Of a DNA stretch of 64,000 bases, positions 1-64,000 are shown one piece after another. A program made the position numbers and the translations under genes. Under the pieces are notes generated by a model. The model saw nothing but the letters and a program-made list of their open reading frames with translations, had not been told where the DNA came from and made no database searches. Source of the stretch: Pontibacter sp. G13 (GTDB taxonomy: Bacteria; Bacteroidota; Bacteroidia; J057); the NCBI RefSeq assembly GCF_031851795.1, contig NZ_CP134696.1, positions 6,944,001 through 7,008,000 on the forward strand, in the 5' to 3' direction. Every line of letters begins with the position of its first letter. The first letter of the stretch is position 1.

Positions 1-2
1 CT

Positions 3-848
3 GCGGGAGTGAATTACCAGATTATTGATCCAATTCCTGCGTATTTGGAGGAAACTCCTCGTTTTGGGGAAATCGCCCACCTTCGGGCCCGAGGAATCGT
101 GGATGCTACAGGTGAGCAGCCTTTGAAAGTTCTGTGGTCAGGCGGAATCGATTCGACGGTCGCCTTGATTGCCTTGATTCGGGTATTGGAACCGAGGGGC
201 AAGCTCGACCGATTGACTATTTTACATTCGCAGGAATCCATCGATGAATTCTCCACCTTTTTCCATTCGGTGATACAAGGAAAACTGCGAATGGAGCGGA
301 TCGAGACCAAGCTTTTTGACCATATCCAGCCTGAAGAAATCATCATAACGGGCGAGCATGGCGATCAGCTATTCGGCAGCGACAAGTTGAAGTATTCGAT
401 TTTGACCGAAGAAGCCTATCGTCCTTTTCGAGATGTGAGCAGCTTTTACATTTCTCGGAAGCTGGGGACAGAGCGATATACCGAGGCGATCGAGGCAATG
501 ATCGAACCCCAACTAACCCATTCCCCGATTCCCATTGAGACATGGTATGATTATCTGTGGTGGATGAATTTTTCATTGAAATGGCAGACCGTATCCATGA
601 GGTTGATCCACGGACTCGGCAGAACCCACGAGGCCCTCGACCAGTCTGTCTTTCATTTCTTTCGGAGCGATCTTTTCCAGCAGTGGTCCATGGCCCATCA
701 CGATCAGAAGATCAAGCACGAATGGCATACCTACAAATTTGTGGCAAAGGAGTACATTCACGATTTTCATCCAGACGAAGCCTACCTGCAATTCAAGGAA
801 AAAGAGCAATCGCTCAAGGAAGTGCTAGTAACAGGGAGCCGTAGATAG
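3..848 (+). CDS. PP-loop ATPase, asparagine-synthetase-like (5' truncated)
   Basis: The reading frame is open to the window edge, so the true start lies upstream; the GTG at 9 is only the first possible start inside the window. Numbered from that GTG, residues 44-49 read SGGIDS, the ATP-pyrophosphatase P-loop of the adenine nucleotide alpha-hydrolase superfamily. Residues 115-124 read GEHGDQLFGS, close to the GGDELFGG-type motif of asparagine synthetase-like amidotransferases. An ATP-dependent (adenylating) ligase or amidotransferase is therefore likely, probably cytoplasmic. The substrate cannot be read, and a glutaminase domain, if any, would be in the missing part. The last 150 residues are not recognised. 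The superfamily call is firm, the exact role open. Confidence 0.6.
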   Translation, partial: AGVNYQIIDPIPAYLEETPRFGEIAHLRARGIVDATGEQPLKVLWSGGIDSTVALIALIRVLEPRGKLDRLTILHSQESIDEFSTFFHSVIQGKLRMERIETKLFDHIQPEEIIITGEHGDQLFGSDKLKYSILTEEAYRPFRDVSSFYISRKLGTERYTEAIEAMIEPQLTHSPIPIETWYDYLWWMNFSLKWQTVSMRLIHGLGRTHEALDQSVFHFFRSDLFQQWSMAHHDQKIKHEWHTYKFVAKEYIHDFHPDEAYLQFKEKEQSLKEVLVTGSRR

Positions 849-1028
849 TCGGAATCGGTCAATTGTCCGGTTGTGAAATGATCCAAATGTTGATATTCAT
901 AGGACATTTTCGCTTTCCCCTCCTCCTCATATTCCTCTCAAGGAGAAAATTCATAGGTTGGAATTCAGAAAGTCGGGATATCCCATGTCTCCGACGACTT
1001 TCGATGGATTCACTACTGACTACGCTCC

Positions 1029-2498
1029 ATGAGATTTCCCATTATCTTTCTTTCCATTGCCTGGCTCTTAATCGGACTGACCCTGATGGTCCGGTGCTCT
1101 TCTATTTCCACACAGATATCCTCTTCAAAAAATGAACGCCCCAATATCGTCATGATCTTGGTCGATGACCTTGGCAAAGAGTGGGTGAGTTGCTATGGCG
1201 CGGATCTGATCGAAACGCCGAATGTAGACGCATTGGCACAGAATGGGATGAAATTCGACAACATGTACGTCATGCCGCAGTGTACGCCTACCCGTGTTTC
1301 ATTACTGACGGGGCAATATCCCTTTCGGCATGGCTGGGTCAATCACTGGGATGTCCCTCGCTGGGGCGGAGGCGCGCATTTTGATGAAACACAGAATCCT
1401 TGCCTGAGCCTTGCACTCAAGCAATCCGGATATGCAACCTGTGTGGCCGGGAAATGGCAAGTCGATGATTTTCGGGTGGAGCCGGACGCTATGACCCGGG
1501 CTGGTTTTGATCACTATTGCATGTGGACAGGATACGAGACGGGCATCGAGGAGAGTGGAGAGCGGTATCACAACCCTTACGTCCGCTCAGATGAAGGTGC
1601 TGAGACGTTGGATGGAGCATTTGGTCCGGACGTTTTTACCAATTTTATCACGGAATTCATTGGCAATCATGCCGACACGCCCTTTTTCGTTTATTACCCC
1701 ATGGTGTTGACGCATACTCCCTTGGTGGTTCCTCCGGGGAAATCAGCTGAAAGCAATCTGAAAAAGCATCAAGCCATGGTTCAATACGCGGATGACCTGA
1801 CGGGAAAAATCGTCGCATCTCTTGAGGCGGCTGGCGTACTAGACAACACGCTGATCATCTGGACAACCGACAATGGGACCACAGGCAAAATTCAAGGAAA
1901 GTTGAATGGCCGCAAGATCCGCGGGGCCAAGTCCAAGACTACCGAACCGGGGGCATGTATGCCGTTTATTGCCCATTGGCCGGCTCAAATCAAGGGAGGT
2001 CAAACGAGCGATGCCTTGGTAGATGTGACGGATCTGCTGCCCACCTTTTTGGATTTGGCGGGCAAGCCGTTGAAGGGTACATACGAATCGTGGAAAATCG
2101 ATGGACAATCATTTGCCCCGGCGTTGAAGGGAAAGTCCGACCCTGAGGCTCGCAAGTGGATTCTGTCCATGGGAGGCGGGAATCAGGCAGCCTTGACTGA
2201 ATCCGGCGTTCAGAACAAATACCGGTTCCGCGATCGTGTCATTCGGAACAAGCAGTACAAACTATACATTGATACAACCGGAGAACCCCAGAAATTCTTT
2301 AACCTGAAGGCTGATCCAGCCGAATCTGACAATCTGATCGAACGAATAGAAGAATTGGGACTTCAGGAAGCTTTTGGAGAATTGGTGGCAGTGGTGGATC
2401 AATTTCCCCAGACAGACGCCGATCCCCAATACCTGAACAACCCATCTCAAACCTGGGATGTCCAGATCTCCCAGGTACCCAATACTTGGAAGCAATGA
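1029..2498 (+). CDS. S1-family sulfatase (formylglycine-dependent)
   Basis: A 489-residue protein with an N-terminal hydrophobic segment (about residues 4-21) that should export it. The core starts with PNIVMILVDDLG (D46, D47 calcium ligands). C85-T-P-T-R is the sulfatase signature in which the cysteine is converted to formylglycine, followed by a GQYPFRHG stretch typical of arylsulfatase-like enzymes. Length matches the family. C23 is preceded by VR, which is a poor lipobox, so lipidation is doubtful. It lies about 290 bp upstream of a GH86-type galactanase on the same strand. Removal of sulfate from a red-algal galactan such as porphyran is a reasonable inference, but the substrate is not shown by the sequence. 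Family call is firm. Confidence 0.9.
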   Translation: MRFPIIFLSIAWLLIGLTLMVRCSSISTQISSSKNERPNIVMILVDDLGKEWVSCYGADLIETPNVDALAQNGMKFDNMYVMPQCTPTRVSLLTGQYPFRHGWVNHWDVPRWGGGAHFDETQNPCLSLALKQSGYATCVAGKWQVDDFRVEPDAMTRAGFDHYCMWTGYETGIEESGERYHNPYVRSDEGAETLDGAFGPDVFTNFITEFIGNHADTPFFVYYPMVLTHTPLVVPPGKSAESNLKKHQAMVQYADDLTGKIVASLEAAGVLDNTLIIWTTDNGTTGKIQGKLNGRKIRGAKSKTTEPGACMPFIAHWPAQIKGGQTSDALVDVTDLLPTFLDLAGKPLKGTYESWKIDGQSFAPALKGKSDPEARKWILSMGGGNQAALTESGVQNKYRFRDRVIRNKQYKLYIDTTGEPQKFFNLKADPAESDNLIERIEELGLQEAFGELVAVVDQFPQTDADPQYLNNPSQTWDVQISQVPNTWKQ

Positions 2499-2527
2499 TT
2501 GCCCGAGTAGTCCCTTGGTAGTATGTA

Positions 2528-2559
2528 GCCTCGAAGATGTTGGGTCTTCGGGGCTTTTT
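2528..2559 (+). terminator. Rho-independent terminator after the sulfatase gene
   Basis: Ten-base arms GCCTCGAAGA (2528-2537) and TCTTCGGGGC (2545-2554) pair with one G-T wobble around a 7-nt loop and run into five T residues. Confidence 0.8.
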
Positions 2560-2786
2560 CGTCAAGAAGCCGTCAATGACTCTGATGCTTGCAGACTAGA
2601 CATGCTGCCACATATTATTTGAGATGGAACATATTTGATGATAAAAATCCATTTGTTGCATTCCTCCTTGTCTAGGGGCCTCAAGATTCGTGAGTCATAG
2701 ACATCTGTTCATTTCTGGCATTGTGACTCCGTATGATTTTGGAGATTGAAGGGACACTTACTACGTACTATTCAATTCGCTTCAAC

Positions 2787-5700
2787 ATGATTACTACACG
2801 ACAATTGATCGCCAGAGTCTGGTGTACGATGTGTCTCATCGGAACTGTGGGGTTCCTACAGGCCCAGAACACTATCTCCATCGACCTCAAGACCCAGAAG
2901 TATGTCGGCAACACCTCGGATCTCGACCGGGCCAAATACTTCAACTTACACCATACGTATGCGAGCTGGGAATTGAACGATGTAGCCGAAGAATTGCTGG
3001 ATACCTTCCAGATTGGATTTGGCCGTCATTTCGCGGGGCCGGGTTCGGGCAATCCCAATCAATCCGGTGGGGTATCGGTAGACTTTCCGACCACTACGGA
3101 AGGCACCACCATCGGCAACAGCAAGCGTACGAGCTGGCAAGGAAATCCCACCTATTTCGATCGACTCACGGATGACATCATCATCACGGATCATCCCTAT
3201 CGGGGATTTGTCTACAATGGCGATTTCGACAAAGGAGCAGCCTACAATTCCGCTTATATGCAGGCTGCGTTTTCCAATTCGATGCCCAAGTACTACGAAT
3301 TGCTGAATGAGCCATTTGTCCACACGACAGACTTCGCTCCTTGGGCAGACCGAAATCTGGTCATTGCTCAAATGACGAACTTGTGGAAGAAAACCGCCGA
3401 CAAGATTCATGCAGACATTCCCGGACTGATGGTGGGCGGATATGCGAGTGCTTGGCCCGAAATGGAGCAAGGCAATTTCAGCCACTGGCAGGAACGCATG
3501 AAGGCATTCATGGATGGCGCTGGTTCCAGCATGGACTTCTTCTCTACGCACTTCTACGATGGTGCCAATGTGGTGGGAGACGATCAAAACCGTAGCGGCA
3601 GCAACTCAGAGGCCATCATGGACTTGATCGAATCCTATAGCTACGAACAATTCGGAGTAGCCAAACCGCATGTGATCTCCGAATTCGGCAAGACTGTGAA
3701 GGAATGGACCAAGGACGCCAACGGAGCCAAAGACCCAAAGCCGTATTCCGAACAACGCGATTGGAGCATCCTGAAATCGATGAACTCATTTACCATGCAG
3801 TTCATGCAGCGTCCGGATCGAATTCTGAAGACCATTCCCTTCATCACTGCGAAGTCCAATTTCTTCTACTCCAACGACAACCCCAATCAGTATCCCTATC
3901 CTTGGGTGATCCTAAAAAAGGAATCCAACGGAACGTATACCTACACACATTTGCGCAAGTACTTCGAACTGTGGAAGGATGTGAAAGGGAAGCGTGTGGA
4001 CGCTCAGACTACTGATCCAGACTTGATTCCCGGGGTGTATGTAGATGGAAATACCGCGTACATTACCCTGCACAATATGGAGACTGCGAATAAAACCATG
4101 ACGCTGAATATGCTGAACAATATGGCCGGCAATATCACAGGCGTCACCATTCGCCGTCTTCGTGCCAATGCAAGTGGGGCACCGGAATTGGCCGTGAATA
4201 CCCAAGGGAATCTTCCTGCGAATATCACCCTGTCGGGTCAGGAAACGGTGGTGATCATCTGTAACTTGAATAGCGCGGTCACCTTTGACAACACCATTCG
4301 CGAGACGCAATACTATGCCGGAAAAACCTTGGATGACATTGTGGCGGGAAACACCTTGAGCTATACATTCTCCAATGTCGTGACGGGTTCCGGAAATGCT
4401 TCCTTGCGAATGAGCGTAGGGCGCGATCATGGGCTTTCATTGGCACCGACTGTCCAAGTAAACGGTACCACTGTCACCGTTCCGACTGATTGGATCGGGT
4501 ATAGCCAGTACAATCGGAGCCAGTTCTTCGGGATGATCGAAATTCCCTTTGACATCAGCCTGTTGAATGCCGGAACCAATACAGTGACGGTGAACTTCGG
4601 AGATACTGGTGGTAAATTGGCCTCTATGATTTTGACTGCAGAGGTGATTGATGGTACATCTGGACCTTCGCAGGACAATATCAGCTTGGCATTGGCACCG
4701 ACAACCCTGCAATCTCAAGCTGTGCTGAGCGTCGATCTTCAGTATTCCGCGACGGTGTCCAGAGATATATCCGTGGCTTTCTGGAAAAACCAGACTTGGT
4801 TGGCTAGCGATAAGATTACTGTACAGGCGGGAACCGGTGTGGAAACCATGACTGTGGACTTGGGAACTGCTCCAGCGCCCGGAACCGATTACATCTGGAA
4901 AGCAGATATCCGTCCGGTTGGGGCCGGCTGGCAAGATGCAACTGACAATGATCAAGTCAATGGCGTGGTGGTAACGTCTGCTTTGACAGATGATGTCAGC
5001 TTGGCTCAAGCGCCTACCGCTTTGACTCCTGCAACCTCCTACACGGTCAATCTGGACTACACCGCAAGTGCCCAGCGTGAGTTGGTGGTGGAGTTTTGGA
5101 ATGGAGGAAGTTGGATCGCCAATGGTACTGCGATTGTTTCGTCCGGATCAGGGACAGAACCGATTGTCATCAATCTGTCCAATGCTCCCGCACCGGGAAG
5201 CAACTACCTCTGGAAGGCACAAATTCGTCCGGTTGGATCAAGCTGGCAAGATGCTACCGACACGGATCAAGTGACGGGCGTGACTGTTTCAACCCCGACG
5301 GTAGATGAGGTTCGGCTGACTCAGGCGCCTACCGTGATTGCCAGTTCCACGACCTATGCAGTGAATTTGGACTATGACGCATCTACCAGCCGAGAAATCG
5401 TCCTGGAGTTCTGGAATGGCAATACTTGGCTGGCGTCGGATGTCAAGACCGTTTCGGCTGGAGTTGGCTCTGAACCGATGACCATCAATCTCTCCACAGC
5501 TCCATCAGCTGGTTCCAATTACAAATGGAAGGCACAAATCCGGCCATTGGGCACCAATTGGACCAGTGCCACGGATACCGACCAGATCGACAATGTACAG
5601 GTGACAGGCGGTTCTCGTAAGGCTGATTGGACTTCTGAAGGCTTGGATATGCGGATATTCCCAAATCCGAGTCCCAATAAGATTTTTCAGGTGGAATTTT

Positions 5701-5876
5701 CTGAGCCTGTAGAGGGTGCCTGGGTCGAGATTATGAATCTGGCTGGACAGCAGCTACAAAAGCTTCCTTTGACGGATAAGCAATCGATAGATTTGAGAAA
5801 TCTGGATGTGCCGGTAGCGCTCGTTCGGGTACATGCGGGCGAGACGATATTCAGCCAGATCGTCAGATTGAAATAG
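2787..5876 (+). CDS. GH86-type beta-agarase/porphyranase, T9SS-secreted
   Basis: The frame opens at 2733, but the ATG at 2787 gives a proper signal peptide ending near FLQAQ, so that start is chosen (1029 aa). The catalytic part begins with the NLHHTYASWE block. It has an NEP acid/base motif (Glu codon 3309-3311) and an ISEFGK motif with the likely nucleophile (Glu codon 3681-3683), the arrangement of clan GH-A family 86 agarases and porphyranases. Next comes a beta-sandwich region (about 4250-4660). Three near-identical modules of about 100 residues follow (about 4675-4975, 4984-5287, 5305-5610), each starting with an SLAQAPT-like sequence and ending in a DATDxDQV-like sequence. A C-terminal Por/T9SS sorting domain (IFPNPSPNK onward) ends the protein. 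It is probably exported or surface-attached and cuts agar or porphyran. GH86 assignment is by motif and N-terminal look; another GH-A family is possible. Confidence 0.75.
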   Translation: MITTRQLIARVWCTMCLIGTVGFLQAQNTISIDLKTQKYVGNTSDLDRAKYFNLHHTYASWELNDVAEELLDTFQIGFGRHFAGPGSGNPNQSGGVSVDFPTTTEGTTIGNSKRTSWQGNPTYFDRLTDDIIITDHPYRGFVYNGDFDKGAAYNSAYMQAAFSNSMPKYYELLNEPFVHTTDFAPWADRNLVIAQMTNLWKKTADKIHADIPGLMVGGYASAWPEMEQGNFSHWQERMKAFMDGAGSSMDFFSTHFYDGANVVGDDQNRSGSNSEAIMDLIESYSYEQFGVAKPHVISEFGKTVKEWTKDANGAKDPKPYSEQRDWSILKSMNSFTMQFMQRPDRILKTIPFITAKSNFFYSNDNPNQYPYPWVILKKESNGTYTYTHLRKYFELWKDVKGKRVDAQTTDPDLIPGVYVDGNTAYITLHNMETANKTMTLNMLNNMAGNITGVTIRRLRANASGAPELAVNTQGNLPANITLSGQETVVIICNLNSAVTFDNTIRETQYYAGKTLDDIVAGNTLSYTFSNVVTGSGNASLRMSVGRDHGLSLAPTVQVNGTTVTVPTDWIGYSQYNRSQFFGMIEIPFDISLLNAGTNTVTVNFGDTGGKLASMILTAEVIDGTSGPSQDNISLALAPTTLQSQAVLSVDLQYSATVSRDISVAFWKNQTWLASDKITVQAGTGVETMTVDLGTAPAPGTDYIWKADIRPVGAGWQDATDNDQVNGVVVTSALTDDVSLAQAPTALTPATSYTVNLDYTASAQRELVVEFWNGGSWIANGTAIVSSGSGTEPIVINLSNAPAPGSNYLWKAQIRPVGSSWQDATDTDQVTGVTVSTPTVDEVRLTQAPTVIASSTTYAVNLDYDASTSREIVLEFWNGNTWLASDVKTVSAGVGSEPMTINLSTAPSAGSNYKWKAQIRPLGTNWTSATDTDQIDNVQVTGGSRKADWTSEGLDMRIFPNPSPNKIFQVEFSEPVEGAWVEIMNLAGQQLQKLPLTDKQSIDLRNLDVPVALVRVHAGETIFSQIVRLK

Positions 5877-5905
5877 GGTTTTTGAAATAAATATGGAACT
5901 TGGTG

Positions 5906-5934
5906 CCCCGTCTTGCATGCAAGGCGGGGTTTTT
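5906..5934 (+). terminator. Rho-independent terminator after the GH86 gene
   Basis: A 12-bp arm (5906-5917) pairs with 5918-5929 with one G-T wobble. The centre is the palindrome TGCATGCA, so the real loop is short, and five T residues follow. Confidence 0.8.
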
Positions 5935-6021
5935 GTGTGCGCGCGTCGTTGCAACTCATTTCACTTGATGCAATCTTTGGAAGGTATTTTGAGCAAATGA
6001 ATATTTAAACATCATCAGCAC

Positions 6022-6510
6022 ATGATCTATCGCATCAAAGAAAAATTCTGGAGTTGGGGAGATTCTTTCAACATTCTCGATCAAGATAGGAACCCCACTT
6101 TTCAGGTCAAAGGCAAGGTGTTTTCATGGGGGGATGACCTTTCCTTGCAAGATATGGAGGGCTATGAATTGGCGCGGATTCAGCAGCGCATGTTTTCTTT
6201 TTTTCCGAAATACTCCATCGAAATTGAAGGAGAGCCATTTGCCGAGGTGATCAAGGAATTCAGCTGGTTCAATCAATCCTTTACCTTGGACGTTCCCGGC
6301 CCCAATGACTATGAGATCAAGGGGTCCTTCTGGGAGCATGATTTTACCTTCCGCAGAGGGGATCGAGTGGTGGCGACGATATCCAAACGCATGTTTTCAT
6401 GGACCGATAGCTACGCGGTGGACATTGTGGAAGGAGAGGATGATCTCGCGATTTTGAGCGCATGCATCGTCATCGACCAAGTACTTCATGATGAGTCCCG
6501 AGGACAATAA
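6022..6510 (+). CDS. LURP-one-related / YxjI family protein
   Basis: 162 residues with no signal peptide. The pattern is the tubby-like LURP-one fold: repeated strands of the type KxxSWGDxFxIxD, starting with MIYRIKEKFWSWGDSF and recurring as GKVFSWGDDLSL and SKRMFSWTDSYAVDI. Length is normal for the bacterial branch. The family is presumed cytoplasmic and possibly membrane-lipid binding, but its bacterial role is unknown. It is a single-gene unit between two terminators, so context adds nothing. Confidence 0.8.
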   Translation: MIYRIKEKFWSWGDSFNILDQDRNPTFQVKGKVFSWGDDLSLQDMEGYELARIQQRMFSFFPKYSIEIEGEPFAEVIKEFSWFNQSFTLDVPGPNDYEIKGSFWEHDFTFRRGDRVVATISKRMFSWTDSYAVDIVEGEDDLAILSACIVIDQVLHDESRGQ

Positions 6511-6531
6511 TTCCACTCACTCAACAAGCAT

Positions 6532-6561
6532 AAAAGCCTCCTTTCGGGAGGCATTTTTTTT
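6532..6561 (+). terminator. Rho-independent terminator after the LURP-one gene
   Basis: GCCTCC (6536-6541) and GGAGGC (6547-6552) form a 6-bp stem with a 5-nt loop. Four A residues precede it and eight T residues follow. Confidence 0.85.
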
Positions 6562-6581
6562 GAACGCTGAAAGGATAGAGA

Positions 6582-7004
6582 TCATCCGTTTCGATTTTTC
6601 TGCCATCGGATGAGTCCCCAGATGACTAGCCGAACTCCCAGATAGATTCCCACCAATATCATAAAGGAGGAGAAACGAAAAGAAAAAAAGAGCTCATCAA
6701 ATGGCCAGCACAATTGGTTGAACATCGGTCCCCAAAGCGAAATATGCAGGTAAATCCAGCTACCGATGGCCGCAGTTTCTATGAGGAGATTTCGAGCGTT
6801 GAAGAGACGCTCCAGAAGGTATTTGATCCCAAGGACCGTGAGGATCATAGCAGCTGTACTGGTCGCTGTGAATGCAAGCCAATGCCAAGGATGGTCCTCG
6901 AAGACTGATTCATTGCGGGTGATGTGTTCGAAGTAATCGTAGGTACTGTAGCTGATGGCCACAAGCGTGAACCAAAAGCCAAAACGCTTGAAAAGAGGTG
7001 GCAT
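6582..7004 (-). CDS. Small membrane protein, function unknown
   Basis: The frame opens with a TTG at 7037, but the ATG at 7004 (MPPLFKRFGFW) puts the first membrane segment directly after a short basic N-terminus and is preferred (140 aa). About four hydrophobic segments are visible: VAISYSTYDYF, LAFTATSTAAMILTVLGI, a weaker one around IGSWIYLHISLW, and FMILVGIYLGVRLVIWGL. The protein ends in a basic tail (RWQKNRNG). It is divergent from the AraC-type regulator, with about 170 bp between the starts, so shared regulation is possible. I do not recognise the family. Confidence 0.6.
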   Translation of the reverse strand: MPPLFKRFGFWFTLVAISYSTYDYFEHITRNESVFEDHPWHWLAFTATSTAAMILTVLGIKYLLERLFNARNLLIETAAIGSWIYLHISLWGPMFNQLCWPFDELFFSFRFSSFMILVGIYLGVRLVIWGLIRWQKNRNG

Positions 7005-7171
7005 ACGATACGGGTTAGGTGCCAAGGAAAGTCCCAAGGTAGGGAAATTCCCGAGCCCGGGCTTGACATTGAATTACCATTAACCTTCGCTTAAGGAATC
7101 GTTGGAATATTTGCTTCGATTCCATCGGCGTTTTATGTTTAGGAATAGATCGAACTTCCGCTACTTTCCTC

Positions 7172-8344
7172 ATGTCGATTACCTCCTCCATTCTGGCGAT
7201 TCTGCTATGCCTTGGTATGTTTCAGGGCATCAGCTTTGGTGTTATGCTCATCAGGCACAAAGGTGGAAATGGCTTGGCAAATCGCTTGTTGGCCATCCTA
7301 TTGTGGGTGCTCTCCTACCAGATGCTCGTGCGGATCTTGCGACTTTTCGGGATTGGCTATTATGACGAATGGTATTATGTGTCTTTGGATGTGACATGGG
7401 TCTATGGGGCTTTGGTGTATTTCTATGTGCTGGCCATGTCCACCCCAGCCTTCCAATTTCGAGGCAAAGATCGTTGGCATCTGTTGCCTTTGGTTATCCA
7501 GATGGGATTCAGCCTGTTTGTGAGGCTCCAAAATCTGTACTGGGACGGCACTCGTGAGAGCCTATCATGGGCGGGATATTGGGGGTATGTGGTCTGGATG
7601 AATTTACCCACCCATGCCATCATCAGCAGTGCGTTAATCCTTGTCTATGTCTGGCAAGCGAGAAAGCACCTCAAGCGAATGGAGGAAGAAGTAGCTTGGG
7701 AGCCCGCTCAAATCCAATGGATCAGACAGATTCTCTGGGCCTTTTCGATTGGATTTTCGATCGTCTTGGCCATTCTTCTGATTGATTTGGTGCAATTCAC
7801 CCTCATTTCCGAAAGGGATTACTTTTATTTCATTCGGTTCTATTTTTACCCCTATCTGATCGGATTGTCCGTGCTTACCTATTGGTTGGGGATTGCTGGG
7901 TTCCAGCGAAGGAATTTATCGGGAGTAGCAGAAAAACCGAAAGAGACCGTAGAGCAAGATCCCAAATTGCAGGCTTTGGCTGAACGCTTGGAGGCTGGCA
8001 TGCGTGAGGAGCATTGGTACAGAGATCCGGAACTGACCTTGAACGGATTGGCCGGATTGCTAGGTGTCAAACCCTACCTATTGTCCAAAAGCATTCGCGA
8101 AGTTTTGGGAACCAAATTCAGCGATTATGTCAATCTCCTTCGAATCGCAGAAGTCCAACGCCTGCTCGGTCATCCTGCTCATCAAAACCATACATTGCTG
8201 AGTATTGCCTTTGAAGCGGGATTCAATTCCAAATCCAGTTTTCAGCGTGCCGTGAAGAAGCATCTGGGCCATTCTCCCAAAGAATTGAAGCCCGAATCGA
8301 AGGGGTCAATTTCCGAATCGCTCCCACAAACTCCGAAAAATTAG
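7172..8344 (+). CDS. AraC-family regulator with 7TM N-terminal domain
   Basis: 390 residues. The first 235 or so carry about seven membrane segments (from SILAILLCLGMFQGISFGVM to YLIGLSVLTYWLGIAGF). After a short linker the C-terminus (about 270-375) is an AraC-type double helix-turn-helix: LTLNGLAGLLGVKPYLLSK as the first helix pair and LLSIAFEAGFNSKSSFQRAVK as the second, ending HLGHSPKELK. This membrane-bound architecture is common in Bacteroidota and is thought to sense a signal at the membrane and act on nearby promoters. The ligand is unknown. The last residues (GSISES) are encoded by the first copy of a 20-bp direct repeat whose second copy lies across the stop codon. Confidence 0.85.
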   Translation: MSITSSILAILLCLGMFQGISFGVMLIRHKGGNGLANRLLAILLWVLSYQMLVRILRLFGIGYYDEWYYVSLDVTWVYGALVYFYVLAMSTPAFQFRGKDRWHLLPLVIQMGFSLFVRLQNLYWDGTRESLSWAGYWGYVVWMNLPTHAIISSALILVYVWQARKHLKRMEEEVAWEPAQIQWIRQILWAFSIGFSIVLAILLIDLVQFTLISERDYFYFIRFYFYPYLIGLSVLTYWLGIAGFQRRNLSGVAEKPKETVEQDPKLQALAERLEAGMREEHWYRDPELTLNGLAGLLGVKPYLLSKSIREVLGTKFSDYVNLLRIAEVQRLLGHPAHQNHTLLSIAFEAGFNSKSSFQRAVKKHLGHSPKELKPESKGSISESLPQTPKN

Positions 8345-8362
8345 GGGTCAATTTCCGAATCG
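8301..8362 (+). repeat. Perfect 20-bp direct repeat across a gene end
   Basis: The same 20 bases (AGGGGTCAATTTCCGAATCG) occur at 8301-8320 and 8343-8362, exactly 42 bp apart. The first copy lies in the last codons of the AraC-type gene and the second overlaps its TAG stop and the 3' region. A shorter piece, CCGAATCGA, also precedes the first copy (8292-8300). Confidence 0.9.
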
Positions 8363-8419
8363 AAACGCCTCCATAGGTCCCTGATGCGATGTTTGGGTAC
8401 ATCATTTAACCCAAATATC

Positions 8420-8815
8420 ATGAAGCTTTTACTTTCCTCCGTTTGCAGTCTTGGTCTTTTGCTTGCCAGCACCCACGCGATTTTTCAACCAGATCCCCAG
8501 GCTTTGGTGGGACATTGGGAGATCGATTTGACCCCCGAAAATGGATTGGACGATCCAACGGCCATCATGATCGTCAAGAAGGTTTCCGACAAGTCCTTTT
8601 CCGGTACCTTTTACCGAGAAGGGGTCAAGATTCGAGAAGGCCGGATCAATACCCAGCGCGGAATTGTCTACGGCGCATTGGTCTCCGGTGACAATTCTGG
8701 GGACTACAATACTTCCTTTTACCTCAAAGATGGGGTGCTGTATGGAAGTACCCATGCTATCGATCGGGGCTTCCTGTCTGTTTGGACGGCCGTTAAAAAG
8801 TCAGATCAGCCTTAG
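8420..8815 (+). CDS. Small secreted protein, function unknown
   Basis: The frame is open from 8384, but the ATG at 8420 begins a clean signal peptide (MKLLLSSVCSLGLLLASTHA) and is preferred (131 aa). The mature part reads ALVGHWEIDLTPENG and later FSGTFYREG and LYGSTHAI, a strand-rich pattern like lipocalin or avidin-type small beta-barrels that measure 'weight of effect' in secreted proteins. That fold idea is inference only. It sits just downstream of the AraC-type regulator on the same strand but with an independent start region. No catalytic motif is seen. Confidence 0.6.
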   Translation: MKLLLSSVCSLGLLLASTHAIFQPDPQALVGHWEIDLTPENGLDDPTAIMIVKKVSDKSFSGTFYREGVKIREGRINTQRGIVYGALVSGDNSGDYNTSFYLKDGVLYGSTHAIDRGFLSVWTAVKKSDQP

Positions 8816-9008
8816 ATTGTCATTTCCTACATCTGGAGAAGGGGAGGGGACTGCGAATAGCAGATTCCCCTCTCAATGTTGGTGGATCTAAAGCGCAAGT
8901 TCTATCTCGTTGATGGACAATTCCATGAGGGAAATCCCATCCCTCCCGAAAAAATCCTAACTTGCGGATCAAGCCTCCCAAAGGCCATCCATACCATCAC
9001 AGTCTCCT

Positions 9009-10169
9009 ATGAAGAAATGTATTCTCCTGCTATTAGCATGCACGATGGGCATTGCTGGATTTGCCCAATCCAATGACTATTTCCTCCGAAAAGTCAATCG
9101 CTATCTGAGAACCTTTGACGATGGGTACTACGGTCCGCTAGAAGTCCGCGGTCAATACCTCATCTGCAATATCAAAGATGGCCGCCATTCCAAAATCCGG
9201 ATTTCTGACATTGGCACCATTGTCCGCTACGAAGGTCAATGTGGCGTGCAAATCAAATGTCAGTCAGGAGATTGCGTGACCGGGGTAACAGGGGATATGT
9301 TCCCAACGATGAGTTTTCGGACTACAGACAACTGTGACGAAACCAGGTTTCTCAGTGATATGAACAATCTGTGGGATGAACTGAAAGGGCGTGGCCAAAT
9401 GTCCAGTTCTTCCAATGATTACTACCTGAACAAGGTGAATCGCTACCTCCGGACCTTTGACAATGGCTATTATGGGCCATTCGAAGTACAAGGGGGGACA
9501 TTGATCTGTCATATCAAGGGCGGCCAAAAGGTCAAGCTCCCGATCGCCCAAATCGAATCCGTCACTCGATATGAAGGCCAATGCGGGGTGCAGCTCAACT
9601 GTCGTTCAGGAGATTGTATTACAGGGGTTTCAGGATCTATGTATCCGAATCTGACGTTGCGGACGACAGATGATTGCGATGAAACTGGATTCCTGAATGA
9701 TATGAAGGGGTTGTTGAATGAATTGCAATCTGGCGGCTCCCTGTCTCCTTCCACCGGAAATGGTAGCTATCTCGCTCAGATCAATCGCTACCTCCGGACC
9801 TTTGACAACGGATATTATGGGCCGCTTGAAGTGGCAAATGGGTATCTGTATTGCAACATCAAAGATGGTAGACGTTCCAAAATTCCGTTGAGCGAGATTT
9901 CGGAAGTGATCCCTTATCCGGGAAGTGACAAGCATGGGGTCAAGATCCTGTGCCGCTCAGGGGATTGCGTGACAGGGGTGACGGGAGATATGTATCCTTC
10001 GATGTCCCTCTGGACCTCAGATCAAGCAGATGAGCAAGCGTTTTTGCGGAATATGCAACGAATGGTCAATGAAATCACTCGGGGATCTCAGCAGACCACG
10101 CCTTCGGTGAATGTCCCTCGCCGGCCTCAGCATACAGGCCCGGATGAAGAAAAGGGAGACAAAGGCTGA
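9009..10169 (+). CDS. Secreted protein made of three tandem ~106-residue Cys-rich repeats
   Basis: 386 residues with a signal peptide (MKKCILLLLACTMGIAGFAQ). The mature protein is three copies of one unrecognised module at residues 22-128, 136-241 and 253-357. Each opens with a KVNRYLRTFDNGYYGPLEV-like block, has an ICNIKDG turn, a CGVQIKCQSGDCVTGVTGDM-like centre and a final short helix. Repeat 1 has C53, C78, C84, C89 and C109. Repeat 2 matches. Repeat 3 keeps only three of the five, losing those equivalent to C78 and C109. The tail after 357 is polar and low-complexity. Likely periplasmic or extracellular; internal disulfides are inferred. No function can be assigned. Confidence 0.75.
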   Translation: MKKCILLLLACTMGIAGFAQSNDYFLRKVNRYLRTFDDGYYGPLEVRGQYLICNIKDGRHSKIRISDIGTIVRYEGQCGVQIKCQSGDCVTGVTGDMFPTMSFRTTDNCDETRFLSDMNNLWDELKGRGQMSSSSNDYYLNKVNRYLRTFDNGYYGPFEVQGGTLICHIKGGQKVKLPIAQIESVTRYEGQCGVQLNCRSGDCITGVSGSMYPNLTLRTTDDCDETGFLNDMKGLLNELQSGGSLSPSTGNGSYLAQINRYLRTFDNGYYGPLEVANGYLYCNIKDGRRSKIPLSEISEVIPYPGSDKHGVKILCRSGDCVTGVTGDMYPSMSLWTSDQADEQAFLRNMQRMVNEITRGSQQTTPSVNVPRRPQHTGPDEEKGDKG

Positions 10170-10454
10170 TCATGAGGGCTGTTTTGCCTGTTGACTCAGA
10201 TAGTCGAGGAGCTTTTTACAGGCAAATCCTCCCAATCCGACTCCCGCGAATTGAGCCCCAATGATCAGGACCATTTCGAACGGATCATGCGGTTCTGAAG
10301 TCAGAAATGAAACCGCGGTATAGGTAATTTCCAATACAATTGCCCAGAAGGTCAGAAGCCCCCATGTGTACCACAATCAGGGATTGGCTTGGACTTTCTG
10401 GGCATCTGTCCGAAAGTAGGAGATCACTGCGAATGATAGAAGAAGGACGAGCAT
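10170..10454 (-). pseudogene. Membrane-protein gene split by an in-frame TGA (candidate)
   Basis: Reading leftward, a frame from the ATG at 10454 encodes MLVLLLSFAVISYF and a short loop ending QANP, then a TGA (10377-10379). It resumes in the same frame as LWYTWGLLTFWAIVLEITY and a further membrane segment (VLIIGAQFAGVGLGGFACKK), ending at 10170. The two halves join into one sensible small protein with about three membrane segments. A single TGG-to-TGA change (Trp to stop) would explain the break. Residues upstream of the ATG (RVYISFHHSAK) also look protein-like, so the original start is unclear. Alternatively the downstream half restarts at the TTG directly after the stop. The family is not recognised. 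Confidence 0.5.
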
Positions 10455-10650
10455 AGGGACGGTTTTCGCAGAATGATGAAAAGATATGTAGACCCTTGAA
10501 AGCGAATCAGGTTTCTCCCAACTCGGAAAGATCCTGTAGGCTAAAATATGTATTTGGTCAGGGCAAATGAATTGGCTAGATTGCCCATCTTCCCAATAAG
10601 ATTCCACTTCAAAGTTTCAGCGGGGCTCAAAGCTCCACAAATTTGAATGC

Positions 10651-11541
10651 ATGAGGTTTTTGACAATCCTCCTTGCAGGGATCTGCTGTGTCCAGATCTC
10701 TTGGGCCCAAAAGACGGGACACGTGAATTACTCGAATCTAGGAATCGAATTTGATCTGCCACCCGGATGGACTGGCCAAGAAGGAGATGGAATGCTCGTG
10801 GTAGGCAATCCCTCCGTTACAGGCGGCATCTTGATGATGGTCCATGCCTACAGCTTGCAGGAATTGATCCGGGAAACGCGAAATGGTATTTCAGAAGGAG
10901 AGGGGAACAACCTGCAACTGGCCAGCGAAGTGGCACGTCTCGGAGATCATGCCATTGAGTGCCAATTGTCCGGCGTTCTGAATTGGCAGCCCGCGTATGC
11001 GCACATGATCTCGATGGAGAATCCGCATGGAATGGGGATCACCATTTTGGGTATTTCAGATCAAGGCAATTTCGATCCGAATTTCTTTCAGCAGCTTTGT
11101 CGGACCATTTACCAAAGTGTCCGATTCAAGAAGCCTGTGAAGTCTCAGCAGTCCAAGGAGTGGGAAACCGCCTTGGCCAATGCCCGATTGACGTACATGG
11201 ATAGCTACTATTCCGGAGGATATGGCGAAGGCGCAGTCGGTGGCGGATACAGCACTCGGATCACGATTGACCTTTGTGGAGGTAAGTATTTCAAGTATCG
11301 GATGAATGATCAAGTCTCCGCAGGTGGAGCGAGTTCTACGGCCATGAATAGTTCTCAAGGTCGTGGTCAGGGTACTTGGGAGGTGATGGATAATGCCGCC
11401 GGAGGGAGTGTACTCGTCCTCTCCTTTCACAATGGAGAAGTACTCATGCATGACATCGGGTACCAAAATGATGAATTGTATCTTTCTGGGGAGCGATATT
11501 ACCTCACACGCGGAGGTGAATACGCTGCCGATTGCCCATGA
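10651..11541 (+). CDS. Secreted protein, function unknown
   Basis: 296 residues with a signal peptide (MRFLTILLAGICCVQISWAQ). The first half begins YSNLGIEFDLPPGWTGQ, a pattern like the PsbP/DUF1795-type fold in which a 'P-GW' turn follows the first strand; this is only a resemblance. The second half (about 185-296) is strand-rich with YYSGGYGEGAVGGGY and TIDLCGGKYFKYRMN, and ends in LSGERYYLTRGGEYAADC. That resembles secreted Bacteroidota proteins that carry a lipocalin-like tail. It is followed 100 bp later by an unrelated gene on the same strand. No catalytic residues are evident. Confidence 0.65.
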   Translation: MRFLTILLAGICCVQISWAQKTGHVNYSNLGIEFDLPPGWTGQEGDGMLVVGNPSVTGGILMMVHAYSLQELIRETRNGISEGEGNNLQLASEVARLGDHAIECQLSGVLNWQPAYAHMISMENPHGMGITILGISDQGNFDPNFFQQLCRTIYQSVRFKKPVKSQQSKEWETALANARLTYMDSYYSGGYGEGAVGGGYSTRITIDLCGGKYFKYRMNDQVSAGGASSTAMNSSQGRGQGTWEVMDNAAGGSVLVLSFHNGEVLMHDIGYQNDELYLSGERYYLTRGGEYAADCP

Positions 11542-11641
11542 TGAATATGCCCCGCTGGATGATCAATTTGGCGGGGCCAGTTGTTTGGTTGGAGGAAATC
11601 CCTATTTTCGGCCTTTCCGAAAAAACGACTTTCAACTAACC

Positions 11642-12589
11642 ATGAGTTTACTCCGCATCCCGATCCTGCTCTACACCCAGAAATTTCCCGGCAAACCTAA
11701 TGATATCTCCTTCGGTCGACTGGCTAAATGGAAGGTGCTCGATCGGCTTCACAGCCAAGCTTGGGCAGATTTTGAACGTGTAGCCCTCGAAATGCCAGCG
11801 GATGACTTTTTCATGGTGATGGACGGATTGATGCATAGATCCGAGCACCATTCCATCCTCGATGACTATGTGAAAGGTGGAAGTTCGCAGGATTTGATTC
11901 GTCTGATCCGGGGGCATCTCAACATCCACAAAGGCTGGTCGATCCGGACCGCCGATTGGGCTGATGAAGTCTCAGAGGACCAATGGAAGGAATTTTACCG
12001 ACACCTCGATCTCGCACAGGAAGATCTGTCTGGGACCTTTGAGCATCCTACCTTTCAGCAATATGCTTTCATGAGCCTTCTGTTTATTGCCCGAGGAAAG
12101 GGGGATAAAGAAGCTGGCCAAAACCTTTATCAATCCGCGACCACCCAATTCGCCGAATCTCCCCAGATCTTTCAGGCATACATGAATCTCATGACCCCAC
12201 GCTGGTGCGGTTCTGCCGAGGAGATGCTGGAGATAGCCAAGAGTCAATCAGGCGGCTTGCGGACGTTGGGTCTCCTCATGTACTTGGTGGAAATGTACAG
12301 CGAGTACTTCTATGAGGATTATCTCGGTGCTAAGCCCAAGTTCCGGGCCGCACATCAGGATTTATTTGTGAGTTGGGCCAAAGATTTCAACATCGGAGAA
12401 GACGAAGGTTTTTTGACCATCTATACCCGCAACTATTTGGCTTGCGTGTACAACGCATTTGGGTTGAAACGCGAATGCGATCAAGTTCTGAAAAGCTTGG
12501 CGGGCAATATCTCCGATTGGCCTTGGATCATCTTCGGTCCCGAAAATGCCCGCGACCTTAAGCTGTACCGAATGGCGGGGATCGTTTAG
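11642..12589 (+). CDS. Cytoplasmic helical protein, function unknown
   Basis: An open frame runs from 11393, but it overlaps the upstream secreted-protein gene. The ATG at 11642 (MSLLRIPILLYTQKFPGKP) lies after that gene and is preferred, giving 315 residues. There is no signal peptide and no strong membrane segment. The protein looks alpha-helical and TPR- or DUF4034-like: repeated aromatic-rich helices such as TFQQYAFMSLLFIARGKGD and SPQIFQAYMNLMTPRWCGS. A conserved WPWIIFGPENARDLKLYR block ends it. I do not recognise a characterised family. A strong terminator follows directly. Confidence 0.6.
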   Translation: MSLLRIPILLYTQKFPGKPNDISFGRLAKWKVLDRLHSQAWADFERVALEMPADDFFMVMDGLMHRSEHHSILDDYVKGGSSQDLIRLIRGHLNIHKGWSIRTADWADEVSEDQWKEFYRHLDLAQEDLSGTFEHPTFQQYAFMSLLFIARGKGDKEAGQNLYQSATTQFAESPQIFQAYMNLMTPRWCGSAEEMLEIAKSQSGGLRTLGLLMYLVEMYSEYFYEDYLGAKPKFRAAHQDLFVSWAKDFNIGEDEGFLTIYTRNYLACVYNAFGLKRECDQVLKSLAGNISDWPWIIFGPENARDLKLYRMAGIV

Positions 12590-12612
12590 CTTTCTTTGCT
12601 TCGAAAATTGGT

Positions 12613-12655
12613 GAGCCTAACTGAGGATTTATTCGGTTAGGCTCATTATTTTTTT
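12613..12655 (+). terminator. Rho-independent terminator
   Basis: Nine-base arms GAGCCTAAC (12613-12621) and GTTAGGCTC (12636-12644) are perfectly complementary. A T-rich tract ends at 12655. It closes the helical-protein gene. Confidence 0.85.
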
Positions 12656-12733
12656 CATGGTGAAAATCCGGCAACTTGATCATTCAAAGCTGGTCGATTT
12701 CGCATTGAAACTAACCCCTTAAACAACCTCAGG

Positions 12734-13882
12734 ATGAATCTTCTCAATCTCGCCCGGTATTGCCTGCTATTGGGACTCGGGAGCATGACAGCCCACTCGC
12801 TTTTCGCCCAATCATCGGATTGGGAAACCCGCATCCAAGACGTATTCGCACCCTTTGATCGGTCCGATCATCCGGGGTTTGCCGTGGGAATCATGAAGGA
12901 TACCTCGGTGATCTTTCAAGGTGGGTTTGGGACGGCCAATCTCGAATATCAGATTCCCATCACCCCACAGACTGCGTTTGACCTAGCATCTGTTTCCAAG
13001 CGATTCACGGCCGCTGGCATCGCATTGCTGATGGTGGAAGGAAGAATCTCTCTGGACAGCTATGTGGGTGCGTATTTCCCCGATTTGGGACATTTTAGGG
13101 ACACCCTTCGCCTCAAGCATTTGATCTATAACACCTCGGGAATCCCCGAATATTGGAATCTCTCGCATCAAGACTCCATGCCTTGGTTTGATATGTATCA
13201 TTTCGACTATTGGGATGCTTGGCAGGCGATTATCGACATGGACCAATTGGAGTTTCGACCTGGAATGAAATGGGCTTATCGCAACTCCAACTATATTTTG
13301 CTTGCCGACGTGATCCAGCAAGAATCCGATCAATCATTTCCTGCGTTCATGCGTCAGCGCATTTTTCTTCCTCTAGGCATGAATCACAGTCTCATCAATG
13401 CCGATGTCACTGAGATTATTCCCAATCGAGCTACTCCCTACATGGCTCGAACACCCGAACGAATTTCTGATTTCCAAGAAGTCGGTATGACCCTTGACAC
13501 GGTAGGGGCATGGATACAGATGCATCGTACCAGCAGTCACTTTGGCGGGAGTGGCATGTATTCGACGGTGGAGGACCTGATGAAATGGTGCCGTAATTTC
13601 GCCGAACCTGCATGGGGAGGAGCAGCATGGGTGGAATGGATGCACCATACGGAGTCCTTTCCACATGGCCGCAACAATCAAGCTTTTGGGCTGTACTGGG
13701 GTGAATTTGCACGCCGCAAATACGTCGCTTGGGATGGAGGAACTTATGGCGTCAGTACAGAGATGATCAGATTTCCGGAACAGCAGGTGGCCATTGTCGT
13801 GTTGTCCAATTGGGGAGAAGGCCGCGCACATGACAAGGCGATGGAGATTGCCCAAATTCTCATTGATGCGGGAATTCTATAA
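12734..13882 (+). CDS. Serine hydrolase, beta-lactamase class C-like fold
   Basis: 382 residues with a signal peptide ending near SLFAQ. S86-V-S-K89 is the nucleophile/general-base motif of the class C beta-lactamase and D-Ala-D-Ala peptidase superfamily. Y182-R-N184 is the second (YxN) motif. The third (KTG/HxG) position appears as WDGGTYG near residue 335. The length is normal for exported members (Beta-lactamase domain PF00144 type). Such enzymes in Bacteroidota hydrolyse esters, D-amino-acid peptides or beta-lactams. Nothing here tells which, and an antibiotic-resistance role should not be assumed. It is preceded by a terminator and so probably has its own promoter. Confidence 0.9.
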   Translation: MNLLNLARYCLLLGLGSMTAHSLFAQSSDWETRIQDVFAPFDRSDHPGFAVGIMKDTSVIFQGGFGTANLEYQIPITPQTAFDLASVSKRFTAAGIALLMVEGRISLDSYVGAYFPDLGHFRDTLRLKHLIYNTSGIPEYWNLSHQDSMPWFDMYHFDYWDAWQAIIDMDQLEFRPGMKWAYRNSNYILLADVIQQESDQSFPAFMRQRIFLPLGMNHSLINADVTEIIPNRATPYMARTPERISDFQEVGMTLDTVGAWIQMHRTSSHFGGSGMYSTVEDLMKWCRNFAEPAWGGAAWVEWMHHTESFPHGRNNQAFGLYWGEFARRKYVAWDGGTYGVSTEMIRFPEQQVAIVVLSNWGEGRAHDKAMEIAQILIDAGIL

Positions 13883-14022
13883 CTTTGGCCCCGATTCTGA
13901 ATGACGGGCGATCATTTTCTGAATGCTACCAAAATAGGGGCAGCTTCAGGAAGTTTTGGAACTGTCATTCAAACCCAAGCCCGTATTGCGAGTTTGGGAA
14001 GTCCATGTTGAGAAGAAATAAA

Positions 14023-14784
14023 ATGCATACAAAACTGGGAATCACGGTAGTTGCTACCTGCCTGATTGGGGTACTGCTTTCGAGCACGATGAGGTCGGAT
14101 ACGATTTCCGGCGTGGAAAAGATAGAGGATTCTCGCTTTGTAACCCATATCTCCGATCCGGGCAGAGGCCAGATGCGCATGTATTGGAAGGAGCCTCAAG
14201 GTCGCCGGTACGGGAGTCTAGGACGGTTGAAGAAATTTATGGAGGCCAAGTATGAGGAGTTGATCTTTGCGACAAATGGAGGACGTTATGATGATCATCA
14301 GCGTCCGCTTGGCCTGTATGTGGAGGCCGGCCGTAAGCTGTCTCCGATGAATGAAGATGAGGAAACCCGCAATGGATTTTTTATACAGCCTAGCGGGGTA
14401 TTTTATCTGACCACCGATCTGCAGGCTTTTGTCTCCACCAAAGAGGATTATCCGGATGATTCAACCGTGAATTACGCCACTCAATCTGGACCAATGCTGG
14501 TGACCGATGGGGAGATCAATTCATACTTCAAGCGAGGAAGTACCAATCTTCAAATTCGTAATGGCGTAGGAATTCTGCCAGACGGGAAGGTCCTTTTTGC
14601 CATTTCCACGGAGAAGATGAGTTATTATGATCTCGCCCGTTTCTTCAAAAATAAGGGATGTTTGCAGGCTCTTTACCTCGACGGAAATGATTCCCGCGCA
14701 TACGTGCCAGCAGAAGAATGGGAGCAATTGGACGGCAGATTCGCAGTCATCATCGGAGAGACTTCAGGTAGGCCGCTGAGGTAA
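14023..14784 (+). CDS. Phosphodiester glycosidase (NAGPA/DUF2233) family, diverged copy
   Basis: The ATG at 14023 (MHTKLGITVVATCLIGVLLS) is preceded by AGAAG and opens a signal peptide or anchor, so it is preferred over upstream starts (253 aa). The body follows the phosphodiester glycosidase pattern: FATNGGRYDDHQRPLGL, QSGPMLVTDG, RNGVGILPDGKVLFAIS and ALYLDGNDSRAY. The family cleaves the sugar-phosphodiester bond of capped glycans (in animals the mannose-6-phosphate 'uncovering' enzyme). It is followed 64 bp later by a paralogue with the same motifs. In this copy NGGM(F) has become NGGRY and the final LDG is followed by NDS rather than FVS. Subfunction or altered specificity is therefore possible. 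Confidence 0.8.
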   Translation: MHTKLGITVVATCLIGVLLSSTMRSDTISGVEKIEDSRFVTHISDPGRGQMRMYWKEPQGRRYGSLGRLKKFMEAKYEELIFATNGGRYDDHQRPLGLYVEAGRKLSPMNEDEETRNGFFIQPSGVFYLTTDLQAFVSTKEDYPDDSTVNYATQSGPMLVTDGEINSYFKRGSTNLQIRNGVGILPDGKVLFAISTEKMSYYDLARFFKNKGCLQALYLDGNDSRAYVPAEEWEQLDGRFAVIIGETSGRPLR

Positions 14785-14848
14785 GCAGTTTTGGGAAGGA
14801 ATGGCACAGCATCAATCGATCTGCTATTTTCGCCCAAAATGAAATGCT

Positions 14849-15604
14849 ATGCACAACGTCTCATCCCATGTTTGGGCCTTTTTCCTCATCGTCTCAGGAA
14901 TGATTTGCTGTTCCTCTGAACCTCGGCCCGTTTCCTCCAAACTCACCTCCTCTACGCCGGACCGATTCATCGCCTACACCGTAGACCCTGCCTTGGGCAA
15001 CCTGAAGATGTATTGGAAAGACCCCAAAGGCCAACGATATGCCATGCTGGGCAATCTCGTGGATCAACTAGCGGCGAAAGGCCAGAAGGTGAATTTTGCC
15101 ATGAATGGCGGGATGTTTCGCGCCGATGGTACCCCCCAAGGACTTTTCATAGAATCAGGAACCCTCACAACACCGCTGGATACCGTGGAAGAGGCTTATG
15201 GGAATTTCTACCTCCAACCCAACGGAATCTTCTATCTGACACATGACCACCGGGCCGTGGTGTGCCAAAGGTCTGAATTTCCCGGTCATGAGGGAATTGA
15301 ATACGCCACCCAATCTGGTCCGATGTTGGTGATCCAAGGAAAGATCCATCCTGCATTCCGAGAAGGGTCTTCCAACGTTCATTTCCGAAACGGGGTCGGA
15401 ATCCTGCCAGACGGCAAAGTCTTGTTTGCTATTTCCAGCGAGGAGGTCAATCTGTGGGATTTTGCGCAGTTTTTTCGGTCAAATGGCTGCGAAAATGCCC
15501 TGTATCTAGATGGGTTTGTCTCACGAATGTATGCACCTGCCAAGAATTGGGAACAGCGGGATGGCAAGTTTGGGGTGATCATTGCCGAGGTCAATGAAAT
15601 GTGA
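14849..15604 (+). CDS. Phosphodiester glycosidase (NAGPA/DUF2233) family lipoprotein
   Basis: 251 residues. The N-terminus MHNVSSHVWAFFLIVSGMICC ends in a cysteine pair that could serve as a lipobox (GMIC or MICC), so a membrane lipoprotein is likely. The family core is complete: FAMNGGMFRADGTPQGLF, IEYATQSGPMLVIQGKIH, FRNGVGILPDGKVLFAIS, and ALYLDGFVSRMYAPAKN. It shares order, spacing and about half its residues with the gene just upstream, so the two are a tandem duplication. Expected action is hydrolysis of a glycosyl phosphodiester in the envelope or periplasm; the natural substrate in bacteria is not established. Confidence 0.85.
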   Translation: MHNVSSHVWAFFLIVSGMICCSSEPRPVSSKLTSSTPDRFIAYTVDPALGNLKMYWKDPKGQRYAMLGNLVDQLAAKGQKVNFAMNGGMFRADGTPQGLFIESGTLTTPLDTVEEAYGNFYLQPNGIFYLTHDHRAVVCQRSEFPGHEGIEYATQSGPMLVIQGKIHPAFREGSSNVHFRNGVGILPDGKVLFAISSEEVNLWDFAQFFRSNGCENALYLDGFVSRMYAPAKNWEQRDGKFGVIIAEVNEM

Positions 15605-15669
15605 GAAGGCCCATTTTTTGCGGAGACAAATGCTTCAGTCACTTGCCTACTCTTAATAGCTTTCTGTAA

Positions 15670-16794
15670 ATGGCGTCTATATTTCGAAGTTCCTTGTTGG
15701 TTGTTTGGGGATGCATCCTTCCGATGATGGGGGTTTCCCAGCAACTTCTTACCCTCGTCAGTCCGCTTTCGGCTACCTTGTCGGAAACCTCTGGGCTCAT
15801 CCGGATCGATTCTTTATGGTTTACCCACAACGATTCTGGGGGGGCATCCAAGCTTTTCCAATTTGATCCGGAAACGGGACAGGTTACCCGCGAGATCATC
15901 GTTGGGAACGCGCTCAATCGAGACTGGGAGGATCTCTGTCATGATAGCGCTTTTGTGTACATCGGCGATTTTGGCAACAATCAAGGGAGCCGCACAGACC
16001 TGCGGATTTTTCGGGTGCCATTGTTGGATGTGCTCGACATCAATCAGGATACGGTTTGGGCGGATACCTTGAATTTCTCCTATGCCGATCAGGTCGATTT
16101 TACCCCCACCTCGTATAGCACCAATTACGATGCGGAAGCCATGATTTCACGCGGAGACAGTCTCTTTATTTTTACCAAAAACTGGGGAGATCAACAATCA
16201 AGGGTTTATGCCCTTCCCAAAACTCCCGGAGACTATTCATTGAATCCCATTGATACCTTGGCTATTCAGGGATTGGTTACGGGGGCTAGTTATGATGAGG
16301 AATGGGGAACACTGGGGTTGATTGGCTATGCGTTTACCGGGGCATTCTTTGCGGAGGCCGAATGGATCGGGAGCCAGTTGGTGTCCGAATCAGCTTTGAC
16401 GATGGAAGTGGCAAACACACCCGGCGGGTATTCTTTTCAAATTGAGGGAATTGCCCATACGGATTCTGGGACTTATTTGATCACCGCAGAATCAGGATTG
16501 TCCGGTGCTGGAGCTGTTTATGAATGGCCACCCGCAACTATCACTTCCCATGCGCCTTTGCTAGACGATCCAATCCGGATTTTTCCAAACCCTGCTTCTC
16601 ACGCGTTTGAGGTGGTATTTTCCGATTTTGGGCGAATGGAGCTTCGGGATTTGAAAGGCAGATTGGTAGCTGAATCAGACTTGCCTACCTTGGACATTGG
16701 GCAAATCCCTGCGGGTATTTACTTGATTACTATTTGGTCTGTCCGCGGCCAAACGCTTGGTACCTATCCGCTGGTTATTGAAGGCTCGAACTAG
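15670..16794 (+). CDS. T9SS-exported beta-propeller-like protein
   Basis: 374 residues with an N-terminal signal (MASIFRSSLLVVWGCILPMMG, then VSQQ). Strand-rich blocks follow, such as SGLIRIDSLWFTHNDSGGASKL and NRDWEDLCHDSAFVYIGDFGNN, and a DAEAMISRGDSLFIFTKNWG block. This is the pattern of a secreted propeller that Bacteroidota genomes label as 'T9SS C-terminal target' proteins. The last 85 residues are a Por sorting domain (RIFPNPASHAFEVVF to PAGIYLITI), which directs type IX secretion and surface attachment. No enzymatic motif is visible. It converges on the next gene, with a shared terminator between them. Confidence 0.75.
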   Translation: MASIFRSSLLVVWGCILPMMGVSQQLLTLVSPLSATLSETSGLIRIDSLWFTHNDSGGASKLFQFDPETGQVTREIIVGNALNRDWEDLCHDSAFVYIGDFGNNQGSRTDLRIFRVPLLDVLDINQDTVWADTLNFSYADQVDFTPTSYSTNYDAEAMISRGDSLFIFTKNWGDQQSRVYALPKTPGDYSLNPIDTLAIQGLVTGASYDEEWGTLGLIGYAFTGAFFAEAEWIGSQLVSESALTMEVANTPGGYSFQIEGIAHTDSGTYLITAESGLSGAGAVYEWPPATITSHAPLLDDPIRIFPNPASHAFEVVFSDFGRMELRDLKGRLVAESDLPTLDIGQIPAGIYLITIWSVRGQTLGTYPLVIEGSN

Positions 16795-16816
16795 CAACTA
16801 GATTTTTTCAAAAAAT

Positions 16817-16852
16817 ACGGGGCAGCTTCCAAGTTGGAGGCTGCCCCGTTTT
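16817..16852. terminator. Bidirectional terminator between convergent genes
   Basis: Arms ACGGGGCAGC (about 16817-16826) and GCTGCCCCGT (16840-16849) extend with TTCC/TGGA pairing. A T run follows on the + side and an A run (T run on the - strand) precedes it. It can serve both the propeller gene and the giant leftward gene. Confidence 0.8.
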
Positions 16853-16874
16853 CATGAATCAATCTTAAGATTGA

Positions 16875-19800
16875 TTATTTGATGCTCAGTTTGCGGGTCC
16901 ATGAACCTGCCTCTGAAACAATTTGTACGGTATATACTCCCTGTGCAAGATGCTTGACAGAGAGGCGTTGGTTGAACGTTCCTTGAGTGGAAGTCAACTG
17001 CTCACGAACTACGGTGCGTCCGTCCATGCTGAATACCTTAACATCCCAATTGCCTTGTGGCAGCGCCTCGAATTCGAGCGTCAACCAAGCAGAGGCAGGG
17101 TTTGGATGCATCTTGATATTTCCAGCCAATAGATCGTTGTTCAATCCTACGGTAGTCAAGTTGATGGTTTTGACAACTGTAGTTGATCCACAATCGTTGA
17201 GGACTTCCAAGGTAACCTTGAAGGTGTCATTCTGGGCGTAGGTGTGAATCGTAGTGGATTCGTTTCCACCCATGTTGCCATCACCAAAGTCCCAAGAGAC
17301 GGAATCGCCTGTCGAAGTAGCGTCGAAGGTTACTTCGCCTCCAGCTACAGAGTAGGTAAAGTCTGCGATCGGCAGGGAATCTTGGTAAACGATAGTCACA
17401 TCGCCGGAAGCCAATTCACAGCCATTGACATCAGTGATAGTGCCAGAGTAGGTTCCGTATCCGACACCTACCAAATCTTCAGAAGTGCTACCATCACTCC
17501 ATAGGAAGGTGTAAGGGGTGATACCGCCTTCAACCGTGATGTCGATCATGCCATCGGTATCTCCGTAGCAATCCACGTCCATGACGGTAACATTGGTGAA
17601 TGCCAAAGAGTCTGGTTCAACAATTTCGACGGAATCCGTAGCGGTACAACCGTATGCATCCGTTACGGTGACGGAATACATGCCGGCAGTGATTCCTTCC
17701 AAGGTATCGGTAGTAGCCGGACCTGCATTGTTCCATGCGTAGCTATACGGCATGACTCCATCAGTGGCAGCCAGGTACAGAGATGCAGTAGAATCTCCCG
17801 CACAAGAGATGGTATCTCCGATGGTCAAAGCCGCATCGACAGCGGAAGCAGGGATATTCACAGTGACAGTATCGAAAGTGAAGAAGCCCAACGTGTCTAC
17901 TGCAACACCGATGATGGTGCTGTCTGTGATGTTTGCGCCTGTGGCGTTGGCCAGTGTAATGGTCTGGGTGGAATCTCCCGTGCTCCAGCTATATTGCCCA
18001 TTTGGCAGGAAGCCCAAGTCGAGGGTTTCTCCCAAACAGGTATTGATGGTGTCGGAGGCTCCCAGAGACACAACGGGTGCTGTGCCAATGGCAAAGTTGT
18101 CAAATAGAACCCCTTCGTAAGAGACGGAACCGTCGGAACCAAATGCGAAACGGAATTTCACGCTAGGCATGCCTACCAGAGAAGTGTCCAATGCGTGAAC
18201 AGCTCTAAACCATCCACCGGAAGCACCAGCCCAAGCAGTGTCCTGACCTCCAGGATTTCCGTTGATACCATCTTGGTTGTACCAATTGAAGAGGTCATTC
18301 AGTTCTCCCACTCGCTGCCAAGAAGCACCACCGTCAATAGAGGATTGGAACACCAAACCATCATAGCTACTCTCTGTATCCAGCCAAAGATCCATGCCGA
18401 CCATGACCTCGCCGCTCAATCCAGAAAGATCGAAACAAGGGGTTACCAAAGCCGATTGCTCGCTGTTGTTGTAGTTGCCAGACAGATTAGTTGCCCAAAC
18501 GGAAACGCCGGAAGATGCAGAATCCAAGGTGCCACCAGAAGGAATTCCCCACTCCCAGCTCGGATTTGATCCTTCAACCACCCAGTAGGTAGGGAAGGTC
18601 TCGAAGTCCTCTACGAATGGGAACGTCGAAATGGTCGGAACGTGGAAGATGGTCTGGGTGATGGTGTCGTTTGCTGGAAGCTGGTCCGCTGGAGAGGTCG
18701 TTGTAACGATGGTCACCAATGTGTGGGCGCCGGGTGCAGAGAAATCTGCAGTAGCGGTAAACGTAAAGCTACCAGAGGTGCCTGCTACCACCAATCCAAT
18801 GCTTTCTGGAGCGGTGAATGGACCTCCATCTACGGAGAATGAAGCTTCGGCATTGGGGATATCCAAGACCCCAGAGTTGGCATACTCAACGGTAACAGGC
18901 GTCATTGCCGTAAATCCGCAACCAGATTCTGTTACATCGGAAGTTGCATTGGCCATGTCGTAGTTGAGGATCTCCTTGATTTCGATGTTGTCAAGGAAGA
19001 TATCGTTGTCTTCAGGGTCATTGACTTGGCCTTCAGAAGCATAGAATGCAACGATGATATCCTGCCCCATGTAGAAGGACAGATCGATGGTATCTGTTTG
19101 TCCGAGGTGACTGATCGAATTGTTCAGATCGTATGTGACCAGCGCGGTGTATGAACTTCCGCAATCTGTCGAAATCATGACTTTCACGAAATCATCCGAT
19201 CCGAATATCCCCGGGTTGGATGAGCTATAATCCGTCATCCCCAATTCGTAGATCAGATTGGTGGTGGCCGTTGCTGTGAACTTCGGACTTACGATCCAGT
19301 CCTCACGGGTATCTGAGTATAGGTTGATTTTCGCGCTGATTCCATTGGGATGGCTACCATCATTGAGGAAATCATCGTCTACCCAAGAATCTGCACCGAC
19401 AGAAGCTGGGAAATTCACCCCACGTGCCTCATACCATCCGGTAGAGAGGGAAGACAAGTTGCTGCCTGTGTATCCAGTAAAGTCCACGACAGGAAGTGGG
19501 CTGGCATAGACAGGTGCGTTTTCCACTTGGAAGGAAGTCGTATCGTTAGGATTTGCCGCAATTCCTTGGGCAGTACCAATCAACTCGATATCATATACAC
19601 CAACTATCGAAAGGTCGGCAACATTGGTGATCGTCACGTCGAGGGAGTCTCCTGCATTCAGGGTTCCTGTATTGACCGTGGTGGAGAAGTTCTGTACGTT
19701 TCCTCCATTGGATACATTGGCATACAGGGTTACAGGATTAACTGCAAAGTCCAAGGTTCCCGAGCCTTTTTGCTTAAGGCGGGTACTGATGGTCTCCTGA

Positions 19801-20417
19801 GATCCCAAACATCCGCTCAGTGAGGCGATGGCATTGACTTCGATATCTACCAATTGGGGTTCGAAGATCTCTACATTGTCTACAATCCAGTAGTAGGAAT
19901 AGTCTCCTGTCCAGCGGAATCGTACCTGTACGGTGCTGTATCCTGCTGCGTAGGGAGAAAGGTCAATGCTCTCGGTTTGTGGGTTGGCGGTTGTGGCAGT
20001 TCCTGTCAAAACCGATGTCCAGAAGAAGCCATTGTAGACTTCCACTTCGTAAGCGCCTCCGAAACCTCCGAGGAAGTAATGATCGAATTCGAGCGTAACT
20101 ACCGATGCAGAAGAAGCATCGAAGGTAGGCGTTTCGAGGCTCACGTCCTCGGCACCACCTGAGGAGGAGTACCAGTCACTATCGAAGATCGCCGCTGGAT
20201 CCGATATGGGAGCATTCAAGGAACGGAATCCCGGGTTGTCAAATACCCAAACATCGAAGGTTGGGTCTCCTTGGTCGATGACATTGGTCCAACCTGTCGG
20301 AGGTGTACTTCCTGAGGCTGAACTGAAGTCTTCAGAGACGAATACTTGCTGGGCTTGCAGAGGCATAGTCACAGCAAGAATCAGCATGCCCAAAATGGGT
20401 AGCAGTTTCATGTTCAT
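16875..20417 (-). CDS. Giant T9SS surface protein: choice-of-anchor J, SprB-like repeats, PKD
   Basis: 1180 residues with a signal peptide (MNMKLLPILGMLILAVTMPLQAQ). Three MAM-like 'choice-of-anchor J' modules are visible at about 25-190 (EDFSSASGSTPPTGW), 310-490 and 600-770 (FVEDFETFPTYW). Beta-sandwich stretches lie between them. At about 860-1000 two SprB-type units appear (for example DVDCYGDTDGMIDITVEGG, and DAYGCTATDSVEIVEPD), and at about 1010-1080 a PKD module (FTYSVAGGEVTFDATSTGDS, WDFGDGN). The C-terminus is a Por sorting domain (MHPNPASAWLTLEF, LAQGVYTVQIVSE). SprB repeats are known from gliding adhesins of Flavobacterium. The protein is probably a surface adhesin or structural protein; no catalytic site is seen. 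Confidence 0.85.
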   Translation of the reverse strand: MNMKLLPILGMLILAVTMPLQAQQVFVSEDFSSASGSTPPTGWTNVIDQGDPTFDVWVFDNPGFRSLNAPISDPAAIFDSDWYSSSGGAEDVSLETPTFDASSASVVTLEFDHYFLGGFGGAYEVEVYNGFFWTSVLTGTATTANPQTESIDLSPYAAGYSTVQVRFRWTGDYSYYWIVDNVEIFEPQLVDIEVNAIASLSGCLGSQETISTRLKQKGSGTLDFAVNPVTLYANVSNGGNVQNFSTTVNTGTLNAGDSLDVTITNVADLSIVGVYDIELIGTAQGIAANPNDTTSFQVENAPVYASPLPVVDFTGYTGSNLSSLSTGWYEARGVNFPASVGADSWVDDDFLNDGSHPNGISAKINLYSDTREDWIVSPKFTATATTNLIYELGMTDYSSSNPGIFGSDDFVKVMISTDCGSSYTALVTYDLNNSISHLGQTDTIDLSFYMGQDIIVAFYASEGQVNDPEDNDIFLDNIEIKEILNYDMANATSDVTESGCGFTAMTPVTVEYANSGVLDIPNAEASFSVDGGPFTAPESIGLVVAGTSGSFTFTATADFSAPGAHTLVTIVTTTSPADQLPANDTITQTIFHVPTISTFPFVEDFETFPTYWVVEGSNPSWEWGIPSGGTLDSASSGVSVWATNLSGNYNNSEQSALVTPCFDLSGLSGEVMVGMDLWLDTESSYDGLVFQSSIDGGASWQRVGELNDLFNWYNQDGINGNPGGQDTAWAGASGGWFRAVHALDTSLVGMPSVKFRFAFGSDGSVSYEGVLFDNFAIGTAPVVSLGASDTINTCLGETLDLGFLPNGQYSWSTGDSTQTITLANATGANITDSTIIGVAVDTLGFFTFDTVTVNIPASAVDAALTIGDTISCAGDSTASLYLAATDGVMPYSYAWNNAGPATTDTLEGITAGMYSVTVTDAYGCTATDSVEIVEPDSLAFTNVTVMDVDCYGDTDGMIDITVEGGITPYTFLWSDGSTSEDLVGVGYGTYSGTITDVNGCELASGDVTIVYQDSLPIADFTYSVAGGEVTFDATSTGDSVSWDFGDGNMGGNESTTIHTYAQNDTFKVTLEVLNDCGSTTVVKTINLTTVGLNNDLLAGNIKMHPNPASAWLTLEFEALPQGNWDVKVFSMDGRTVVREQLTSTQGTFNQRLSVKHLAQGVYTVQIVSEAGSWTRKLSIK

Positions 20418-20845
20418 GTAAGAATAGTTGGTAAGGATTTAGATGCGTATTCCCCTGTGTGTTTAATTACAGGAGTGAAATTTTATGTAAAAAGAAATAT
20501 CCCGCTGTTGGCATCAGAGCATGCCGGGTATACAAAAGGATGAAAGGGCCCGAAAGTACAGGAATATGGATATCGTGCATTCTGCCAATATTGGGAAAAT
20601 GCAACTTGTCAATCTGGATAAGTGGAAAAAGATGAATGGGGAGTAATCCTATCGAGCGCTTCCTGCTTTTGAAGCCGTAATGTTAGCCAAATTTTAATAA
20701 ATAAAAAATTCGGAGAAGGGATAATATGCGAATGAAACGGAGGAAATACCATCTATCACCGTTAGTTTGTTCGTTGTCCTATCCAAATTAGGTTGGCCTT
20801 CATTTTCCCTATACCTTTGTATCGTTGTTTAAACATTGAGTTGCT
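20418..20845. other. Divergent intergenic region, AT-rich
   Basis: 428 bp between the leftward giant surface-protein gene and the rightward amine oxidase gene. It holds no credible reading frame. It contains an AT-rich stretch (about 20690-20725) and a promoter for the oxidase near its right end; the leftward promoter was not located. Confidence 0.6.
20793..20819 (+). promoter_or_regulatory. Bacteroidota-type promoter for the amine oxidase gene
   Basis: TACCTTTG (20812-20819) matches the TAnnTTTG -7 element of the Bacteroidota primary sigma factor. A TTG (20793-20795) lies about 17 bp upstream as a -33 candidate, slightly closer than the usual spacing. The ATG follows 27 bp later. Confidence 0.6.
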
Positions 20846-21898
20846 ATGCAGGAGGTAATCATTTTGGGAGGCGGATTGACTGGGCTGACTTTGGCCCATC
20901 TACTTCGTTCAAAAGGGATTGAAGCCTTGATTCTGGAGGCGCGCCCAAGGCTGGGAGGAAGAATTTTGACGGATCGGAAGGCGGGACAAGCACCGGTCGA
21001 ACTGGGAGCTACTTGGCTGGGACGCAAGCATTCAGCCTTGACGAAATTGCTGGAAGCCTTGGAACTGAAGACCTTTAGGCAGGAACTGGGAGACGCTGCG
21101 ATTTATGAACCTATCTCGACCAGCCCTCATCAATTGGTCAAACTACCTCCCAACGATGACCCTTCATTTCGGATTGTAGGAGGTTCAGATTCGCTCATTT
21201 CTGCGCTGGCATCTACCTTGGAGGATTCCCAAATCAAGCTGGATCACGTCGTTAGTCGCTTGATTTTCAATGGGGAATTTTGGACTGTTCAAACCTCTCA
21301 AGGAGATTATCAAGCCCCCAAAGTGGTATCCACCTTGCCGCCAAACCTATTGGTGCAGACTGTAGGATTCGACCCTGTTTTACCAGAAGAAATGGCGCAA
21401 TTGGCCAAGGAAACCCATACTTGGATGGGAGAATCGATCAAGGTAGGATTGCGTTACGAAAGCCCTTTTTGGAGAGATGCACCCTACAGCGGAACGATAA
21501 TGAGCAATGTTGGGCCGATTCCGGAGATGTATGATCACGCTGATCAGGCAGATACTTCATTTGCTCTCAAGGGATTCTTCAATGGCTCCTATCACTCACT
21601 CAAACAGGAAGATAGACTCAGGCTCGTCATGGCTCAATTGCGGAAGTACTATGGAAATCAGGCGACTACCTTCACGGAGTTTGTCGAAAAGGTCTGGGTG
21701 AACGAGCCTTTTACCTTTTCTCCCTATCAAGGACACATCTATCCGCATCAAAATAATGGAGCTGATCAATTCAGGGAACCGCTCTATGATGGCACTTTCT
21801 TCCTAGCTGGATCAGAAACAGCAGACCAATTCCCCGGATACATGGATGGAGCGGTTCGAAGTGCTAACCATGTTTTCAGACAATTAACTTCCTCGTAG
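20846..21898 (+). CDS. FAD-dependent amine oxidase family flavoprotein
   Basis: 350 residues. The N-terminus IILGGGLTGLTLAHLL is a Rossmann GxGxxG-type FAD-binding motif, followed by EARPRLGGRI, the second FAD signature of the flavin-containing amine oxidase family. The C-terminus GTFFLAGSETADQFPGYMDGA is the terminal FAD-contact block typical of monoamine oxidases and related desaturases. The protein is somewhat shorter than many members. It is probably soluble and uses molecular oxygen, oxidising an amine or a carotenoid-like substrate; the substrate is not readable. It forms a single-gene unit with its own promoter and terminator. Confidence 0.85.
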   Translation: MQEVIILGGGLTGLTLAHLLRSKGIEALILEARPRLGGRILTDRKAGQAPVELGATWLGRKHSALTKLLEALELKTFRQELGDAAIYEPISTSPHQLVKLPPNDDPSFRIVGGSDSLISALASTLEDSQIKLDHVVSRLIFNGEFWTVQTSQGDYQAPKVVSTLPPNLLVQTVGFDPVLPEEMAQLAKETHTWMGESIKVGLRYESPFWRDAPYSGTIMSNVGPIPEMYDHADQADTSFALKGFFNGSYHSLKQEDRLRLVMAQLRKYYGNQATTFTEFVEKVWVNEPFTFSPYQGHIYPHQNNGADQFREPLYDGTFFLAGSETADQFPGYMDGAVRSANHVFRQLTSS

Positions 21899-21931
21899 TG
21901 AACGATAAACATCCGTAAGCTGGTCATATAG

Positions 21932-21964
21932 AAAAGCCGCCATTCTGTCGAATAGCGGCTTTTT
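21932..21964 (+). terminator. Rho-independent terminator after the amine oxidase
   Basis: AGCCGC (21935-21940) and GCGGCT (21955-21960) form the stem with flanking A and T runs. The T tract begins the 3' region of the leftward gene on the other strand, so it may act in both directions. Confidence 0.75.
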
Positions 21965-21975
21965 GCGTGAGGAAT

Positions 21976-23079
21976 TCATGATGCAATCATTGCCTCGTGG
22001 TAATCTCGTAACTCCCGATAAAATGAATTACCGTTTCTCTGGTCAATGGCATTGGACAAATCGGTCAATCTTTGGTTCAGCCAAGAGATCGATTCTCCCA
22101 GATCGCAAGTTTCTCCCTTCAATGGGAACCCTGTTTCTGCCTTCTCCACCTTCAATGAGATGTCCGAAAGACCCGATGCCGACATGGCCCTGAAAAACAT
22201 GTGAACACCCAGATAGAACCAATACAGCTTGTACTCGGGTTGTCTCGCGGCTGTAAATGGAAGTTGTTTTTCCAGAATCTTCCGGCCCTGCACCCATTGG
22301 CCCGTCATGGCGCAATACATGAGTAGATATCCAATATCATCTAGCCAAGGCGTATCAAAATCCATTTCTCGCTGGGCATTGGCAAACATATGGGCTGCTT
22401 CCTCTTCCTGATTCAACATGAGATGCGCAAATGCAGCTGCAGGAAAAGTCGTGGCAGGAACGTCTTTGCAAGTTTTTCGCTTAGACAAGACTACCTGTAC
22501 GGAGTCAAGCGCCTGTTGGTAGTCTTTCTGAAACATGAACAACTCCATGAGCGCATTGGGTTGGCATGCTTCGCAGTCATCGAGGCTTCCTGCTTCTTCA
22601 TCCAATTTGTATGCTTCATAATGCTCAGCCGCCACTTTCAATTCTCCTTGATAAATGGCAAGGAGGCATTTGAAATAGTGAATCACCTTGGTGCCGGCAT
22701 CTGCCTCTTGATACCGTTTTTCCATATCCAACCGAAGCTGTTCGATCTTGGCTTTGGAGATAGAGGTGAATTGTGGCAGGGAAATAATCACCCATTTGTA
22801 GCACCACAGTACTCGGAACCGATCATACCACGACGGATATTGGTCTATGTAGTTGAGCAACCAAGGAAATGAGCCGATCGCCAAATCCTTCTTGTTGAGA
22901 TGAGTGACCAGATTCAAATAGGAGTACCGTGCCTCGAACTCCAAATCGTGGTTTTTGAGGACTTGTGCTCGTTGGATACATTTCTGAAGAATAGGTTCAA
23001 ATTCTTCCTTGGCTTCGGCTTCATCGATGAGATCCACCGTCTCGGCGATTTGTTCGGCTGTGTCAAATGCGAATTTCAT
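21976..23079 (-). CDS. Helical-repeat (TPR-like) partner of the HSP90-like protein
   Basis: 367 residues, no signal peptide. The protein is almost wholly alpha-helical with a TPR-like alternation of helices: ILQKCIQRAQVLKNHDLEFEA, VIHYFKCLLAIYQGELKVAAE, ALMELFMFQKDYQQALDSVQ, AFAHLMLNQEEEAAHMFANA. A CxxC pair lies in DDCEACQPN. The start ATG overlaps the stop of the upstream HSP90-like gene by four bases (ATGA, 23076-23079), so translation is coupled. TPR proteins are common partners of HSP90 in eukaryotes, but there the contact is with a C-terminal EEVD tail that this HSP90 lacks. A co-chaperone role is inference from position and fold only. Confidence 0.7.
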   Translation of the reverse strand: MKFAFDTAEQIAETVDLIDEAEAKEEFEPILQKCIQRAQVLKNHDLEFEARYSYLNLVTHLNKKDLAIGSFPWLLNYIDQYPSWYDRFRVLWCYKWVIISLPQFTSISKAKIEQLRLDMEKRYQEADAGTKVIHYFKCLLAIYQGELKVAAEHYEAYKLDEEAGSLDDCEACQPNALMELFMFQKDYQQALDSVQVVLSKRKTCKDVPATTFPAAAFAHLMLNQEEEAAHMFANAQREMDFDTPWLDDIGYLLMYCAMTGQWVQGRKILEKQLPFTAARQPEYKLYWFYLGVHMFFRAMSASGLSDISLKVEKAETGFPLKGETCDLGESISWLNQRLTDLSNAIDQRNGNSFYRELRDYHEAMIAS

Positions 23080-24866
23080 GATAGGCTTTGGTCAATGATC
23101 GTCAGGAGGTTTTCATTCATGCACGCCAATTCTTTGGCTGTCAATGGATAATGGCTCATCATCAAGGTGTTGAAATAGATCATCTGGACATGTGGCTCCA
23201 GTTTTTTGATCTGTTTTACCTCAAAGAGCTTTTGGACGATGGGATTCTTGAGATTGAGGAATAGCTGAGACCGGAATGTAGGGCTGAAGTCAAATAGCGA
23301 GGCAGTTACTCCTGCCCAATCGTCTTTGGCTTCATCGTTGATCTGCTTGAGATCGCGTTGCTGGAGATTTTGCTGAGACATGTAGCACATGGCCGGAAGC
23401 TCAGCTGGCTCAAATTGCTTGAGATCTAGTTCTACCTCAAACTCCATCAGCATGGCCTGCAAGGACTCGATCAAGGGACGATAGCGATCATAGACCTCGA
23501 TATCGGGATCTTGCAGGATACTTCCAAAGAATTGGGCATTGACGCGCTGGATCATCTTTCCACCTGCTCCAATGTGGGCATAGGCTTCAAAAATAGAGGT
23601 GTCATAGATGTACCCCGCATTGATGATGAGTTGGTCATTGGCCTTGGCAATGGGCAACAACTGCCGATATTCGTCCAAATCCGGCACGTAGAGCAGTTTG
23701 TCGGTCCGCTTCAGAATCTCGGACAGAGAAAGACGGCCTTCGGAGGTCGGGAACACCAGCCATTCCACGATGAACCGAAAGAAGCCTTCATCGGTCAGGG
23801 CAAGCGATTTCAAGGCCTGCCCGTGAATGCTGAGGATTTCCTGAAGTGCCCTCGGATCTTCTTGGGACAGCTTGACGAGATATCCCTTGATGGATTCGCC
23901 AAGATCATGGCGAACCGATTCTAGTGTCTCATTGTCGTAGATTTCCTCTCGGGAAGCTGTCGTAGCCAGATTTTGGGAATTGACCACTACACGGACAAAA
24001 AATGCCCAATCCGGAAGCAACTTCTCCGTCTGGTTGCTGACATACATGTGCTTGATGTACACAGTATGCCTACTCGAAGATCCTGCATGGGTCTGATGTG
24101 GAAGAACATAGGCCATCCCCTGGGTTTTCCCGGAACGATCCTGAATGGGAAAGTGGAATTGGAACTGATCGTTGAGGGCGTACTTCCCAAATCTGAGGGC
24201 TTGATCCGTCATGCCCTGTGCTTCCCATGGGAATTTTCGGTCGAATAATTCTTGCGCTCCCACATTGATCGAAAACCAGACAGGTAGCGGCAAGTAGTCT
24301 GCATATCGATGGAGGAGCTGGCGGATTTTGCTTTCGTCAAGTGGAATATCGGGCTTGATTTCCAATCTGACGATGGTTCCTGTTTCCATGTCAGACTCGA
24401 TGGATTCGATCTGATAGGTTCCGTTGGTACGTCCTGTCCACTTGAAAACTTCCGATCCTGCGGCAGCACGGCTGGTGACCTCTATTTTTTCAGAGACCAT
24501 GAAGCAAGACAGCAGGCCAATTCCAAATTGACCGATGAAATCTTCATTGTTCCGATCAAACAGATTGTACCGGTCTGACTTGGAACTCGCACCGATTTTG
24601 GAAAGGAATGTCTCCATATCATCGGAGGTCAGGCCGATTCCATTGTCTCGCATCAGCAATACGCGACCGTCCGCCTGTTCGAAAAATTCTAGATGGATGG
24701 AGGGATTAAATGCCTCATGCTGTTTTCGGCGAGCGATAGCATCATGGGCATTTTGGAGCAACTCTCGGAGGAATACATCCCAATTACTGTAAAGGCTATC
24801 AGACAGAACTTTTAGGACACCTGTCAAGTCCACTTGGAACAGTGATTCTTTCATGTTGTTGTGCAA
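23076..24866 (-). CDS. Noncanonical HSP90-family ATPase
   Basis: 596 residues. The N-terminal GHKL ATPase is intact: FLRE35LLQN39AHD42A (catalytic Glu, Mg-binding Asn, adenine-binding Asp), D74NGIG78, and a glycine-rich lid around F110-IGQFGIG. The middle domain follows, without the long charged linker of eukaryotic HSP90. The C-terminus ends in IDQSLS, without EEVD. The GTIARSGT segment of HtpG is replaced by LSKIGASSKSD. This matches a separate bacterial 'HSP90 family' group rather than HtpG itself. It is the first gene of a two-gene unit with the helical-repeat protein. Clients are unknown. Start M1 or M5 cannot be separated. Confidence 0.85.
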   Translation of the reverse strand: MHNNMKESLFQVDLTGVLKVLSDSLYSNWDVFLRELLQNAHDAIARRKQHEAFNPSIHLEFFEQADGRVLLMRDNGIGLTSDDMETFLSKIGASSKSDRYNLFDRNNEDFIGQFGIGLLSCFMVSEKIEVTSRAAAGSEVFKWTGRTNGTYQIESIESDMETGTIVRLEIKPDIPLDESKIRQLLHRYADYLPLPVWFSINVGAQELFDRKFPWEAQGMTDQALRFGKYALNDQFQFHFPIQDRSGKTQGMAYVLPHQTHAGSSSRHTVYIKHMYVSNQTEKLLPDWAFFVRVVVNSQNLATTASREEIYDNETLESVRHDLGESIKGYLVKLSQEDPRALQEILSIHGQALKSLALTDEGFFRFIVEWLVFPTSEGRLSLSEILKRTDKLLYVPDLDEYRQLLPIAKANDQLIINAGYIYDTSIFEAYAHIGAGGKMIQRVNAQFFGSILQDPDIEVYDRYRPLIESLQAMLMEFEVELDLKQFEPAELPAMCYMSQQNLQQRDLKQINDEAKDDWAGVTASLFDFSPTFRSQLFLNLKNPIVQKLFEVKQIKKLEPHVQMIYFNTLMMSHYPLTAKELACMNENLLTIIDQSLS

Positions 24867-25089
24867 ACCTTTCTGGATGTTGAGGAGGAATTTGCCTTTC
24901 TTCTATGACATTGGAAATTGGAAGAAAATCAAATACCACCCAGCTGGGAGATTTATCCCAATGGGTAATTAGAGGGGTTGCACAATATACAGAGGATTGT
25001 CAGAAAATCAGAAATTGGAGGTGGATAATTGGCTGGATGCCTATAAGCCCAAACGGTTGTTGGCTTCGATTTGGAGAGTGATGAGGAAG

Positions 25090-25605
25090 TCACTTGATCC
25101 GGACGCCTTGTGTGGTGAATGACAATCCCCGTTGGCCATAAGTGGAGATCATGACTGCCTCGAAGAGAGGTTCAATCCCATTCGGTGATTTCTGCCAATC
25201 AAAGTGGAAATTCGCTCCGGTACCTCCTGTTTTGTCTATTTCGTGTATCACCAATTCGACGGTTTCCATCGGAGCAATAAAGATCGGGTGGGGGAGATAA
25301 TCGTGAATCTTGGTGCCTTGGGTATCGAAATATTGTGCTTTGGAGATAAATACAGTGTCCTCAAGGGAGGGATTGCGGAGGCTCACCGTGACGGTCAGGT
25401 CGGTGGTTCTTTGCTCGGAAATGCTGTAAATCTGCGAATAGATGGACAGATAGCTACTTCCCGCTTCAAGGGAGTCCTTTCCTTCGAGCATGGCGGTTCG
25501 GTTGTCCCAATTGACAGGGCGTGGGGCTGCGGTAGGTTGCTGGGGCTGTGGATCGCAGCTCGATAGTATCAAGATCAACAACCCGAGTATCATCTTATTT
25601 CCCAT
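25090..25605 (-). CDS. DUF3124-like lipoprotein
   Basis: 171 residues. The N-terminus MGNKMILGLLILILSSC carries a lipobox (L-S-S-C17), so the mature protein starts at Cys17 and is membrane-anchored. The body matches the DUF3124 pattern: SSYLSIYSQIYSISEQR, DLTVTVSLRNPSLEDTVFI, FIAPMETVELVIHE, and a final GQRGLSFTTQGVRIK. The family is a small beta-sandwich of unknown function found in envelopes. It lies upstream of the HSP90-like gene on the same strand but 220 bp away, so it is probably a separate unit. Confidence 0.75.
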   Translation of the reverse strand: MGNKMILGLLILILSSCDPQPQQPTAAPRPVNWDNRTAMLEGKDSLEAGSSYLSIYSQIYSISEQRTTDLTVTVSLRNPSLEDTVFISKAQYFDTQGTKIHDYLPHPIFIAPMETVELVIHEIDKTGGTGANFHFDWQKSPNGIEPLFEAVMISTYGQRGLSFTTQGVRIK

Positions 25606-25684
25606 AGCTCAAAGGATATATGAACTGTGAACTTCCCACTTTTTGATGAGCTTTTAGATTCGGAAAGTCAGCGTTTCCTGCATC

Positions 25685-26206
25685 CTAGGGCATGGTGACT
25701 TCCGTAGTCTTCCCGGCTGTAGAAAAGGCCACGATCTTGATATCACTCGGTATCTCAAGGGCAACCGCCGCTTGGGTATTGAAAGATTGTTCAGGGGCAA
25801 TGTGGAATTCATAGTGAATAACCCATTTGGATCCCTGCGCCTCTACGTCGGTGATTTCGATGCGATGGGCACTATGGGAAGCCATGGTGATGATGGCGGC
25901 AACAGCATTCTGGGTGAAGTCAATTTGGGTGATCTCATTGTCCATGGTCTTGGCAATCCCAAAGACGGTCTCCAGGGCTTCTTGGCTCGCAAAGGTCCTA
26001 AACTCTACAGAATCTTGGAGCATCACATCGTTTTTGACAAAGTAGCCTTGCAAGTAGGTAGGATTGATGGATTGGGCTTGGTCCTCCGAGTTAATCGCCT
26101 CAGTGGAGGGAGTCACAGAATCAGCTTTGGATTCCTGATTGGATGGCGTGCATGCAAATAGACATAGGGTGGAGATTGCCAAAAAGGACCAGAAGAGCAT
26201 TCGCAT
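25685..26206 (-). CDS. Lipoprotein, possibly PrcB-like domain
   Basis: The frame opens with a TTG at 26224; the ATG at 26206 (MRMLFWSFLAISTLCLFAC) is preferred and ends in a lipobox (L-F-A-C19), giving 173 residues. After a Ser/Glu-rich linker, the domain reads FRTFASQEALETVF, then IDFTQNAVAAIITM and RIEITDVEAQGSKWVIHYEFH. This resembles the PrcB C-terminal fold of secreted proteinase-associated proteins, but the match is by eye. The neighbouring DUF3124 lipoprotein is on the same strand 79 bp downstream, so the two may be co-transcribed. Function unknown. Confidence 0.6.
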   Translation of the reverse strand: MRMLFWSFLAISTLCLFACTPSNQESKADSVTPSTEAINSEDQAQSINPTYLQGYFVKNDVMLQDSVEFRTFASQEALETVFGIAKTMDNEITQIDFTQNAVAAIITMASHSAHRIEITDVEAQGSKWVIHYEFHIAPEQSFNTQAAVALEIPSDIKIVAFSTAGKTTEVTMP

Positions 26207-26389
26207 AGTTTCGATATTTCTCAAACTTGTGATTTCAACCCTTACATGAGGTATTGGTTTTTTCCGGGCTGATAAAACCCACTAGCCACTTTCCGGAACC
26301 TCTTGGTGAAACTGTCTATATTTGAAAATTGAATTTTCATGAAGTAATCTAAAAGCGTATCCGTTTCGCACAACCTTAATTCCCATTTC

Positions 26390-27211
26390 ATGCCTACCTC
26401 CCCAACCTTCGACTATTCCCCGTGGACAGACCTAGAAATTGCCCAAGCTCTTGCACATGAGGATGATTATCTTCCAGAGGCCCTGGCTGCGCTTCAACAG
26501 GAAGCCACCCGGCGAAATTTGCCCGCTTCAATGCTGGAAGCGGCGTATCGAGACAAGGAACAAACCAAAGAGCAAGCCCAAAGGATCCTAGAAGCCCAAC
26601 GGCAAAAGCGGGAAGGTTATCGAAACCTGGTATTCGGCTGGATGAAGAACTATCCACCGCTCCTCAGTTGGTTGGTACTGGGTTGGGCGACAGTGGAGAT
26701 GCTGTCATTTTTTATAGGCTTGTTTTTTTCGGAGTGGACATTGGGGAAGCTTCTGGACCTCTGGAAAGTCAATGCTGAATATGTCTTGTACATCTTGGGA
26801 GTCTGGGGGGCTAACCTAGTCTTAGTTGGGGGGATCCTGATTGCTTTATTGAAGGGTAAGCGTTGGGGCTGGTGGCTGGGAGCGATACTCATGGGACTCA
26901 GCCTTGGAAGTACTGTCTCTCAAATTATCTCCCAATTGATGGGGTGGCAGATAGGCCTAGCTGGGGCTCCGATGCAGCAGACGTGGCTCCAGCATGCAGA
27001 GTTCTGGTCTGGTATATCGACCTCATTCGTCATTCAAGGGGCAACGCTCTTTCTTCTATGCACCAAACAAGTGCGGGACTATTTCTTGATCCCCCGGAAA
27101 AGGACCCTTTGGATTTTGCTGGTCCTCTTTCTAGCTACAGCTGTCCGGCTTTGGTTTGCCCATGATTTGTATACCAGCTATATGATGCATGTTCCGCCTC
27201 ATGTTGAGTAG
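26390..27211 (+). CDS. Membrane protein with cytoplasmic helical N-terminus
   Basis: 273 residues. The first 85 are hydrophilic and helical (DLEIAQALAHEDDYLPEAL, then an E/Q/K-rich coiled-coil-like run EQTKEQAQRILEAQRQKRE). About five membrane segments follow, including WLVLGWATVEMLSFFIGLFF, YILGVWGANLVLVGGILIAL and TLWILLVLFLATAVRLWF. Similar Bacteroidota membrane proteins are annotated only as hypothetical. The start ATG is the first in the frame. No transporter or enzyme motif is visible. The downstream 0.8 kb is nearly empty. Confidence 0.6.
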   Translation: MPTSPTFDYSPWTDLEIAQALAHEDDYLPEALAALQQEATRRNLPASMLEAAYRDKEQTKEQAQRILEAQRQKREGYRNLVFGWMKNYPPLLSWLVLGWATVEMLSFFIGLFFSEWTLGKLLDLWKVNAEYVLYILGVWGANLVLVGGILIALLKGKRWGWWLGAILMGLSLGSTVSQIISQLMGWQIGLAGAPMQQTWLQHAEFWSGISTSFVIQGATLFLLCTKQVRDYFLIPRKRTLWILLVLFLATAVRLWFAHDLYTSYMMHVPPHVE

Positions 27212-28007
27212 GCATCGGATGCATAGTTGAAGCTTGATTCGTCAGAAAACTCGTGTAAGGTCGTGTCCTTTGGAGAATGGATTTTCACTCGATCTTGGAC
27301 ATAAATGGGACCCTCTGTCTCCATTCGCGCATTTTTTTTCAATTTTTTTTGGAAAAAACTTAAAAAATTGAGGCATCAACCTAGGTCTTCGATTGTTGAC
27401 CGATCATGGAGAAGAGCCTATGTCTGATTCTGTGGTGCTAGTGCTCAAACTAAATATGTTAGAATGCGGATTGGTTTTTTCCATCTCTTTGAGCATTTCG
27501 GGGAGAACAAACGGGTTGACGGCTAGATCCACTTTGTGAGGGCCATGTTGATCCTTGGAGATAGGTCAAATATTCAATTTATTACTCAATAGCCTCAAAA
27601 GGCGGTTTTTTGCCTTTATCAAAGATCGATAGTTCATTGGGCTTAAACGATTCGGGGATTTCTTCCAATCTATTCAGATGAGATTTTCTCCCCCAAGACC
27701 TGAGGGAAATATCCTCAAAAATGCTATCCGAATATTCGTAATTAAAAGGGTTACATGTATTGCCTTAATCGAATTCTGAACCCGAAATTCCTTCCGTTAA
27801 ACAAGGTGAAATCAATTGTGAACTGGACGATCATGGTAACATGGAGTCGATTAAATCAATGGTGCACCATTGATTGTGAGGAGGTTTGGAGGGGAATCGA
27901 TAATGTGTACATTGGGTTCAATGGGATGTTCAACTCGGGCCTGCTTTAACATTTGAGTGGGTTTTCGGGTTCAAGATTTATACCTCTTAAACTCCAATAA
28001 TTTCACA
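27212..28007. other. AT-rich gene-poor stretch of 0.8 kb
   Basis: No convincing gene. Homopolymer runs stand out at 27332-27339 and 27343-27350 (eight T each) and 27353-27358 (six A). A small hairpin AAAGGC/GCCTTT lies at 27598-27617 with a T-rich loop. The base make-up is markedly richer in A+T than the flanking genes. A frame at 27755-27949 looks like chance. Confidence 0.5.
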
Positions 28008-28586
28008 ATGGGAAGGTATCGTGAAGACTTGAGAAATATGATGGGATTGGATTTGTTTCTCGCCAATCCCCAAAATCACACCACTTGCTATTCTTTTGAG
28101 AAAAAAGCCAGCCGCCACCCACTATCCGTCTGGGATTGGGCAGGTTCTACATTTTGGAGAACAGAGGAAATCGCCACCACCGATCGCCAAGTACTGCTCG
28201 AATATGCTGAGTTGTTCGGATGGAAGGTTGATTTGGATGAACTGCTTTCGATACCTCACGAGGCGCTCGTTTTGACCGATGCGGATCAAACGATCCAGTG
28301 GGTAAATGGAGGCTTTGAAACGATGACGGGATTTGAGGCTGACTACGCGCTTGGAAGATCTCCCAAATTTCTCCAAGGGCCTTCCACCAAGACGGCAACC
28401 AGACAGGATATCCGTACCAAATTATCTAATGGTGAGGTGTATGTAGGAGAAATCACCAACTACCGAAAATCTCAAGAATCATACATTTGTAAAGTGACTA
28501 TCACTCCCATTTTCAATCAGGAAGATCAACTCTCTCACTTTCTGGCATTAGAAATGGAGGGCAGGTCGCAGGCACATCTCAATTAG
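28008..28586 (+). CDS. PAS/LOV-like protein lacking the photoactive cysteine
   Basis: The frame opens at a GTG at 27957; the ATG at 28008 (MGRYREDLRNMMGLDLFLAN) is preferred, giving 192 residues. The N-terminal 80 residues are unrecognised. The C-terminal half is a PAS domain of LOV type: EALVLTDADQTIQWVNGGF, METMTGFEADYALG-like turn, then GRSPKFLQGPSTK and KVTITPIFNQEDQLSHFLALE. LOV photoreceptors carry GRNCRFLQ with the flavin-binding Cys at position four of that motif; here it is Pro (residue 119 of the ATG numbering). Light-driven adduct formation is therefore not expected, though flavin binding is possible. There is no effector domain; the output partner is unknown. Confidence 0.75.
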   Translation: MGRYREDLRNMMGLDLFLANPQNHTTCYSFEKKASRHPLSVWDWAGSTFWRTEEIATTDRQVLLEYAELFGWKVDLDELLSIPHEALVLTDADQTIQWVNGGFETMTGFEADYALGRSPKFLQGPSTKTATRQDIRTKLSNGEVYVGEITNYRKSQESYICKVTITPIFNQEDQLSHFLALEMEGRSQAHLN

Positions 28587-28612
28587 CTGTCCCTTGAATC
28601 ATGCATAGATCG

Positions 28613-28647
28613 AAACCCGCTAGATGGCTTTTGCTGCTAGCGGGTTT
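28613..28647 (+). terminator. Terminator-like hairpin after the PAS/LOV-like gene
   Basis: AAACCCGCTAG (28613-28623) and CTAGCGGGTTT (28637-28647) are perfectly complementary over 11 bp with a 13-nt loop. The T tract is short and broken, but this is the usual position and shape. Confidence 0.65.
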
Positions 28648-28704
28648 GTCGTTTGAGATGTGGAATTTGCAAGGGAGTTTTATCTTGATCCTAAAGACGA
28701 CCCC

Positions 28705-29544
28705 ATGCGATACATCCTTCTTATCCCTCTGATCTTATTGTGTGAGACCATCATGGCTCAAGGTTCTCGCCCGGAAGCACTTTCCCGTTTCGGGCATTCC
28801 CTCTATGAACTTATCGAGTTGCAAGCTCCTGTAGATCCTCGACTTGAAGAAGTCGCTGCCATCCATGAGGTTCGATCACTGAAGTATTTGGGGGATGAAC
28901 TCATTTTTGAGGTGGATATTCGATTGAATGAAACGGGACACATCTCCCGAAAATCCTACTTTGACGGAAAGGGGACCTTGGAGTCAGCGGTCGATTATGA
29001 GTATGACTCACTTGGGAGATTGATCTTTCGGAGAATTCATCTCCACAGTGATGGGCCTGATGGGTTGGAAACTTCCGATTATCTATATGACGAGCAGGGA
29101 AGAATCTCCCAAATCAAGGATTACAATGCTGCTGGGCTTTTCATATCTGAAACACTGGTTTTCTATGATTCAGCAGGTTTCCCGATTCGACTGCGAATGA
29201 CCGGGGAAGATGGTGCTCTTGTCGCCGAAGAAATTGGGGAGCTGGACCGGACCCAAAATTTGCTCCATTCAGAAGGCAGAAATGCGTCTGGGGAGGTATA
29301 TAACCCTCAAAAACGCTTTGTGGAATTTGGAGGTGCTTTGATGGTCGAAAATTCCAAGTTGCCCACGAATCCTCAGGGTGACATAGTTGGCAATCATTTG
29401 GGAACCTTCTGGTACGATTACGATCGGGACGGAAGATGGACGATCCGAAATGAATATCGGTTTTTAAAGAATGAACGAGTTCACTGGATCGAAACTAGAC
29501 GGGTTTACAACATGCGGGAGTCGCAGGGTTTTTCTGCGGAATGA
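28705..29544 (+). CDS. Secreted protein with RHS/YD-like strand repeats
   Basis: The frame is open from 28660; the ATG at 28705 (MRYILLIPLILLCETIMAQ) begins a clear signal peptide and is preferred (279 aa). The body has short YD/RHS-like units: YEYDSLGRLIFRRIHLHSDG, YLYDEQGRISQIKDYNAAG, and VFYDSAGFPIRLRMTGEDG, then WYDYDRDGRWTIRNEYRF. These are much fewer than in true RHS toxins and there is no C-terminal toxin. Such short arrays occur in exported Bacteroidota proteins of unknown role. No catalytic residue is apparent. Confidence 0.7.
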   Translation: MRYILLIPLILLCETIMAQGSRPEALSRFGHSLYELIELQAPVDPRLEEVAAIHEVRSLKYLGDELIFEVDIRLNETGHISRKSYFDGKGTLESAVDYEYDSLGRLIFRRIHLHSDGPDGLETSDYLYDEQGRISQIKDYNAAGLFISETLVFYDSAGFPIRLRMTGEDGALVAEEIGELDRTQNLLHSEGRNASGEVYNPQKRFVEFGGALMVENSKLPTNPQGDIVGNHLGTFWYDYDRDGRWTIRNEYRFLKNERVHWIETRRVYNMRESQGFSAE

Positions 29545-29576
29545 TTGGGGACGGATGATCTTTCGCGCTACCTTTG
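29545..29576 (+). promoter_or_regulatory. Bacteroidota-type promoter for the PhnA-like gene
   Basis: TACCTTTG (29569-29576) fits the TAnnTTTG element and a TTG (29545-29547) lies 21 bp upstream as the -33 element, the usual spacing. The TTG start codon of the next gene is about 50 bp downstream. Confidence 0.65.
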
Positions 29577-29626
29577 TTTCAGATTCCGGAATATGTAGGG
29601 GAATCTAATCCTAATGGAAGACGAAA

Positions 29627-30193
29627 TTGAATCAAGAACTTCTCACTCGAAGTGGATCTGCGTGCGAATTGTGTGGCAGTACAAAAGGAATTGCTAGCTG
29701 GGTGGTTGCCCCGAAAAGTGGCGATTCCATGGATGATATGATTGTCGCATGCCAAACGTGCCGAGCACAATTGGAGGCCCCCGAAACGATGGACCCCAAT
29801 CACTGGCGATGCCTCAATGACAGTATGTGGAGTGAAACTCCCGCGGTGCAAGTGGTGGCTTGGCGTGTCCTGAGCCGGCTCAGTGGGGAAGGGTGGCCCC
29901 AAGAATTGCTGGATATGCTGTACTTGGACGAAGAGACAGCCGCTTGGGCAATGAGCATCGAGGATGAGATGGAAGCTCAAGTTGAGCACAAGGATTCCAA
30001 CGGAGCCAAACTGGCTTCAGGCGATACCGTGGTTCTCATCAAGGATCTGAATGTCAAAGGAGCCAATTTTACCGCCAAACGCGGTACAGCGGTCCGAAAC
30101 ATCTCGCTCGTCCACGACAATCCCGATCAGATCGAAGGCCGGGTAAATGGGCAGCAGATCGTGATATTGACCCAATATGTGAAGAAAAACTAA
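29627..30193 (+). CDS. PhnA/YjdM-type zinc-ribbon protein, TTG start
   Basis: 188 residues. The start is TTG at 29627: the family begins with a residue pattern like this (xQELLTRSGSACELCGS), and the nearby ATG at 29614 is in another frame. GGAAG lies 7-11 bases upstream. The N-terminus has two zinc-ribbon pairs (CELCG and ACQTC). The C-terminal 65 residues are the PhnA beta-barrel-like domain (GDTVVLIKDLNVKGANFTAK, ending in QIVILTQYVKKN). Despite the name, family members are widespread and their link to phosphonate use is weak; several Bacteroidota carry it alone as here. Role unknown. Confidence 0.85.
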   Translation: MNQELLTRSGSACELCGSTKGIASWVVAPKSGDSMDDMIVACQTCRAQLEAPETMDPNHWRCLNDSMWSETPAVQVVAWRVLSRLSGEGWPQELLDMLYLDEETAAWAMSIEDEMEAQVEHKDSNGAKLASGDTVVLIKDLNVKGANFTAKRGTAVRNISLVHDNPDQIEGRVNGQQIVILTQYVKKN

Positions 30194-30269
30194 CCCCTCC
30201 CCGCTTTCCAACCTCCTTCTGGGGAGTCCATCATTGTGACCCGATTTTCAATCACAAACGCAATATTTC

Positions 30270-30641
30270 ATGAAATTTCTCGGCAATCTGATTTGGTTCA
30301 TTTTCGGCGGCATTTTCGTGGCGCTTGAATATGTTGTGGCAAGTATTCCTTTCTTCTTGTCCATTATCGGAATTCCGTTTGGTATTCAGGCCCTCAAAAT
30401 GGCCTCCCTTGCCCTTTGGCCATTTGGCAAGAAAATCGTGGAGCGCGAAACCCAGTCTGGCTGCCTGTTCACTTTGATGAATATCATCTGGTTTTTCATC
30501 GGAGGGATCTGGATTTGGCTGACGCATCTCTTGTTCGGCCTTTTGTTTGCCATTACCATCATCGGTATCCCGTTTGCCAATCAGCACTTCAAACTTGCGA
30601 AACTGGCATTTTCTCCCTTTGGCAAAGAGATCAGAGACTAG
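30270..30641 (+). CDS. YccF-family inner-membrane protein
   Basis: 123 residues made of two copies of the YccF unit: NLIWFIFGGIFVALEYVVAS with IIGIPFGIQALKMASLALWPFG, then NIIWFFIGGIWIWLTHLLFG with IIGIPFANQHFKLAKLAFSPFG. The repeated GIPF and PFG motifs and four hydrophobic segments are diagnostic. Function of the family is unknown; it is an integral membrane protein. It lies about 75 bp downstream of the PhnA-like gene on the same strand, and a terminator follows. Confidence 0.9.
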   Translation: MKFLGNLIWFIFGGIFVALEYVVASIPFFLSIIGIPFGIQALKMASLALWPFGKKIVERETQSGCLFTLMNIIWFFIGGIWIWLTHLLFGLLFAITIIGIPFANQHFKLAKLAFSPFGKEIRD

Positions 30642-30662
30642 CCAATCCTCAGAATATGCATG

Positions 30663-30696
30663 GCCCAATCCTCGAAGTTCGGAGATTGGGCTTTTT
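30663..30696 (+). terminator. Rho-independent terminator after the YccF gene
   Basis: GCCCAATC (30663-30670) and GATTGGGC (30684-30691) form a perfect 8-bp stem, followed by TTTTT. Confidence 0.85.
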
Positions 30697-30742
30697 GTTT
30701 GAGGATTAGCATATTGCCTAAGTCCGGCTGGTTCGGATTCAC

Positions 30743-31285
30743 ATGAAATTCATTGCTATGAAATCAAAAATCCGTATTGAAAAATTGGACGGTGCATTGC
30801 ATATCCGATACAGGTGGATGGTTCTGTCGTTGATGCCCCTCATGGTCGTCTTTACTTCTGTGTGTATCGGGATGCCTGCCTATTTGATGTACTTAGGCCA
30901 GCCGATCATGCCTGAATATGGCATCTGGGGCCAACGGGTGTTGTATTTCGTCATGGGATTTTGTCTGTATTTCACCTTGGTCTTCTTCTTCAACCGTAGC
31001 GATATCCATATCAATTCTGAGGAATTGACAATTCGGCATCTGCCTTTTCCCTGGATCAAAGGGAACAAGCGTTTGCCGGTATCTGAAATCCATGACCTTG
31101 CTGTGAAAAGAAAGGTCACCAAATCCCGCGAAGGAACCCACGAGAAGTTCTACCTCATCGCCAAGCTGCAAAATGGCGAAACCTTCGAATTGCTTTCCAT
31201 CCCTAATCAGTCGCAGGAGGAAACCAAGCTTCTGGAAGAGACGCTGGACGAGTTTGTGCTAGACATCCGCAAAAATGAGGCATAG
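30743..31285 (+). CDS. Membrane protein with a PH-like cytoplasmic domain
   Basis: 180 residues. Two membrane segments near the N-terminus (WMVLSLMPLMVVFTSVCIGM and VLYFVMGFCLYFTLVFFF) are followed by a strand-rich domain: SDIHINSEELTIRHLPFPW, KRLPVSEIHDLAVKRKV, FYLIAKLQNGETFELLSIP. That strand order resembles the bacterial PH (YdjO/YvlB-like) domains that sit next to membrane helices. The match is by eye. The ATG at 30743 and that at 30758 both fit. It stands alone between terminator and next gene. Confidence 0.6.
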   Translation: MKFIAMKSKIRIEKLDGALHIRYRWMVLSLMPLMVVFTSVCIGMPAYLMYLGQPIMPEYGIWGQRVLYFVMGFCLYFTLVFFFNRSDIHINSEELTIRHLPFPWIKGNKRLPVSEIHDLAVKRKVTKSREGTHEKFYLIAKLQNGETFELLSIPNQSQEETKLLEETLDEFVLDIRKNEA

Positions 31286-31408
31286 AACAGCTGTACGGTT
31301 TTGCAACAGGTATGAATTTGAACTGGGTTATAGCTAGACAAGCCTGTGACCTCTGTGGGGAATTCGGTAAGTTCAGGTTCTTTTTGAATTCAAAATACAA
31401 TTTTAGCA

Positions 31409-32140
31409 ATGAAGTACCTGACTACTGCCTGTGCACTTTCGCTTGCCCTACTGCTGGGAGGATGTGGAGAGCCGGAACCGATTGAGCCAGATCCCGTGGA
31501 GGAGCCGATCGAGGAGCCTTGCACGAATCCTGCGGAATTCATCTTCGAAGAGGAGAACGGATTGGTGGTGATCGAAGCGGAGCAAAACTCTATCCCTCTG
31601 GGTTGGAAGCTACAGACGAGCATCGAAGGCCATACGGGAGAAGGCTACATCACCTGGATTGGTGGGGACAAATTTGGGGAGCCCGGGAGTGGATTGCTGC
31701 GCTACAAAATCGATCTAAAGCAGACTGGCCGATACCGATTTATGTGGCGATCTCGAATCACCCACGGCAACAACAATACCGAGGCCAATGATGCCTGGTT
31801 GAAAATGTCCCGATCCGCGGACTTCTATGGAGAGAAAAACGGCGCACGCGTCTATCCCAAAGGTTCTGGAAAAACGCCCAATCCCAATGGGGCCGGAAAA
31901 GAAGGCTGGTTCAAGATCTACATGAATCAACTCAATCAGTGGGGTTGGCAGACGACCACCTCCGATCATGATCCACACCAAATCTATACACAGATCGATA
32001 CACCGGGTATTTACTTCATCGAAGTCTCCGGAAGATCCAACCATTTTGCCATAGACCGTATGGTCCTGACCCATGAAGACAATGCACCTTCGGAGGCTCA
32101 GGAAGCGACGTTGCCGGAAAGCAGCTACTATTGCAGATAG
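31409..32140 (+). CDS. Lipoprotein with CBM6/malectin-like carbohydrate-binding domain
   Basis: 243 residues. The N-terminus MKYLTTACALSLALLLGGC carries a strong lipobox (L-G-G-C19). A Glu/Pro-rich spacer (EPEPIEPDPVEEPIEEP) follows. The domain begins FEEENGLVVIEAEQNSIPLG and ends IYFIEVSGRSNHFAIDRMVLT, with TGRYRFMWRSRITHG between: this is the galactose-binding-like fold of family 6 and malectin-like modules found in polysaccharide systems. It is likely a surface or periplasmic glycan-binding protein. It is not next to the GH86 enzyme (25 kb away), but a role in the same pathway is possible. Exact CBM family is uncertain. Confidence 0.75.
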   Translation: MKYLTTACALSLALLLGGCGEPEPIEPDPVEEPIEEPCTNPAEFIFEEENGLVVIEAEQNSIPLGWKLQTSIEGHTGEGYITWIGGDKFGEPGSGLLRYKIDLKQTGRYRFMWRSRITHGNNNTEANDAWLKMSRSADFYGEKNGARVYPKGSGKTPNPNGAGKEGWFKIYMNQLNQWGWQTTTSDHDPHQIYTQIDTPGIYFIEVSGRSNHFAIDRMVLTHEDNAPSEAQEATLPESSYYCR

Positions 32141-32273
32141 GAACAATATTTGAGACCCTTCAGTTGGTGGACGATCATTGACTGCTAACCACCCAAAATG
32201 GAAAGTTCGCAATTGAATTCTATCTTCATTTGTGGACTTTCCGTTTATTGAGTTTCGAATGATGAGATAGGGA

Positions 32274-32747
32274 ATGAATCTTCATAAGCTAATCGCTGAC
32301 AAAGTAGGAGGGGTTTGGGAGGCAGTAAATGCCTATCGTGCAGATTACCCCATGGAGAATATACTGGCTGCCGACCGAGCCAAGCTGCTGGGTTCGGGAG
32401 AGGAGGAAGTGCCAGCCGAGTTTGTCAAGCCTCAACCCTTGATTCTGACTGACCAGCATCTGGTATACGGCAATTGGAAATTGTCGATTTTCGATATTGT
32501 CAAACTGGAAGTCGGCCTGACCAAGCGCACGTTTGGCATTAGCCAACTCGTGACCATTGAGACGCGAGCCGGAGATCAGGCCACCTTCAAAATGCACCAT
32601 AGTCCCGATTGGTACAATCAAGAAGAGATTACCACCGAAGTGTTCAATCCTGAGCTGAAGTGGTCTTGGATTCGATTTTTCATTCGTTGGATCTTGATAT
32701 TTGCCATTTTGGGGATTGTAGTATTGCGAGAAATGGGGCATATCTAG
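32274..32747 (+). CDS. Small membrane-anchored protein, function unknown
   Basis: 157 residues, soluble for the first 130 and ending in one membrane segment (FFIRWILIFAILGIVVL), so tail-anchored with the N-terminal domain in the cytoplasm. The soluble part has strand-rich blocks QPLILTDQHLVYGNWKLSIF and SQLVTIETRAGDQATFKMHHS, resembling the PH-like domains of other small membrane proteins, but it is not recognised. It is followed 32 bp later by the DinB-family gene. Confidence 0.55.
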   Translation: MNLHKLIADKVGGVWEAVNAYRADYPMENILAADRAKLLGSGEEEVPAEFVKPQPLILTDQHLVYGNWKLSIFDIVKLEVGLTKRTFGISQLVTIETRAGDQATFKMHHSPDWYNQEEITTEVFNPELKWSWIRFFIRWILIFAILGIVVLREMGHI

Positions 32748-32779
32748 CCTACCCGCGAATTGGCACATATATTCGCAGC

Positions 32780-33226
32780 ATGAAACATGCAGCTATCGGT
32801 AGGTTGAAAGGACACATTCAAGACCTGCCAGCCAACCTCCAATCATTCACGCCGGAATCCCTGCAAGAACCACGAGTTCCCGGCAAGTGGTCTCGTATTC
32901 AGATCGTCGGGCATTTGGTGGATTCTGCCACCCGAAATCTGATCAGGTTTCAGGAAGTCCAATTCCACCCAGCTCCCTACCGATTGACCCCATATCCACA
33001 GGAAGACCTCGTCCAAGCGAATTTCTATCAAGAGGCCTCTAAGGAGGATTTGTTGTCGCTTTGGGCTGCGCTGAATCAACAGATCGTTTTTGTACTGGAG
33101 CAATTGCCAGAGGAAGCGCTGAAATGGTCGATGGATATCGGTGAAGGTGAGATCAAGGACATGGATTTTTGGATCGAAGACTATGTAGGACATCTCGAGC
33201 ATCACCTCCAGCAGATTTTCGAGTAG
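32780..33226 (+). CDS. DinB-family metal-binding protein
   Basis: The frame is open earlier, but the ATG at 32780 (MKHAAIGRLKGHIQDLPANL) avoids overlap with the upstream gene and gives the usual length (148 aa). The DinB four-helix bundle signs are present: VGH45LVDSATRNLIRFQEV and VGH138LEHH142LQQI, the His triad that binds a divalent metal. The family includes thiol-dependent enzymes (bacillithiol and mycothiol transferases) and several of unknown function. Named for DNA-damage induction in Bacillus, but that is not evidence of the role here. Confidence 0.85.
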   Translation: MKHAAIGRLKGHIQDLPANLQSFTPESLQEPRVPGKWSRIQIVGHLVDSATRNLIRFQEVQFHPAPYRLTPYPQEDLVQANFYQEASKEDLLSLWAALNQQIVFVLEQLPEEALKWSMDIGEGEIKDMDFWIEDYVGHLEHHLQQIFE

Positions 33227-33276
33227 CCCTATTTGTCGCTTCTGTTTCAAAAGCTGCCCCGAACTTTTTCTTTTAC

Positions 33277-33316
33277 AAAAAAACCGCAGCCGTTTCCTGC
33301 ACGAAACGAACTGCGG
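33277..33316 (-). terminator. Rho-independent terminator of the nitrogen operon
   Basis: On the minus strand CCGCAG (33311-33316) and CTGCGG (33284-33289) form an outer stem and CGTTTC/GAAACG (33303-33308 with 33291-33296) an inner stem, followed by seven T residues (33277-33283 as A on +). It lies just past the amt stop. Confidence 0.85.
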
Positions 33317-33405
33317 ACGGAACCCTGGCATGGTGCACGCCATGCGCATCACCGAAGGGTGAGTTAGGGAATGTGGTTGGGGAGGCGAGCTCCCCTGTAT
33401 CAGGA

Positions 33406-34608
33406 TTAGGAAAAGCTGGTCTCTTGGTGGAGACTTTTGTCCATTCCTTCTATTTCGGAATTCTCATCAATACGACCTCCTTTGGTGATCAAGCAGGTAA
33501 GTTGGTAGAGGATAAATGTGCCCACGATGGAGAACACAATCGTCGCCAATACTGCAATGATTTGGGGGAGTACTTGTTCTGGATTGCCGTAGAGCAACCC
33601 TGCCGCACCATTGATGGCAGGATCGGCAAAGAACCCCGTCGCAATGGAACCCCAGATGCCCACCAGACCGTGGATTCCAAATGCGTCGAGGGTGTCGTCT
33701 ATTTTGAGTGATTTTTTCAATTTCACCACCGCAAAGAACCCAATCAGGCCAGAGGAAAGACCGATCGCCAATGCGCCTGCCGGGCCGACATATCCCGCTG
33801 CGGGAGTGATTCCCACCAATCCACTGATTACCCCGGAAGCAAGTCCAATCGTGGAAGGCTTGTTGGTGTCGATCCATTCCATGATGAGCCACACGATTCC
33901 GCCTGCACATGCAGCGAAGTTGGTCACCAAGAATGCATTCGCGGCTACTCCGTCGGCTGCCAACTGGCTCCCCGCGTTGAATCCAAACCAACCGAACCAT
34001 AGCAAGGCAGTTCCCAGAATCGTCAACTTGGTAGAAGATGGGTCATGAGATTGGTTGAATTTGCGTTTGCCGAGCAAAAGAGCCAGGACCAGACCCGCTA
34101 CCCCTGCATTGACGTGAATGACCGTACCACCGGCAAAGTCAAGCTCGCCCATATCGCTGAGGAGTCCGCCACCCCAGATCATTCTGACAAGTGGTGCATA
34201 GACCAGCAAGACCCACAAGGAAGAGAAGATGATCCAGGTAGAAAATTTGATTCGTTCTACGACAGATCCGCTAATAATGGCGACTGCGATTGCAGCGAAC
34301 ATGCCTTGGAACGTAGCAAAGAGCAACTCGGGAATTGTACCGCTGAGATCATTGATGCCGATTCCGGCGAGAAATGCGTGATCAAGGTTTCCGAATACCG
34401 CATTTCCTCCCTCGCTGAAAGCAATCGAGTACCCAGCTACAATCCACATGATGGTTGCGGTACAGAATGAGACAAAGCTCATCCCAACCGTATTGATGAC
34501 GTTTTTCTTGTTTGAAAGGCCTCCGTAAAAAAGGGCCAATCCAGCAGGTGTCATGAGCATAACCATGGCCGTAGCGACCAAAATCCAGGCAGTGTCTCCA
34601 GTGTTCAT
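33406..34608 (-). CDS. amt: Ammonium transporter Amt
   Basis: 400 residues. The N-terminus MNTGDTAWILVATAMVMLMT is the start of the first membrane helix, with AGLALFYGGLSNKKNVINT next, as in Amt/MEP/Rh channels. The interior has the expected GGTVIHVNAGVAGLVLALLLG (with the pore His of the DxGHxxA-like block), TLLWFGWFGFNAGSQLAADG-type segments, and later DTLDAFGIHGLVGIWGSI with the second conserved pore His. About eleven helices fit. It takes in ammonium. It is the last gene of a leftward operon after glutamine synthetase and glutaminase. No PII (GlnK) gene follows, which is unusual for Amt. Confidence 0.95.
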   Translation of the reverse strand: MNTGDTAWILVATAMVMLMTPAGLALFYGGLSNKKNVINTVGMSFVSFCTATIMWIVAGYSIAFSEGGNAVFGNLDHAFLAGIGINDLSGTIPELLFATFQGMFAAIAVAIISGSVVERIKFSTWIIFSSLWVLLVYAPLVRMIWGGGLLSDMGELDFAGGTVIHVNAGVAGLVLALLLGKRKFNQSHDPSSTKLTILGTALLWFGWFGFNAGSQLAADGVAANAFLVTNFAACAGGIVWLIMEWIDTNKPSTIGLASGVISGLVGITPAAGYVGPAGALAIGLSSGLIGFFAVVKLKKSLKIDDTLDAFGIHGLVGIWGSIATGFFADPAINGAAGLLYGNPEQVLPQIIAVLATIVFSIVGTFILYQLTCLITKGGRIDENSEIEGMDKSLHQETSFS

Positions 34609-34662
34609 TTGTAAATAGTTGGAATCCGTGTAATGCGCTAGGAAGTGTAGGAGAGAGGTTGG

Positions 34663-36231
34663 TTAAGGGTTGCTAGGAGCGGGTTTTCCGTTTTCCGATT
34701 TCAGGTGTTTGGATAGCAAATCCACCACTTTCTGATGTCCATGTCGTTTGGCATCCTCGGAGGGAGTGCCTCCCCATCGATCTTTGGGGGCCAAGTCCAC
34801 GCCTGAATCAATCAGGTATTGGACGATTTCGACATGATTTTCGGAAGCAGCGAGGTGGAGGGGCGTACGGCCGTCATAGTCGGCGATGTTCAAATCAAGC
34901 CCTTCGGATTGCAAAAGGATCAATTCGTCCAAGTCTCCCATGCTGGCAGCCCAGATGGCCTGGACCATTTGAGCGGTTTTGGTGACCGAAATCGCCTGTC
35001 TGGGATTGATTTTCTGCGTATTTCCACGAAGTGAATCGTAATGATGGAAGCTAAAGGTCTCCGTCAATCTCTCGCAAAACTCTACCCCTCTGACCGTGTT
35101 CCCGTGCCGGTCCAATCTTGGCGACCAGATCGTGATCCCCATCAAATTAGGGATCACCAACATCAGGACGCCAGATACGCCACTCTTGGCTGGAAGTCCG
35201 ATTTTAAAGGCAAATTCACCCGAAAAATCGTACATGCCGCAACTCAGCATCAGGGAGAGGCAATTCTTCACCGTAGATGGCTTGTAAAGTGCTTCGCCCG
35301 TCAATGGGTTGGTACCGGCATTGGCCAAGGTAGCCGCAGCAACTGAAAGATCGTGTGTGTTTGATTCGATCGCACAACACTGGAAATAGAACTCAAGCGT
35401 CTCCAGTAGATTGGTATCTGGTGGAAAGGCGTTGTTCTCCCGCATGAAATAAGCGAGGGCAAAGTTACGATCTGCGGTCTGTCTTTCCGACAAGAAAACA
35501 GAATTATTGAAATAAACTGGAGCATTTCCGCATAATTGACTCCAAGCCTGCTGTACCTTGTCAAATTTCTCCGAAAGATCGAGATCTCTTCCGATTAGCG
35601 AGCAACTCATGATGGCACCTGAGTTGATCATGGGATTGTGGGGGAGTCCCCTGCTATTTAGCGTGAGCTCGTTGAAAGAGACTCCACTCGGTTCCCTCCC
35701 TACATGTCTGTGGACATCACTTGTGCCCATTTCGTCCAGCGCTAGTAGGTAGTTAATGGGTTTGCACGAAGACTGTAGGCAAAAAAGCTTGTCCGAATCT
35801 CCTATGGAGAACCTTTGCCCATCCACGGTACAGATGGACATGGCATAATGCTCTGGATTCATTCGGGCCAGCTGGGGGATGTAATCCGCGACCTTGCCTG
35901 ATTTGTTCTTTTTCGTATCCTCAAAGATCTCGGTGAGAATCTTGCAGAATCGCTCAAATTCCGGAATCGCCAGCTGTTTGGAGAGCGCTTTTTTGATCAG
36001 CGCATTCTGCTGTAGGATTTCATGGAATTGAGATTCATCGATATCTCTGGGGATCTCTCGACTCATGGGAGGCTGGATGGCCCCTTGCAACCGCGGATCT
36101 GTTGGCGTGATACCTTGACGCTCAAGGTTCTGCCAAAATACCGCGTTTGAAATTTCGCCTTTCTGCTCTCTGTCTAGGAGTCTAAACAAGTTTTGAGTCT
36201 CTTTTTGGGTTACTTGATCTGTCGTCAGCAT
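34663..36231 (-). CDS. glsA: Glutaminase, eukaryote-like (helical N-terminus, ankyrin C-terminus)
   Basis: 522 residues, against about 310 in E. coli-type glutaminases. The central domain has LFCLQS154SCK157PINYLLALD with the Ser-x-x-Lys pair that hydrolyses glutamine to glutamate and ammonia, then VGREPSGVSFNELTLNS and PHNPMINSGAI. The sequence is closer to animal GLS than to short bacterial enzymes. The N-terminal 100 residues are an EF-hand-like helical region (LFRLLDREQKGEISNAVFW). From about 420 come ankyrin repeats (DGRTPLHLAASENHVEIVQY). The gene lies between glutamine synthetase and amt in one operon, 54 bp on each side. Cytoplasmic. Confidence 0.9.
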   Translation of the reverse strand: MLTTDQVTQKETQNLFRLLDREQKGEISNAVFWQNLERQGITPTDPRLQGAIQPPMSREIPRDIDESQFHEILQQNALIKKALSKQLAIPEFERFCKILTEIFEDTKKNKSGKVADYIPQLARMNPEHYAMSICTVDGQRFSIGDSDKLFCLQSSCKPINYLLALDEMGTSDVHRHVGREPSGVSFNELTLNSRGLPHNPMINSGAIMSCSLIGRDLDLSEKFDKVQQAWSQLCGNAPVYFNNSVFLSERQTADRNFALAYFMRENNAFPPDTNLLETLEFYFQCCAIESNTHDLSVAAATLANAGTNPLTGEALYKPSTVKNCLSLMLSCGMYDFSGEFAFKIGLPAKSGVSGVLMLVIPNLMGITIWSPRLDRHGNTVRGVEFCERLTETFSFHHYDSLRGNTQKINPRQAISVTKTAQMVQAIWAASMGDLDELILLQSEGLDLNIADYDGRTPLHLAASENHVEIVQYLIDSGVDLAPKDRWGGTPSEDAKRHGHQKVVDLLSKHLKSENGKPAPSNP

Positions 36232-36285
36232 GGGGGGGAGGAAGGGGAAAAGGTGGCCGCCCTCAACAGGGCGACCGATTCAACA

Positions 36286-37296
36286 TCAAGCTGCTATAAT
36301 TGGGGTAGGTAGGGTTTCCAGCAGAGCTGCAGTCACCTCGTAAGGATCGGCATTGGATCCTGGACGGCGGTCTTCCAGATAGCCCACCCAACCGTCTTCG
36401 ACGGTTGAGATGGGAATCCGAATAGAAGCTCCTCGGTCACTTACACCGTAGGAAAAAGTATCGATCGCCTGGGTTTCATGCAGACCCGTAAGTCTTTCGT
36501 GGTTGTGAGCACCATAGGCAGCAATGTGCGCTTCGTGGCGGTTTTCGAGGGCTTTGAGGAGTCCTTCAAAGTATTCCTTGCCACCGACGGTACGCATGTG
36601 CTCGTTGGAGAAATTGGTGTGCATACCAGATCCATTCCAGTCCCCTTTGACTGGTTTGGGGTGAAGATCAATCGTCACACCATGAGATTCCGACACACGC
36701 TGGAGCAAGTAACGGGCAATCCAAAGGTCATCAGAGGCGGCTTTGGCCCCGATTCCCAAGAGTTGGAATTCCCATTGTCCCAACATGACTTCTGCATTGA
36801 CGCCGGTAATTCTCAAGCCGGATTTCAGGCAGAGGTTGAGGTGCTCTTCCACCAATTCGCGGCCGATCACCGCTTCGTGGCCCACGCCACAATAATATTC
36901 CCCCTGTGGGGCTGGATAACCGTCTTTGGGGAATCCCAACGGACGTCCATCCTTCATGATGACATATTCTTGTTCAAATCCGAACCAGTAATCAGCCTGG
37001 TCTTCGTAGGTAGCCCTTTTGTTGGTCAAGTGGGGGGTGCCATCAGGATTGAGTACTTCGCACATGACGAGGTAGCCATCTTCTCTGCCTGCATCCTTCA
37101 CCACTCGCACGGGTTTGAGGATACAATCGGAGGAAGACCCTTCTGCCTGCATGGTCGAACTCCCGTCGTAGGACCATAGTGGTAGATTTTCTGGAGTGGG
37201 GATTTCGTCCGTGATGACAATTTTCGTCTTGCTTCTCAGATTGGGTTCTGGCTTGTAACCGTCCAGCCAGATGTACTCACATTTCAAAATCGACAT
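36286..37296 (-). CDS. glnA: Glutamine synthetase, type II (eukaryote-like)
   Basis: The ATG at 37296 is chosen; a TTG at 37302 is in frame but unneeded (336 aa). The beta-grasp N-terminus reads CEYIWLDGYKPEPNLRSKTK, then LPLWSYDGSSTMQAEGSSSD. The catalytic domain has WFGFEQEYVIM, AEVMLGQWEFQLLG, NGSGMHTNFSN, and GVSDRGASIRIP, the motifs of GSII. GSII is short (about 350 aa, octamer/decamer) and typical of eukaryotes and some bacteria; it makes glutamine from glutamate, ammonia and ATP. It is not adenylylated like GSI. It is the first gene of the operon with glutaminase and Amt. Confidence 0.95.
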   Translation of the reverse strand: MSILKCEYIWLDGYKPEPNLRSKTKIVITDEIPTPENLPLWSYDGSSTMQAEGSSSDCILKPVRVVKDAGREDGYLVMCEVLNPDGTPHLTNKRATYEDQADYWFGFEQEYVIMKDGRPLGFPKDGYPAPQGEYYCGVGHEAVIGRELVEEHLNLCLKSGLRITGVNAEVMLGQWEFQLLGIGAKAASDDLWIARYLLQRVSESHGVTIDLHPKPVKGDWNGSGMHTNFSNEHMRTVGGKEYFEGLLKALENRHEAHIAAYGAHNHERLTGLHETQAIDTFSYGVSDRGASIRIPISTVEDGWVGYLEDRRPGSNADPYEVTAALLETLPTPIIAA

Positions 37297-37465
37297 AACC
37301 AATAATTTTGGAATAGTAGAGGGTAATGGATAGTTTGAAATAAATATCCGGCATCCTTAGCAAGCGCCTGACGCTTCTCGGTAAAGATTTGGATGCCGTG
37401 GTGAGCAACTGTTGCAAGACTACGACCGATGGCGGCCTTTTCGCAAATTTCCGGGGCCTACAATC

Positions 37466-37581
37466 GGTGTGCATGGGGAATTGTCGGTATGCATACTAGT
37501 AGGTCGAAAATGGTTCACAACCTCAATATTTGTTCGTATTGGCCGATTTTGGGTGTGCATTTGGTATGCATGGGGTATGCA
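37466..37581 (+). promoter_or_regulatory. Five GGTRTGCA repeats, candidate regulator-binding array
   Basis: Copies at 37466-37474 (GGTGTGCAT), 37486-37494 (GGTATGCAT), 37552-37560 (GGTGTGCAT), 37563-37571 (GGTATGCAT) and 37574-37581 (GGTATGCA). The first pair is 20 bp apart and the last three 11 bp apart, all in the same orientation. The last copy ends 8 bp before the -33 element of the next promoter, an activator-like position. Confidence 0.7.
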
Positions 37582-37588
37582 AAATGAG

Positions 37589-37617
37589 TTGAAGGAAATG
37601 AATAGTATGTATATTTG
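37589..37617 (+). promoter_or_regulatory. Bacteroidota-type promoter for the TPR-HTH regulator
   Basis: TATATTTG (37610-37617) matches TAnnTTTG and TTG (37589-37591) lies 18 bp before it. The ATG of the regulator is 32 bp downstream. Confidence 0.65.
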
Positions 37618-37648
37618 TGAACAACGTTATTCTAGACCTTTTGACTAA

Positions 37649-39676
37649 ATGCGAATTCGAATTTTCGGCATATTCCTCATGATGATAGGTTGGATTCTTC
37701 CGAGCTCTTCATCTGCTCAGGAGCTCAGCCAGCCTTTGGACTCCTTGCTCGATGAAATTTCCTCTTTTTCTGGAAATGGTCATGCCAAAGAAGCGCTCGT
37801 TCAATTGGATTCTATCCGAAAGATCCTTCTTCCTGCGCCTGATTCGGAAGAAGATTGGAAGTTCAAGAAAGCCTATGGAGTGGTCTACATGGATCAAGGG
37901 GATATGGATGCTGCCAAGTCTCAGATGCTTCCGCTTTATCGGGCCAACTGGAAGCAGATGCCTCAGCACATTCGCGGGCAGATGGCCAGAGCGGTGAATG
38001 ATTTGGGACTGCTGTATTTTCGGATTGGCAAGATGGACTCCGCAAGAGCGATGCATGATCATAGCCTCCTCATGTACCAATCGGTTGGTGATGATAAGGG
38101 CATCTCGATGAATTATGGAAATATCGCCGTGATCTTGTCCGACATCGGGAGGCGCGATTCCGCCATTTATTTCTGCAAAAAGAGTCTTCAGATCGCTAGA
38201 GAGAATGACAACCTTGAATCTGCAGGTTTCGCCCTTCTGAATTTAGGTCTCTACGAAATTGCCGAAGGTACTTACGCCGAGGCCATTCGCCACTTGCTGG
38301 AGTCGCGAGAGTATTTCAAGCAAATGGATCGCCACGATCTGATCTACCGGATCGATCTCCGAATTGCCCAATTCTACCTCAAAATCGAGGACTTTGAAGG
38401 CGCTCGACCATATATCATGCGTGGGAAGGAATATGCCGATAGCGTTGGGATTGATGCTCACCTTTGTCGTTCCTATCGGAATTTGGGGGACTATTTTGAG
38501 GGGATTGGAGACTATGAAGCTGCCTTGGTGGCATTTGATTCTGTGGAGGTGGTGGCTCGTAGAATGTCCCATGCCAAGTTGGTCTCTATCGGCGTGACAT
38601 CTCAAGCGATGGTTTTGAGGGGGATGGAGCAATATCGGCGTTCTATCGATCTGTATATGAAGGGCATCGAGGAAATGGGCGATTTGTTTCCGGGGATGCG
38701 CGTGCATGCATGGACGGGAATCGGAAAATGTCAGATGGCTTTGGCAAATTATCGAGCGGCATTGAATGCTGCAGAAGAAGGAGAGCGAATTGCCCGACAG
38801 GCTCAGATATATGAATCCCATAGATTCGATTTGATCGGACTCAAGGTGCGTGCTCACCGAGGAATGGGGCAATACAAACTAGCCTTTGACTATTTAGACC
38901 AATATCAGGGCATTCAGGACTCGACGCTCACGGGAGCTGATCAACGAGAGATTGCACGGCAGGAGTATGAATTCCAGAAAATCTATGAGCAGCGTATTTA
39001 CGATCTAGAGCGGGAGCAATCAGAGGTGAAGCATCAGCACGAGATGGATCGAGCCAGAATTACCCGCAATTCCATCATCGGCGTAACCTTGCTCCTGTTT
39101 GGGGCACTATTTTTTGTCTACCTCTCTTATGAGCGCAAAAAGCGGGACAATCGCCTGCTGGCTTTGCGGGCAGAACAATTGCGGTATAAACACCGACAAT
39201 TGGAGGAAGCGCATGAAAAAGAACAAGCCCTCCTCAACGATTATATTTCCGAAAAAGATCGAAGAATTGCCGCGATCACCATGACCCAGATGGAATTCGG
39301 CAATCAGCTCAAGAAGATTTCAGATACCATCGGTAAGATTCAACCCGCGACCTCCAAATGTGGCGAAGCCATCACGCAGGTCCAGCGAATGCTAAAGGCA
39401 GGAATCAAGGACGAAAACCAATGGGATAGCTTTGTACATCAATTCGATCAGGTCCACCCTCGGTTCTTCGATGTCCTCCGGAATTCTTACCCCGGATTGA
39501 CCGTCAATGATCAGAAAATCTGTGCATACATCAAGATCGGGATGGACAACAAGTCCATTGCCTCTGTTACAGACCTCACGCTCAATACCGTGAAAAGCAG
39601 AATCTATCGCCTCAAAAAGAAAATGGGACTTGAACCAGATGATTCCATTCGAGAGGTAGTGCTTTCGATGAATTAG
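37649..39676 (+). CDS. TPR-repeat membrane regulator with C-terminal LuxR-like HTH
   Basis: 675 residues with a signal peptide (MRIRIFGIFLMMIGWILPSS). The next 400 residues are about eight TPR units (for example AVNDLGLLYFRIGKMDSARA, MNYGNIAVILSDIGRRDSA, SYRNLGDYFEGIGDYEAAL). One membrane segment follows (IIGVTLLLFGALFFVYLSY), then a coiled-coil (about 505-545) and a LuxR-like HTH at the end (PGLTVNDQKICAYIKIGMDNKSIASVTDLTLN-type, with TVKSRIYRLKKKMGL). This is a common Bacteroidota type: the TPR part faces the periplasm and the HTH the cytoplasm. The gene faces the nitrogen operon across the repeat array. It may regulate that operon or itself; this is inference. Confidence 0.8.
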   Translation: MRIRIFGIFLMMIGWILPSSSSAQELSQPLDSLLDEISSFSGNGHAKEALVQLDSIRKILLPAPDSEEDWKFKKAYGVVYMDQGDMDAAKSQMLPLYRANWKQMPQHIRGQMARAVNDLGLLYFRIGKMDSARAMHDHSLLMYQSVGDDKGISMNYGNIAVILSDIGRRDSAIYFCKKSLQIARENDNLESAGFALLNLGLYEIAEGTYAEAIRHLLESREYFKQMDRHDLIYRIDLRIAQFYLKIEDFEGARPYIMRGKEYADSVGIDAHLCRSYRNLGDYFEGIGDYEAALVAFDSVEVVARRMSHAKLVSIGVTSQAMVLRGMEQYRRSIDLYMKGIEEMGDLFPGMRVHAWTGIGKCQMALANYRAALNAAEEGERIARQAQIYESHRFDLIGLKVRAHRGMGQYKLAFDYLDQYQGIQDSTLTGADQREIARQEYEFQKIYEQRIYDLEREQSEVKHQHEMDRARITRNSIIGVTLLLFGALFFVYLSYERKKRDNRLLALRAEQLRYKHRQLEEAHEKEQALLNDYISEKDRRIAAITMTQMEFGNQLKKISDTIGKIQPATSKCGEAITQVQRMLKAGIKDENQWDSFVHQFDQVHPRFFDVLRNSYPGLTVNDQKICAYIKIGMDNKSIASVTDLTLNTVKSRIYRLKKKMGLEPDDSIREVVLSMN

Positions 39677-39688
39677 TAGAAATAAAAA

Positions 39689-39800
39689 ATAACACTGTTA
39701 AGGGTCGTTGTAAGCGGATTTTTCCGATTGCAACGACCTGTTCTTTGGGGGGGCACTTTTTATCAGAATCATAATTCGGAATAATTTATAACACTGTTAT
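39689..39800. repeat. Two near-identical palindromes, candidate operator pair
   Basis: ATAACACTGTTAA (39689-39701) and ATAACACTGTTAT (39788-39800) share twelve bases; the second is a perfect palindrome around the central C. They lie exactly 99 bp apart. The second is 66 bp upstream of the L,D-transpeptidase ATG; the first sits at the terminator of the preceding gene. Confidence 0.6.
39703..39738 (+). terminator. Terminator-like hairpin after the TPR-HTH gene
   Basis: GGTCGTTG (39703-39710) and CAACGACC (39731-39738) pair, with further CGG/CCG pairing inside around a T-rich loop. The following T tract is short and mixed (TGTTCTTT). Confidence 0.6.
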
Positions 39801-39865
39801 GGGGCTGTTTTACCTGTGAATATGGGCATCCCCCATAGTCTTTGAGGCAAAAGCACCGACATACC

Positions 39866-40594
39866 ATGACTATGGACACAGCCCTTCGTAAATTTGGGAT
39901 CTACGCATTGATTCTGGCCATCATGTTGACTTCCCTTATCGCCGCATTACGACTCTGGCGCGACAATCGAGTTTCCTCCCGAGTATTGGAAAAGAAACCC
40001 CGGACCAACGAGACGGTGGCTGCTCAAGTGGGTTCCAAGGTGTGGAATGGGGTAGGGGATGAACTCAATGCTGCAGGTTTTGAAACGTATCCGCCATTTC
40101 TCCGAATTTTGGCCTTCAAGGAATCCCGCAAGGTGGAGATCTATGGAAGAACTGTCGAGTCTGAATCTTGGCGCTGGATCAAACAATATGATTTCACGGC
40201 TTTCAGTGGAAAGCTCGGCCCCAAATTGAAGCAGGGAGATCTGCAGATTCCCGAAGGCATTTATCAAATCGAATACCTAAATCCGAACAGCCGCTATCAT
40301 CTTTCCGCCAAAATCAGTTACCCCAATGAATTCGACCGGAAAATGGCTCAGAAAGACGGCCGTACCAACTTGGGGGGCGATATCTTCATTCACGGAAAGG
40401 CGGTGACTATAGGATGTATTCCCATCGGCGATCGAGCCATAGAGGAGCTTTATCTATTGCTCATGCACGCCCATCATCATCCCATTCCCTGTATCATCGC
40501 CCCCAGAGATTTCCGGGCTGGACATACTTTCCCCAAAATTGAGGAGATTGATTGGGAGGCGGAACTGTATGCGTCCATTGCCGAGGCTTTGTAG
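39866..40594 (+). CDS. L,D-transpeptidase (YkuD-domain) family protein
   Basis: The ATG at 39866 is preferred over a TTG at 39842 (242 aa). An N-terminal membrane segment (YALILAIMLTSLIAALRLW) anchors it. The YkuD core is at the C-terminus: IFIH176GKAVTIGC184IPIGD has the His and catalytic Cys of the H-x-x-x-x-x-G-C motif. The family crosslinks peptidoglycan or attaches lipoproteins through a 3-3 peptide bond; some members (YafK type) instead cleave. It sits downstream of two palindromes and faces a convergent LytTR gene. Envelope location is expected. Confidence 0.85.
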   Translation: MTMDTALRKFGIYALILAIMLTSLIAALRLWRDNRVSSRVLEKKPRTNETVAAQVGSKVWNGVGDELNAAGFETYPPFLRILAFKESRKVEIYGRTVESESWRWIKQYDFTAFSGKLGPKLKQGDLQIPEGIYQIEYLNPNSRYHLSAKISYPNEFDRKMAQKDGRTNLGGDIFIHGKAVTIGCIPIGDRAIEELYLLLMHAHHHPIPCIIAPRDFRAGHTFPKIEEIDWEAELYASIAEAL

Positions 40595-40609
40595 GGAGTT
40601 CCGGAACGG

Positions 40610-41317
40610 CTATAGCGATTGATCGTGAAGGGTTTCATAAAAATGATCTCGGTATCGGTCGCTGATCGGAATACGATATTTTCCCATGCAGATGTGATTG
40701 TGCTCGATTTTTTCGATGTGCGCGAGTGAGACGATAAAAGACTTCTGAACCCTGACAAATTCTCTGTGGGGCAATTTGGTTTCCATTGATTTCAGGGTTC
40801 CCTTGGTCAAATAGGCCTGATCGATCGTCTGAATTTTGATATAATCTTTTTGTCCTTCTATCAAAAGAATGTCGGCTAGATTGAGCTTGACAGTATCATA
40901 CCCCACCCGAATGAGCAAATAGGAAGCCGTGAAAAGGTTCTGCTTCTCTGATTTATGCTGGTTGAATCCTAGCCGATTATGTGCTTTTTGGCATGCTTGG
41001 AGAAATCGGTTGAAAGGAACGGGCTTCAGCAAATAATCGACGGCATCCACTTCAAATCCCTGCACTGCATACTCTGGATGAGCGGTTGTGAATACAATCA
41101 AAGGCGGATGAGGCTGGGATAGGATGAAATCCACCCCGTTCAAATGCGGCATTTGGATATCGCAAAAAATCAGGTCGACTGGGTGGGCGCTCAGGTATCC
41201 GATGGCTTCCATAGGACTCGTAAAGATTCCCTCCAGCTCAATGAAGGGAACCTGGTGGCAAAACTCTTGTATTACCTTGAGCGCAAGTGGCTCATCATCA
41301 ATTGCTATACACTTCAT
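40610..41317 (-). CDS. LytTR-family response regulator
   Basis: 235 residues. Receiver domain at 1-120: CIAIDDEPLAL (acidic pair D7, D8), DLIFCD53IQMPHLNG (phospho-acceptor Asp53), TTAHPEYAV and LLKPVPFNRF (conserved Lys). The LytTR DNA-binding domain is at about 130-235 (LFTASYLLIRVGYDTVKLNL to KYRIPISDRYRDHFYE). The start overlaps the stop of the upstream kinase gene by four bases (41314-41317). It is the last gene of a TonB receptor, DUF4249, kinase operon. It should regulate promoters on receiving phosphate from the kinase. Confidence 0.9.
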   Translation of the reverse strand: MKCIAIDDEPLALKVIQEFCHQVPFIELEGIFTSPMEAIGYLSAHPVDLIFCDIQMPHLNGVDFILSQPHPPLIVFTTAHPEYAVQGFEVDAVDYLLKPVPFNRFLQACQKAHNRLGFNQHKSEKQNLFTASYLLIRVGYDTVKLNLADILLIEGQKDYIKIQTIDQAYLTKGTLKSMETKLPHREFVRVQKSFIVSLAHIEKIEHNHICMGKYRIPISDRYRDHFYETLHDQSL

Positions 41318-42423
41318 GGACGTAGTTTCAGCGAGAGCGCCACGCTGTAAATCTGGTCCGATTCCTGAATTTGGAAGGTGTGGTCTTCTGGATAAAGAAG
41401 TTCCAGTCTCCGGCGAATATTTTGATTGCCGATCCCGGAAGCATCTCCGTATGAGATGGGATCATTGATGATCCGATTGGAAATATGAACCAACAACCTT
41501 GGCGCTTGAACCTCGATATGTATGTCGATAAACGAGGGATGAAGGTTGTCTGCGCCGTATTTGAAAGCATTCTCGATGAGTGGAACTAGAATAAACGGCT
41601 CGATCCGGAGTTTTTCGGGGTCCCCCTGCTGTCTATATTCGACGCGAACTTCTTGTGTAAGTCTCAGACTTTGTAGATCGATATAGTCTTGGATGAATGC
41701 CAATTCGTCCGTCAGCAATACCCGTTCATCAGCCCGCTCATATAGCATGTATCTGAGCATGGAAGAAAGTTTCACAATGGCTTCGGTGGTCTTTGGGGAG
41801 CCTTCGATGGATAGGGCGTAAATGCTGTTGATCGAATTGAAGAGAAAGTGCGGATGGATTTGTTGCTTGAGGAATTGGAGCTCGCTTTGGAACTTTGCAC
41901 GCTCCAAAGCCTCCTTCTGCCGCTCATCAAGCTGCCATTTCTGAATAAGTCTGATGGAAAGTGCCAAACAGTAAAAAAGCAGATTCCCGACGAGATTCAT
42001 GACTGCAAATCGCCCCATCATGAATCGATTTACCCCCCGATCAGCATGAAAACTGCGAAAGGGTTTTTTCCGATTTTCATCATCTATTTCCTCAGGGTGC
42101 CCCGGATGGAAACGGTCATGCTCAAACACCTGCTTGAAGGGAGGTATGACTGAACGTTGGATCTGATATCGAGCGAGGTATCCTCCTGTCAGCAGCAAGA
42201 TGCTCAATCCGACAAAACCCCATACTCTCCTTTTGAACAGCAATTCCTTGACCCCCCAGAATGTCCCGTAGAATACGAATGCGTAGGCCAGAATGGACAC
42301 GATCGGGAAATCATTCGGGAGGCTCGTCTGGATGGGCGGTGCGAATATCATGCTGAGAATCAGCAGAAGCCCCCAGAGAATCACGTGTATGCCTACGGAA
42401 ATGAGCGCTGAATATCGTTTCAT
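41314..42423 (-). CDS. LytS-type sensor histidine kinase
   Basis: 369 residues. Four membrane segments: VGIHVILWGLLLILSMIFA, FPIVSILAYAFVFYGTFWGV, VWGFVGLSILLLTGGYLA, and VMNLVGNLLFYCLALSIRLI. Then a short coiled-coil. The kinase core is of the His_kinase (PF06580) kind: QQIHPH192FLFNSINSIYALS with the phospho-His in PHFLFN, and an ATPase domain with EPFILVPLIENAFKYGADN (N box) and GNQNIRRRLELLYP. It probably pairs with the downstream LytTR regulator, with which it overlaps by 4 bp. It starts 10 bp after the DUF4249 gene. Confidence 0.9.
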   Translation of the reverse strand: MKRYSALISVGIHVILWGLLLILSMIFAPPIQTSLPNDFPIVSILAYAFVFYGTFWGVKELLFKRRVWGFVGLSILLLTGGYLARYQIQRSVIPPFKQVFEHDRFHPGHPEEIDDENRKKPFRSFHADRGVNRFMMGRFAVMNLVGNLLFYCLALSIRLIQKWQLDERQKEALERAKFQSELQFLKQQIHPHFLFNSINSIYALSIEGSPKTTEAIVKLSSMLRYMLYERADERVLLTDELAFIQDYIDLQSLRLTQEVRVEYRQQGDPEKLRIEPFILVPLIENAFKYGADNLHPSFIDIHIEVQAPRLLVHISNRIINDPISYGDASGIGNQNIRRRLELLYPEDHTFQIQESDQIYSVALSLKLRP

Positions 42424-42433
42424 GGTGTTCCGG

Positions 42434-43231
42434 TTACTGGGGTACTACCTCGACAAACAACGTGTCGGTATGGATTCCTGTAAAAATGCCCAACCCTTCT
42501 GATATGTTGCTAGGAGGGGCTACGATATCGAGAGAACTTGTACCTAATTGCTCGTAAAGTGCTGCGTACTCGGGATTCAATTGGTAGAGGATCACCCGGT
42601 GACGACCATAGTAGTTGAAGGTGAAAGGATTCAATTCCTGTGAACTGGATTGGGTAGGGGCATTTCGAAAGTTCCTAGGAGGTCGATCCGTATCCTCATT
42701 GATTAGCTCTGGATCTTCCTCTGTGTTTTCGACCACAATCATGTGATAATTTCCTTCGGGATTGTCCCAAGTCAGATCGATCGGTTCCGGAGGACTGGGG
42801 GGTGTTCCGCCGCCGAATCCTCCCCCAAATGAAAAGACCTCTATGGTGCTGCCTGAACTCTGAAAATTCTCCGGTTTGCCGGGAATCAAGGTGTTTGCCC
42901 CGACCTCCTTATCCCTGTATGTAAAGGATAAAGTCCACTGTTGGCCGGGGCTCACGACAATGTCTTCGTGGGTGTACCTTCCGGAATCGGTATGGACCAA
43001 GTGGTAGGTATCGTCCCCATTGGATAGAAACACCCCTAGATCTGTCAGGAACATTTGGGTAGTATCTTCCGATTGAAAGATGAGTTGGCGCCATATTTCA
43101 ACCTCAATGGGGGAATCGGGCTGAAGGTAGGCTTGGACAACGGGGATGTCCGCGTCTGCTGTTTGAAGATCCAATGAATCACAGCCTGTAAGTAGCAGGA
43201 GCACTGGGATTAATAGGGAATATCGGTTCAT
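42434..43231 (-). CDS. DUF4249 lipoprotein
   Basis: 265 residues. The N-terminus MNRYSLLIPVLLLLTGC has a lipobox (L-T-G-C17). The DUF4249 domain is recognisable: IPVVQAYLQPDSPIEVEIWR, LTDLGVFLSNGDDTYHLVH, SGRYTHEDIVVSPGQQWTLS, and LIPGKPENFQ. DUF4249 proteins are usual neighbours of TonB-dependent receptors in Bacteroidota, where they are thought to help the receptor. The TonB receptor gene ends 2 bp before this start, so the two are translationally close. Periplasmic or surface lipoprotein. Confidence 0.85.
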   Translation of the reverse strand: MNRYSLLIPVLLLLTGCDSLDLQTADADIPVVQAYLQPDSPIEVEIWRQLIFQSEDTTQMFLTDLGVFLSNGDDTYHLVHTDSGRYTHEDIVVSPGQQWTLSFTYRDKEVGANTLIPGKPENFQSSGSTIEVFSFGGGFGGGTPPSPPEPIDLTWDNPEGNYHMIVVENTEEDPELINEDTDRPPRNFRNAPTQSSSQELNPFTFNYYGRHRVILYQLNPEYAALYEQLGTSSLDIVAPPSNISEGLGIFTGIHTDTLFVEVVPQ

Positions 43232-43233
43232 GA

Positions 43234-45933
43234 TTATCTCAGTTTGAAGGTCAGGTTTACATTCGGGGTAATTCCCAAATAGTAGATGGGGGTTTCAATG
43301 ACTTCGCCTTCGACCACTTCATACTCGTTGTACCAGACATTGGAGCGATTGTAGAGATTGAATACCGAGAATCCCAACGTACAAGGCGCATGTTCTCCAA
43401 GGGTGAAATGGTGGGTAGCCGAAAGGTCCAGACGATGGTAGGCGGGCAAACGGTTGCCATTTTTGATGGAGACATTCAAGTAGTCTGCGGTTGTGCCATC
43501 CAGCAGGTCCAATTCATACCCTCCCTCTGGAGCAGTATAGGGCCTTCCAGTCGCATAAATCCACGTTGCTCCAAATTCCCAGTTTTTCCACCGATAGGTC
43601 CCAACGGTATTGAATTCATGGGTGACATCATGCGCTGCATAGAAATCATAGTTTCCGAATGCTGGAATGTTGTGAGACACTTGGCTGAGGGTATATCCCA
43701 ACCAGCCTTTCAGATTGCCGAGCTTTTTCTGGAGCAAGAACTCCACCCCTTTGGCTTGTCCTGATCCGGTGAAGAAGTTTTCGGAGTAATCTATACTCGT
43801 CCGGGTAGTTTCGAAGCGGAGGGAATATTCGGTGACATTTTGCAGGTCCTTATAAAAGGCTTCTATATCCATCAGGAAATCAGATGTCTCGTAGGATGCG
43901 CCCAAGATGTATTGCCATGAAGAACTGACGGGCAATTGATCCCCATCAGACAATACCCAGAAATCCCTGCTGCCTTGCGTGATGTCTTCTCGGGTCACCC
44001 TTCGGGCGAATTGATAGTACTGCCCGGTCCCTCCCTTGATTTTTAGACGCTTTGTGGCTTGCCAAAGAAAATTCATCCGAGGTTCCCAATACGATCCTGC
44101 TGTTTCCGAGAAAAAATTGTAGCGGATCCCGGGAACCAAGGTCAGTTGCTCCCCAAATAGGTGGATGCGATCCTGTAGATAGGCGGTATAAGTCTCCCCT
44201 TGCGTAGATCGATCAATGACCGTGATACTATCGTTTTGCTGGTAGGTGTAGTCGATGTCGTTATGGATGGCTTGAACTCCCATTTCGAGTTGTTGCTGCG
44301 GCGAGAATTGGTAAATCAGATCTACCTTGCCGGTCAAGTCCAGGAGGTTGTTGTCCTCGGTTACGCCGCGAGAAATGTCGTTTTGTTCCCCATCGATTCC
44401 CATCAAGGCACCGGATGTAGAGCGATCTCGCAAACTGAAATAGTTGGAATAACTGAGCAGGGAATTCAGGTAGAATGTATCTGAAAACTTTTTGGACCAC
44501 TTGAGGGAAGCGCCAGTATTTCCCCAATTCGTGAGGTCGGTGGTCTCAATGTTGAGGTTGAAGTTTTCGCCAAATCGTCCCCCAAATCCTCCTGTATTCG
44601 GAGCGATGGAATTGTCCAGATTGTCCTTGCCCTTGTAAAAGCTCCAAGCCACCACATCATCCTCAGAAGGCCGGTAGGTTACTTTGGCATTCACATCATA
44701 AAAGAAGGATTCGGTCTCCTGCGTGGTATTTCGTCCAAACCCTCTCCCAAACCCTGCTGTCGGGTCATCGGATTCTTCGGCGAATTGATCAAATATTTTT
44801 TGGTAAATGGGACTTTTCCAGCTCCTTCGTCCACCAACAATAGCGGTCCATTTTTCCCCCATTGGAAATTCCACGAATCCATTCACGGACATGAGGCTGA
44901 TATCCCCGGCGAAGTTAAAGGCTTTCTGATCTCCCTCCTTTCCCGTGATTTCCACCACACTAGACAGCCGGCCCCCATATCGGGCATCGAATCCGCCTTT
45001 GTACATCTGCACATCCTTTATGGTATTGCTGTTGAAAGCGCTGAAAAAACCAAACATGTGCTCCACATTGTAAACCGTAAATCCGTCATACAGCACCAAC
45101 ACTTGATCCGGCGTGCCCCCTCGGACATACAATCCCGAGGAATGCTCATTGGCAGAACTGACTCCCGGCATCAGCTGAAAGGCACGCAGAATGTCCTTTT
45201 CGCCAAGGTTGGGTAGAGAATTGAGTTTGGCAGGAGACATTTTCACAATGCTAATCTGATCTCCACTCACCTGAAGCAACTCTTCTTTCTCAGCCGTGAT
45301 AGTCACCTGAGACAAATTCAATTCTGCGGATTTCAACTCCACATAGAAATGATCGATGTCTACTTCCGGAGAAAGCCTTACTTCTAGTCTTTCATAGCCG
45401 ATGTAGGTGAAAATCAGGGTGGAGGTGTCCGACGGCACATCCAAAAGCGTGAAGTAGCCATCGACATTGGTAGAAGTACCTTGCGGCACTCCCTTGATCC
45501 GAACGGTGACGTAGGGAAGCGATTCGAAGGTCTCAGTATCCCTTACACGACCCGTCAAAGTGAATTCATTTCTGGACGCATCTCCCTCATAGTCTTGGGA
45601 TTGTGCCAAGGAAATTTGAGAAATGTCCGTCCATTTGTCCACGACATGCACGACGCCCTCCTGATCCATGAAGTACTTCAGTTTATGATCCTTGCAGATC
45701 CGATCCAGAATTTCGGTGATCGTCTTGTTTTTGGGATGGGAGGTGTATCGAATGGATTGAAATGCCGCTGTGTCATAGGCAAATGTCAATTCAGTCAATT
45801 GAGCGAGTTTGGTGAATGCCACATCTAAATCGCAACACAGGAACTTGTCGATCTTCCCCTGTGGAAACTCTTGGGCTTGGAGGGGGGTAAGGCATGTCAA
45901 GCCGAGGAAGGCAAGCAGAAGCGTTCTCATCAT
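43234..45933 (-). CDS. TonB-dependent receptor with STN domain
   Basis: 899 residues with a signal peptide (MMRTLLLAFLGLTCLTPLQAQ). An STN domain (about 25-100: LDVAFTKLAQLTELTFAYDT, then ILDRICKDHKLKYFMDQEG) is followed by a carboxypeptidase-regulatory-like domain (about 120-205: FTLTGRVRDTETFESLPYVT). Then a plug (LGEKDILRAFQLMPGVSSANE, LYVRGGTPDQVLVLYDGF) and an outer-membrane barrel ending in a terminal strand LTFKLR. The STN domain is often used to signal across the envelope. Here the downstream genes are DUF4249, a LytS kinase and a LytTR regulator, not the usual sigma/anti-sigma pair. No SusD gene is present. Substrate unknown. Confidence 0.9.
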   Translation of the reverse strand: MMRTLLLAFLGLTCLTPLQAQEFPQGKIDKFLCCDLDVAFTKLAQLTELTFAYDTAAFQSIRYTSHPKNKTITEILDRICKDHKLKYFMDQEGVVHVVDKWTDISQISLAQSQDYEGDASRNEFTLTGRVRDTETFESLPYVTVRIKGVPQGTSTNVDGYFTLLDVPSDTSTLIFTYIGYERLEVRLSPEVDIDHFYVELKSAELNLSQVTITAEKEELLQVSGDQISIVKMSPAKLNSLPNLGEKDILRAFQLMPGVSSANEHSSGLYVRGGTPDQVLVLYDGFTVYNVEHMFGFFSAFNSNTIKDVQMYKGGFDARYGGRLSSVVEITGKEGDQKAFNFAGDISLMSVNGFVEFPMGEKWTAIVGGRRSWKSPIYQKIFDQFAEESDDPTAGFGRGFGRNTTQETESFFYDVNAKVTYRPSEDDVVAWSFYKGKDNLDNSIAPNTGGFGGRFGENFNLNIETTDLTNWGNTGASLKWSKKFSDTFYLNSLLSYSNYFSLRDRSTSGALMGIDGEQNDISRGVTEDNNLLDLTGKVDLIYQFSPQQQLEMGVQAIHNDIDYTYQQNDSITVIDRSTQGETYTAYLQDRIHLFGEQLTLVPGIRYNFFSETAGSYWEPRMNFLWQATKRLKIKGGTGQYYQFARRVTREDITQGSRDFWVLSDGDQLPVSSSWQYILGASYETSDFLMDIEAFYKDLQNVTEYSLRFETTRTSIDYSENFFTGSGQAKGVEFLLQKKLGNLKGWLGYTLSQVSHNIPAFGNYDFYAAHDVTHEFNTVGTYRWKNWEFGATWIYATGRPYTAPEGGYELDLLDGTTADYLNVSIKNGNRLPAYHRLDLSATHHFTLGEHAPCTLGFSVFNLYNRSNVWYNEYEVVEGEVIETPIYYLGITPNVNLTFKLR

Positions 45934-46179
45934 ACTGGATTCAAGTTTCAGGGCTAAAAGGATTGTGGGAAAGGTATGACGAACCCTAGGTGCCGGACGA
46001 TTCGAGTAGACGAAATCAGGATCTCAGTAGATGAAAAGCTGTTTGGGCAAATCCAAAATCTGGTTCCTCGCTGGGATCGATGTATGACATTTGATGTTTT
46101 GGCTTGTAGGTTGTTTTGATTTGCCTGATAATTGTCTGATCGCGCCTATCTATTGGGCCAGCCACTTCATCGGACCGTT

Positions 46180-48063
46180 ATGTCACTGTCATATTCTCGT
46201 AGGTATATTTACTTGATTATCTGGTTGTCATTCGGATTGTTTGGGTGTAATCCCTCTACAGATTCGGATAAAAAGGACAAAGGCTCTTCTCCTAACACTA
46301 ACCAGCCAACCCAGACCGAGGGGTTTTCCGAGACCCGCAATGCCTATTTTGGATGCATGCATGTGCATACCAGTTATTCCTTCGATGGATCTATCAACAA
46401 ATGCATCACCCTCCCGGACGATGCCTACCGATGGGCCAAAGGAGAATCCATCCCCGGTGGAAAAGGGCGTTCTGACCTCCAAATCAAAGTGCCGCTTGAT
46501 TTCTATGCGGTTTCCGATCATGCGGAGTTTTTGGGAATTTTTAATGAAATGAAGAATCCTGCTTCACCGCTCAGCAAATTGGAGATAGCCAAAAAGATGA
46601 CCTCAGATGATCCTGCAGTATCATTTGAAGCATTTGGTGATTTCCTGTATTCCTACTCGATGGGTGAGCCACAAGATCCTTTGCTTTTCGATCCGGAAAT
46701 CATGAAACCCATTTGGAAGGATATCGTGGAGACGGCAGATCAACACTATGAACCCGGTCAGTTCACGACGTTTCCTGCCTTCGAATGGTCTTCCAATCCC
46801 AATACCCGAAACCTTCACCGTGTAGTGGTCTTTATGAACTCTCAGCATGTCCCGGATTTGCCTTATTCGTCGACTGACTCTGAACGTCCGGAAGATTTGT
46901 GGAAATGGATGGATCAGACTCGTGCCAATGGAGCCACTTTGCTGGCGATTCCCCACAATGCCAATGCAAGCGATGGACTTATGTTTTCCATGAACGATTC
47001 GGATGGAAACCCTATTTCTGCTGAATACAGTTCTATTCGCATGAAAAATGAACCGCTCTATGAAATATCACAGATCAAGGGTACTTCCGAAACCCATCCC
47101 GATTTGTCGCCCAATGATGAATTTGCTGACTTTGAGGAATGGGACTACACCTTGGCAGCTACCGCAGAGCGCCCCACGCATCGTGCAGGGAGCTTCATCC
47201 GAAGGGCCTTGCAAGATGGGATGCTCCTTCAGAGTCAAGGCAAGGGCAATCCATTCAAGTATGGGGTAATTGGGGATTCGGATACCCACAATTCGGGAGC
47301 TTCGGTAGAGGAGGATAATTACACCGGGAAATTTGCTATGGAGAATGATCCCAAAGACCGACTGACTCCTGAGCTTGCCTCCGAAGCCAACAATCAACAA
47401 ATCCGTGAATTCAGTTCCGGAGGACTGGCAGGAGTTTGGGCTGAGGAAAACACCCGCGAATCTATTTTCTCGGCAATGATGCGCAAAGAGACTTTTGGCA
47501 CATCTGGTACCCGACTCAAAGTACGTTGCTTCGGAAGCTTCAACTATCCCGACGGCATCATGGATCAGACTGATTGGCTCACCCAAGCCTATAAATATGG
47601 TACGCCGATGGGTGGCTCTCTCTTTTCTGGCCAACAAGGTTCTCCTACCTTCCTTATTCATGCTGTCAAGGAGGCCAATGGGGCCAATCTCGATCGGACT
47701 CAGGTGATCAAGCTTTGGATCGATAATTCGGGGGAGATTCAAGAGAAAGTATACGAAGCCGCTTGGTCGGACAATCGAAGACTGGATAAAGATGGGAAAT
47801 TGCCTCCTGTGGGCAATACGGTAGATGTCTCCAAAGCCACCTACACCAATGAGATCGGGGACGTGGAACTCAAATCCATCTGGACAGATCCAGATTTCAA
47901 CCCAGATCAATACGCGTGCTACTATGTGCGGGTATTGGAAATTCCCACCCCGCGCTGGTCCACCTATGATGCCGTCACATTAGGGATTCCCCCTCGGGAT
48001 GATTTGCCCAAAACCATCCAGGAACGAGCCTGGACTTCCCCAATCTGGTACGAACCCAAATAA
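46180..48063 (+). CDS. DUF3604 family metal-dependent (PHP-like) lipoprotein
   Basis: The frame opens at 46132; the ATG at 46180 begins a lipoprotein signal (SYSRRYIYLIIWLSFGLFGC; L-F-G-C) and is preferred (627 aa). The domain starts AYFGCMHVHTSYSFDGSINK, the first metal site of PHP-like hydrolases. VPLDFYAVSDHAEFLGIFNE, FTTFPAFEWSSNPN and NLHRVVVF are further DUF3604 blocks, and KYGVIGDSDTHNSGASV carries another His. The family is common in marine bacteria but lacks a known substrate. It begins a three-gene set with a parvulin-type isomerase and a HupE/UreJ protein. Likely outer-membrane or periplasmic. Confidence 0.85.
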   Translation: MSLSYSRRYIYLIIWLSFGLFGCNPSTDSDKKDKGSSPNTNQPTQTEGFSETRNAYFGCMHVHTSYSFDGSINKCITLPDDAYRWAKGESIPGGKGRSDLQIKVPLDFYAVSDHAEFLGIFNEMKNPASPLSKLEIAKKMTSDDPAVSFEAFGDFLYSYSMGEPQDPLLFDPEIMKPIWKDIVETADQHYEPGQFTTFPAFEWSSNPNTRNLHRVVVFMNSQHVPDLPYSSTDSERPEDLWKWMDQTRANGATLLAIPHNANASDGLMFSMNDSDGNPISAEYSSIRMKNEPLYEISQIKGTSETHPDLSPNDEFADFEEWDYTLAATAERPTHRAGSFIRRALQDGMLLQSQGKGNPFKYGVIGDSDTHNSGASVEEDNYTGKFAMENDPKDRLTPELASEANNQQIREFSSGGLAGVWAEENTRESIFSAMMRKETFGTSGTRLKVRCFGSFNYPDGIMDQTDWLTQAYKYGTPMGGSLFSGQQGSPTFLIHAVKEANGANLDRTQVIKLWIDNSGEIQEKVYEAAWSDNRRLDKDGKLPPVGNTVDVSKATYTNEIGDVELKSIWTDPDFNPDQYACYYVRVLEIPTPRWSTYDAVTLGIPPRDDLPKTIQERAWTSPIWYEPK

Positions 48064-48081
48064 CCCAACCCACTCCTTGCC

Positions 48082-48912
48082 ATGTCCAAATTCCTCTCCC
48101 AGCCTCTTGTCCATTTCCTGCTGATCGGTGCTCTGCTATTTGGTCTGTATACTTGGGTTTCGCCTGACGAACCTCCCGCTCAGATTTTGATCGGAGAATC
48201 CGAAGTCAATGCCTGGGCGGACAAATGGGAGCTTCAATGGGGGCGTCCGCCAACTTCATCGGAAATAGCTGTCCTTACCGAGCAATTCATTGAATCCGAG
48301 ATCCTCTACCGCGAGGCCCTTGAAATGGGGTTGGACCATCATGATGAAGTAGTTCGTAGGCGACTGGCCCAAAAGATGAAATTTGTAGTGGAGGATTTGG
48401 TGGAATTGACACCCCCCACTGAGCAGGAATTGAGGCAGTATTTCAAGGAAAAGGCCGACCAATATCGACTCCCTGACCGCTATGCATTCAGCCACAAATA
48501 TTTCAGTCCAGACCTGAGAACTGATCCGTGGGAGGATGCGCTTGAGCAACAGCAGCAGGAAATCCCGCAAGGCGATCTCGGGATGTTTCCCAAAGCATGG
48601 ACGAGGCTCACAACTCAGCAAATGGATCGAGAACTGGGGGTTAATTTTCGGGAAGAAATGGAACAACTCAGTCCCTCGGATCAATGGCAAGGACCTATCC
48701 GGTCTGGGTTTGGCGTCCATTTGATCAAATTGGATCAGGTCATTCCGGGGAAATTGCCCAATTGGGAAGACGTGCAGGCTAGCGTTCATGCCGATTTCCA
48801 GCGAGCGCAAAGACTTCGGTTCAATGAAGCGCTGATCCAGACGATCCGATCCAAATACGAAGTGGTGTACGATTTCCCGATACTGACCGACTCCTTAGCT
48901 GTATCCCCATGA
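48082..48912 (+). CDS. Parvulin-type peptidyl-prolyl isomerase, membrane-anchored
   Basis: 276 residues with an N-terminal membrane segment (FLLIGALLFGLYTWV). A SurA/PrsA-like helical part follows (SEIAVLTEQFIESEILYREAL to EDLVELTPPTEQELRQYF). The parvulin domain spans about 140-235, with YAFSHKYFSPDLRTDPWEDA and GDLGMFPKAWTRL and an SGFGVHLIKLDQV end block; some catalytic residues of parvulins (for example in SHKYF where ARHILV is usual) are changed, so it may be a chaperone rather than an active isomerase. It lies 18 bp after the DUF3604 gene and overlaps the next by 4 bp. It may fold the envelope partner proteins of this set. Confidence 0.8.
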   Translation: MSKFLSQPLVHFLLIGALLFGLYTWVSPDEPPAQILIGESEVNAWADKWELQWGRPPTSSEIAVLTEQFIESEILYREALEMGLDHHDEVVRRRLAQKMKFVVEDLVELTPPTEQELRQYFKEKADQYRLPDRYAFSHKYFSPDLRTDPWEDALEQQQQEIPQGDLGMFPKAWTRLTTQQMDRELGVNFREEMEQLSPSDQWQGPIRSGFGVHLIKLDQVIPGKLPNWEDVQASVHADFQRAQRLRFNEALIQTIRSKYEVVYDFPILTDSLAVSP

Positions 48913-49892
48913 AGTATTGGCTGCTGCTAGTGATGATTGTTTCCACTCCATTTGGAGGAATGTGCCATGAAGTCCGGCCTGCATATTTGGGAATTACTCA
49001 ACTGACTGGAAACCAAGTAGAGATTGTCTGGAAGGTGCCCGCCCAATCCAATCGGGTGCTGGGAATCATGCCCCAGTTCCCTCCTGACTGGAACGTCAAA
49101 TTGGTTTCTCAACTCATGTTGGATGGTGCTTTTCGACAACAGTTTCGGATGGAAATACCAGCGGATTTCCGGGGAAGTGAAATCTACTTTGATGGACTTT
49201 CAGCTACCATGACGGATGTACTTGCGAGAGCGGAATTCGCCGATGGATCCCAGCAGGTTGAATTGATTCGGCCAGCGGCTCCCGTCTTCCGCATTCCCAT
49301 GATCCCTTCTCCCACTAGCGTTGCGAGAACCTATTTCCTACTGGGAGTGGATCATATTTGGTTGGGGATTGATCACCTGCTATTCGTATTGGGATTGGTT
49401 TTGATCACCGTAGGGGGCTGGAAAATCTTCAAAACCGTGACGGCCTTTACGTTGGCACATAGCATAACCCTAAGTTTGGCCGCCCTAAATCTGATCCATG
49501 TGCCCATTCCACCCGTGGAGGCGATGATTGCGCTCAGTATCTTATTTTTGGCTTGGGAAGCGATCCGGCACCGGACGGGGCATGCCACATTGACGGGTCA
49601 GAAGCCTTGGTGGGTAGCTTTTTCCTTTGGGTTGCTCCACGGTGTGGGATTCGCCTCTGCTCTGGGAGAGACAGGGTTGCCGCACGGTGATATCCCTTTG
49701 GCACTGGGGATGTTCAATGTAGGCGTTGAATTTGGGCAAATCGTATTTGTGGCGATCCTGCTGGGAATTCGAATAGGCGCTAGGCGATTTTTCCCAAGGA
49801 TCCTTCCTCCGGCTTATCGAATGTTGGCTTATGCGATTGGGGGATGCGCATCTTTTTGGCTGATTGAACGCATCGTGGGGTTTTGGGGCTAA
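48909..49892 (+). CDS. HupE/UreJ-family membrane protein
   Basis: 327 residues. A signal peptide (MKYWLLLVMIVSTPFGGMC) is followed by about 125 residues of periplasmic strand-rich domain (HEVRPAYLGITQL). Then come about six membrane helices with the HupE/UreJ signature: LLGVDHIWLGIDHLLFVLGL, FTLAHSITLSL, LHGVGFASALGETGLP, and FNVGVEFGQIVFV. The family is linked to nickel or cobalt, though many members have no proven ion. This is the longer form with a periplasmic N-domain. The ATG overlaps the isomerase stop by four bases. Together with the two upstream genes it forms a set whose job is not known. Confidence 0.9.
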   Translation: MKYWLLLVMIVSTPFGGMCHEVRPAYLGITQLTGNQVEIVWKVPAQSNRVLGIMPQFPPDWNVKLVSQLMLDGAFRQQFRMEIPADFRGSEIYFDGLSATMTDVLARAEFADGSQQVELIRPAAPVFRIPMIPSPTSVARTYFLLGVDHIWLGIDHLLFVLGLVLITVGGWKIFKTVTAFTLAHSITLSLAALNLIHVPIPPVEAMIALSILFLAWEAIRHRTGHATLTGQKPWWVAFSFGLLHGVGFASALGETGLPHGDIPLALGMFNVGVEFGQIVFVAILLGIRIGARRFFPRILPPAYRMLAYAIGGCASFWLIERIVGFWG

Positions 49893-49993
49893 TACAGGGA
49901 ATTTGCGATTTTTCGGAGGAAGTGCATCCTTTATGGGCTGGAATACTCCTTAGCATTTAATCGAACTTTTCCACCGAGAAGTGCGATTCGTTC

Positions 49994-51439
49994 ATGGCTC
50001 GTAAAACCGCTTATCTCACCTCTATGAAATTGATCCCCAGCTTTCTCGGAATCCTGCTATTGGCCACTGGTTGCCAACTGACTGATTCCCATTCTTCCGA
50101 ACCTCAAATTCTGAAAACCTCGATTGATCCTATTACCTACCGAATCGATGGCGAGGCTCATCCCACTTGGAGCCTCGCGCCTGACTTGAAACCCGACCGT
50201 CTAGAGATAGAATGTAAGGGGGGACTGGCTGAGGTGGCCTTTATCACGGATATGGATTCTCTGCGATGGGATCTGCATGTAGGCGATACCGTACAGTTTT
50301 GGGTGCTGAAGGAAGGCATGGATTCGGCGCTGACAGAATTGGTCGGCGTACCTCAAAACGTCACGTTTACAGACGATTTCATCAAGGCCAATCAGGGCAA
50401 GTTTAACGTGGATATCCCTGAGGTGCAGGAGTTGGCCCACATTCTGGTAGCGCTTTCAGACATCGGTCAGCAAGATTCCAACATGGTTGACATGACCACT
50501 GAATACTATCAGGAAGTCATGGCACATTTCCGCCCATTCATGACCCATCCCGCCGTGCAGGAAATGAATGAACACATCACCGAAGTATTTGGCCAGTCCA
50601 GCTATTTCTACTATTACGGACTCAAGATGAATGCCTGTGGGTACGTCTTCAATGAACAGGGAGAGATCGTGGAGGATGGGATTATCCGGAAGATGGGCTT
50701 TGGTCCAGCACCTGATCCGATCGGGGAGAAAACAGGGCTTTTCGAGGCGTTTGCAGGGGTCTCAAACTTTCGGGAATTTTATGCCGATCATCAGCCTTAC
50801 TATGATGAATTGATCGAAACCTACCGGTCGCTCAATCCCATTGACAAGATGCAAACCTGGTTGGAGGCCAAGTTCCCGTATTCCTATGGAAACTACCGGA
50901 CGACCTTTTCTCCACTCGTCAACGGTGCCCATTCTACCAATCGATTCGAGGACAATGGATTCAAGCAAACCGTGATGTTCGTTTGCCGTGCGGATTATCG
51001 CGAACAGTACAATCAAGCCGTGAACGAGATGATCCAGTCGCGGATCGTATTTACCGAGATTGACCACAACTTTGTCAATCCGCATTCTGACCTCCATCAT
51101 GATAGGATCGATGAGGCCATGTCCAACCGAAGCTATTGGGCCGATGATGAAAAACCGGGTGTCACCAGCTACTGGTCGCCTTACGCGGTGTTCAACGAGT
51201 ACATGACATTTGCGGTGTTTTCGATGTATTGCATGGACGAATTTGAGCAAGCAGACATAGATACCTTCATGCCGAGGATGGAGGGGATGATGAGTCAAAA
51301 TCGGGGATTCATCCAGTTTGTGGATTTCAATCAAGAGCTGATGCGTGTCTATCAAGCGCAGAAAGATATTTCGATGGACGAACTGTATGATCACATGTTG
51401 ACTTGGTGCTCAGCGAGAAACGCTCAACCCAATGGATAG
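49994..51439 (+). CDS. DUF4932-like lipoprotein, degenerate metallopeptidase
   Basis: 481 residues. The signal LIPSFLGILLLATGC (C27) has a lipobox (A-T-G-C), so lipidation is likely; the ATG at 50024 (MKLIPS) is a good alternative start. The protein resembles the DUF4932 group of secreted alpha-helical proteins: GYVFNEQGEIVEDGIIRK, FAGVSNFREFYADHQPYY, and then FTEIDHNFVNPHSDLHHDR. The HExxH zinc motif that family members carry seems to read TEIDH here, so the first His is missing. That reading is by eye. The N-terminal 130 residues are strand-rich and unrecognised. Probably not an active protease, but see the finding. Confidence 0.6.
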   Translation: MARKTAYLTSMKLIPSFLGILLLATGCQLTDSHSSEPQILKTSIDPITYRIDGEAHPTWSLAPDLKPDRLEIECKGGLAEVAFITDMDSLRWDLHVGDTVQFWVLKEGMDSALTELVGVPQNVTFTDDFIKANQGKFNVDIPEVQELAHILVALSDIGQQDSNMVDMTTEYYQEVMAHFRPFMTHPAVQEMNEHITEVFGQSSYFYYYGLKMNACGYVFNEQGEIVEDGIIRKMGFGPAPDPIGEKTGLFEAFAGVSNFREFYADHQPYYDELIETYRSLNPIDKMQTWLEAKFPYSYGNYRTTFSPLVNGAHSTNRFEDNGFKQTVMFVCRADYREQYNQAVNEMIQSRIVFTEIDHNFVNPHSDLHHDRIDEAMSNRSYWADDEKPGVTSYWSPYAVFNEYMTFAVFSMYCMDEFEQADIDTFMPRMEGMMSQNRGFIQFVDFNQELMRVYQAQKDISMDELYDHMLTWCSARNAQPNG

Positions 51440-51453
51440 GGATGTTCACCCAT

Positions 51454-51504
51454 CCGAAATGAAAAAATGGCTGGTGGCTTCCATCGGCCATTTTTTCATT
51501 TCGG
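51454..51504. terminator. Long perfect inverted repeat, terminator between genes
   Basis: A 17-bp arm (51454-51470) is perfectly complementary to 51488-51504, with a 17-nt loop. Both arms contain a run of six A/T, so it could act on both strands, though the run lies inside the stem. It follows the DUF4932-like gene. Confidence 0.65.
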
Positions 51505-51659
51505 GAGGATGGAAATTAAATATTGTTTGTTTTGGAAGTGGTTTTTTGCAAAATCGAACATAATCCGGCATATTCAATTCCAAATTCGTTTTGTCCAATT
51601 TATCTGGTTTATCCCCATTTGGATTGGATACAGGGTCCAAGCTTAATCTATCTATTTTC

Positions 51660-52253
51660 ATGGCCGTCAAGACCAAATACGACCGTGCGTCCATTATTCA
51701 AGCTGCCGTCAAGCTTGTTGAGGAACAAGGTCACGCAAAATATTCGGTTCGCAACGTCGCTCAGGCGCTCAATTCCTCAACGCAACCGATTTACAGCCAC
51801 TTTCAGGACAGCCATGAAGTATATGAGGAAGTGCTTGCCGAGATCAAGCGACGACTTGTTGCCCACACCCGGATCGAGTACACCGAATTCATATTCCGCA
51901 ACATCGGATTCGGATTTACCATTTTTGCGAGAGATTATCCCAACTTGTTTACCGCCTTTTTCGATGACAGCGGTGCCAATCGCGAATTTGTCAAGGAGTT
52001 TCTCTCGGACATGCGAGACGCGCTGGATTTGGACGAACGCTTCCATCTGGTTCCTGCGGTTGAGAAAGACAAACTCCTCAACAAGATGTGGACGTTGAGT
52101 TACGGATATACACATCTGATCATTCGCGGAATGGTGGATGATGTCTCCGATGAAGCGTTGCAGGAATTTCTGTTGGACGCAGGTACGGCCATTATCAAGG
52201 ATACCCTGACCAAAGCTGGATTGATGCACAATGAAAAGCCAGCCTTCGATTGA
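51660..52253 (+). CDS. TetR-family transcriptional regulator
   Basis: The frame is open from 51591, but the ATG at 51660 (MAVKTKYDRASIIQAAVKLV) begins the canonical TetR N-terminus and is chosen (197 aa). The helix-turn-helix is at about 25-50: YSVRNVAQALNSSTQPIYSH with FQDSHEVYEEV next. The C-terminal ligand-binding helices are unlike the family average, as is usual. The regulated gene is not obvious: the upstream gene ends 220 bp before and the downstream one is convergent. It may repress itself. Confidence 0.85.
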   Translation: MAVKTKYDRASIIQAAVKLVEEQGHAKYSVRNVAQALNSSTQPIYSHFQDSHEVYEEVLAEIKRRLVAHTRIEYTEFIFRNIGFGFTIFARDYPNLFTAFFDDSGANREFVKEFLSDMRDALDLDERFHLVPAVEKDKLLNKMWTLSYGYTHLIIRGMVDDVSDEALQEFLLDAGTAIIKDTLTKAGLMHNEKPAFD

Positions 52254-52313
52254 AGACTGGCCGGAAAGGATGGAAAAAACAGGTTCAAAGGGCGTTTGAT
52301 CCGGGGGCTACAT

Positions 52314-53441
52314 TTATTTGGCGCTTCTGGTTGCGGATGCGCTGGATTTTGGGGCTTTTCCTTGATTGGGAGCCAATTGCTCAGCGTGATGGAATACGGC
52401 CAAGAACAGTTGGTTGGAGCCTCCCCCCAAAGGCGTGCTGCCCGTTCCGATGACTTCCTTCGAAGGCGTGAGCTGGATTTGCGCGATGCTCGAAGGGCTT
52501 TCGATCTCGGTATTGTCCCAATTGATTTGACTTCCCGTGGGGGATACATTGACCACATACGCTCGTGAATTGCCATTGGGATCGAGGAGCGCTCCTGCGA
52601 ATGATAAGCTCTGGTCTGGCATTTCTTCCACCGTGTTGAGGATCAAGTTGTCGTTTTGGAATCCCCAAATCATCGAACCATTGGGGGCAATCTTGAGCCA
52701 GATCGATTTGCCGCATACTGCGAAATCTCCATTTGACAATTCTGAGATTCCGCTTTGAAGCATGATATAAGCCTCAAACTGGTCATATACCTGATTCCAA
52801 ACGAGTTTGCCGTCCCCAGATACCTTGGCTACAAACAGGCGATTGTTGCCGGAAACATCTGGTGGAGTCGCACCACTCAATACAAAGCTGCCATCCGAAG
52901 TGGGAATCATGCTGTAGGCGACGCCGGTATCCAGATCGACCTCCCAAGATTGATTCCCATTGCCGTCATATTTGATTACCTGGGTCTTGAGGTCTCCGGA
53001 TTTGTCCAGATAAATGGCAGAAACGACAAATCCACCGTCCGAAGTGGCTGCAACGGCATAGCCATCTCTTTTGACGCCGGGCGTACCGAAGTTTTTCTCC
53101 CAGATCACACTCCCGTCCTTGGCGTCCATTTTCACGATCCACAGGTTTTCGTCCCCTGAATAAATGGAGGTAAACATGATGCCTACCCCGATAAAATTCC
53201 CATCGCTCAATTGTGCTGCATCGAGAAACATGGTGCTGTAGGTACTGCCATAGGTTTGCTCCCAAACGATGGGAAGTATGCCGTTATTGGGATTGTAGAG
53301 CAAGGCAAATCCAGTATCGGGCTGATTGTCGTTGAAGGCCCTGCCTGCGATCAAGAACGAGCCGGAACCCGCTGGTACCAATGCTTTTGGGGCCGGATTG
53401 AAGGAAGTTCTGAGGTTGATTCCGAAGGTTACTTGCGCCAT
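52314..53441 (-). CDS. Cytoplasmic-looking beta-propeller (PQQ-like) protein
   Basis: The frame extends to 53582, but the ATG at 53441 (MAQVTFGINLRTSFNP) begins the folded part and is chosen (375 aa). Repeated strand units with GDGKLVWNQ-like and DGSVIWEKNFG-like turns (SDGGFVVSAIYLDK, TSDGSFVLSGATPPD, LSNGDFAVCGKSIW) indicate a propeller of about six or seven blades with PQQ/WD-like motifs. There is no signal peptide in either start, which is odd for this type. The C-terminal tail (NQGKAPKSSASATRSAK) is low-complexity and basic. Function unknown. Confidence 0.6.
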   Translation of the reverse strand: MAQVTFGINLRTSFNPAPKALVPAGSGSFLIAGRAFNDNQPDTGFALLYNPNNGILPIVWEQTYGSTYSTMFLDAAQLSDGNFIGVGIMFTSIYSGDENLWIVKMDAKDGSVIWEKNFGTPGVKRDGYAVAATSDGGFVVSAIYLDKSGDLKTQVIKYDGNGNQSWEVDLDTGVAYSMIPTSDGSFVLSGATPPDVSGNNRLFVAKVSGDGKLVWNQVYDQFEAYIMLQSGISELSNGDFAVCGKSIWLKIAPNGSMIWGFQNDNLILNTVEEMPDQSLSFAGALLDPNGNSRAYVVNVSPTGSQINWDNTEIESPSSIAQIQLTPSKEVIGTGSTPLGGGSNQLFLAVFHHAEQLAPNQGKAPKSSASATRSAK

Positions 53442-53816
53442 GGGAATTGGGGGTTTAGGGTGAATGTTTGGACGATGATAGGAAATCTTTTTGTGTCTGA
53501 AATTTGTCAACTCGTATTGGGTTTGCGGAAATCCGATGGGATTATTTCCCTGAAAAACAGGCTGAAACGAACAGCGGTGCAAGCATTGATTCCTCCCGCG
53601 AAGTAACGCAGTTAGGCTGGCTGAGACTCGAAATCAATGGGAAGGGACAAGAGCTATCCCTCAAAAATGGGATGTAAGGAATTGGGGAAATGTCGGTCAC
53701 AGAAATGGCCAGACAGTTCTCCGTCCAGACTCAAAAGCAAGGTTGATTGAGCCATTTGCGAAATATTCGATAGTTGGCATTATCTTCGATTGGAGGAGGG
53801 AAACGTTTAGTTGTAC

Positions 53817-54350
53817 ATGAATTTTCGCAATCTCACTTGTTCCCTATTGATCTCTGGCTTGGCATTGGCGTCCTGCGAGGACGGAACTGATTCCCAGCAT
53901 TCCCCCGAGCCCGTCGTGGCCCAAGATCCGGTTTCTACGACCATCGATACCCTGAAAATTGAGGGGCAGGGCGTCTGGTTTTTCAGCATCGATGGAGAGC
54001 ACGAACTGAAGGATTCCGTCGCTGAAGTTGGATTCTACGATTCGCTGGACGACTTCCATTACCATACCCAACAAGCCCAAAAGGCCTTGACAGCGCGTGA
54101 AATTCCTGCAGAATTGGTACATCACGTCTGCTACCAAATCGCCCTGCCGGATACCACCGTGTTCTTCAACCGCCAGGAAATGGAGGTGCCATTTGGCGTA
54201 TTGATGTATGACGGAACCACCAATTGGATGATGGAATCTGGCGTCATGACCGATATCGAATACATGATGCTGGCCTCCAAGATCATGGGATTTGAGTTCG
54301 AAATCCCCGGCGTCCCCGACGAAGCAGAAGTAACCATGGCCCAACCTTAG
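53817..54350 (+). CDS. Small lipoprotein, function unknown
   Basis: The ATG at 53817 (MNFRNLTCSLLISGLALASC, ending in a lipobox L-A-S-C20) is chosen over a TTG two codons earlier (177 aa). The mature protein has a Pro/Glu-rich linker. The domain begins LKIEGQGVWFFSIDGEHELK and ends with LPDTTVFFNRQEMEVPFGVL and MMLASKIMGFEFEIPGVP. I do not recognise it. The ALAS-type lipobox and acidic residues suggest an envelope lipoprotein. A strong terminator follows, so it stands alone. Confidence 0.6.
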   Translation: MNFRNLTCSLLISGLALASCEDGTDSQHSPEPVVAQDPVSTTIDTLKIEGQGVWFFSIDGEHELKDSVAEVGFYDSLDDFHYHTQQAQKALTAREIPAELVHHVCYQIALPDTTVFFNRQEMEVPFGVLMYDGTTNWMMESGVMTDIEYMMLASKIMGFEFEIPGVPDEAEVTMAQP

Positions 54351-54377
54351 GGGGGATTCGTCCTCAGTACCTATTCC

Positions 54378-54421
54378 AAGCCCGATCGAATGTGACTTCC
54401 TCACATCCGATCGGGCTTTTC
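54378..54421 (+). terminator. Two-part Rho-independent terminator
   Basis: Outer arms AAGCCCGATCG (54378-54388) and CGATCGGGCTT (54408-54418) pair perfectly over 11 bp. Inner ATGTGA (54390-54395) and TCACAT (54401-54406) extend the stem. Four T residues follow. Confidence 0.85.
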
Positions 54422-54453
54422 CGATCGTGGCGATTGCCTGTGTTCCGCTACTT

Positions 54454-54789
54454 CTAGGAAATGGGCATGGCGGGATCGGATTGGGCGGTTTGTCCGGAAG
54501 ATTCATGGTATTTCACATGGAAATATCGGTAGCACATCCGACCAACCAGTAGATAGCTCCCGCCAATAAACAGGGCTCCGGCGTACCAGGCCTGTTCTGC
54601 AAATCCCTCCCAGCCATACTGATACAGGAATAGCCCCAGCGAAACGGCGAGATTCAGCAAGCCATACCCCACATTGGCACGTGGAGAAAATCCAAAGGCC
54701 GAGAGCATTCTCACCTTCCAGATTCCCAGGACGAAGTGAGGCATGAAATTCAATAGGGTGAATCCAATGAAGAAGTCTATCCAATTCAT
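54454..54789 (-). CDS. Small membrane protein, divergent from TetR gene
   Basis: 111 residues with about three membrane segments: FFIGFTLLNFMPHFVLGIW, VGYGLLNLAVSLGLFLYQYG, and AWYAGALFIGGSYLLVGRM. A short polar C-terminus follows. It is not recognised. The start lies 12 bp from the first of two TetR-type operators shared with the divergent tetR gene. It is therefore the likely regulated target: a small membrane protein controlled by a TetR repressor, as for many efflux-linked or envelope genes. Function unknown. Confidence 0.7.
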   Translation of the reverse strand: MNWIDFFIGFTLLNFMPHFVLGIWKVRMLSAFGFSPRANVGYGLLNLAVSLGLFLYQYGWEGFAEQAWYAGALFIGGSYLLVGRMCYRYFHVKYHESSGQTAQSDPAMPIS

Positions 54790-54800
54790 GAGTCAATGAT

Positions 54801-54816
54801 TTGTACAAGTGTACAA
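54801..54816. promoter_or_regulatory. TetR operator 1
   Basis: TTGTACAAGTGTACAA: two 7-base arms (TTGTACA/TGTACAA) around AG. It lies 12 bp upstream of the leftward membrane gene. An identical site is 28 bp away. Confidence 0.8.
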
Positions 54817-54828
54817 ATTGAATAGCTC

Positions 54829-54844
54829 TTGTACAAGTGTACAA
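54829..54844. promoter_or_regulatory. TetR operator 2
   Basis: Identical to operator 1, 28 bp downstream and 19 bp before the tetR ATG at 54863. The two exact copies between divergent genes fit autorepression plus repression of the membrane gene. Confidence 0.8.
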
Positions 54845-54862
54845 GGTGAATTATCTTGCGAC

Positions 54863-55501
54863 ATGGGAAACAAGGAGAAAATCTTGGTGGAGGCGCGCAC
54901 GCAACTGAATGCCAATGGACTTGCTGCCGTCACTGCTCGCTCCATCTGCAAGGCGTTGGGATTAAGTCCGGGGAGCTTTTCCTATCATTTCCCCGATAGC
55001 TCCGCAATTGTGGAGACGCTCTACCAACAGATGCGCGCAGAGGAATCCACGATCTTGGCGGAATTTGCCCAATTGGAACCTAGCATTCTTGGGTATCTGA
55101 ACATCCATCAAGCTTTGTTCGAAGTGCAGCTGACCTATCGCTTTTTCTATGCGAATCTCTCCGAAATCCTCGCCAAATACCCCAATATTAAATCCCAATT
55201 CGTCCAACGCATTCAAACCGACCGTATGATGGCCCGGCAATCCATCCAGCATTTTATGGAGATCGGTGTGCTGCGAGCGTATCTGACGGCTGCCCAGATC
55301 GACCGCATGGTCAATGTCGGCCAGATCCTTCATCACTTCTGGTCGCTGGATGCGCAGATCATGGAAGAGGCTGCATTACCCATGAGCAAACGGCATTATC
55401 TAAATCTATGCTGCGGATTGCTGGAGCCTTTCCTGATGCCTGCCTCCCTCGATGCCTACCGGGAATTTTTCGATGCCCTGGATGAGACCAAGGTACTGTA
55501 G
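54863..55501 (+). CDS. TetR-family regulator with twin operators
   Basis: The ATG at 54863 (MGNKEKILVEARTQLNANGL) is the canonical start; an earlier GTG would put the operator in the coding region (212 aa). HTH at about 25-50: VTARSICKALGLSPGSFSYH with FPDSSAIVETLYQQM. The rest is helical and ends YREFFDALDETKVL. The two identical palindromes upstream are the expected operators. The target is probably the divergent membrane gene and itself. Ligand unknown. Confidence 0.9.
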   Translation: MGNKEKILVEARTQLNANGLAAVTARSICKALGLSPGSFSYHFPDSSAIVETLYQQMRAEESTILAEFAQLEPSILGYLNIHQALFEVQLTYRFFYANLSEILAKYPNIKSQFVQRIQTDRMMARQSIQHFMEIGVLRAYLTAAQIDRMVNVGQILHHFWSLDAQIMEEAALPMSKRHYLNLCCGLLEPFLMPASLDAYREFFDALDETKVL

Positions 55502-55649
55502 CTGTAGGAATGATTGGGTGCATTCAATTGATTTCGAGTGGTATTCCCCTTAGCTTATTCAGTCAGGACAGGGACGATCCCGATGCCTCAGGATGGAAAC
55601 TTCCCAGATCGGATTATCCTATGGTCTTCGACCTCGAAAAGCGGCTACT

Positions 55650-57008
55650 ATGTCAAACCGAAACTTAACCTTCTGGACCGCCACCGTGGCATTGGCGGGC
55701 TTCCTCTTTGGATTCGATACCGTCGTGATCTCCGGTGCCAATCTCCCCATCAAGGAACTCTGGAATACCTCCCCGCTGTTCCACGGAACCTTCATCATGT
55801 CGATGGCGCTGTGGGGAACGGTAGTCGGCGCGCTCTTCGGTGGAATCCCCACTGACCGACTGGGCCGAAAGCGGACCCTCATCTGGATCGGGATTTTGTA
55901 TGCCGCATCTGCGCTCGGCTCCGCATTGGCCCCTGATCCCTTCACGTTTTCCTTTTTTCGGTTTATCGGTGGACTCGGGGTGGGAGCTTCCAGCGTGGCG
56001 GTGCCGACCTATCTGTCCGAAATTGCCCCTGCGAGTCAGCGAGGAAGACTCGTCGCGCAATACCAATTCATGATCGTCTTTGGGATCTTGATCGCCTTCT
56101 TCAGCAACTATCTGCTGCAAGGGGTGGGGGGCGAACACGACTGGCGCTTCATGCTGGGCGTGGAGGCGATTCCTGCCGTGATCTATTTGCTCCTGGTGAT
56201 GAAGGTGCCCAATAGTCCGCGTTGGCTCTTGTTGAATCGCGGCGATGAAGCGGGTGCCAAACAGGTGCTCCAAGCGTTGGAAGTGACGGATGTGGATCAG
56301 GAAATTCAGGCAATGGAGCGCTCGATAGCTCAGGAGACTTCCGGCAAAATCTGGGATCGCCGATACGCTTTTCCCCTGTTGCTGGCGTTTCTGGTGGCGT
56401 TTTTCAATCAGTTGTCCGGGATCAATTTCATCCTCTATTACGCACCTGAAATCCTCGAACGCGCGGGCTTGGCTACCAAGGAATCCCTGATGAGCTCCAT
56501 TTCCATCGGGGTGGTCAACTTGGTATTCACGATGTTGGGGATGTTCCTGATCGATCGGGTAGGGCGGAAGACGCTGTTGCTCTGGGGCTCGATTGGTTAT
56601 ATCATCAGTCTCAGCATGGTGGCCTACGCGTTTCTGTATCAGGCTTCTCCCTTGTTCCTGATGGCGTTCATTTTGATGTTCATCGCGGCACATGCCATTG
56701 GTCAGGGAGCCGTGATCTGGGTATTCATTTCGGAGATCTTCCCGACACAGGTACGGGCGCTCGGGCAATCATTTGGAGCAGGCACCCACTGGGTATTCGC
56801 AGCCTTGATCACGTTGATAACCCCGATCTTCCTCGACAAGGATGAAGGCATTTTCCGGGACAATCCGTGGCCGATCTTTGCTTTCTTTGCGGGATTCATG
56901 TTGTTACAACTGCTTTTCGTGCTGTTCATGATGCCAGAAACCAAAGGAAGATCTTTGGAAGAATTGGGCGGCTCCTTGTCCCAGACTTCTTCCCCTGAAG
57001 CATCATGA
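55650..57008 (+). CDS. MFS sugar transporter (sugar porter family)
   Basis: The frame opens at 55593; the ATG at 55650 (MSNRNLTFWTATVALAGFLF) begins the first helix and is chosen (452 aa). Twelve helices fit. Sugar porter signatures are present: TDRLGRKRT and IDRVGRKTL in the two halves, VPNSPRWLL after helix 6, FNQLSGINFILYYAPEI in helix 7, and PETKGRSLEEL at the end. The family takes in hexoses or disaccharides with protons. The GH32 gene 167 bp downstream on the same strand suggests fructose or sucrose, but this is inference. Confidence 0.9.
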   Translation: MSNRNLTFWTATVALAGFLFGFDTVVISGANLPIKELWNTSPLFHGTFIMSMALWGTVVGALFGGIPTDRLGRKRTLIWIGILYAASALGSALAPDPFTFSFFRFIGGLGVGASSVAVPTYLSEIAPASQRGRLVAQYQFMIVFGILIAFFSNYLLQGVGGEHDWRFMLGVEAIPAVIYLLLVMKVPNSPRWLLLNRGDEAGAKQVLQALEVTDVDQEIQAMERSIAQETSGKIWDRRYAFPLLLAFLVAFFNQLSGINFILYYAPEILERAGLATKESLMSSISIGVVNLVFTMLGMFLIDRVGRKTLLLWGSIGYIISLSMVAYAFLYQASPLFLMAFILMFIAAHAIGQGAVIWVFISEIFPTQVRALGQSFGAGTHWVFAALITLITPIFLDKDEGIFRDNPWPIFAFFAGFMLLQLLFVLFMMPETKGRSLEELGGSLSQTSSPEAS

Positions 57009-57175
57009 ACCCTGTTAAGTTTGGCGATTTTTGGGGTGGAAGTAATGGTTGAATTGCGCGAATTTATCTGGTTGAAAATCAATGGTTCATCTGGCCATTT
57101 TTGATTGGTCAATTTTCCGGATTGATTTCAGCGGAAGGACGCCTTGATTTTTCCTTCATTCCCAAAATTCCAGAC

Positions 57176-58693
57176 ATGAACGCGCGAATATTTCTACTTC
57201 TGGGGCTTGTGTGTTCCTTGTGGGCCTGCAAGGATGCGCCCGATCCACCTGCATCCTCCGAAGCTCCCAAGCGATACGACGAGCCTCATCGGCCTCAGTT
57301 CCATTTCACTCCCGACTCCATGTGGATGAATGACCCCAACGGCATGGTCTATTTCGAGGAGGAATATCACCTGTTTTATCAATTCTATCCCGACTCCAAT
57401 GTCTGGGGACCCATGCACTGGGGACATGCGGTCAGCCCCGATATGGTGCATTGGAAACATCTGCCGATCGCGCTGTATCCAGATTCTTTGGGATATATCT
57501 TCTCGGGAAGTGCGGTGATCGATTGGCAGAACACCAGTGGATTTGGAGCGGGTTCCGTGCCTCCCATGGTCGCCATATTCTCCCATCATGATCCCGACAA
57601 GGAGGCGGCTGGCGACATCGACTATCAGACGCAATCCATTGCCTATTCCCTCGATCGAGGCAGGAATTGGACCAAATACGCGGAGAATCCAGTCGTGGCT
57701 AATCCGGGCAAAAAAGACTTCAGAGATCCCAAGGTCATCTGGCATGAGCCTACCCAACAATGGGTCATGGTGCTGGCCGTTCATGACCGAGTGCATCTGT
57801 ACGTGTCTCCGAATTTGAAGGACTGGGAATTTGCCAGCGAATGGGGCGTGGAGGGCGACGAGCGCAAGTGGGAATGCCCAGATCTGTTTCCCATGGTGGC
57901 AGATGACGGCACCGAGCATTGGGTGTTGATCGTCAGTATGCAGCTTCAGGCGCCCAATGGAGGGACGGGAACTGCCTATTGGGTGGGGGAATTCGATGGA
58001 GTGAAATTTTCCGCAGATCCAGCGGCCCATCAATGGATCGATGTGGGGACAGACAATTACGCCTTGGTCACCTGGTCGGATATTCCCGAGGAAGATGGCC
58101 GGACGCTCGCGTTGGGATGGATGTCCAATTGGCAATATGCCAAAATCGTCCCGACCACTCGGTGGCGGAGTGCGATGACCTTGCCTCGTGAACTGAAGCT
58201 CAAATCCTATGGCGATACCTATCGTGTATGTTCCATGCCTGTGGAGGAAGTGAAATCCCTCATGGGCACGCCTCAATTGCATCCGCTAGATTCTGGGGAT
58301 CATTCTTTGGAATTGCCCCAAGCATTGGTGAAGCTCGATCTTGAAGGGACATACCCCCCATCTGGAGGTTTGGAATTGGCGCTTTCCAATGAAGCGGGAG
58401 ACTCCGTGTTTGTGGGGCTACGGGATCACAAGATCTTTGTAGATCGGACCCAAGCCGGGATCGCTGATTTCCACACGGCCTTTGCCGCCGTACATACCGG
58501 GTTGGAGGAATTGGCTGGAGATTCCCTGCGAATGACGGTGTATGTGGACCGAGCTTCCTTGGAGATCTTTGTCAATGACGGCGCGGAAGTCATGACAGAG
58601 CTGGTGTTTCCGAAGGTGCCTTATTCGCAGTTGAGCTTGAAGACCGATCAGGCATGGAAGCTTTCCATTTCCCCATTGTCTGGGATTTGGTAG
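57176..58693 (+). CDS. GH32 fructan/sucrose hydrolase lipoprotein
   Basis: The frame opens at 57101; the ATG at 57176 (MNARIFLLLGLVCSLWAC) is chosen, with a lipobox ending at C18 (505 aa). GH32 motifs are complete: WMND53PNG (nucleophile), FRD184P (transition-state stabiliser) and WE233CPDLF (acid/base). The five-bladed propeller is followed by a C-terminal beta-sandwich (about 390-505, ending LVFPKVPYSQLSLKT). The enzyme removes fructose from levan, inulin or sucrose at the cell surface or periplasm. It follows the MFS sugar porter on the same strand, so the two could act as a minimal fructan-use unit. No fructokinase is seen nearby. Confidence 0.9.
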   Translation: MNARIFLLLGLVCSLWACKDAPDPPASSEAPKRYDEPHRPQFHFTPDSMWMNDPNGMVYFEEEYHLFYQFYPDSNVWGPMHWGHAVSPDMVHWKHLPIALYPDSLGYIFSGSAVIDWQNTSGFGAGSVPPMVAIFSHHDPDKEAAGDIDYQTQSIAYSLDRGRNWTKYAENPVVANPGKKDFRDPKVIWHEPTQQWVMVLAVHDRVHLYVSPNLKDWEFASEWGVEGDERKWECPDLFPMVADDGTEHWVLIVSMQLQAPNGGTGTAYWVGEFDGVKFSADPAAHQWIDVGTDNYALVTWSDIPEEDGRTLALGWMSNWQYAKIVPTTRWRSAMTLPRELKLKSYGDTYRVCSMPVEEVKSLMGTPQLHPLDSGDHSLELPQALVKLDLEGTYPPSGGLELALSNEAGDSVFVGLRDHKIFVDRTQAGIADFHTAFAAVHTGLEELAGDSLRMTVYVDRASLEIFVNDGAEVMTELVFPKVPYSQLSLKTDQAWKLSISPLSGIW

Positions 58694-58874
58694 GAAAAAA
58701 GGGTGTTGACATTATGGAATAGATGGCGTAAATGGGTCTTTCAAATAATTTTCAGGGTTCAGTATTTCGCGATACAACGCAAACTCGGAAAAATACATCT
58801 TCCAACTAAGCCGAAGATTTGCAACTTCGAAGTGAAGCCATTTGAACTACAGCAAAACGCTTGAAAAAAACCTT

Positions 58875-59939
58875 ATGAAAACGCTAGCAACTATAACGGG
58901 AATGCTGCTCATCATTCCTGCGCTTTGGGGTCAATCCCCTGAGCAAGACCCTCAAGAGCTCGTTCGGACAGCCATCTCACTCATGGATGGAGGAGATCCC
59001 GATCAGGCATTGGAATACTTGGCGCGTGCCAAAGAACTGCGCCCCAATGATCTACTGATTGACTATGAAACGGCCTTCGCCTATCAAATCAAGAAGGATC
59101 ACAAGAAGGTCATCAAGATTACCAAGAAGCTCATCAAGCAGGGGTATCCCGATCCCAAGGTCTACCAGATGTTGGGCAATAATTACGATTTTGCGGGCAT
59201 GCCTGAAAAGGCGATCAAGACCTACGAAGCCGGAATCAAAAAGCATCCCAATGCCGGCAACCTGTACCTTGAACGGGGCAACATGGATTATGCCCGAGAA
59301 AACTACAATCAAGCCTTGGACTTCTATTTGGAAGGGATTGAACAAGATCCCCTGTACCCATCCTGTTATCGGTCTTCCGCCATACTGATCATGGCGGGAG
59401 CTGAGAAAGAGCTTTGGGGATTGATCTATGGAGAGGTATTTCAGAATCTGGAAGTTGATTCCCGAAGGGCGGATTACATCTCGGAGGTCATGTACAAGGT
59501 CATGCAGGGAGAAATCACTTTTGAAGAGACTGATTCGACCACAAACATCCATGTAGGCTTGACCGGAAAGATTGTCCTCAATCTAGAGGATATGTTGAAT
59601 GGAGAGGAATTCAAGCTTCCTTTTGAAGCTGTTTTCGAGATTGAATTAATGAAGGCAATGATTACCTCCAATCGGATTGATCTGGAGAGTCTTTACCAGA
59701 TTCGCGAACAGTTTATTCAAATATGGGCGGAAGCAGGACACTTGGATGAATACGACATTCCCTTGTTCCGATACCAGTACGAGATATTCAAGGCGGGGCA
59801 CTTCGAGGCATACAATTACTACATCTTCCGAGGCGGTGATCCAGAAGGTTTCGATCAATGGCTCTTGGCTCACAAAGATGAGTTCAGAGCGTTTGCGGAG
59901 TATTACGAGGAGCATACGATCCATCATTTCCTGAAATAG
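58875..59939 (+). CDS. Secreted TPR-repeat protein
   Basis: The frame is open from 58842; the ATG at 58875 (MKTLATITGMLLIIPALWGQ) begins a signal peptide and is chosen (354 aa). TPR-like units follow at about 40-170 (PDQALEYLARAKELRPNDLL, YQMLGNNYDFAGMPEKAIK, LYLERGNMDYARENYNQAL). The C-terminal half is helical and acidic (NGEEFKLPFEAVFEIEL to YYEEHTIHHFLK), without a recognised domain. Likely periplasmic scaffold; no catalytic motif. Confidence 0.75.
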   Translation: MKTLATITGMLLIIPALWGQSPEQDPQELVRTAISLMDGGDPDQALEYLARAKELRPNDLLIDYETAFAYQIKKDHKKVIKITKKLIKQGYPDPKVYQMLGNNYDFAGMPEKAIKTYEAGIKKHPNAGNLYLERGNMDYARENYNQALDFYLEGIEQDPLYPSCYRSSAILIMAGAEKELWGLIYGEVFQNLEVDSRRADYISEVMYKVMQGEITFEETDSTTNIHVGLTGKIVLNLEDMLNGEEFKLPFEAVFEIELMKAMITSNRIDLESLYQIREQFIQIWAEAGHLDEYDIPLFRYQYEIFKAGHFEAYNYYIFRGGDPEGFDQWLLAHKDEFRAFAEYYEEHTIHHFLK

Positions 59940-60162
59940 CCCTACTTCACAAAACAAAGTAGCACAACCATCAAGATGGCGACATGTGGCAAAGTTCCGC
60001 ATGTCGCCAAAATTTTAGGTGGACAGGATAGCGGCTATACATAAAATTTTTTTATCTTAGGTAATATCTACTTGCCTGAAAGCCAGTCGTTACTTGCCCA
60101 TTTACGCAAGAGAGGCACGGAAACGCTGGCCAGGTTCTTGTTTAAAGGACTATCTCACTTTT

Positions 60163-60768
60163 ATGGACTTGGACCGATCCACTACTCCCCACGGTCTGCT
60201 TTGTTTGGGCTTCCTCTTGCTAGGAGTGGGCCTACAGCAGGTCGAAAATCCTTCCTTTTGGTACGCATTTACCGGCGGCTGGACCCTCATTTGGGTGATC
60301 TACCTCGCCAAGGAAATTCGCTACCGCCTAGGGCATCAGCGCTCTATCCTCCGAATTCCCCGTATTCAAGACTCTTTCTTCCGAATGACTTCACTCGTTC
60401 TCGGAGGAATCATCGTGTTGGGGGTGAGTTTGGTGTGGGCCTGGCAACAAGCATTGCCGCCCTATCTCCTGTTTTGGTTGACAGTCGGAATGGCGTTTTG
60501 TCTATACGGGATTTTGTACAACCCTTCCGGCCTCATCCGCATCCAACAGGGGCGTCTGCAATTGCTCGATTTGCCCGAACACCTAGATCCTGAATCGCTG
60601 ACCGCCATTGAGATTCATGAAGATCGATTGACCTTCAAACAGCTTCCGGACAAGATCATCCGCAATGTCGTGGTTCAGATCTCACCGGATTGGGGCGAAC
60701 GGGTAGAGCGATTCTTCCGAACCAACCTCATGCACCATCAGCTCCGAATCGAAAATTACGTCCGATAG
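60163..60768 (+). CDS. Membrane protein with PH-like domain
   Basis: Frames from 60072 and 60094 are open, but the ATG at 60163 (MDLDRSTTPHGLLCLGFLLL) starts the first membrane segment and is chosen (201 aa). Four hydrophobic segments in the first 125 residues (GLLCLGFLLLGVGLQ, ALTGGWTLIWVIYLA-like, LVLGGIIVLGVSLVWAWQ, LLFWLTVGMAFCLYGILY). A cytoplasmic strand-rich domain follows (LIRIQQGRLQLLDLPEHLD to ADKIIRNVVVQISPDW-like). It has the same layout as the 30.7-kb membrane protein but no clear sequence match. Function unknown. Confidence 0.55.
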   Translation: MDLDRSTTPHGLLCLGFLLLGVGLQQVENPSFWYAFTGGWTLIWVIYLAKEIRYRLGHQRSILRIPRIQDSFFRMTSLVLGGIIVLGVSLVWAWQQALPPYLLFWLTVGMAFCLYGILYNPSGLIRIQQGRLQLLDLPEHLDPESLTAIEIHEDRLTFKQLPDKIIRNVVVQISPDWGERVERFFRTNLMHHQLRIENYVR

Positions 60769-60893
60769 ACACGATCACGAAGGTCGTTGGGGAAAATCTT
60801 CATCGATTTAGGGAGGAGGTATACCTTTTGTCAGCGCCCAATTGGGAATAATTGCCGAAATTTGCGGCGGTTCATTCAATCCAATACCTGATC

Positions 60894-61286
60894 ATGGCAA
60901 AGGCAGATATCGCAACCCGAGCTGACATCGACCAATTGGTCCGTGCATTTTATAGCCAAGCGACCGTAGATCCGCTGATTGGACATTTCTTCACCGAAGT
61001 GGCTAAACTGGATCTCGATACGCACATGCCCAAAATCGCCGATTTCTGGGAGACGGTTTTATTGGGAAATGTTCAATATCAGGGGCGCCCTATGATGAAA
61101 CATCTCATGCTTCATGCACAGTCGCCTCTGCAAATGGAGCATATCGCCCGCTGGATTGAGTTGTGGGAAAAGACCGTCCAATCCATGTTTGAAGGACCCC
61201 TCGCCACCGAGTCCATTCGCCGTGCCCATCTCTTCGGGCAGACGATGTTCTACAAGACCCAGCACATGAACAATACCCCTCGCTAG
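60894..61286 (+). CDS. Group III truncated haemoglobin
   Basis: The ATG at 60894 (MAKADIATRADIDQLVRAFY) is chosen over an earlier start (130 aa, normal length). The group III pattern is visible: DQLVRAFYSQATVDPLIGHFF, IADFWETVLLGNVQYQGRPM, KHLMLHAQSPLQMEHIARW with the proximal His of the F helix, and WELWEKTVQSMF-like end. It binds haem and oxygen, CO or NO; some members detoxify NO or peroxide. The stop codon overlaps the convergent membrane-protein gene by three bases. Confidence 0.85.
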   Translation: MAKADIATRADIDQLVRAFYSQATVDPLIGHFFTEVAKLDLDTHMPKIADFWETVLLGNVQYQGRPMMKHLMLHAQSPLQMEHIARWIELWEKTVQSMFEGPLATESIRRAHLFGQTMFYKTQHMNNTPR

Positions 61287-61993
61287 ACCTCTGGCGTTTG
61301 GGGGGATGCTTCCACAGGTTCCTGCTGGGAGTCGGAGGAAGGCTTCAATCCGTCCAGCATATTCAAGGTGGAAATGATCGACTGCACCGTCCAAGCATGG
61401 AAGGTGATGGCGCGTCGCATGCTCAGGAAGAAGAGGATGACGGCATATATGAAGATGGCGAGCCATTCATTCAAAACCCCCAGTCCTGCCTCGCCATTGA
61501 GGTCTTCTGCTTCCCAGTACCGAATGACGATGTACAGGTATTTGCCCAATGCAGAAATTGCGATCAGGCCAAATGCCACCCCTGCATTGTAGCACATACC
61601 CCGAAGGGCAGACCACCGCTCCAAAGTCGCATGATTGGCGGGACTCTCATGCCTAATTCTGACGAGTGCCGCCTCATAAGGCTGAAGGGAAGTAGTGGTC
61701 AACTTGCGTTTGGAAAGGAGAGTTCCCCAAATACGTTTGGCCATGAACTCGAAAACTGGATAGGTAATTTGCCGGATCATCAATCCCGCGAAATAGGCAA
61801 TCGCTAACAGCGTCAGCATCTGGTAGAGGTTGATGGATTCGAAAACCTCAAAAATGTACAGGGTCGGCCGATAATATCGGATGTACAGGAGATACTGCGA
61901 GAACAATACCAGTATACCGGGAAAGATGTAGAAGAATACATCCATGATCCCGAGTTTGATTTTTTCCATGAGTTCAGAAGGTTGGGCCCGCAT
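61283..61993 (-). CDS. Membrane protein, function unknown
   Basis: The frame opens at 62062; the ATG at 61993 (MRAQPSELMEKIKLGIMDVF) is preferred (236 aa); an ATG at 61969 is also possible. Four or five membrane segments: FFYIFPGILVLFSQYLLYI, LYQMLTLLAIAYFAGLMI, GVAFGLIAISALGKYLYIVI, and LAIFIYAVILFFLSMRRA. A Gln/Ser/Glu-rich C-terminus follows. I do not recognise the family. The stop overlaps that of the convergent truncated haemoglobin (61283-61286), a compact arrangement. Confidence 0.55.
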   Translation of the reverse strand: MRAQPSELMEKIKLGIMDVFFYIFPGILVLFSQYLLYIRYYRPTLYIFEVFESINLYQMLTLLAIAYFAGLMIRQITYPVFEFMAKRIWGTLLSKRKLTTTSLQPYEAALVRIRHESPANHATLERWSALRGMCYNAGVAFGLIAISALGKYLYIVIRYWEAEDLNGEAGLGVLNEWLAIFIYAVILFFLSMRRAITFHAWTVQSIISTLNMLDGLKPSSDSQQEPVEASPQTPEV

Positions 61994-62168
61994 GATAATG
62001 CCAGATTTTGGTTCATCCAAACCTCCCCCGTTGGACGAAAAGCCCCCGATTCGGCGCTCCAATATCCATTCTCTTGCCTGATATGTTCATTCTGCCCGAT
62101 TTGAGCGATATGTCTCCTCGGATCTGGAGATAATGCCGCATCTTTCAGCTTTCATAAGATCGCTGAAT

Positions 62169-63002
62169 ATGAATCGCTACTTTACATTCTCGCTCATGGC
62201 CTGTCTGGGAGGATTCCTGTGGGCTTGCCAAACATCCGCTCCCGTCACGTCCCCGTTGGATGATGCAGGATTTACCTCCCTCTTCAATGGGCAGGATCTG
62301 GACAACTGGGACCTTAAGATTCGTTCTGGGGATTCAGCGGAGGCCGCCAAGGTATTCCATGTCGAGGATGGAATGGTCCATATTTTTGGGCAACACCCCG
62401 ATTCCTTCATGCTCAACGATGGACAGAATCTCACCCACGGCTTGATGTACACCCGGGAGTCCTATAGCAGGTATCGATTTTCCTTCGAATACAAATGGGG
62501 CACCAAAATCGCCAACAATTTCGACCAGTTTCAATACGATGCCGGGATGTACTACCATGTCTTCGATGACAAGATCTGGCCATTTGGATTGGAATACCAA
62601 GTGCGCTACAATCATCTCACCGACCAAAACCACACGGGCGACTATTGGGCTTCCAAAGCGAGGATGCAATGGACCTCGGCAGATTCCGGGAAGACCTTCA
62701 TGCTTCCGAGTGAAGGAGGAATGCCTCAAACGCAACGCGGCGGCGAACATCGCGCCAAAGCAGATGCGCCCTTTCATGGGTTGGATGGCGAATGGAATCG
62801 CTGCGAAGTTATCGTCATGGACAGCACCTACAGCATTCATATTCTCAATGGCGAAATCGTGAATATGGCCACAGAATTGAGCCACGGATCAGGAATCATC
62901 GGGTTGCAATCTGAAACTGCGGAGATCTTCTATCGGAATATCAAGATTCAGGAATATCCGGAGTTCATTCCCGCTAAGGCCTTCCTCGAGGCCCTAAAAT
63001 AA
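62169..63002 (+). CDS. DUF1080 / 3-keto-disaccharide hydrolase-like lipoprotein
   Basis: The ATG at 62169 (MNRYFTFSLMACLGGFLWAC) is chosen; it ends in a lipobox (L-W-A-C20) (277 aa). The DUF1080 jelly-roll is clear: FTSLFNGQDLDNWDLKIRSG, SFEYKWGTKIANNFDQFQYDA, YYHVFDDKIWPFGLEYQVR and IGLQSETAEIFYRNIKI. Members of DUF1080 include 3-keto-disaccharide hydrolases of sugar catabolism. It is followed 71 bp later by a ThuA-like gene, a frequent partner in Bacteroidota. Envelope lipoprotein. Confidence 0.85.
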   Translation: MNRYFTFSLMACLGGFLWACQTSAPVTSPLDDAGFTSLFNGQDLDNWDLKIRSGDSAEAAKVFHVEDGMVHIFGQHPDSFMLNDGQNLTHGLMYTRESYSRYRFSFEYKWGTKIANNFDQFQYDAGMYYHVFDDKIWPFGLEYQVRYNHLTDQNHTGDYWASKARMQWTSADSGKTFMLPSEGGMPQTQRGGEHRAKADAPFHGLDGEWNRCEVIVMDSTYSIHILNGEIVNMATELSHGSGIIGLQSETAEIFYRNIKIQEYPEFIPAKAFLEALK

Positions 63003-63073
63003 CGCTACATCTACCGGGAGTTTGGATCTTTACCAACTGCCCGATAATTTTTGACCAAACTAACATTTACCAC

Positions 63074-63883
63074 ATGGATACATCGACTCGTTTCCCTTGG
63101 CGCCAATTTTCTTTGGTGGCGCTGTTGGCCATCATTTTGGTCGGGACCATCGCTATGAACCCGACCCTCGGGCCAGCCAAAAAATCTCCTCTCAAGGGTA
63201 AAAAGGTCCTGTTTGTCTACGGAGGCTGGAAAGGCCATGAGCCCATCAAATATCGCGACATGCTCGTGCCGTGGTTGATTGAAGAAGGGGCAAAAGTGGA
63301 CACCTTTTCCTCCTTGGAGGTCTATGCAGATTCCGCCTACATGGAAACCGTAGACTTGGTGCTCCAGATTTACACCATGTCCAAGATCACCAAGGAGCAA
63401 CAGAAAGGCTTGTTGCGGACGATCCGCAGAGGCGCAGGCTTGGCGGGCTGGCACGGTGGATTGTGCGATGCATTCCGCAACAATCCCGCCTACCAATACA
63501 TGACAGGTGGACAGTGGGTGTCCCATCCGGGGGGGCACGTAGACTACACCGTCAATTTTGCAGACGTCGATGATCCCCTTATCAAGGGCCTCAAGGATTT
63601 TGACGTGCACACCGAGCAGTACTACATGCATGTAGATCCCAACGTCAAGGTCCTAGCGACTACGACCTTCAATGGCGAGAAAGACTACTGGATCGATGGA
63701 TGCACCATGCCGATTGCCTGGAAAAAAGCCTACGGTCAAGGCCGCGTGTTCTACACCTCTTTGGGGCACCATGCGGATGTGTTTGATCAACCCGACGCCA
63801 GAAAGCTCTTGGAGCGAGGAATTCGCTGGGCTAGTGAGTCCAAGGAAAAAGGGCCAGAAGTCTGGATCACCCCCATGTACTAG
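63074..63883 (+). CDS. ThuA-like domain protein
   Basis: 269 residues with an N-terminal hydrophobic segment (FSLVALLAIILVGTIAM) that exports or anchors it. The ThuA domain (class I glutamine amidotransferase fold) spans about 35-265: KKVLFVYGGWKGHEPIKYRD, LVLQIYTMSKITKEQQKGLL, GAGLAGWHGGLCDAFRNN, VSHPGGHVDYTVNF, and GRVFYTSLGHHADVFDQPDA with the conserved LGH. ThuA takes part in trehalose/3-keto-sugar use in Rhizobiales. It follows the DUF1080 gene on the same strand, so a shared sugar-derivative pathway is probable. Precise reaction unknown. Confidence 0.85.
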   Translation: MDTSTRFPWRQFSLVALLAIILVGTIAMNPTLGPAKKSPLKGKKVLFVYGGWKGHEPIKYRDMLVPWLIEEGAKVDTFSSLEVYADSAYMETVDLVLQIYTMSKITKEQQKGLLRTIRRGAGLAGWHGGLCDAFRNNPAYQYMTGGQWVSHPGGHVDYTVNFADVDDPLIKGLKDFDVHTEQYYMHVDPNVKVLATTTFNGEKDYWIDGCTMPIAWKKAYGQGRVFYTSLGHHADVFDQPDARKLLERGIRWASESKEKGPEVWITPMY

Positions 63884-63966
63884 GCCTTCCGAAAAAGCTG
63901 GTTGTTGCCCTGCATAAACACTGGGCATTTGCAGCCGAAATAGGGAACCTTAAGGCGCTTCCTACC

Positions 63967-64000
63967 AAAAAAAGCAGCACTTCCACTTTTGGGACGTGCT
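63967..64000 (-). terminator. Possible terminator of a leftward gene beyond the window
   Basis: On the minus strand AGCAC (63996-64000) and GTGCT (63976-63980) pair, followed by GC and seven T (63967-63973 on + as A). The stem may extend past the window edge, so only the left side is seen. It suggests a leftward gene lying to the right. Confidence 0.4.

Follow-up and report, generated by a model that had tools for sequence, protein, structure and literature searches.

Two overlapping genes lie on the minus strand of the window, by which we mean the whole 64,000-nt stretch of Pontibacter sp. G13 DNA analysed here. The upstream gene (23076..24866) encodes an HSP90-like ATPase of the PRK14083/NF010683 type ("HSP90 family protein") with 596 aa if read from a TTG codon. 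The ATG at 24854, which gives 592 aa, is the likelier start because homologues begin just before an FQVNL-like stretch of the protein. The downstream gene (21976..23079, minus strand) encodes a 367-aa protein with a predicted TPR-type superhelix and no named family, hereafter the partner. As the initial annotation had pointed out, the two genes overlap by ATGA (23076..23079, minus strand), with the ATG of the partner sharing 4 nt with the TGA stop of the HSP90-like gene, an arrangement suited to translational coupling. A strong hairpin with A and T runs at its flanks (21931..21964) occupies the space between the partner gene and a convergent neighbor, and the segment spanning it (21925-21975) folds at -19.3 kcal/mol (z -4.0), a value equalled by none of 200 shuffled sequences. 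The hairpin is likely the terminator that closes the two-gene unit. It was detected by folding and was absent from the output of a simple terminator scan, which probably missed it owing to the scan's own limits on loop and mismatch.

Characterization of the two proteins

The HSP90-like protein scored 589.3 bits against NF010683 over residues 6-595 (curated cut-off, 455) and 208.9 bits against the HtpG model NF003555, below the curated cut-off of 371. Judged by sequence, it is a member of the PRK14083/NF010683 branch and not HtpG. In a quick tree rooted on HtpG, the 54 rows of this type formed one clade with a support of 100, and 15 HtpG rows stood apart. The source genome was also checked for a separate htpG, and an HtpG-type gene that groups with HtpG in the tree was present at C1:4073116-4074765. 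A third GHKL protein of the genome (C1:3971391) reached 27 bits against the HSP90-like profile and was not considered further. The structural model of the HSP90-like protein (pLDDT 88.5) matched the folds of HtpG, TRAP1 and Hsc82/Hsp90 along all three domains, so that N-terminal, middle and C-terminal dimerisation domains all appear to be present in the model and dimerisation itself is predicted.

The nucleotide site, previously described as intact from E35, N39, D42 and DNGIG, is indeed conserved. E35, N39 and D42 of the GHKL N-box (residues E35-D42; 24741..24764, minus strand) occur in 57/57 members, as do G76 and G78 of the DNGIG motif (residues 74-78; 24633..24647, minus strand), with D74 in 56/57. 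At the end of the lid, the GQFGIGLLSCF motif (residues 112-122; 24501..24533, minus strand) has G112, F114, G115, G117 and F122 in all 57 members and C121 in 54. R306 (23949..23951, minus strand) is likewise found in 57/57 and is aligned with the SRE motif in E. coli HtpG; by analogy with other HSP90 proteins, we take this to be where the catalytic arginine of the middle domain lies. These 57-row counts, and the 67-row counts given below for the partner, include plasmid-record rows (5 and 6, respectively) omitted from the model alignments. Two further features noted from the window hold across the family: the lid segment K96-G112 is altered, with 12-13 residues in 45/57 members (range 10-20) vs. 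16-21 in 15/15 HtpG rows, and a C-terminal EEVD, EELD or EEID was found in 0/91 HSP90-like ORFs, although the ORF of L078 is cut short by the end of its contig. The description of the protein as short hardly applies, since its stop-to-stop frame is 608 aa, compared with 610 aa for the genome's own HtpG.

The partner had been called a helical, TPR-like protein, and structure prediction agrees. Its AlphaFold2 model (pLDDT 96.4) is helical nearly throughout, and in structure comparison it aligned to MalT domain III over 321 residues (Z 22.0, rmsd 4.6), to Rap of phage Phi3T with Z 18.3 and to NprR with Z 16.5. Foldseek also returned TPR proteins, but the matches were weak (best E 1.0e-3). The partner is thus confidently modelled as a TPR-type superhelix of paired helices. 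MalT domain III, Rap and NprR are among its best structural matches, yet sequence identity to them is 7-10%, and the 367-aa partner differs from them in being a single TPR-type domain with nothing attached and in carrying a conserved CxxC and C204. No Pfam or PADLOC family matched it at E 1, and the single NCBIfam match (E 0.064) is at the level of chance. At E 0.01, TPR profiles matched nothing in the window's partner, TPR_12 matched 6/61 partner members and TPR_MalT 5/61. Four motifs (all minus strand) stand out among 67 rows: W92-x-x-K95-W96 (22792..22806; W92 in 63, K95 in 66, W96 in 60), D168-C169-x-A171-C172 (22564..22578; D168 in 62, C169 and C172 each in 65), C204-x-x-V-P208 (22456..22470; both named residues in 66) and, near the C-terminus, D346-x-R348-N349-x-N351 (22027..22044; D346 in 62, R348 and N349 each in 65). 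More speculatively, C169, C172 and C204 could bind metal or serve as a thiol switch.

Distribution of the gene pair

Relatives of the HSP90-like protein were found in a search of genome contigs with an alignment as query; the window protein alone as query gave none. From at least 587 relatives, the best 80 named loci, those nearest to the window protein, were kept. The initial annotation had proposed looking for the partner beside the HSP90-like gene in distant phyla, and had regarded its absence beside most homologues as evidence against a dedicated partnership. A partner profile matched at 75 of these 80 loci, spread over eight phyla (Bacillota, Actinomycetota, Myxococcota, Planctomycetota, Bacteroidota, Acidobacteriota, Thermodesulfobacteriota and Pseudomonadota). 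In 70 of the 75, a possible partner start lies between -50 and +25 nt from the HSP90 stop. The partner is 49-203 nt from the HSP90-like gene at L057, L098, L101 and L102, convergent at L132 and upstream at L004, and at L105 it falls in two downstream ORFs with more partner matches upstream. Tandem partner genes stand beside a single HSP90 gene in some Listeria and Clostridia (L048, L107, L110, L134). Among the five loci missed by the profile, two (L078 and L081) lie at contig ends. At L112 a partner does stand next to the HSP90-like gene, in diverged form (hhalign E 6.9e-7 over 341 columns), and for L087 and L119 it was located on a different contig. L059 and L018, whose contigs are equal in length, are apparently the same locus of one genome. 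At 40 HtpG-type loci, defined as matches below the NF010683 cut-off (L001 from PF00183) and searched with flanks of up to 1.5 kb, some shortened by contig ends, the partner was found in none, and no third gene recurs among distant loci of the pair.

Co-occurrence was then scored in 726 genomes, from the best first-look candidates of each. All 134 genomes with an HSP90-like gene over the cut-off also had the partner; in the other 592, an intact partner was found in two, one of them beside a split HSP90 gene, and partner fragments in three. Both genes were present in 2/2 HSP90-like carriers among 395 Bacteroidota genomes, in 4/4 among 13 genomes of the window's own family (one shared with the 395), in 55/55 among 198 of the Paenibacillus order, where co-occurrence and not adjacency was scored, and in 74/74 among 121 Streptomyces. 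Fisher tests gave p values of 1e-44 for the Paenibacillus order and 8e-33 for Streptomyces, although kinship within these groups means that independence is overstated. In Streptomyces, a partner match lay 21-108 nt downstream of 86/86 over-cut-off HSP90-like matches, as measured between profile ends. A few genomes deviate from the simple pattern. Streptomyces G707 has a partner without a PRK14083-type HSP90, and in Streptomyces G647 the edge of a contig carries an N-terminal fragment of HSP90-like type that scored 230 bits, below the cut-off, and the partner was not found. Genome G411 has three partners for two HSP90-like genes, in G410 and G417 the partner is unlinked to the HSP90-like gene, in G523 the HSP90-like gene is split over two overlapping ORFs, and in G629 it appears as two matches, counted positive with one piece over the cut-off. 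Given the linkage across phyla, the near-strict co-occurrence and the lack of a recurrent third gene, the two genes make up a module that is widespread and inherited together. The counts for genomes, HSP90-like loci and HtpG-type loci lend strong support to the idea of a partner dedicated to this HSP90 branch, and the absence beside most homologues that would have spoken against it was not observed.

In the HSP90 tree, the four carriers of the window's own family are scattered over three positions, which suggests transfer. By eye, the window, Fulvivirga, Aureispira and Flavobacterium sequences group together with L006 in both the HSP90 and the partner trees, which hints at joint transfer of both genes, with L003 and L004 weakly placed in the partner tree.

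Discussion

In the current study, we characterized a second branch of bacterial HSP90 together with the gene that accompanies it. The definition of the family PRK14083/NF010683 rests on the ATPase alone, in contrast to the ATPase-partner pair considered here. Chen et al. (2006; PMC1525184) divided bacterial HTPG into three lineages, of which Group C is the shortest in four variable regions, and reported a second, 615-aa HTPG copy in Streptomyces coelicolor. PRK14083/NF010683 probably falls within Group C, and from its length and distribution we infer that the 615-aa copy is PRK14083. The main text of that paper contains no words beginning with operon or TPR, and among the papers listed in searches of the open-licence PMC literature, none described the pair in its title or the opening of its abstract. 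HtpG shares the three-domain fold and the ATPase residues of the HSP90-like protein, but differs in its separate clade, its longer lid and the lack of a partner at 40/40 loci. Bacterial Hsp90 is stated to have no identified cochaperones participating in remodeling (PMC7926864) and E. coli HtpG no identified co-chaperone (PMC4428384), and for this reason bacterial Hsp90 has been used as a minimal HSP90. A 2023 paper reports that M. tuberculosis HtpG associates directly with DnaJ2 (PMC10269695).

A parallel is the eukaryotic pairing of Hsp90 with TPR co-chaperones (Hop/Sti1, FKBP51/52, PP5), where an HSP90 is likewise paired with a TPR-fold protein; bacteria are said to lack a Hop orthologue (PMC7688965). 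The eukaryotic mode, in which a TPR clamp holds the EEVD tail, does not fit here since the HSP90-like proteins have no such tail. The partner also differs in its long superhelix, for which MalT domain III is the nearest structural match. We consider it reasonably probable that the pair is one co-inherited functional unit, an HSP90 clamp with a dedicated TPR-superhelix adaptor or co-chaperone, for which we infer binding, stoichiometry and adaptor role. The HSP90-like protein would most likely act as an ATP-driven dimeric clamp, as HtpG does; the partner would dock on it by a surface other than a clamp on the EEVD tail, and would either deliver a class of clients or set the ATPase cycle. A bolder version, which we advance tentatively, is that of a bacterial HSP90/TPR co-chaperone machine in at least eight phyla that evolved separately from the eukaryotic EEVD-clamp systems. 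In it, a TPR superhelix with a conserved, metal- or thiol-gated cysteine site would choose the clients of a short-lid HSP90, or act as its switch, and the lid of that HSP90 has a conserved cysteine of its own (C121).

Alternatively, the partner may be the single obligate client of a private HSP90 chaperone that folds or holds it; the TPR protein would then be the working component, perhaps a sensor or a scaffold. One HSP90 per partner, the coupling and the tandem partners of Listeria and Clostridia all fit one client family, the fold resembles TPR proteins that sense ligands or peptides (MalT domain III, Rap, NprR), and the partner is the less conserved of the two, with a mean column identity of 35% (61 rows) vs. 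47% (52 rows) for the HSP90-like protein. Nevertheless, the partner exists without such an HSP90 in G707, and we know of no need for a private chaperone among TPR superhelices. We regard this explanation as unlikely, at perhaps a third of the weight given to an adaptor or co-chaperone. Less probable again is that the two proteins share a pathway and never touch, the operon being conserved for co-regulation only. Co-occurrence and operons prove functional linkage and not binding, and the unlinked copies in G410 and G417 have persisted. Against this, conserved two-gene linkage and near-strict joint presence are typical of subunits, and here the linkage spans eight phyla while no further gene recurs.

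A role in conflict or defence, anti-phage or inter-bacterial, was suggested by the initial annotation and could draw on the patchy carriage of the module (2/395 Bacteroidota, 55/198 of the Paenibacillus order, 74/121 Streptomyces), the transfer suggested by the tree positions within the window's own family, and a TIR-domain gene adjoining a far cyanobacterial homologue. In addition, the window's HSP90-like protein matches PADLOC TmtA and restriction-enzyme models, but only over the ATPase domain (residues 10-186), and a published selection scan (PMC6901971) names lmo0941, which by gene numbering would be the Listeria partner. However, the partner has no PADLOC model at E 1, so that no defence system was matched by both genes, no third gene recurs at distant loci, and carriage by 74 of 121 sampled Streptomyces also counts against this role. 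When 132 neighbor proteins taken from 39 loci were scanned, each PADLOC family matched at most 2 of them (first 25 of 55 families; raw counts), and the top names were mainly kinase-type models, fitting the two Pfam kinases in the set. These neighbors were simple longest-ORF calls of 100 to 900 aa; 3 of 135 listed proteins, including the diverged partner of L112, were also omitted. A conflict role thus has no positive support from the neighborhoods, and we consider it the least probable of these explanations; stress, the other role raised by the initial annotation, may apply. In a conflict-systems paper (PMC7159879), words that start with HSP90, HtpG or GHKL are absent.

If the pair is indeed an HSP90 with its adaptor or co-chaperone, bacteria would have a second HSP90 branch whose TPR partner is fixed. 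Such a two-protein system would allow clean tests of HSP90 regulation and client choice, and would suggest that TPR partnership with HSP90 arose more than once. It would also offer a first functional handle on an unnamed family that occurs in Listeria and has long forms in Streptomyces.

A similar arrangement occurs in Pseudomonas and Xanthomonas (L052, L054), where an HSP90-like ATPase from a far branch of the HSP90 tree is followed by a 764-774-aa protein, annotated as TPR in Xanthomonas. The large neighbor in P. aeruginosa and Xanthomonas was rejected as a partner homologue (hhalign probability 2), and a Pseudanabaena TPR protein compared with the partner gave a probability of 34. The Pseudomonas genes are presumably PA1068-PA1069. 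"PA1068" in PMC9995270 is a strain name and not the gene, and a heat transcriptome (PMC4957987) includes PA1069 as one table row.

A two-gene HSP90 module

We characterized the pair formed by an HSP90-like ATPase of the PRK14083/NF010683 branch and a TPR-superhelix protein, its partner, and found it to be a real, widespread two-gene HSP90 module. In the window, the stop codon of the HSP90-like gene (24866-23076, minus strand, 596 aa, with a probable ATG start at 24854) and the start codon of the partner gene (23079-21976, minus strand, 367 aa) share an ATGA overlap, as described in the initial annotation. A strong hairpin predicted by folding (21931-21964) lies 3' of the two genes with a convergent amine-oxidase-like gene beyond it, and a DUF3124 gene on the same strand is located 5' of the HSP90-like gene across a gap of 223 bp; the unit looks two genes long. 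Visual inspection of an 1180-aa protein encoded at 16875-20417 (minus strand), which is unrelated to the pair, suggests a signal-like sequence at the N-terminus, repeats, and a sorting-like tail at the C-terminus.

The HSP90-like protein scored 589.3 bits against NF010683 (cut-off 455) and 208.9 bits against the HtpG model, below the latter's cut-off of 371. In a 72-row tree made by quick search, rooted on HtpG and containing some long branches, 54 PRK14083 rows formed a single clade (support 100) separate from 15 HtpG rows. The check for a separate htpG was positive, with a second, HtpG-type gene of the same genome (contig 1, 4073116-4074765) clustering with HtpG in this tree. The predicted structure of the HSP90-like protein (pLDDT 88.5) matched E. 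coli HtpG, TRAP1 and eukaryotic Hsp90 over its full length. Residues E35, N39, D42, G76, G78, G112, G115, G117 and R306 were conserved in all 57 aligned members and D74 in 56; three further traits set the family apart. It has a GLLSCF motif, with C121 present in 54/57; the lid is ~5 residues shorter than that of HtpG; and an EEVD-like C-terminal end was found in 0 of 91 HSP90-like ORFs. The intact nucleotide site, altered lid and missing EEVD tail originally claimed are thus borne out, and the protein is, by predicted fold and conserved residues, an HSP90 clamp.

Co-occurrence of the two genes

A scan of contigs with the HSP90-like alignment gave at least 587 relatives, the best 80 of which were taken as named loci. 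These fell in Bacillota (31), Actinomycetota (17), Myxococcota (11), Planctomycetota (9), Bacteroidota (7), Acidobacteriota (2), Thermodesulfobacteriota (1) and Pseudomonadota (1), with one unplaced. The partner profile matched at 75 of the 80, a sample nearest to the window protein in which remote members are therefore under-sampled, and at none of 40 HtpG-type loci; the partner thus does recur beside HSP90-like homologues in distant phyla. It lay downstream on the same strand at 74 of the 75 and was convergent at one (L132). A possible partner start fell between -50 and +25 nt of the HSP90-like stop at 70 loci, and larger gaps of 49-203 nt were seen at L057, L098, L101 and L102. Among the five loci lacking a match, L078 and L081 lie at the ends of their contigs, and at L087 and L119 the partner was found on a different contig. 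At the fifth (L112), the neighbour, 407 aa long and overlapping the HSP90-like gene by 4 nt, proved by hhalign to be a partner that has diverged (probability 91.9, E 6.9e-7, 341 columns); the partner profile found none across that whole genome. At one locus of the window's own family (L004 404-3273, genome G010), the partner is upstream of the HSP90-like gene rather than downstream, and the HSP90 clusters with clostridial ones in the tree.

Whole genomes were searched with two partner profiles, A4 (named-locus genomes, Bacteroidota and the Paenibacillus order) and A7 (own family and Streptomyces). In Bacteroidota, the HSP90-like protein was above cut-off in 2 of 395 genomes, the same two that had a strong partner (>420 bits), and six others had matches <25 bits only. 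In the window's own family both proteins occurred in the same 4 of 13 genomes, with three extra matches <30 bits, two of them within these carriers. The Paenibacillus order had 55 carriers among 198 genomes, all with the partner. Four further genomes of this order had partner matches: fragments in G473, G426 and G540, and in G523 (L205 2075-4964) an intact partner adjoining an HSP90-like gene split over two overlapping ORFs, which may reflect early decay, an error, or frameshifting. In Streptomyces, 74 of 121 genomes were carriers, all with the partner, and each of 86 above-cut-off HSP90-like matches had a partner match 21-108 nt further down. One Streptomyces genome (G707, L204 802-4014) has a diverged long partner, possibly an orphan, with no HSP90-like gene above cut-off; in another (G647) an HSP90-like fragment lying at the edge of a contig scored 230 bits, below cut-off, and the partner was not found. 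In total, the partner was present in 134/134 carriers and intact in 2 of the 592 remaining genomes, although genomes within a group are related and are not independent draws. The patchy carriage implies repeated joint gain or loss of both genes. The proposal that this HSP90 branch has its own dedicated partner is strongly supported, and functional linkage of the two proteins is near certain.

The recurrent unit comprises these two genes, since no widely repeated neighbour family emerged when first and second neighbours at up to 82 loci were clustered. The largest clusters held 7 proteins, each within one genus or close relatives (Myxococcota; Paenibacillus), and the biggest family-crossing cluster among the 15 largest held 4, from Paenibacillus and one Listeria. 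Across 132 neighbouring proteins of 39 loci, no Pfam family occurred in more than three at 1e-8, and no PADLOC family in more than two at 1e-10 among the matches listed (25 of 55 families). The suggested role in conflict, read as a defence island, therefore finds no support here.

The partner and its possible function

The window's partner matched no Pfam or PADLOC family at E 1, and its NCBIfam match was a chance one (E 0.064). At E 0.01, TPR_12 touched 6 and TPR_MalT 5 of 61 family members, and no NCBIfam model matched more than one. The predicted structure (mean pLDDT 96.4) is helical nearly throughout. Foldseek hits were for the most part repeat proteins of the TPR and PPR types (lowest E 1.0e-3). 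The top VIA-align match was MalT domain III (Z 22.0, 321 aligned, rmsd 4.6), followed by chain O of APC/C, APPBP2, Rap and others, and NprR ranked further down; the model agrees with the TPR-like fold first proposed. A complete C169/C172/C204 triad is present in 65 of 67 aligned partners, K95 and P208 in 66, and R348 and N349 in 65. The two rows without the full triad are the first tandem copies of L110 and L134, whose second copies carry it. The cysteines lie within or at the edge of predicted inter-helix stretches (160-172 and 199-211) and could, speculatively, form a metal or thiol element.

A physical partnership of the two proteins is likely, and an EEVD tail cannot be its binding mode. 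The HSP90-like ATPase most likely works as an HSP90 clamp, and our best guess is that the jointly inherited TPR superhelix would serve as its adaptor or co-chaperone. The partner is less conserved than the ATPase (mean column identity 35% vs. 47%) and occurs as tandem genes beside a single HSP90-like gene in some Clostridia and Listeria (L110 4560-7604, L134 6779-9033, L048 5797-7765). Its Actinomycetota versions are long: most are ORFs of ~690-1700 aa whose starts are uncertain, and that of L095 has 523 aa. These features suit a recognition subunit; they would also suit a private client of the HSP90-like protein. At L105 (4975-8922), partner matches flank the HSP90-like gene on both sides, each in two ORFs.

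Relation to described systems

The PRK14083 branch probably corresponds to a portion of the HTPG Group C that Chen et al. described in 2006 (PMC1525184); no word starting with operon or TPR occurs in the main text of that paper. Two papers state that bacterial Hsp90 has no identified cochaperones participating in remodeling (PMC7926864) and that no co-chaperone has been identified for E. coli HtpG (PMC4428384); in a contrary case, M. tuberculosis HtpG was reported to associate with DnaJ2 (PMC10269695). Papers on Listeria place lmo0942 among heat-shock genes listed with a variant count and beside fri in a cloned-fragment table (PMC10393277, PMC3534079), which fits the HSP90-like gene adjoining fri in L048. 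By locus numbering, lmo0941 would be the Listeria partner; in PMC6901971 it is listed as hypothetical and shows a signal of selection. Searches of open-licence PMC, judged by title and opening of the abstract, yielded no paper on the pair; the HSP90 branch itself is a named one, and the pair is not described in the literature searched.

Farther HSP90-like ATPases have other surroundings. On a Pseudanabaena plasmid (L051 3944-8807), an 877-aa ATPase with an extra ~250-aa C-terminal region adjoins an annotated TIR-domain gene. Two genes farther downstream a protein annotated as TPR is encoded, and this locus looks more like a conflict system. In Pseudomonas (L052 3881-8122) and Xanthomonas (L054 3947-8170), a far branch precedes a protein of 764-774 aa that contains C-x-x-C; this protein was rejected as a partner homologue since profile comparison gave no homology. 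We take the Pseudomonas neighbour to be PA1069. PA1069 is reported as pulled down with BatR (PMC13411936). Finally, the window's genome encodes a 584-aa GHKL ATPase (L198 740-2494; contig 1, 3971391); similar genes occur in three family members examined (L199-L201), scores against the HSP90-like profile are only 25-30 bits, and a 740-757-aa gene lies just upstream in L198-L200.
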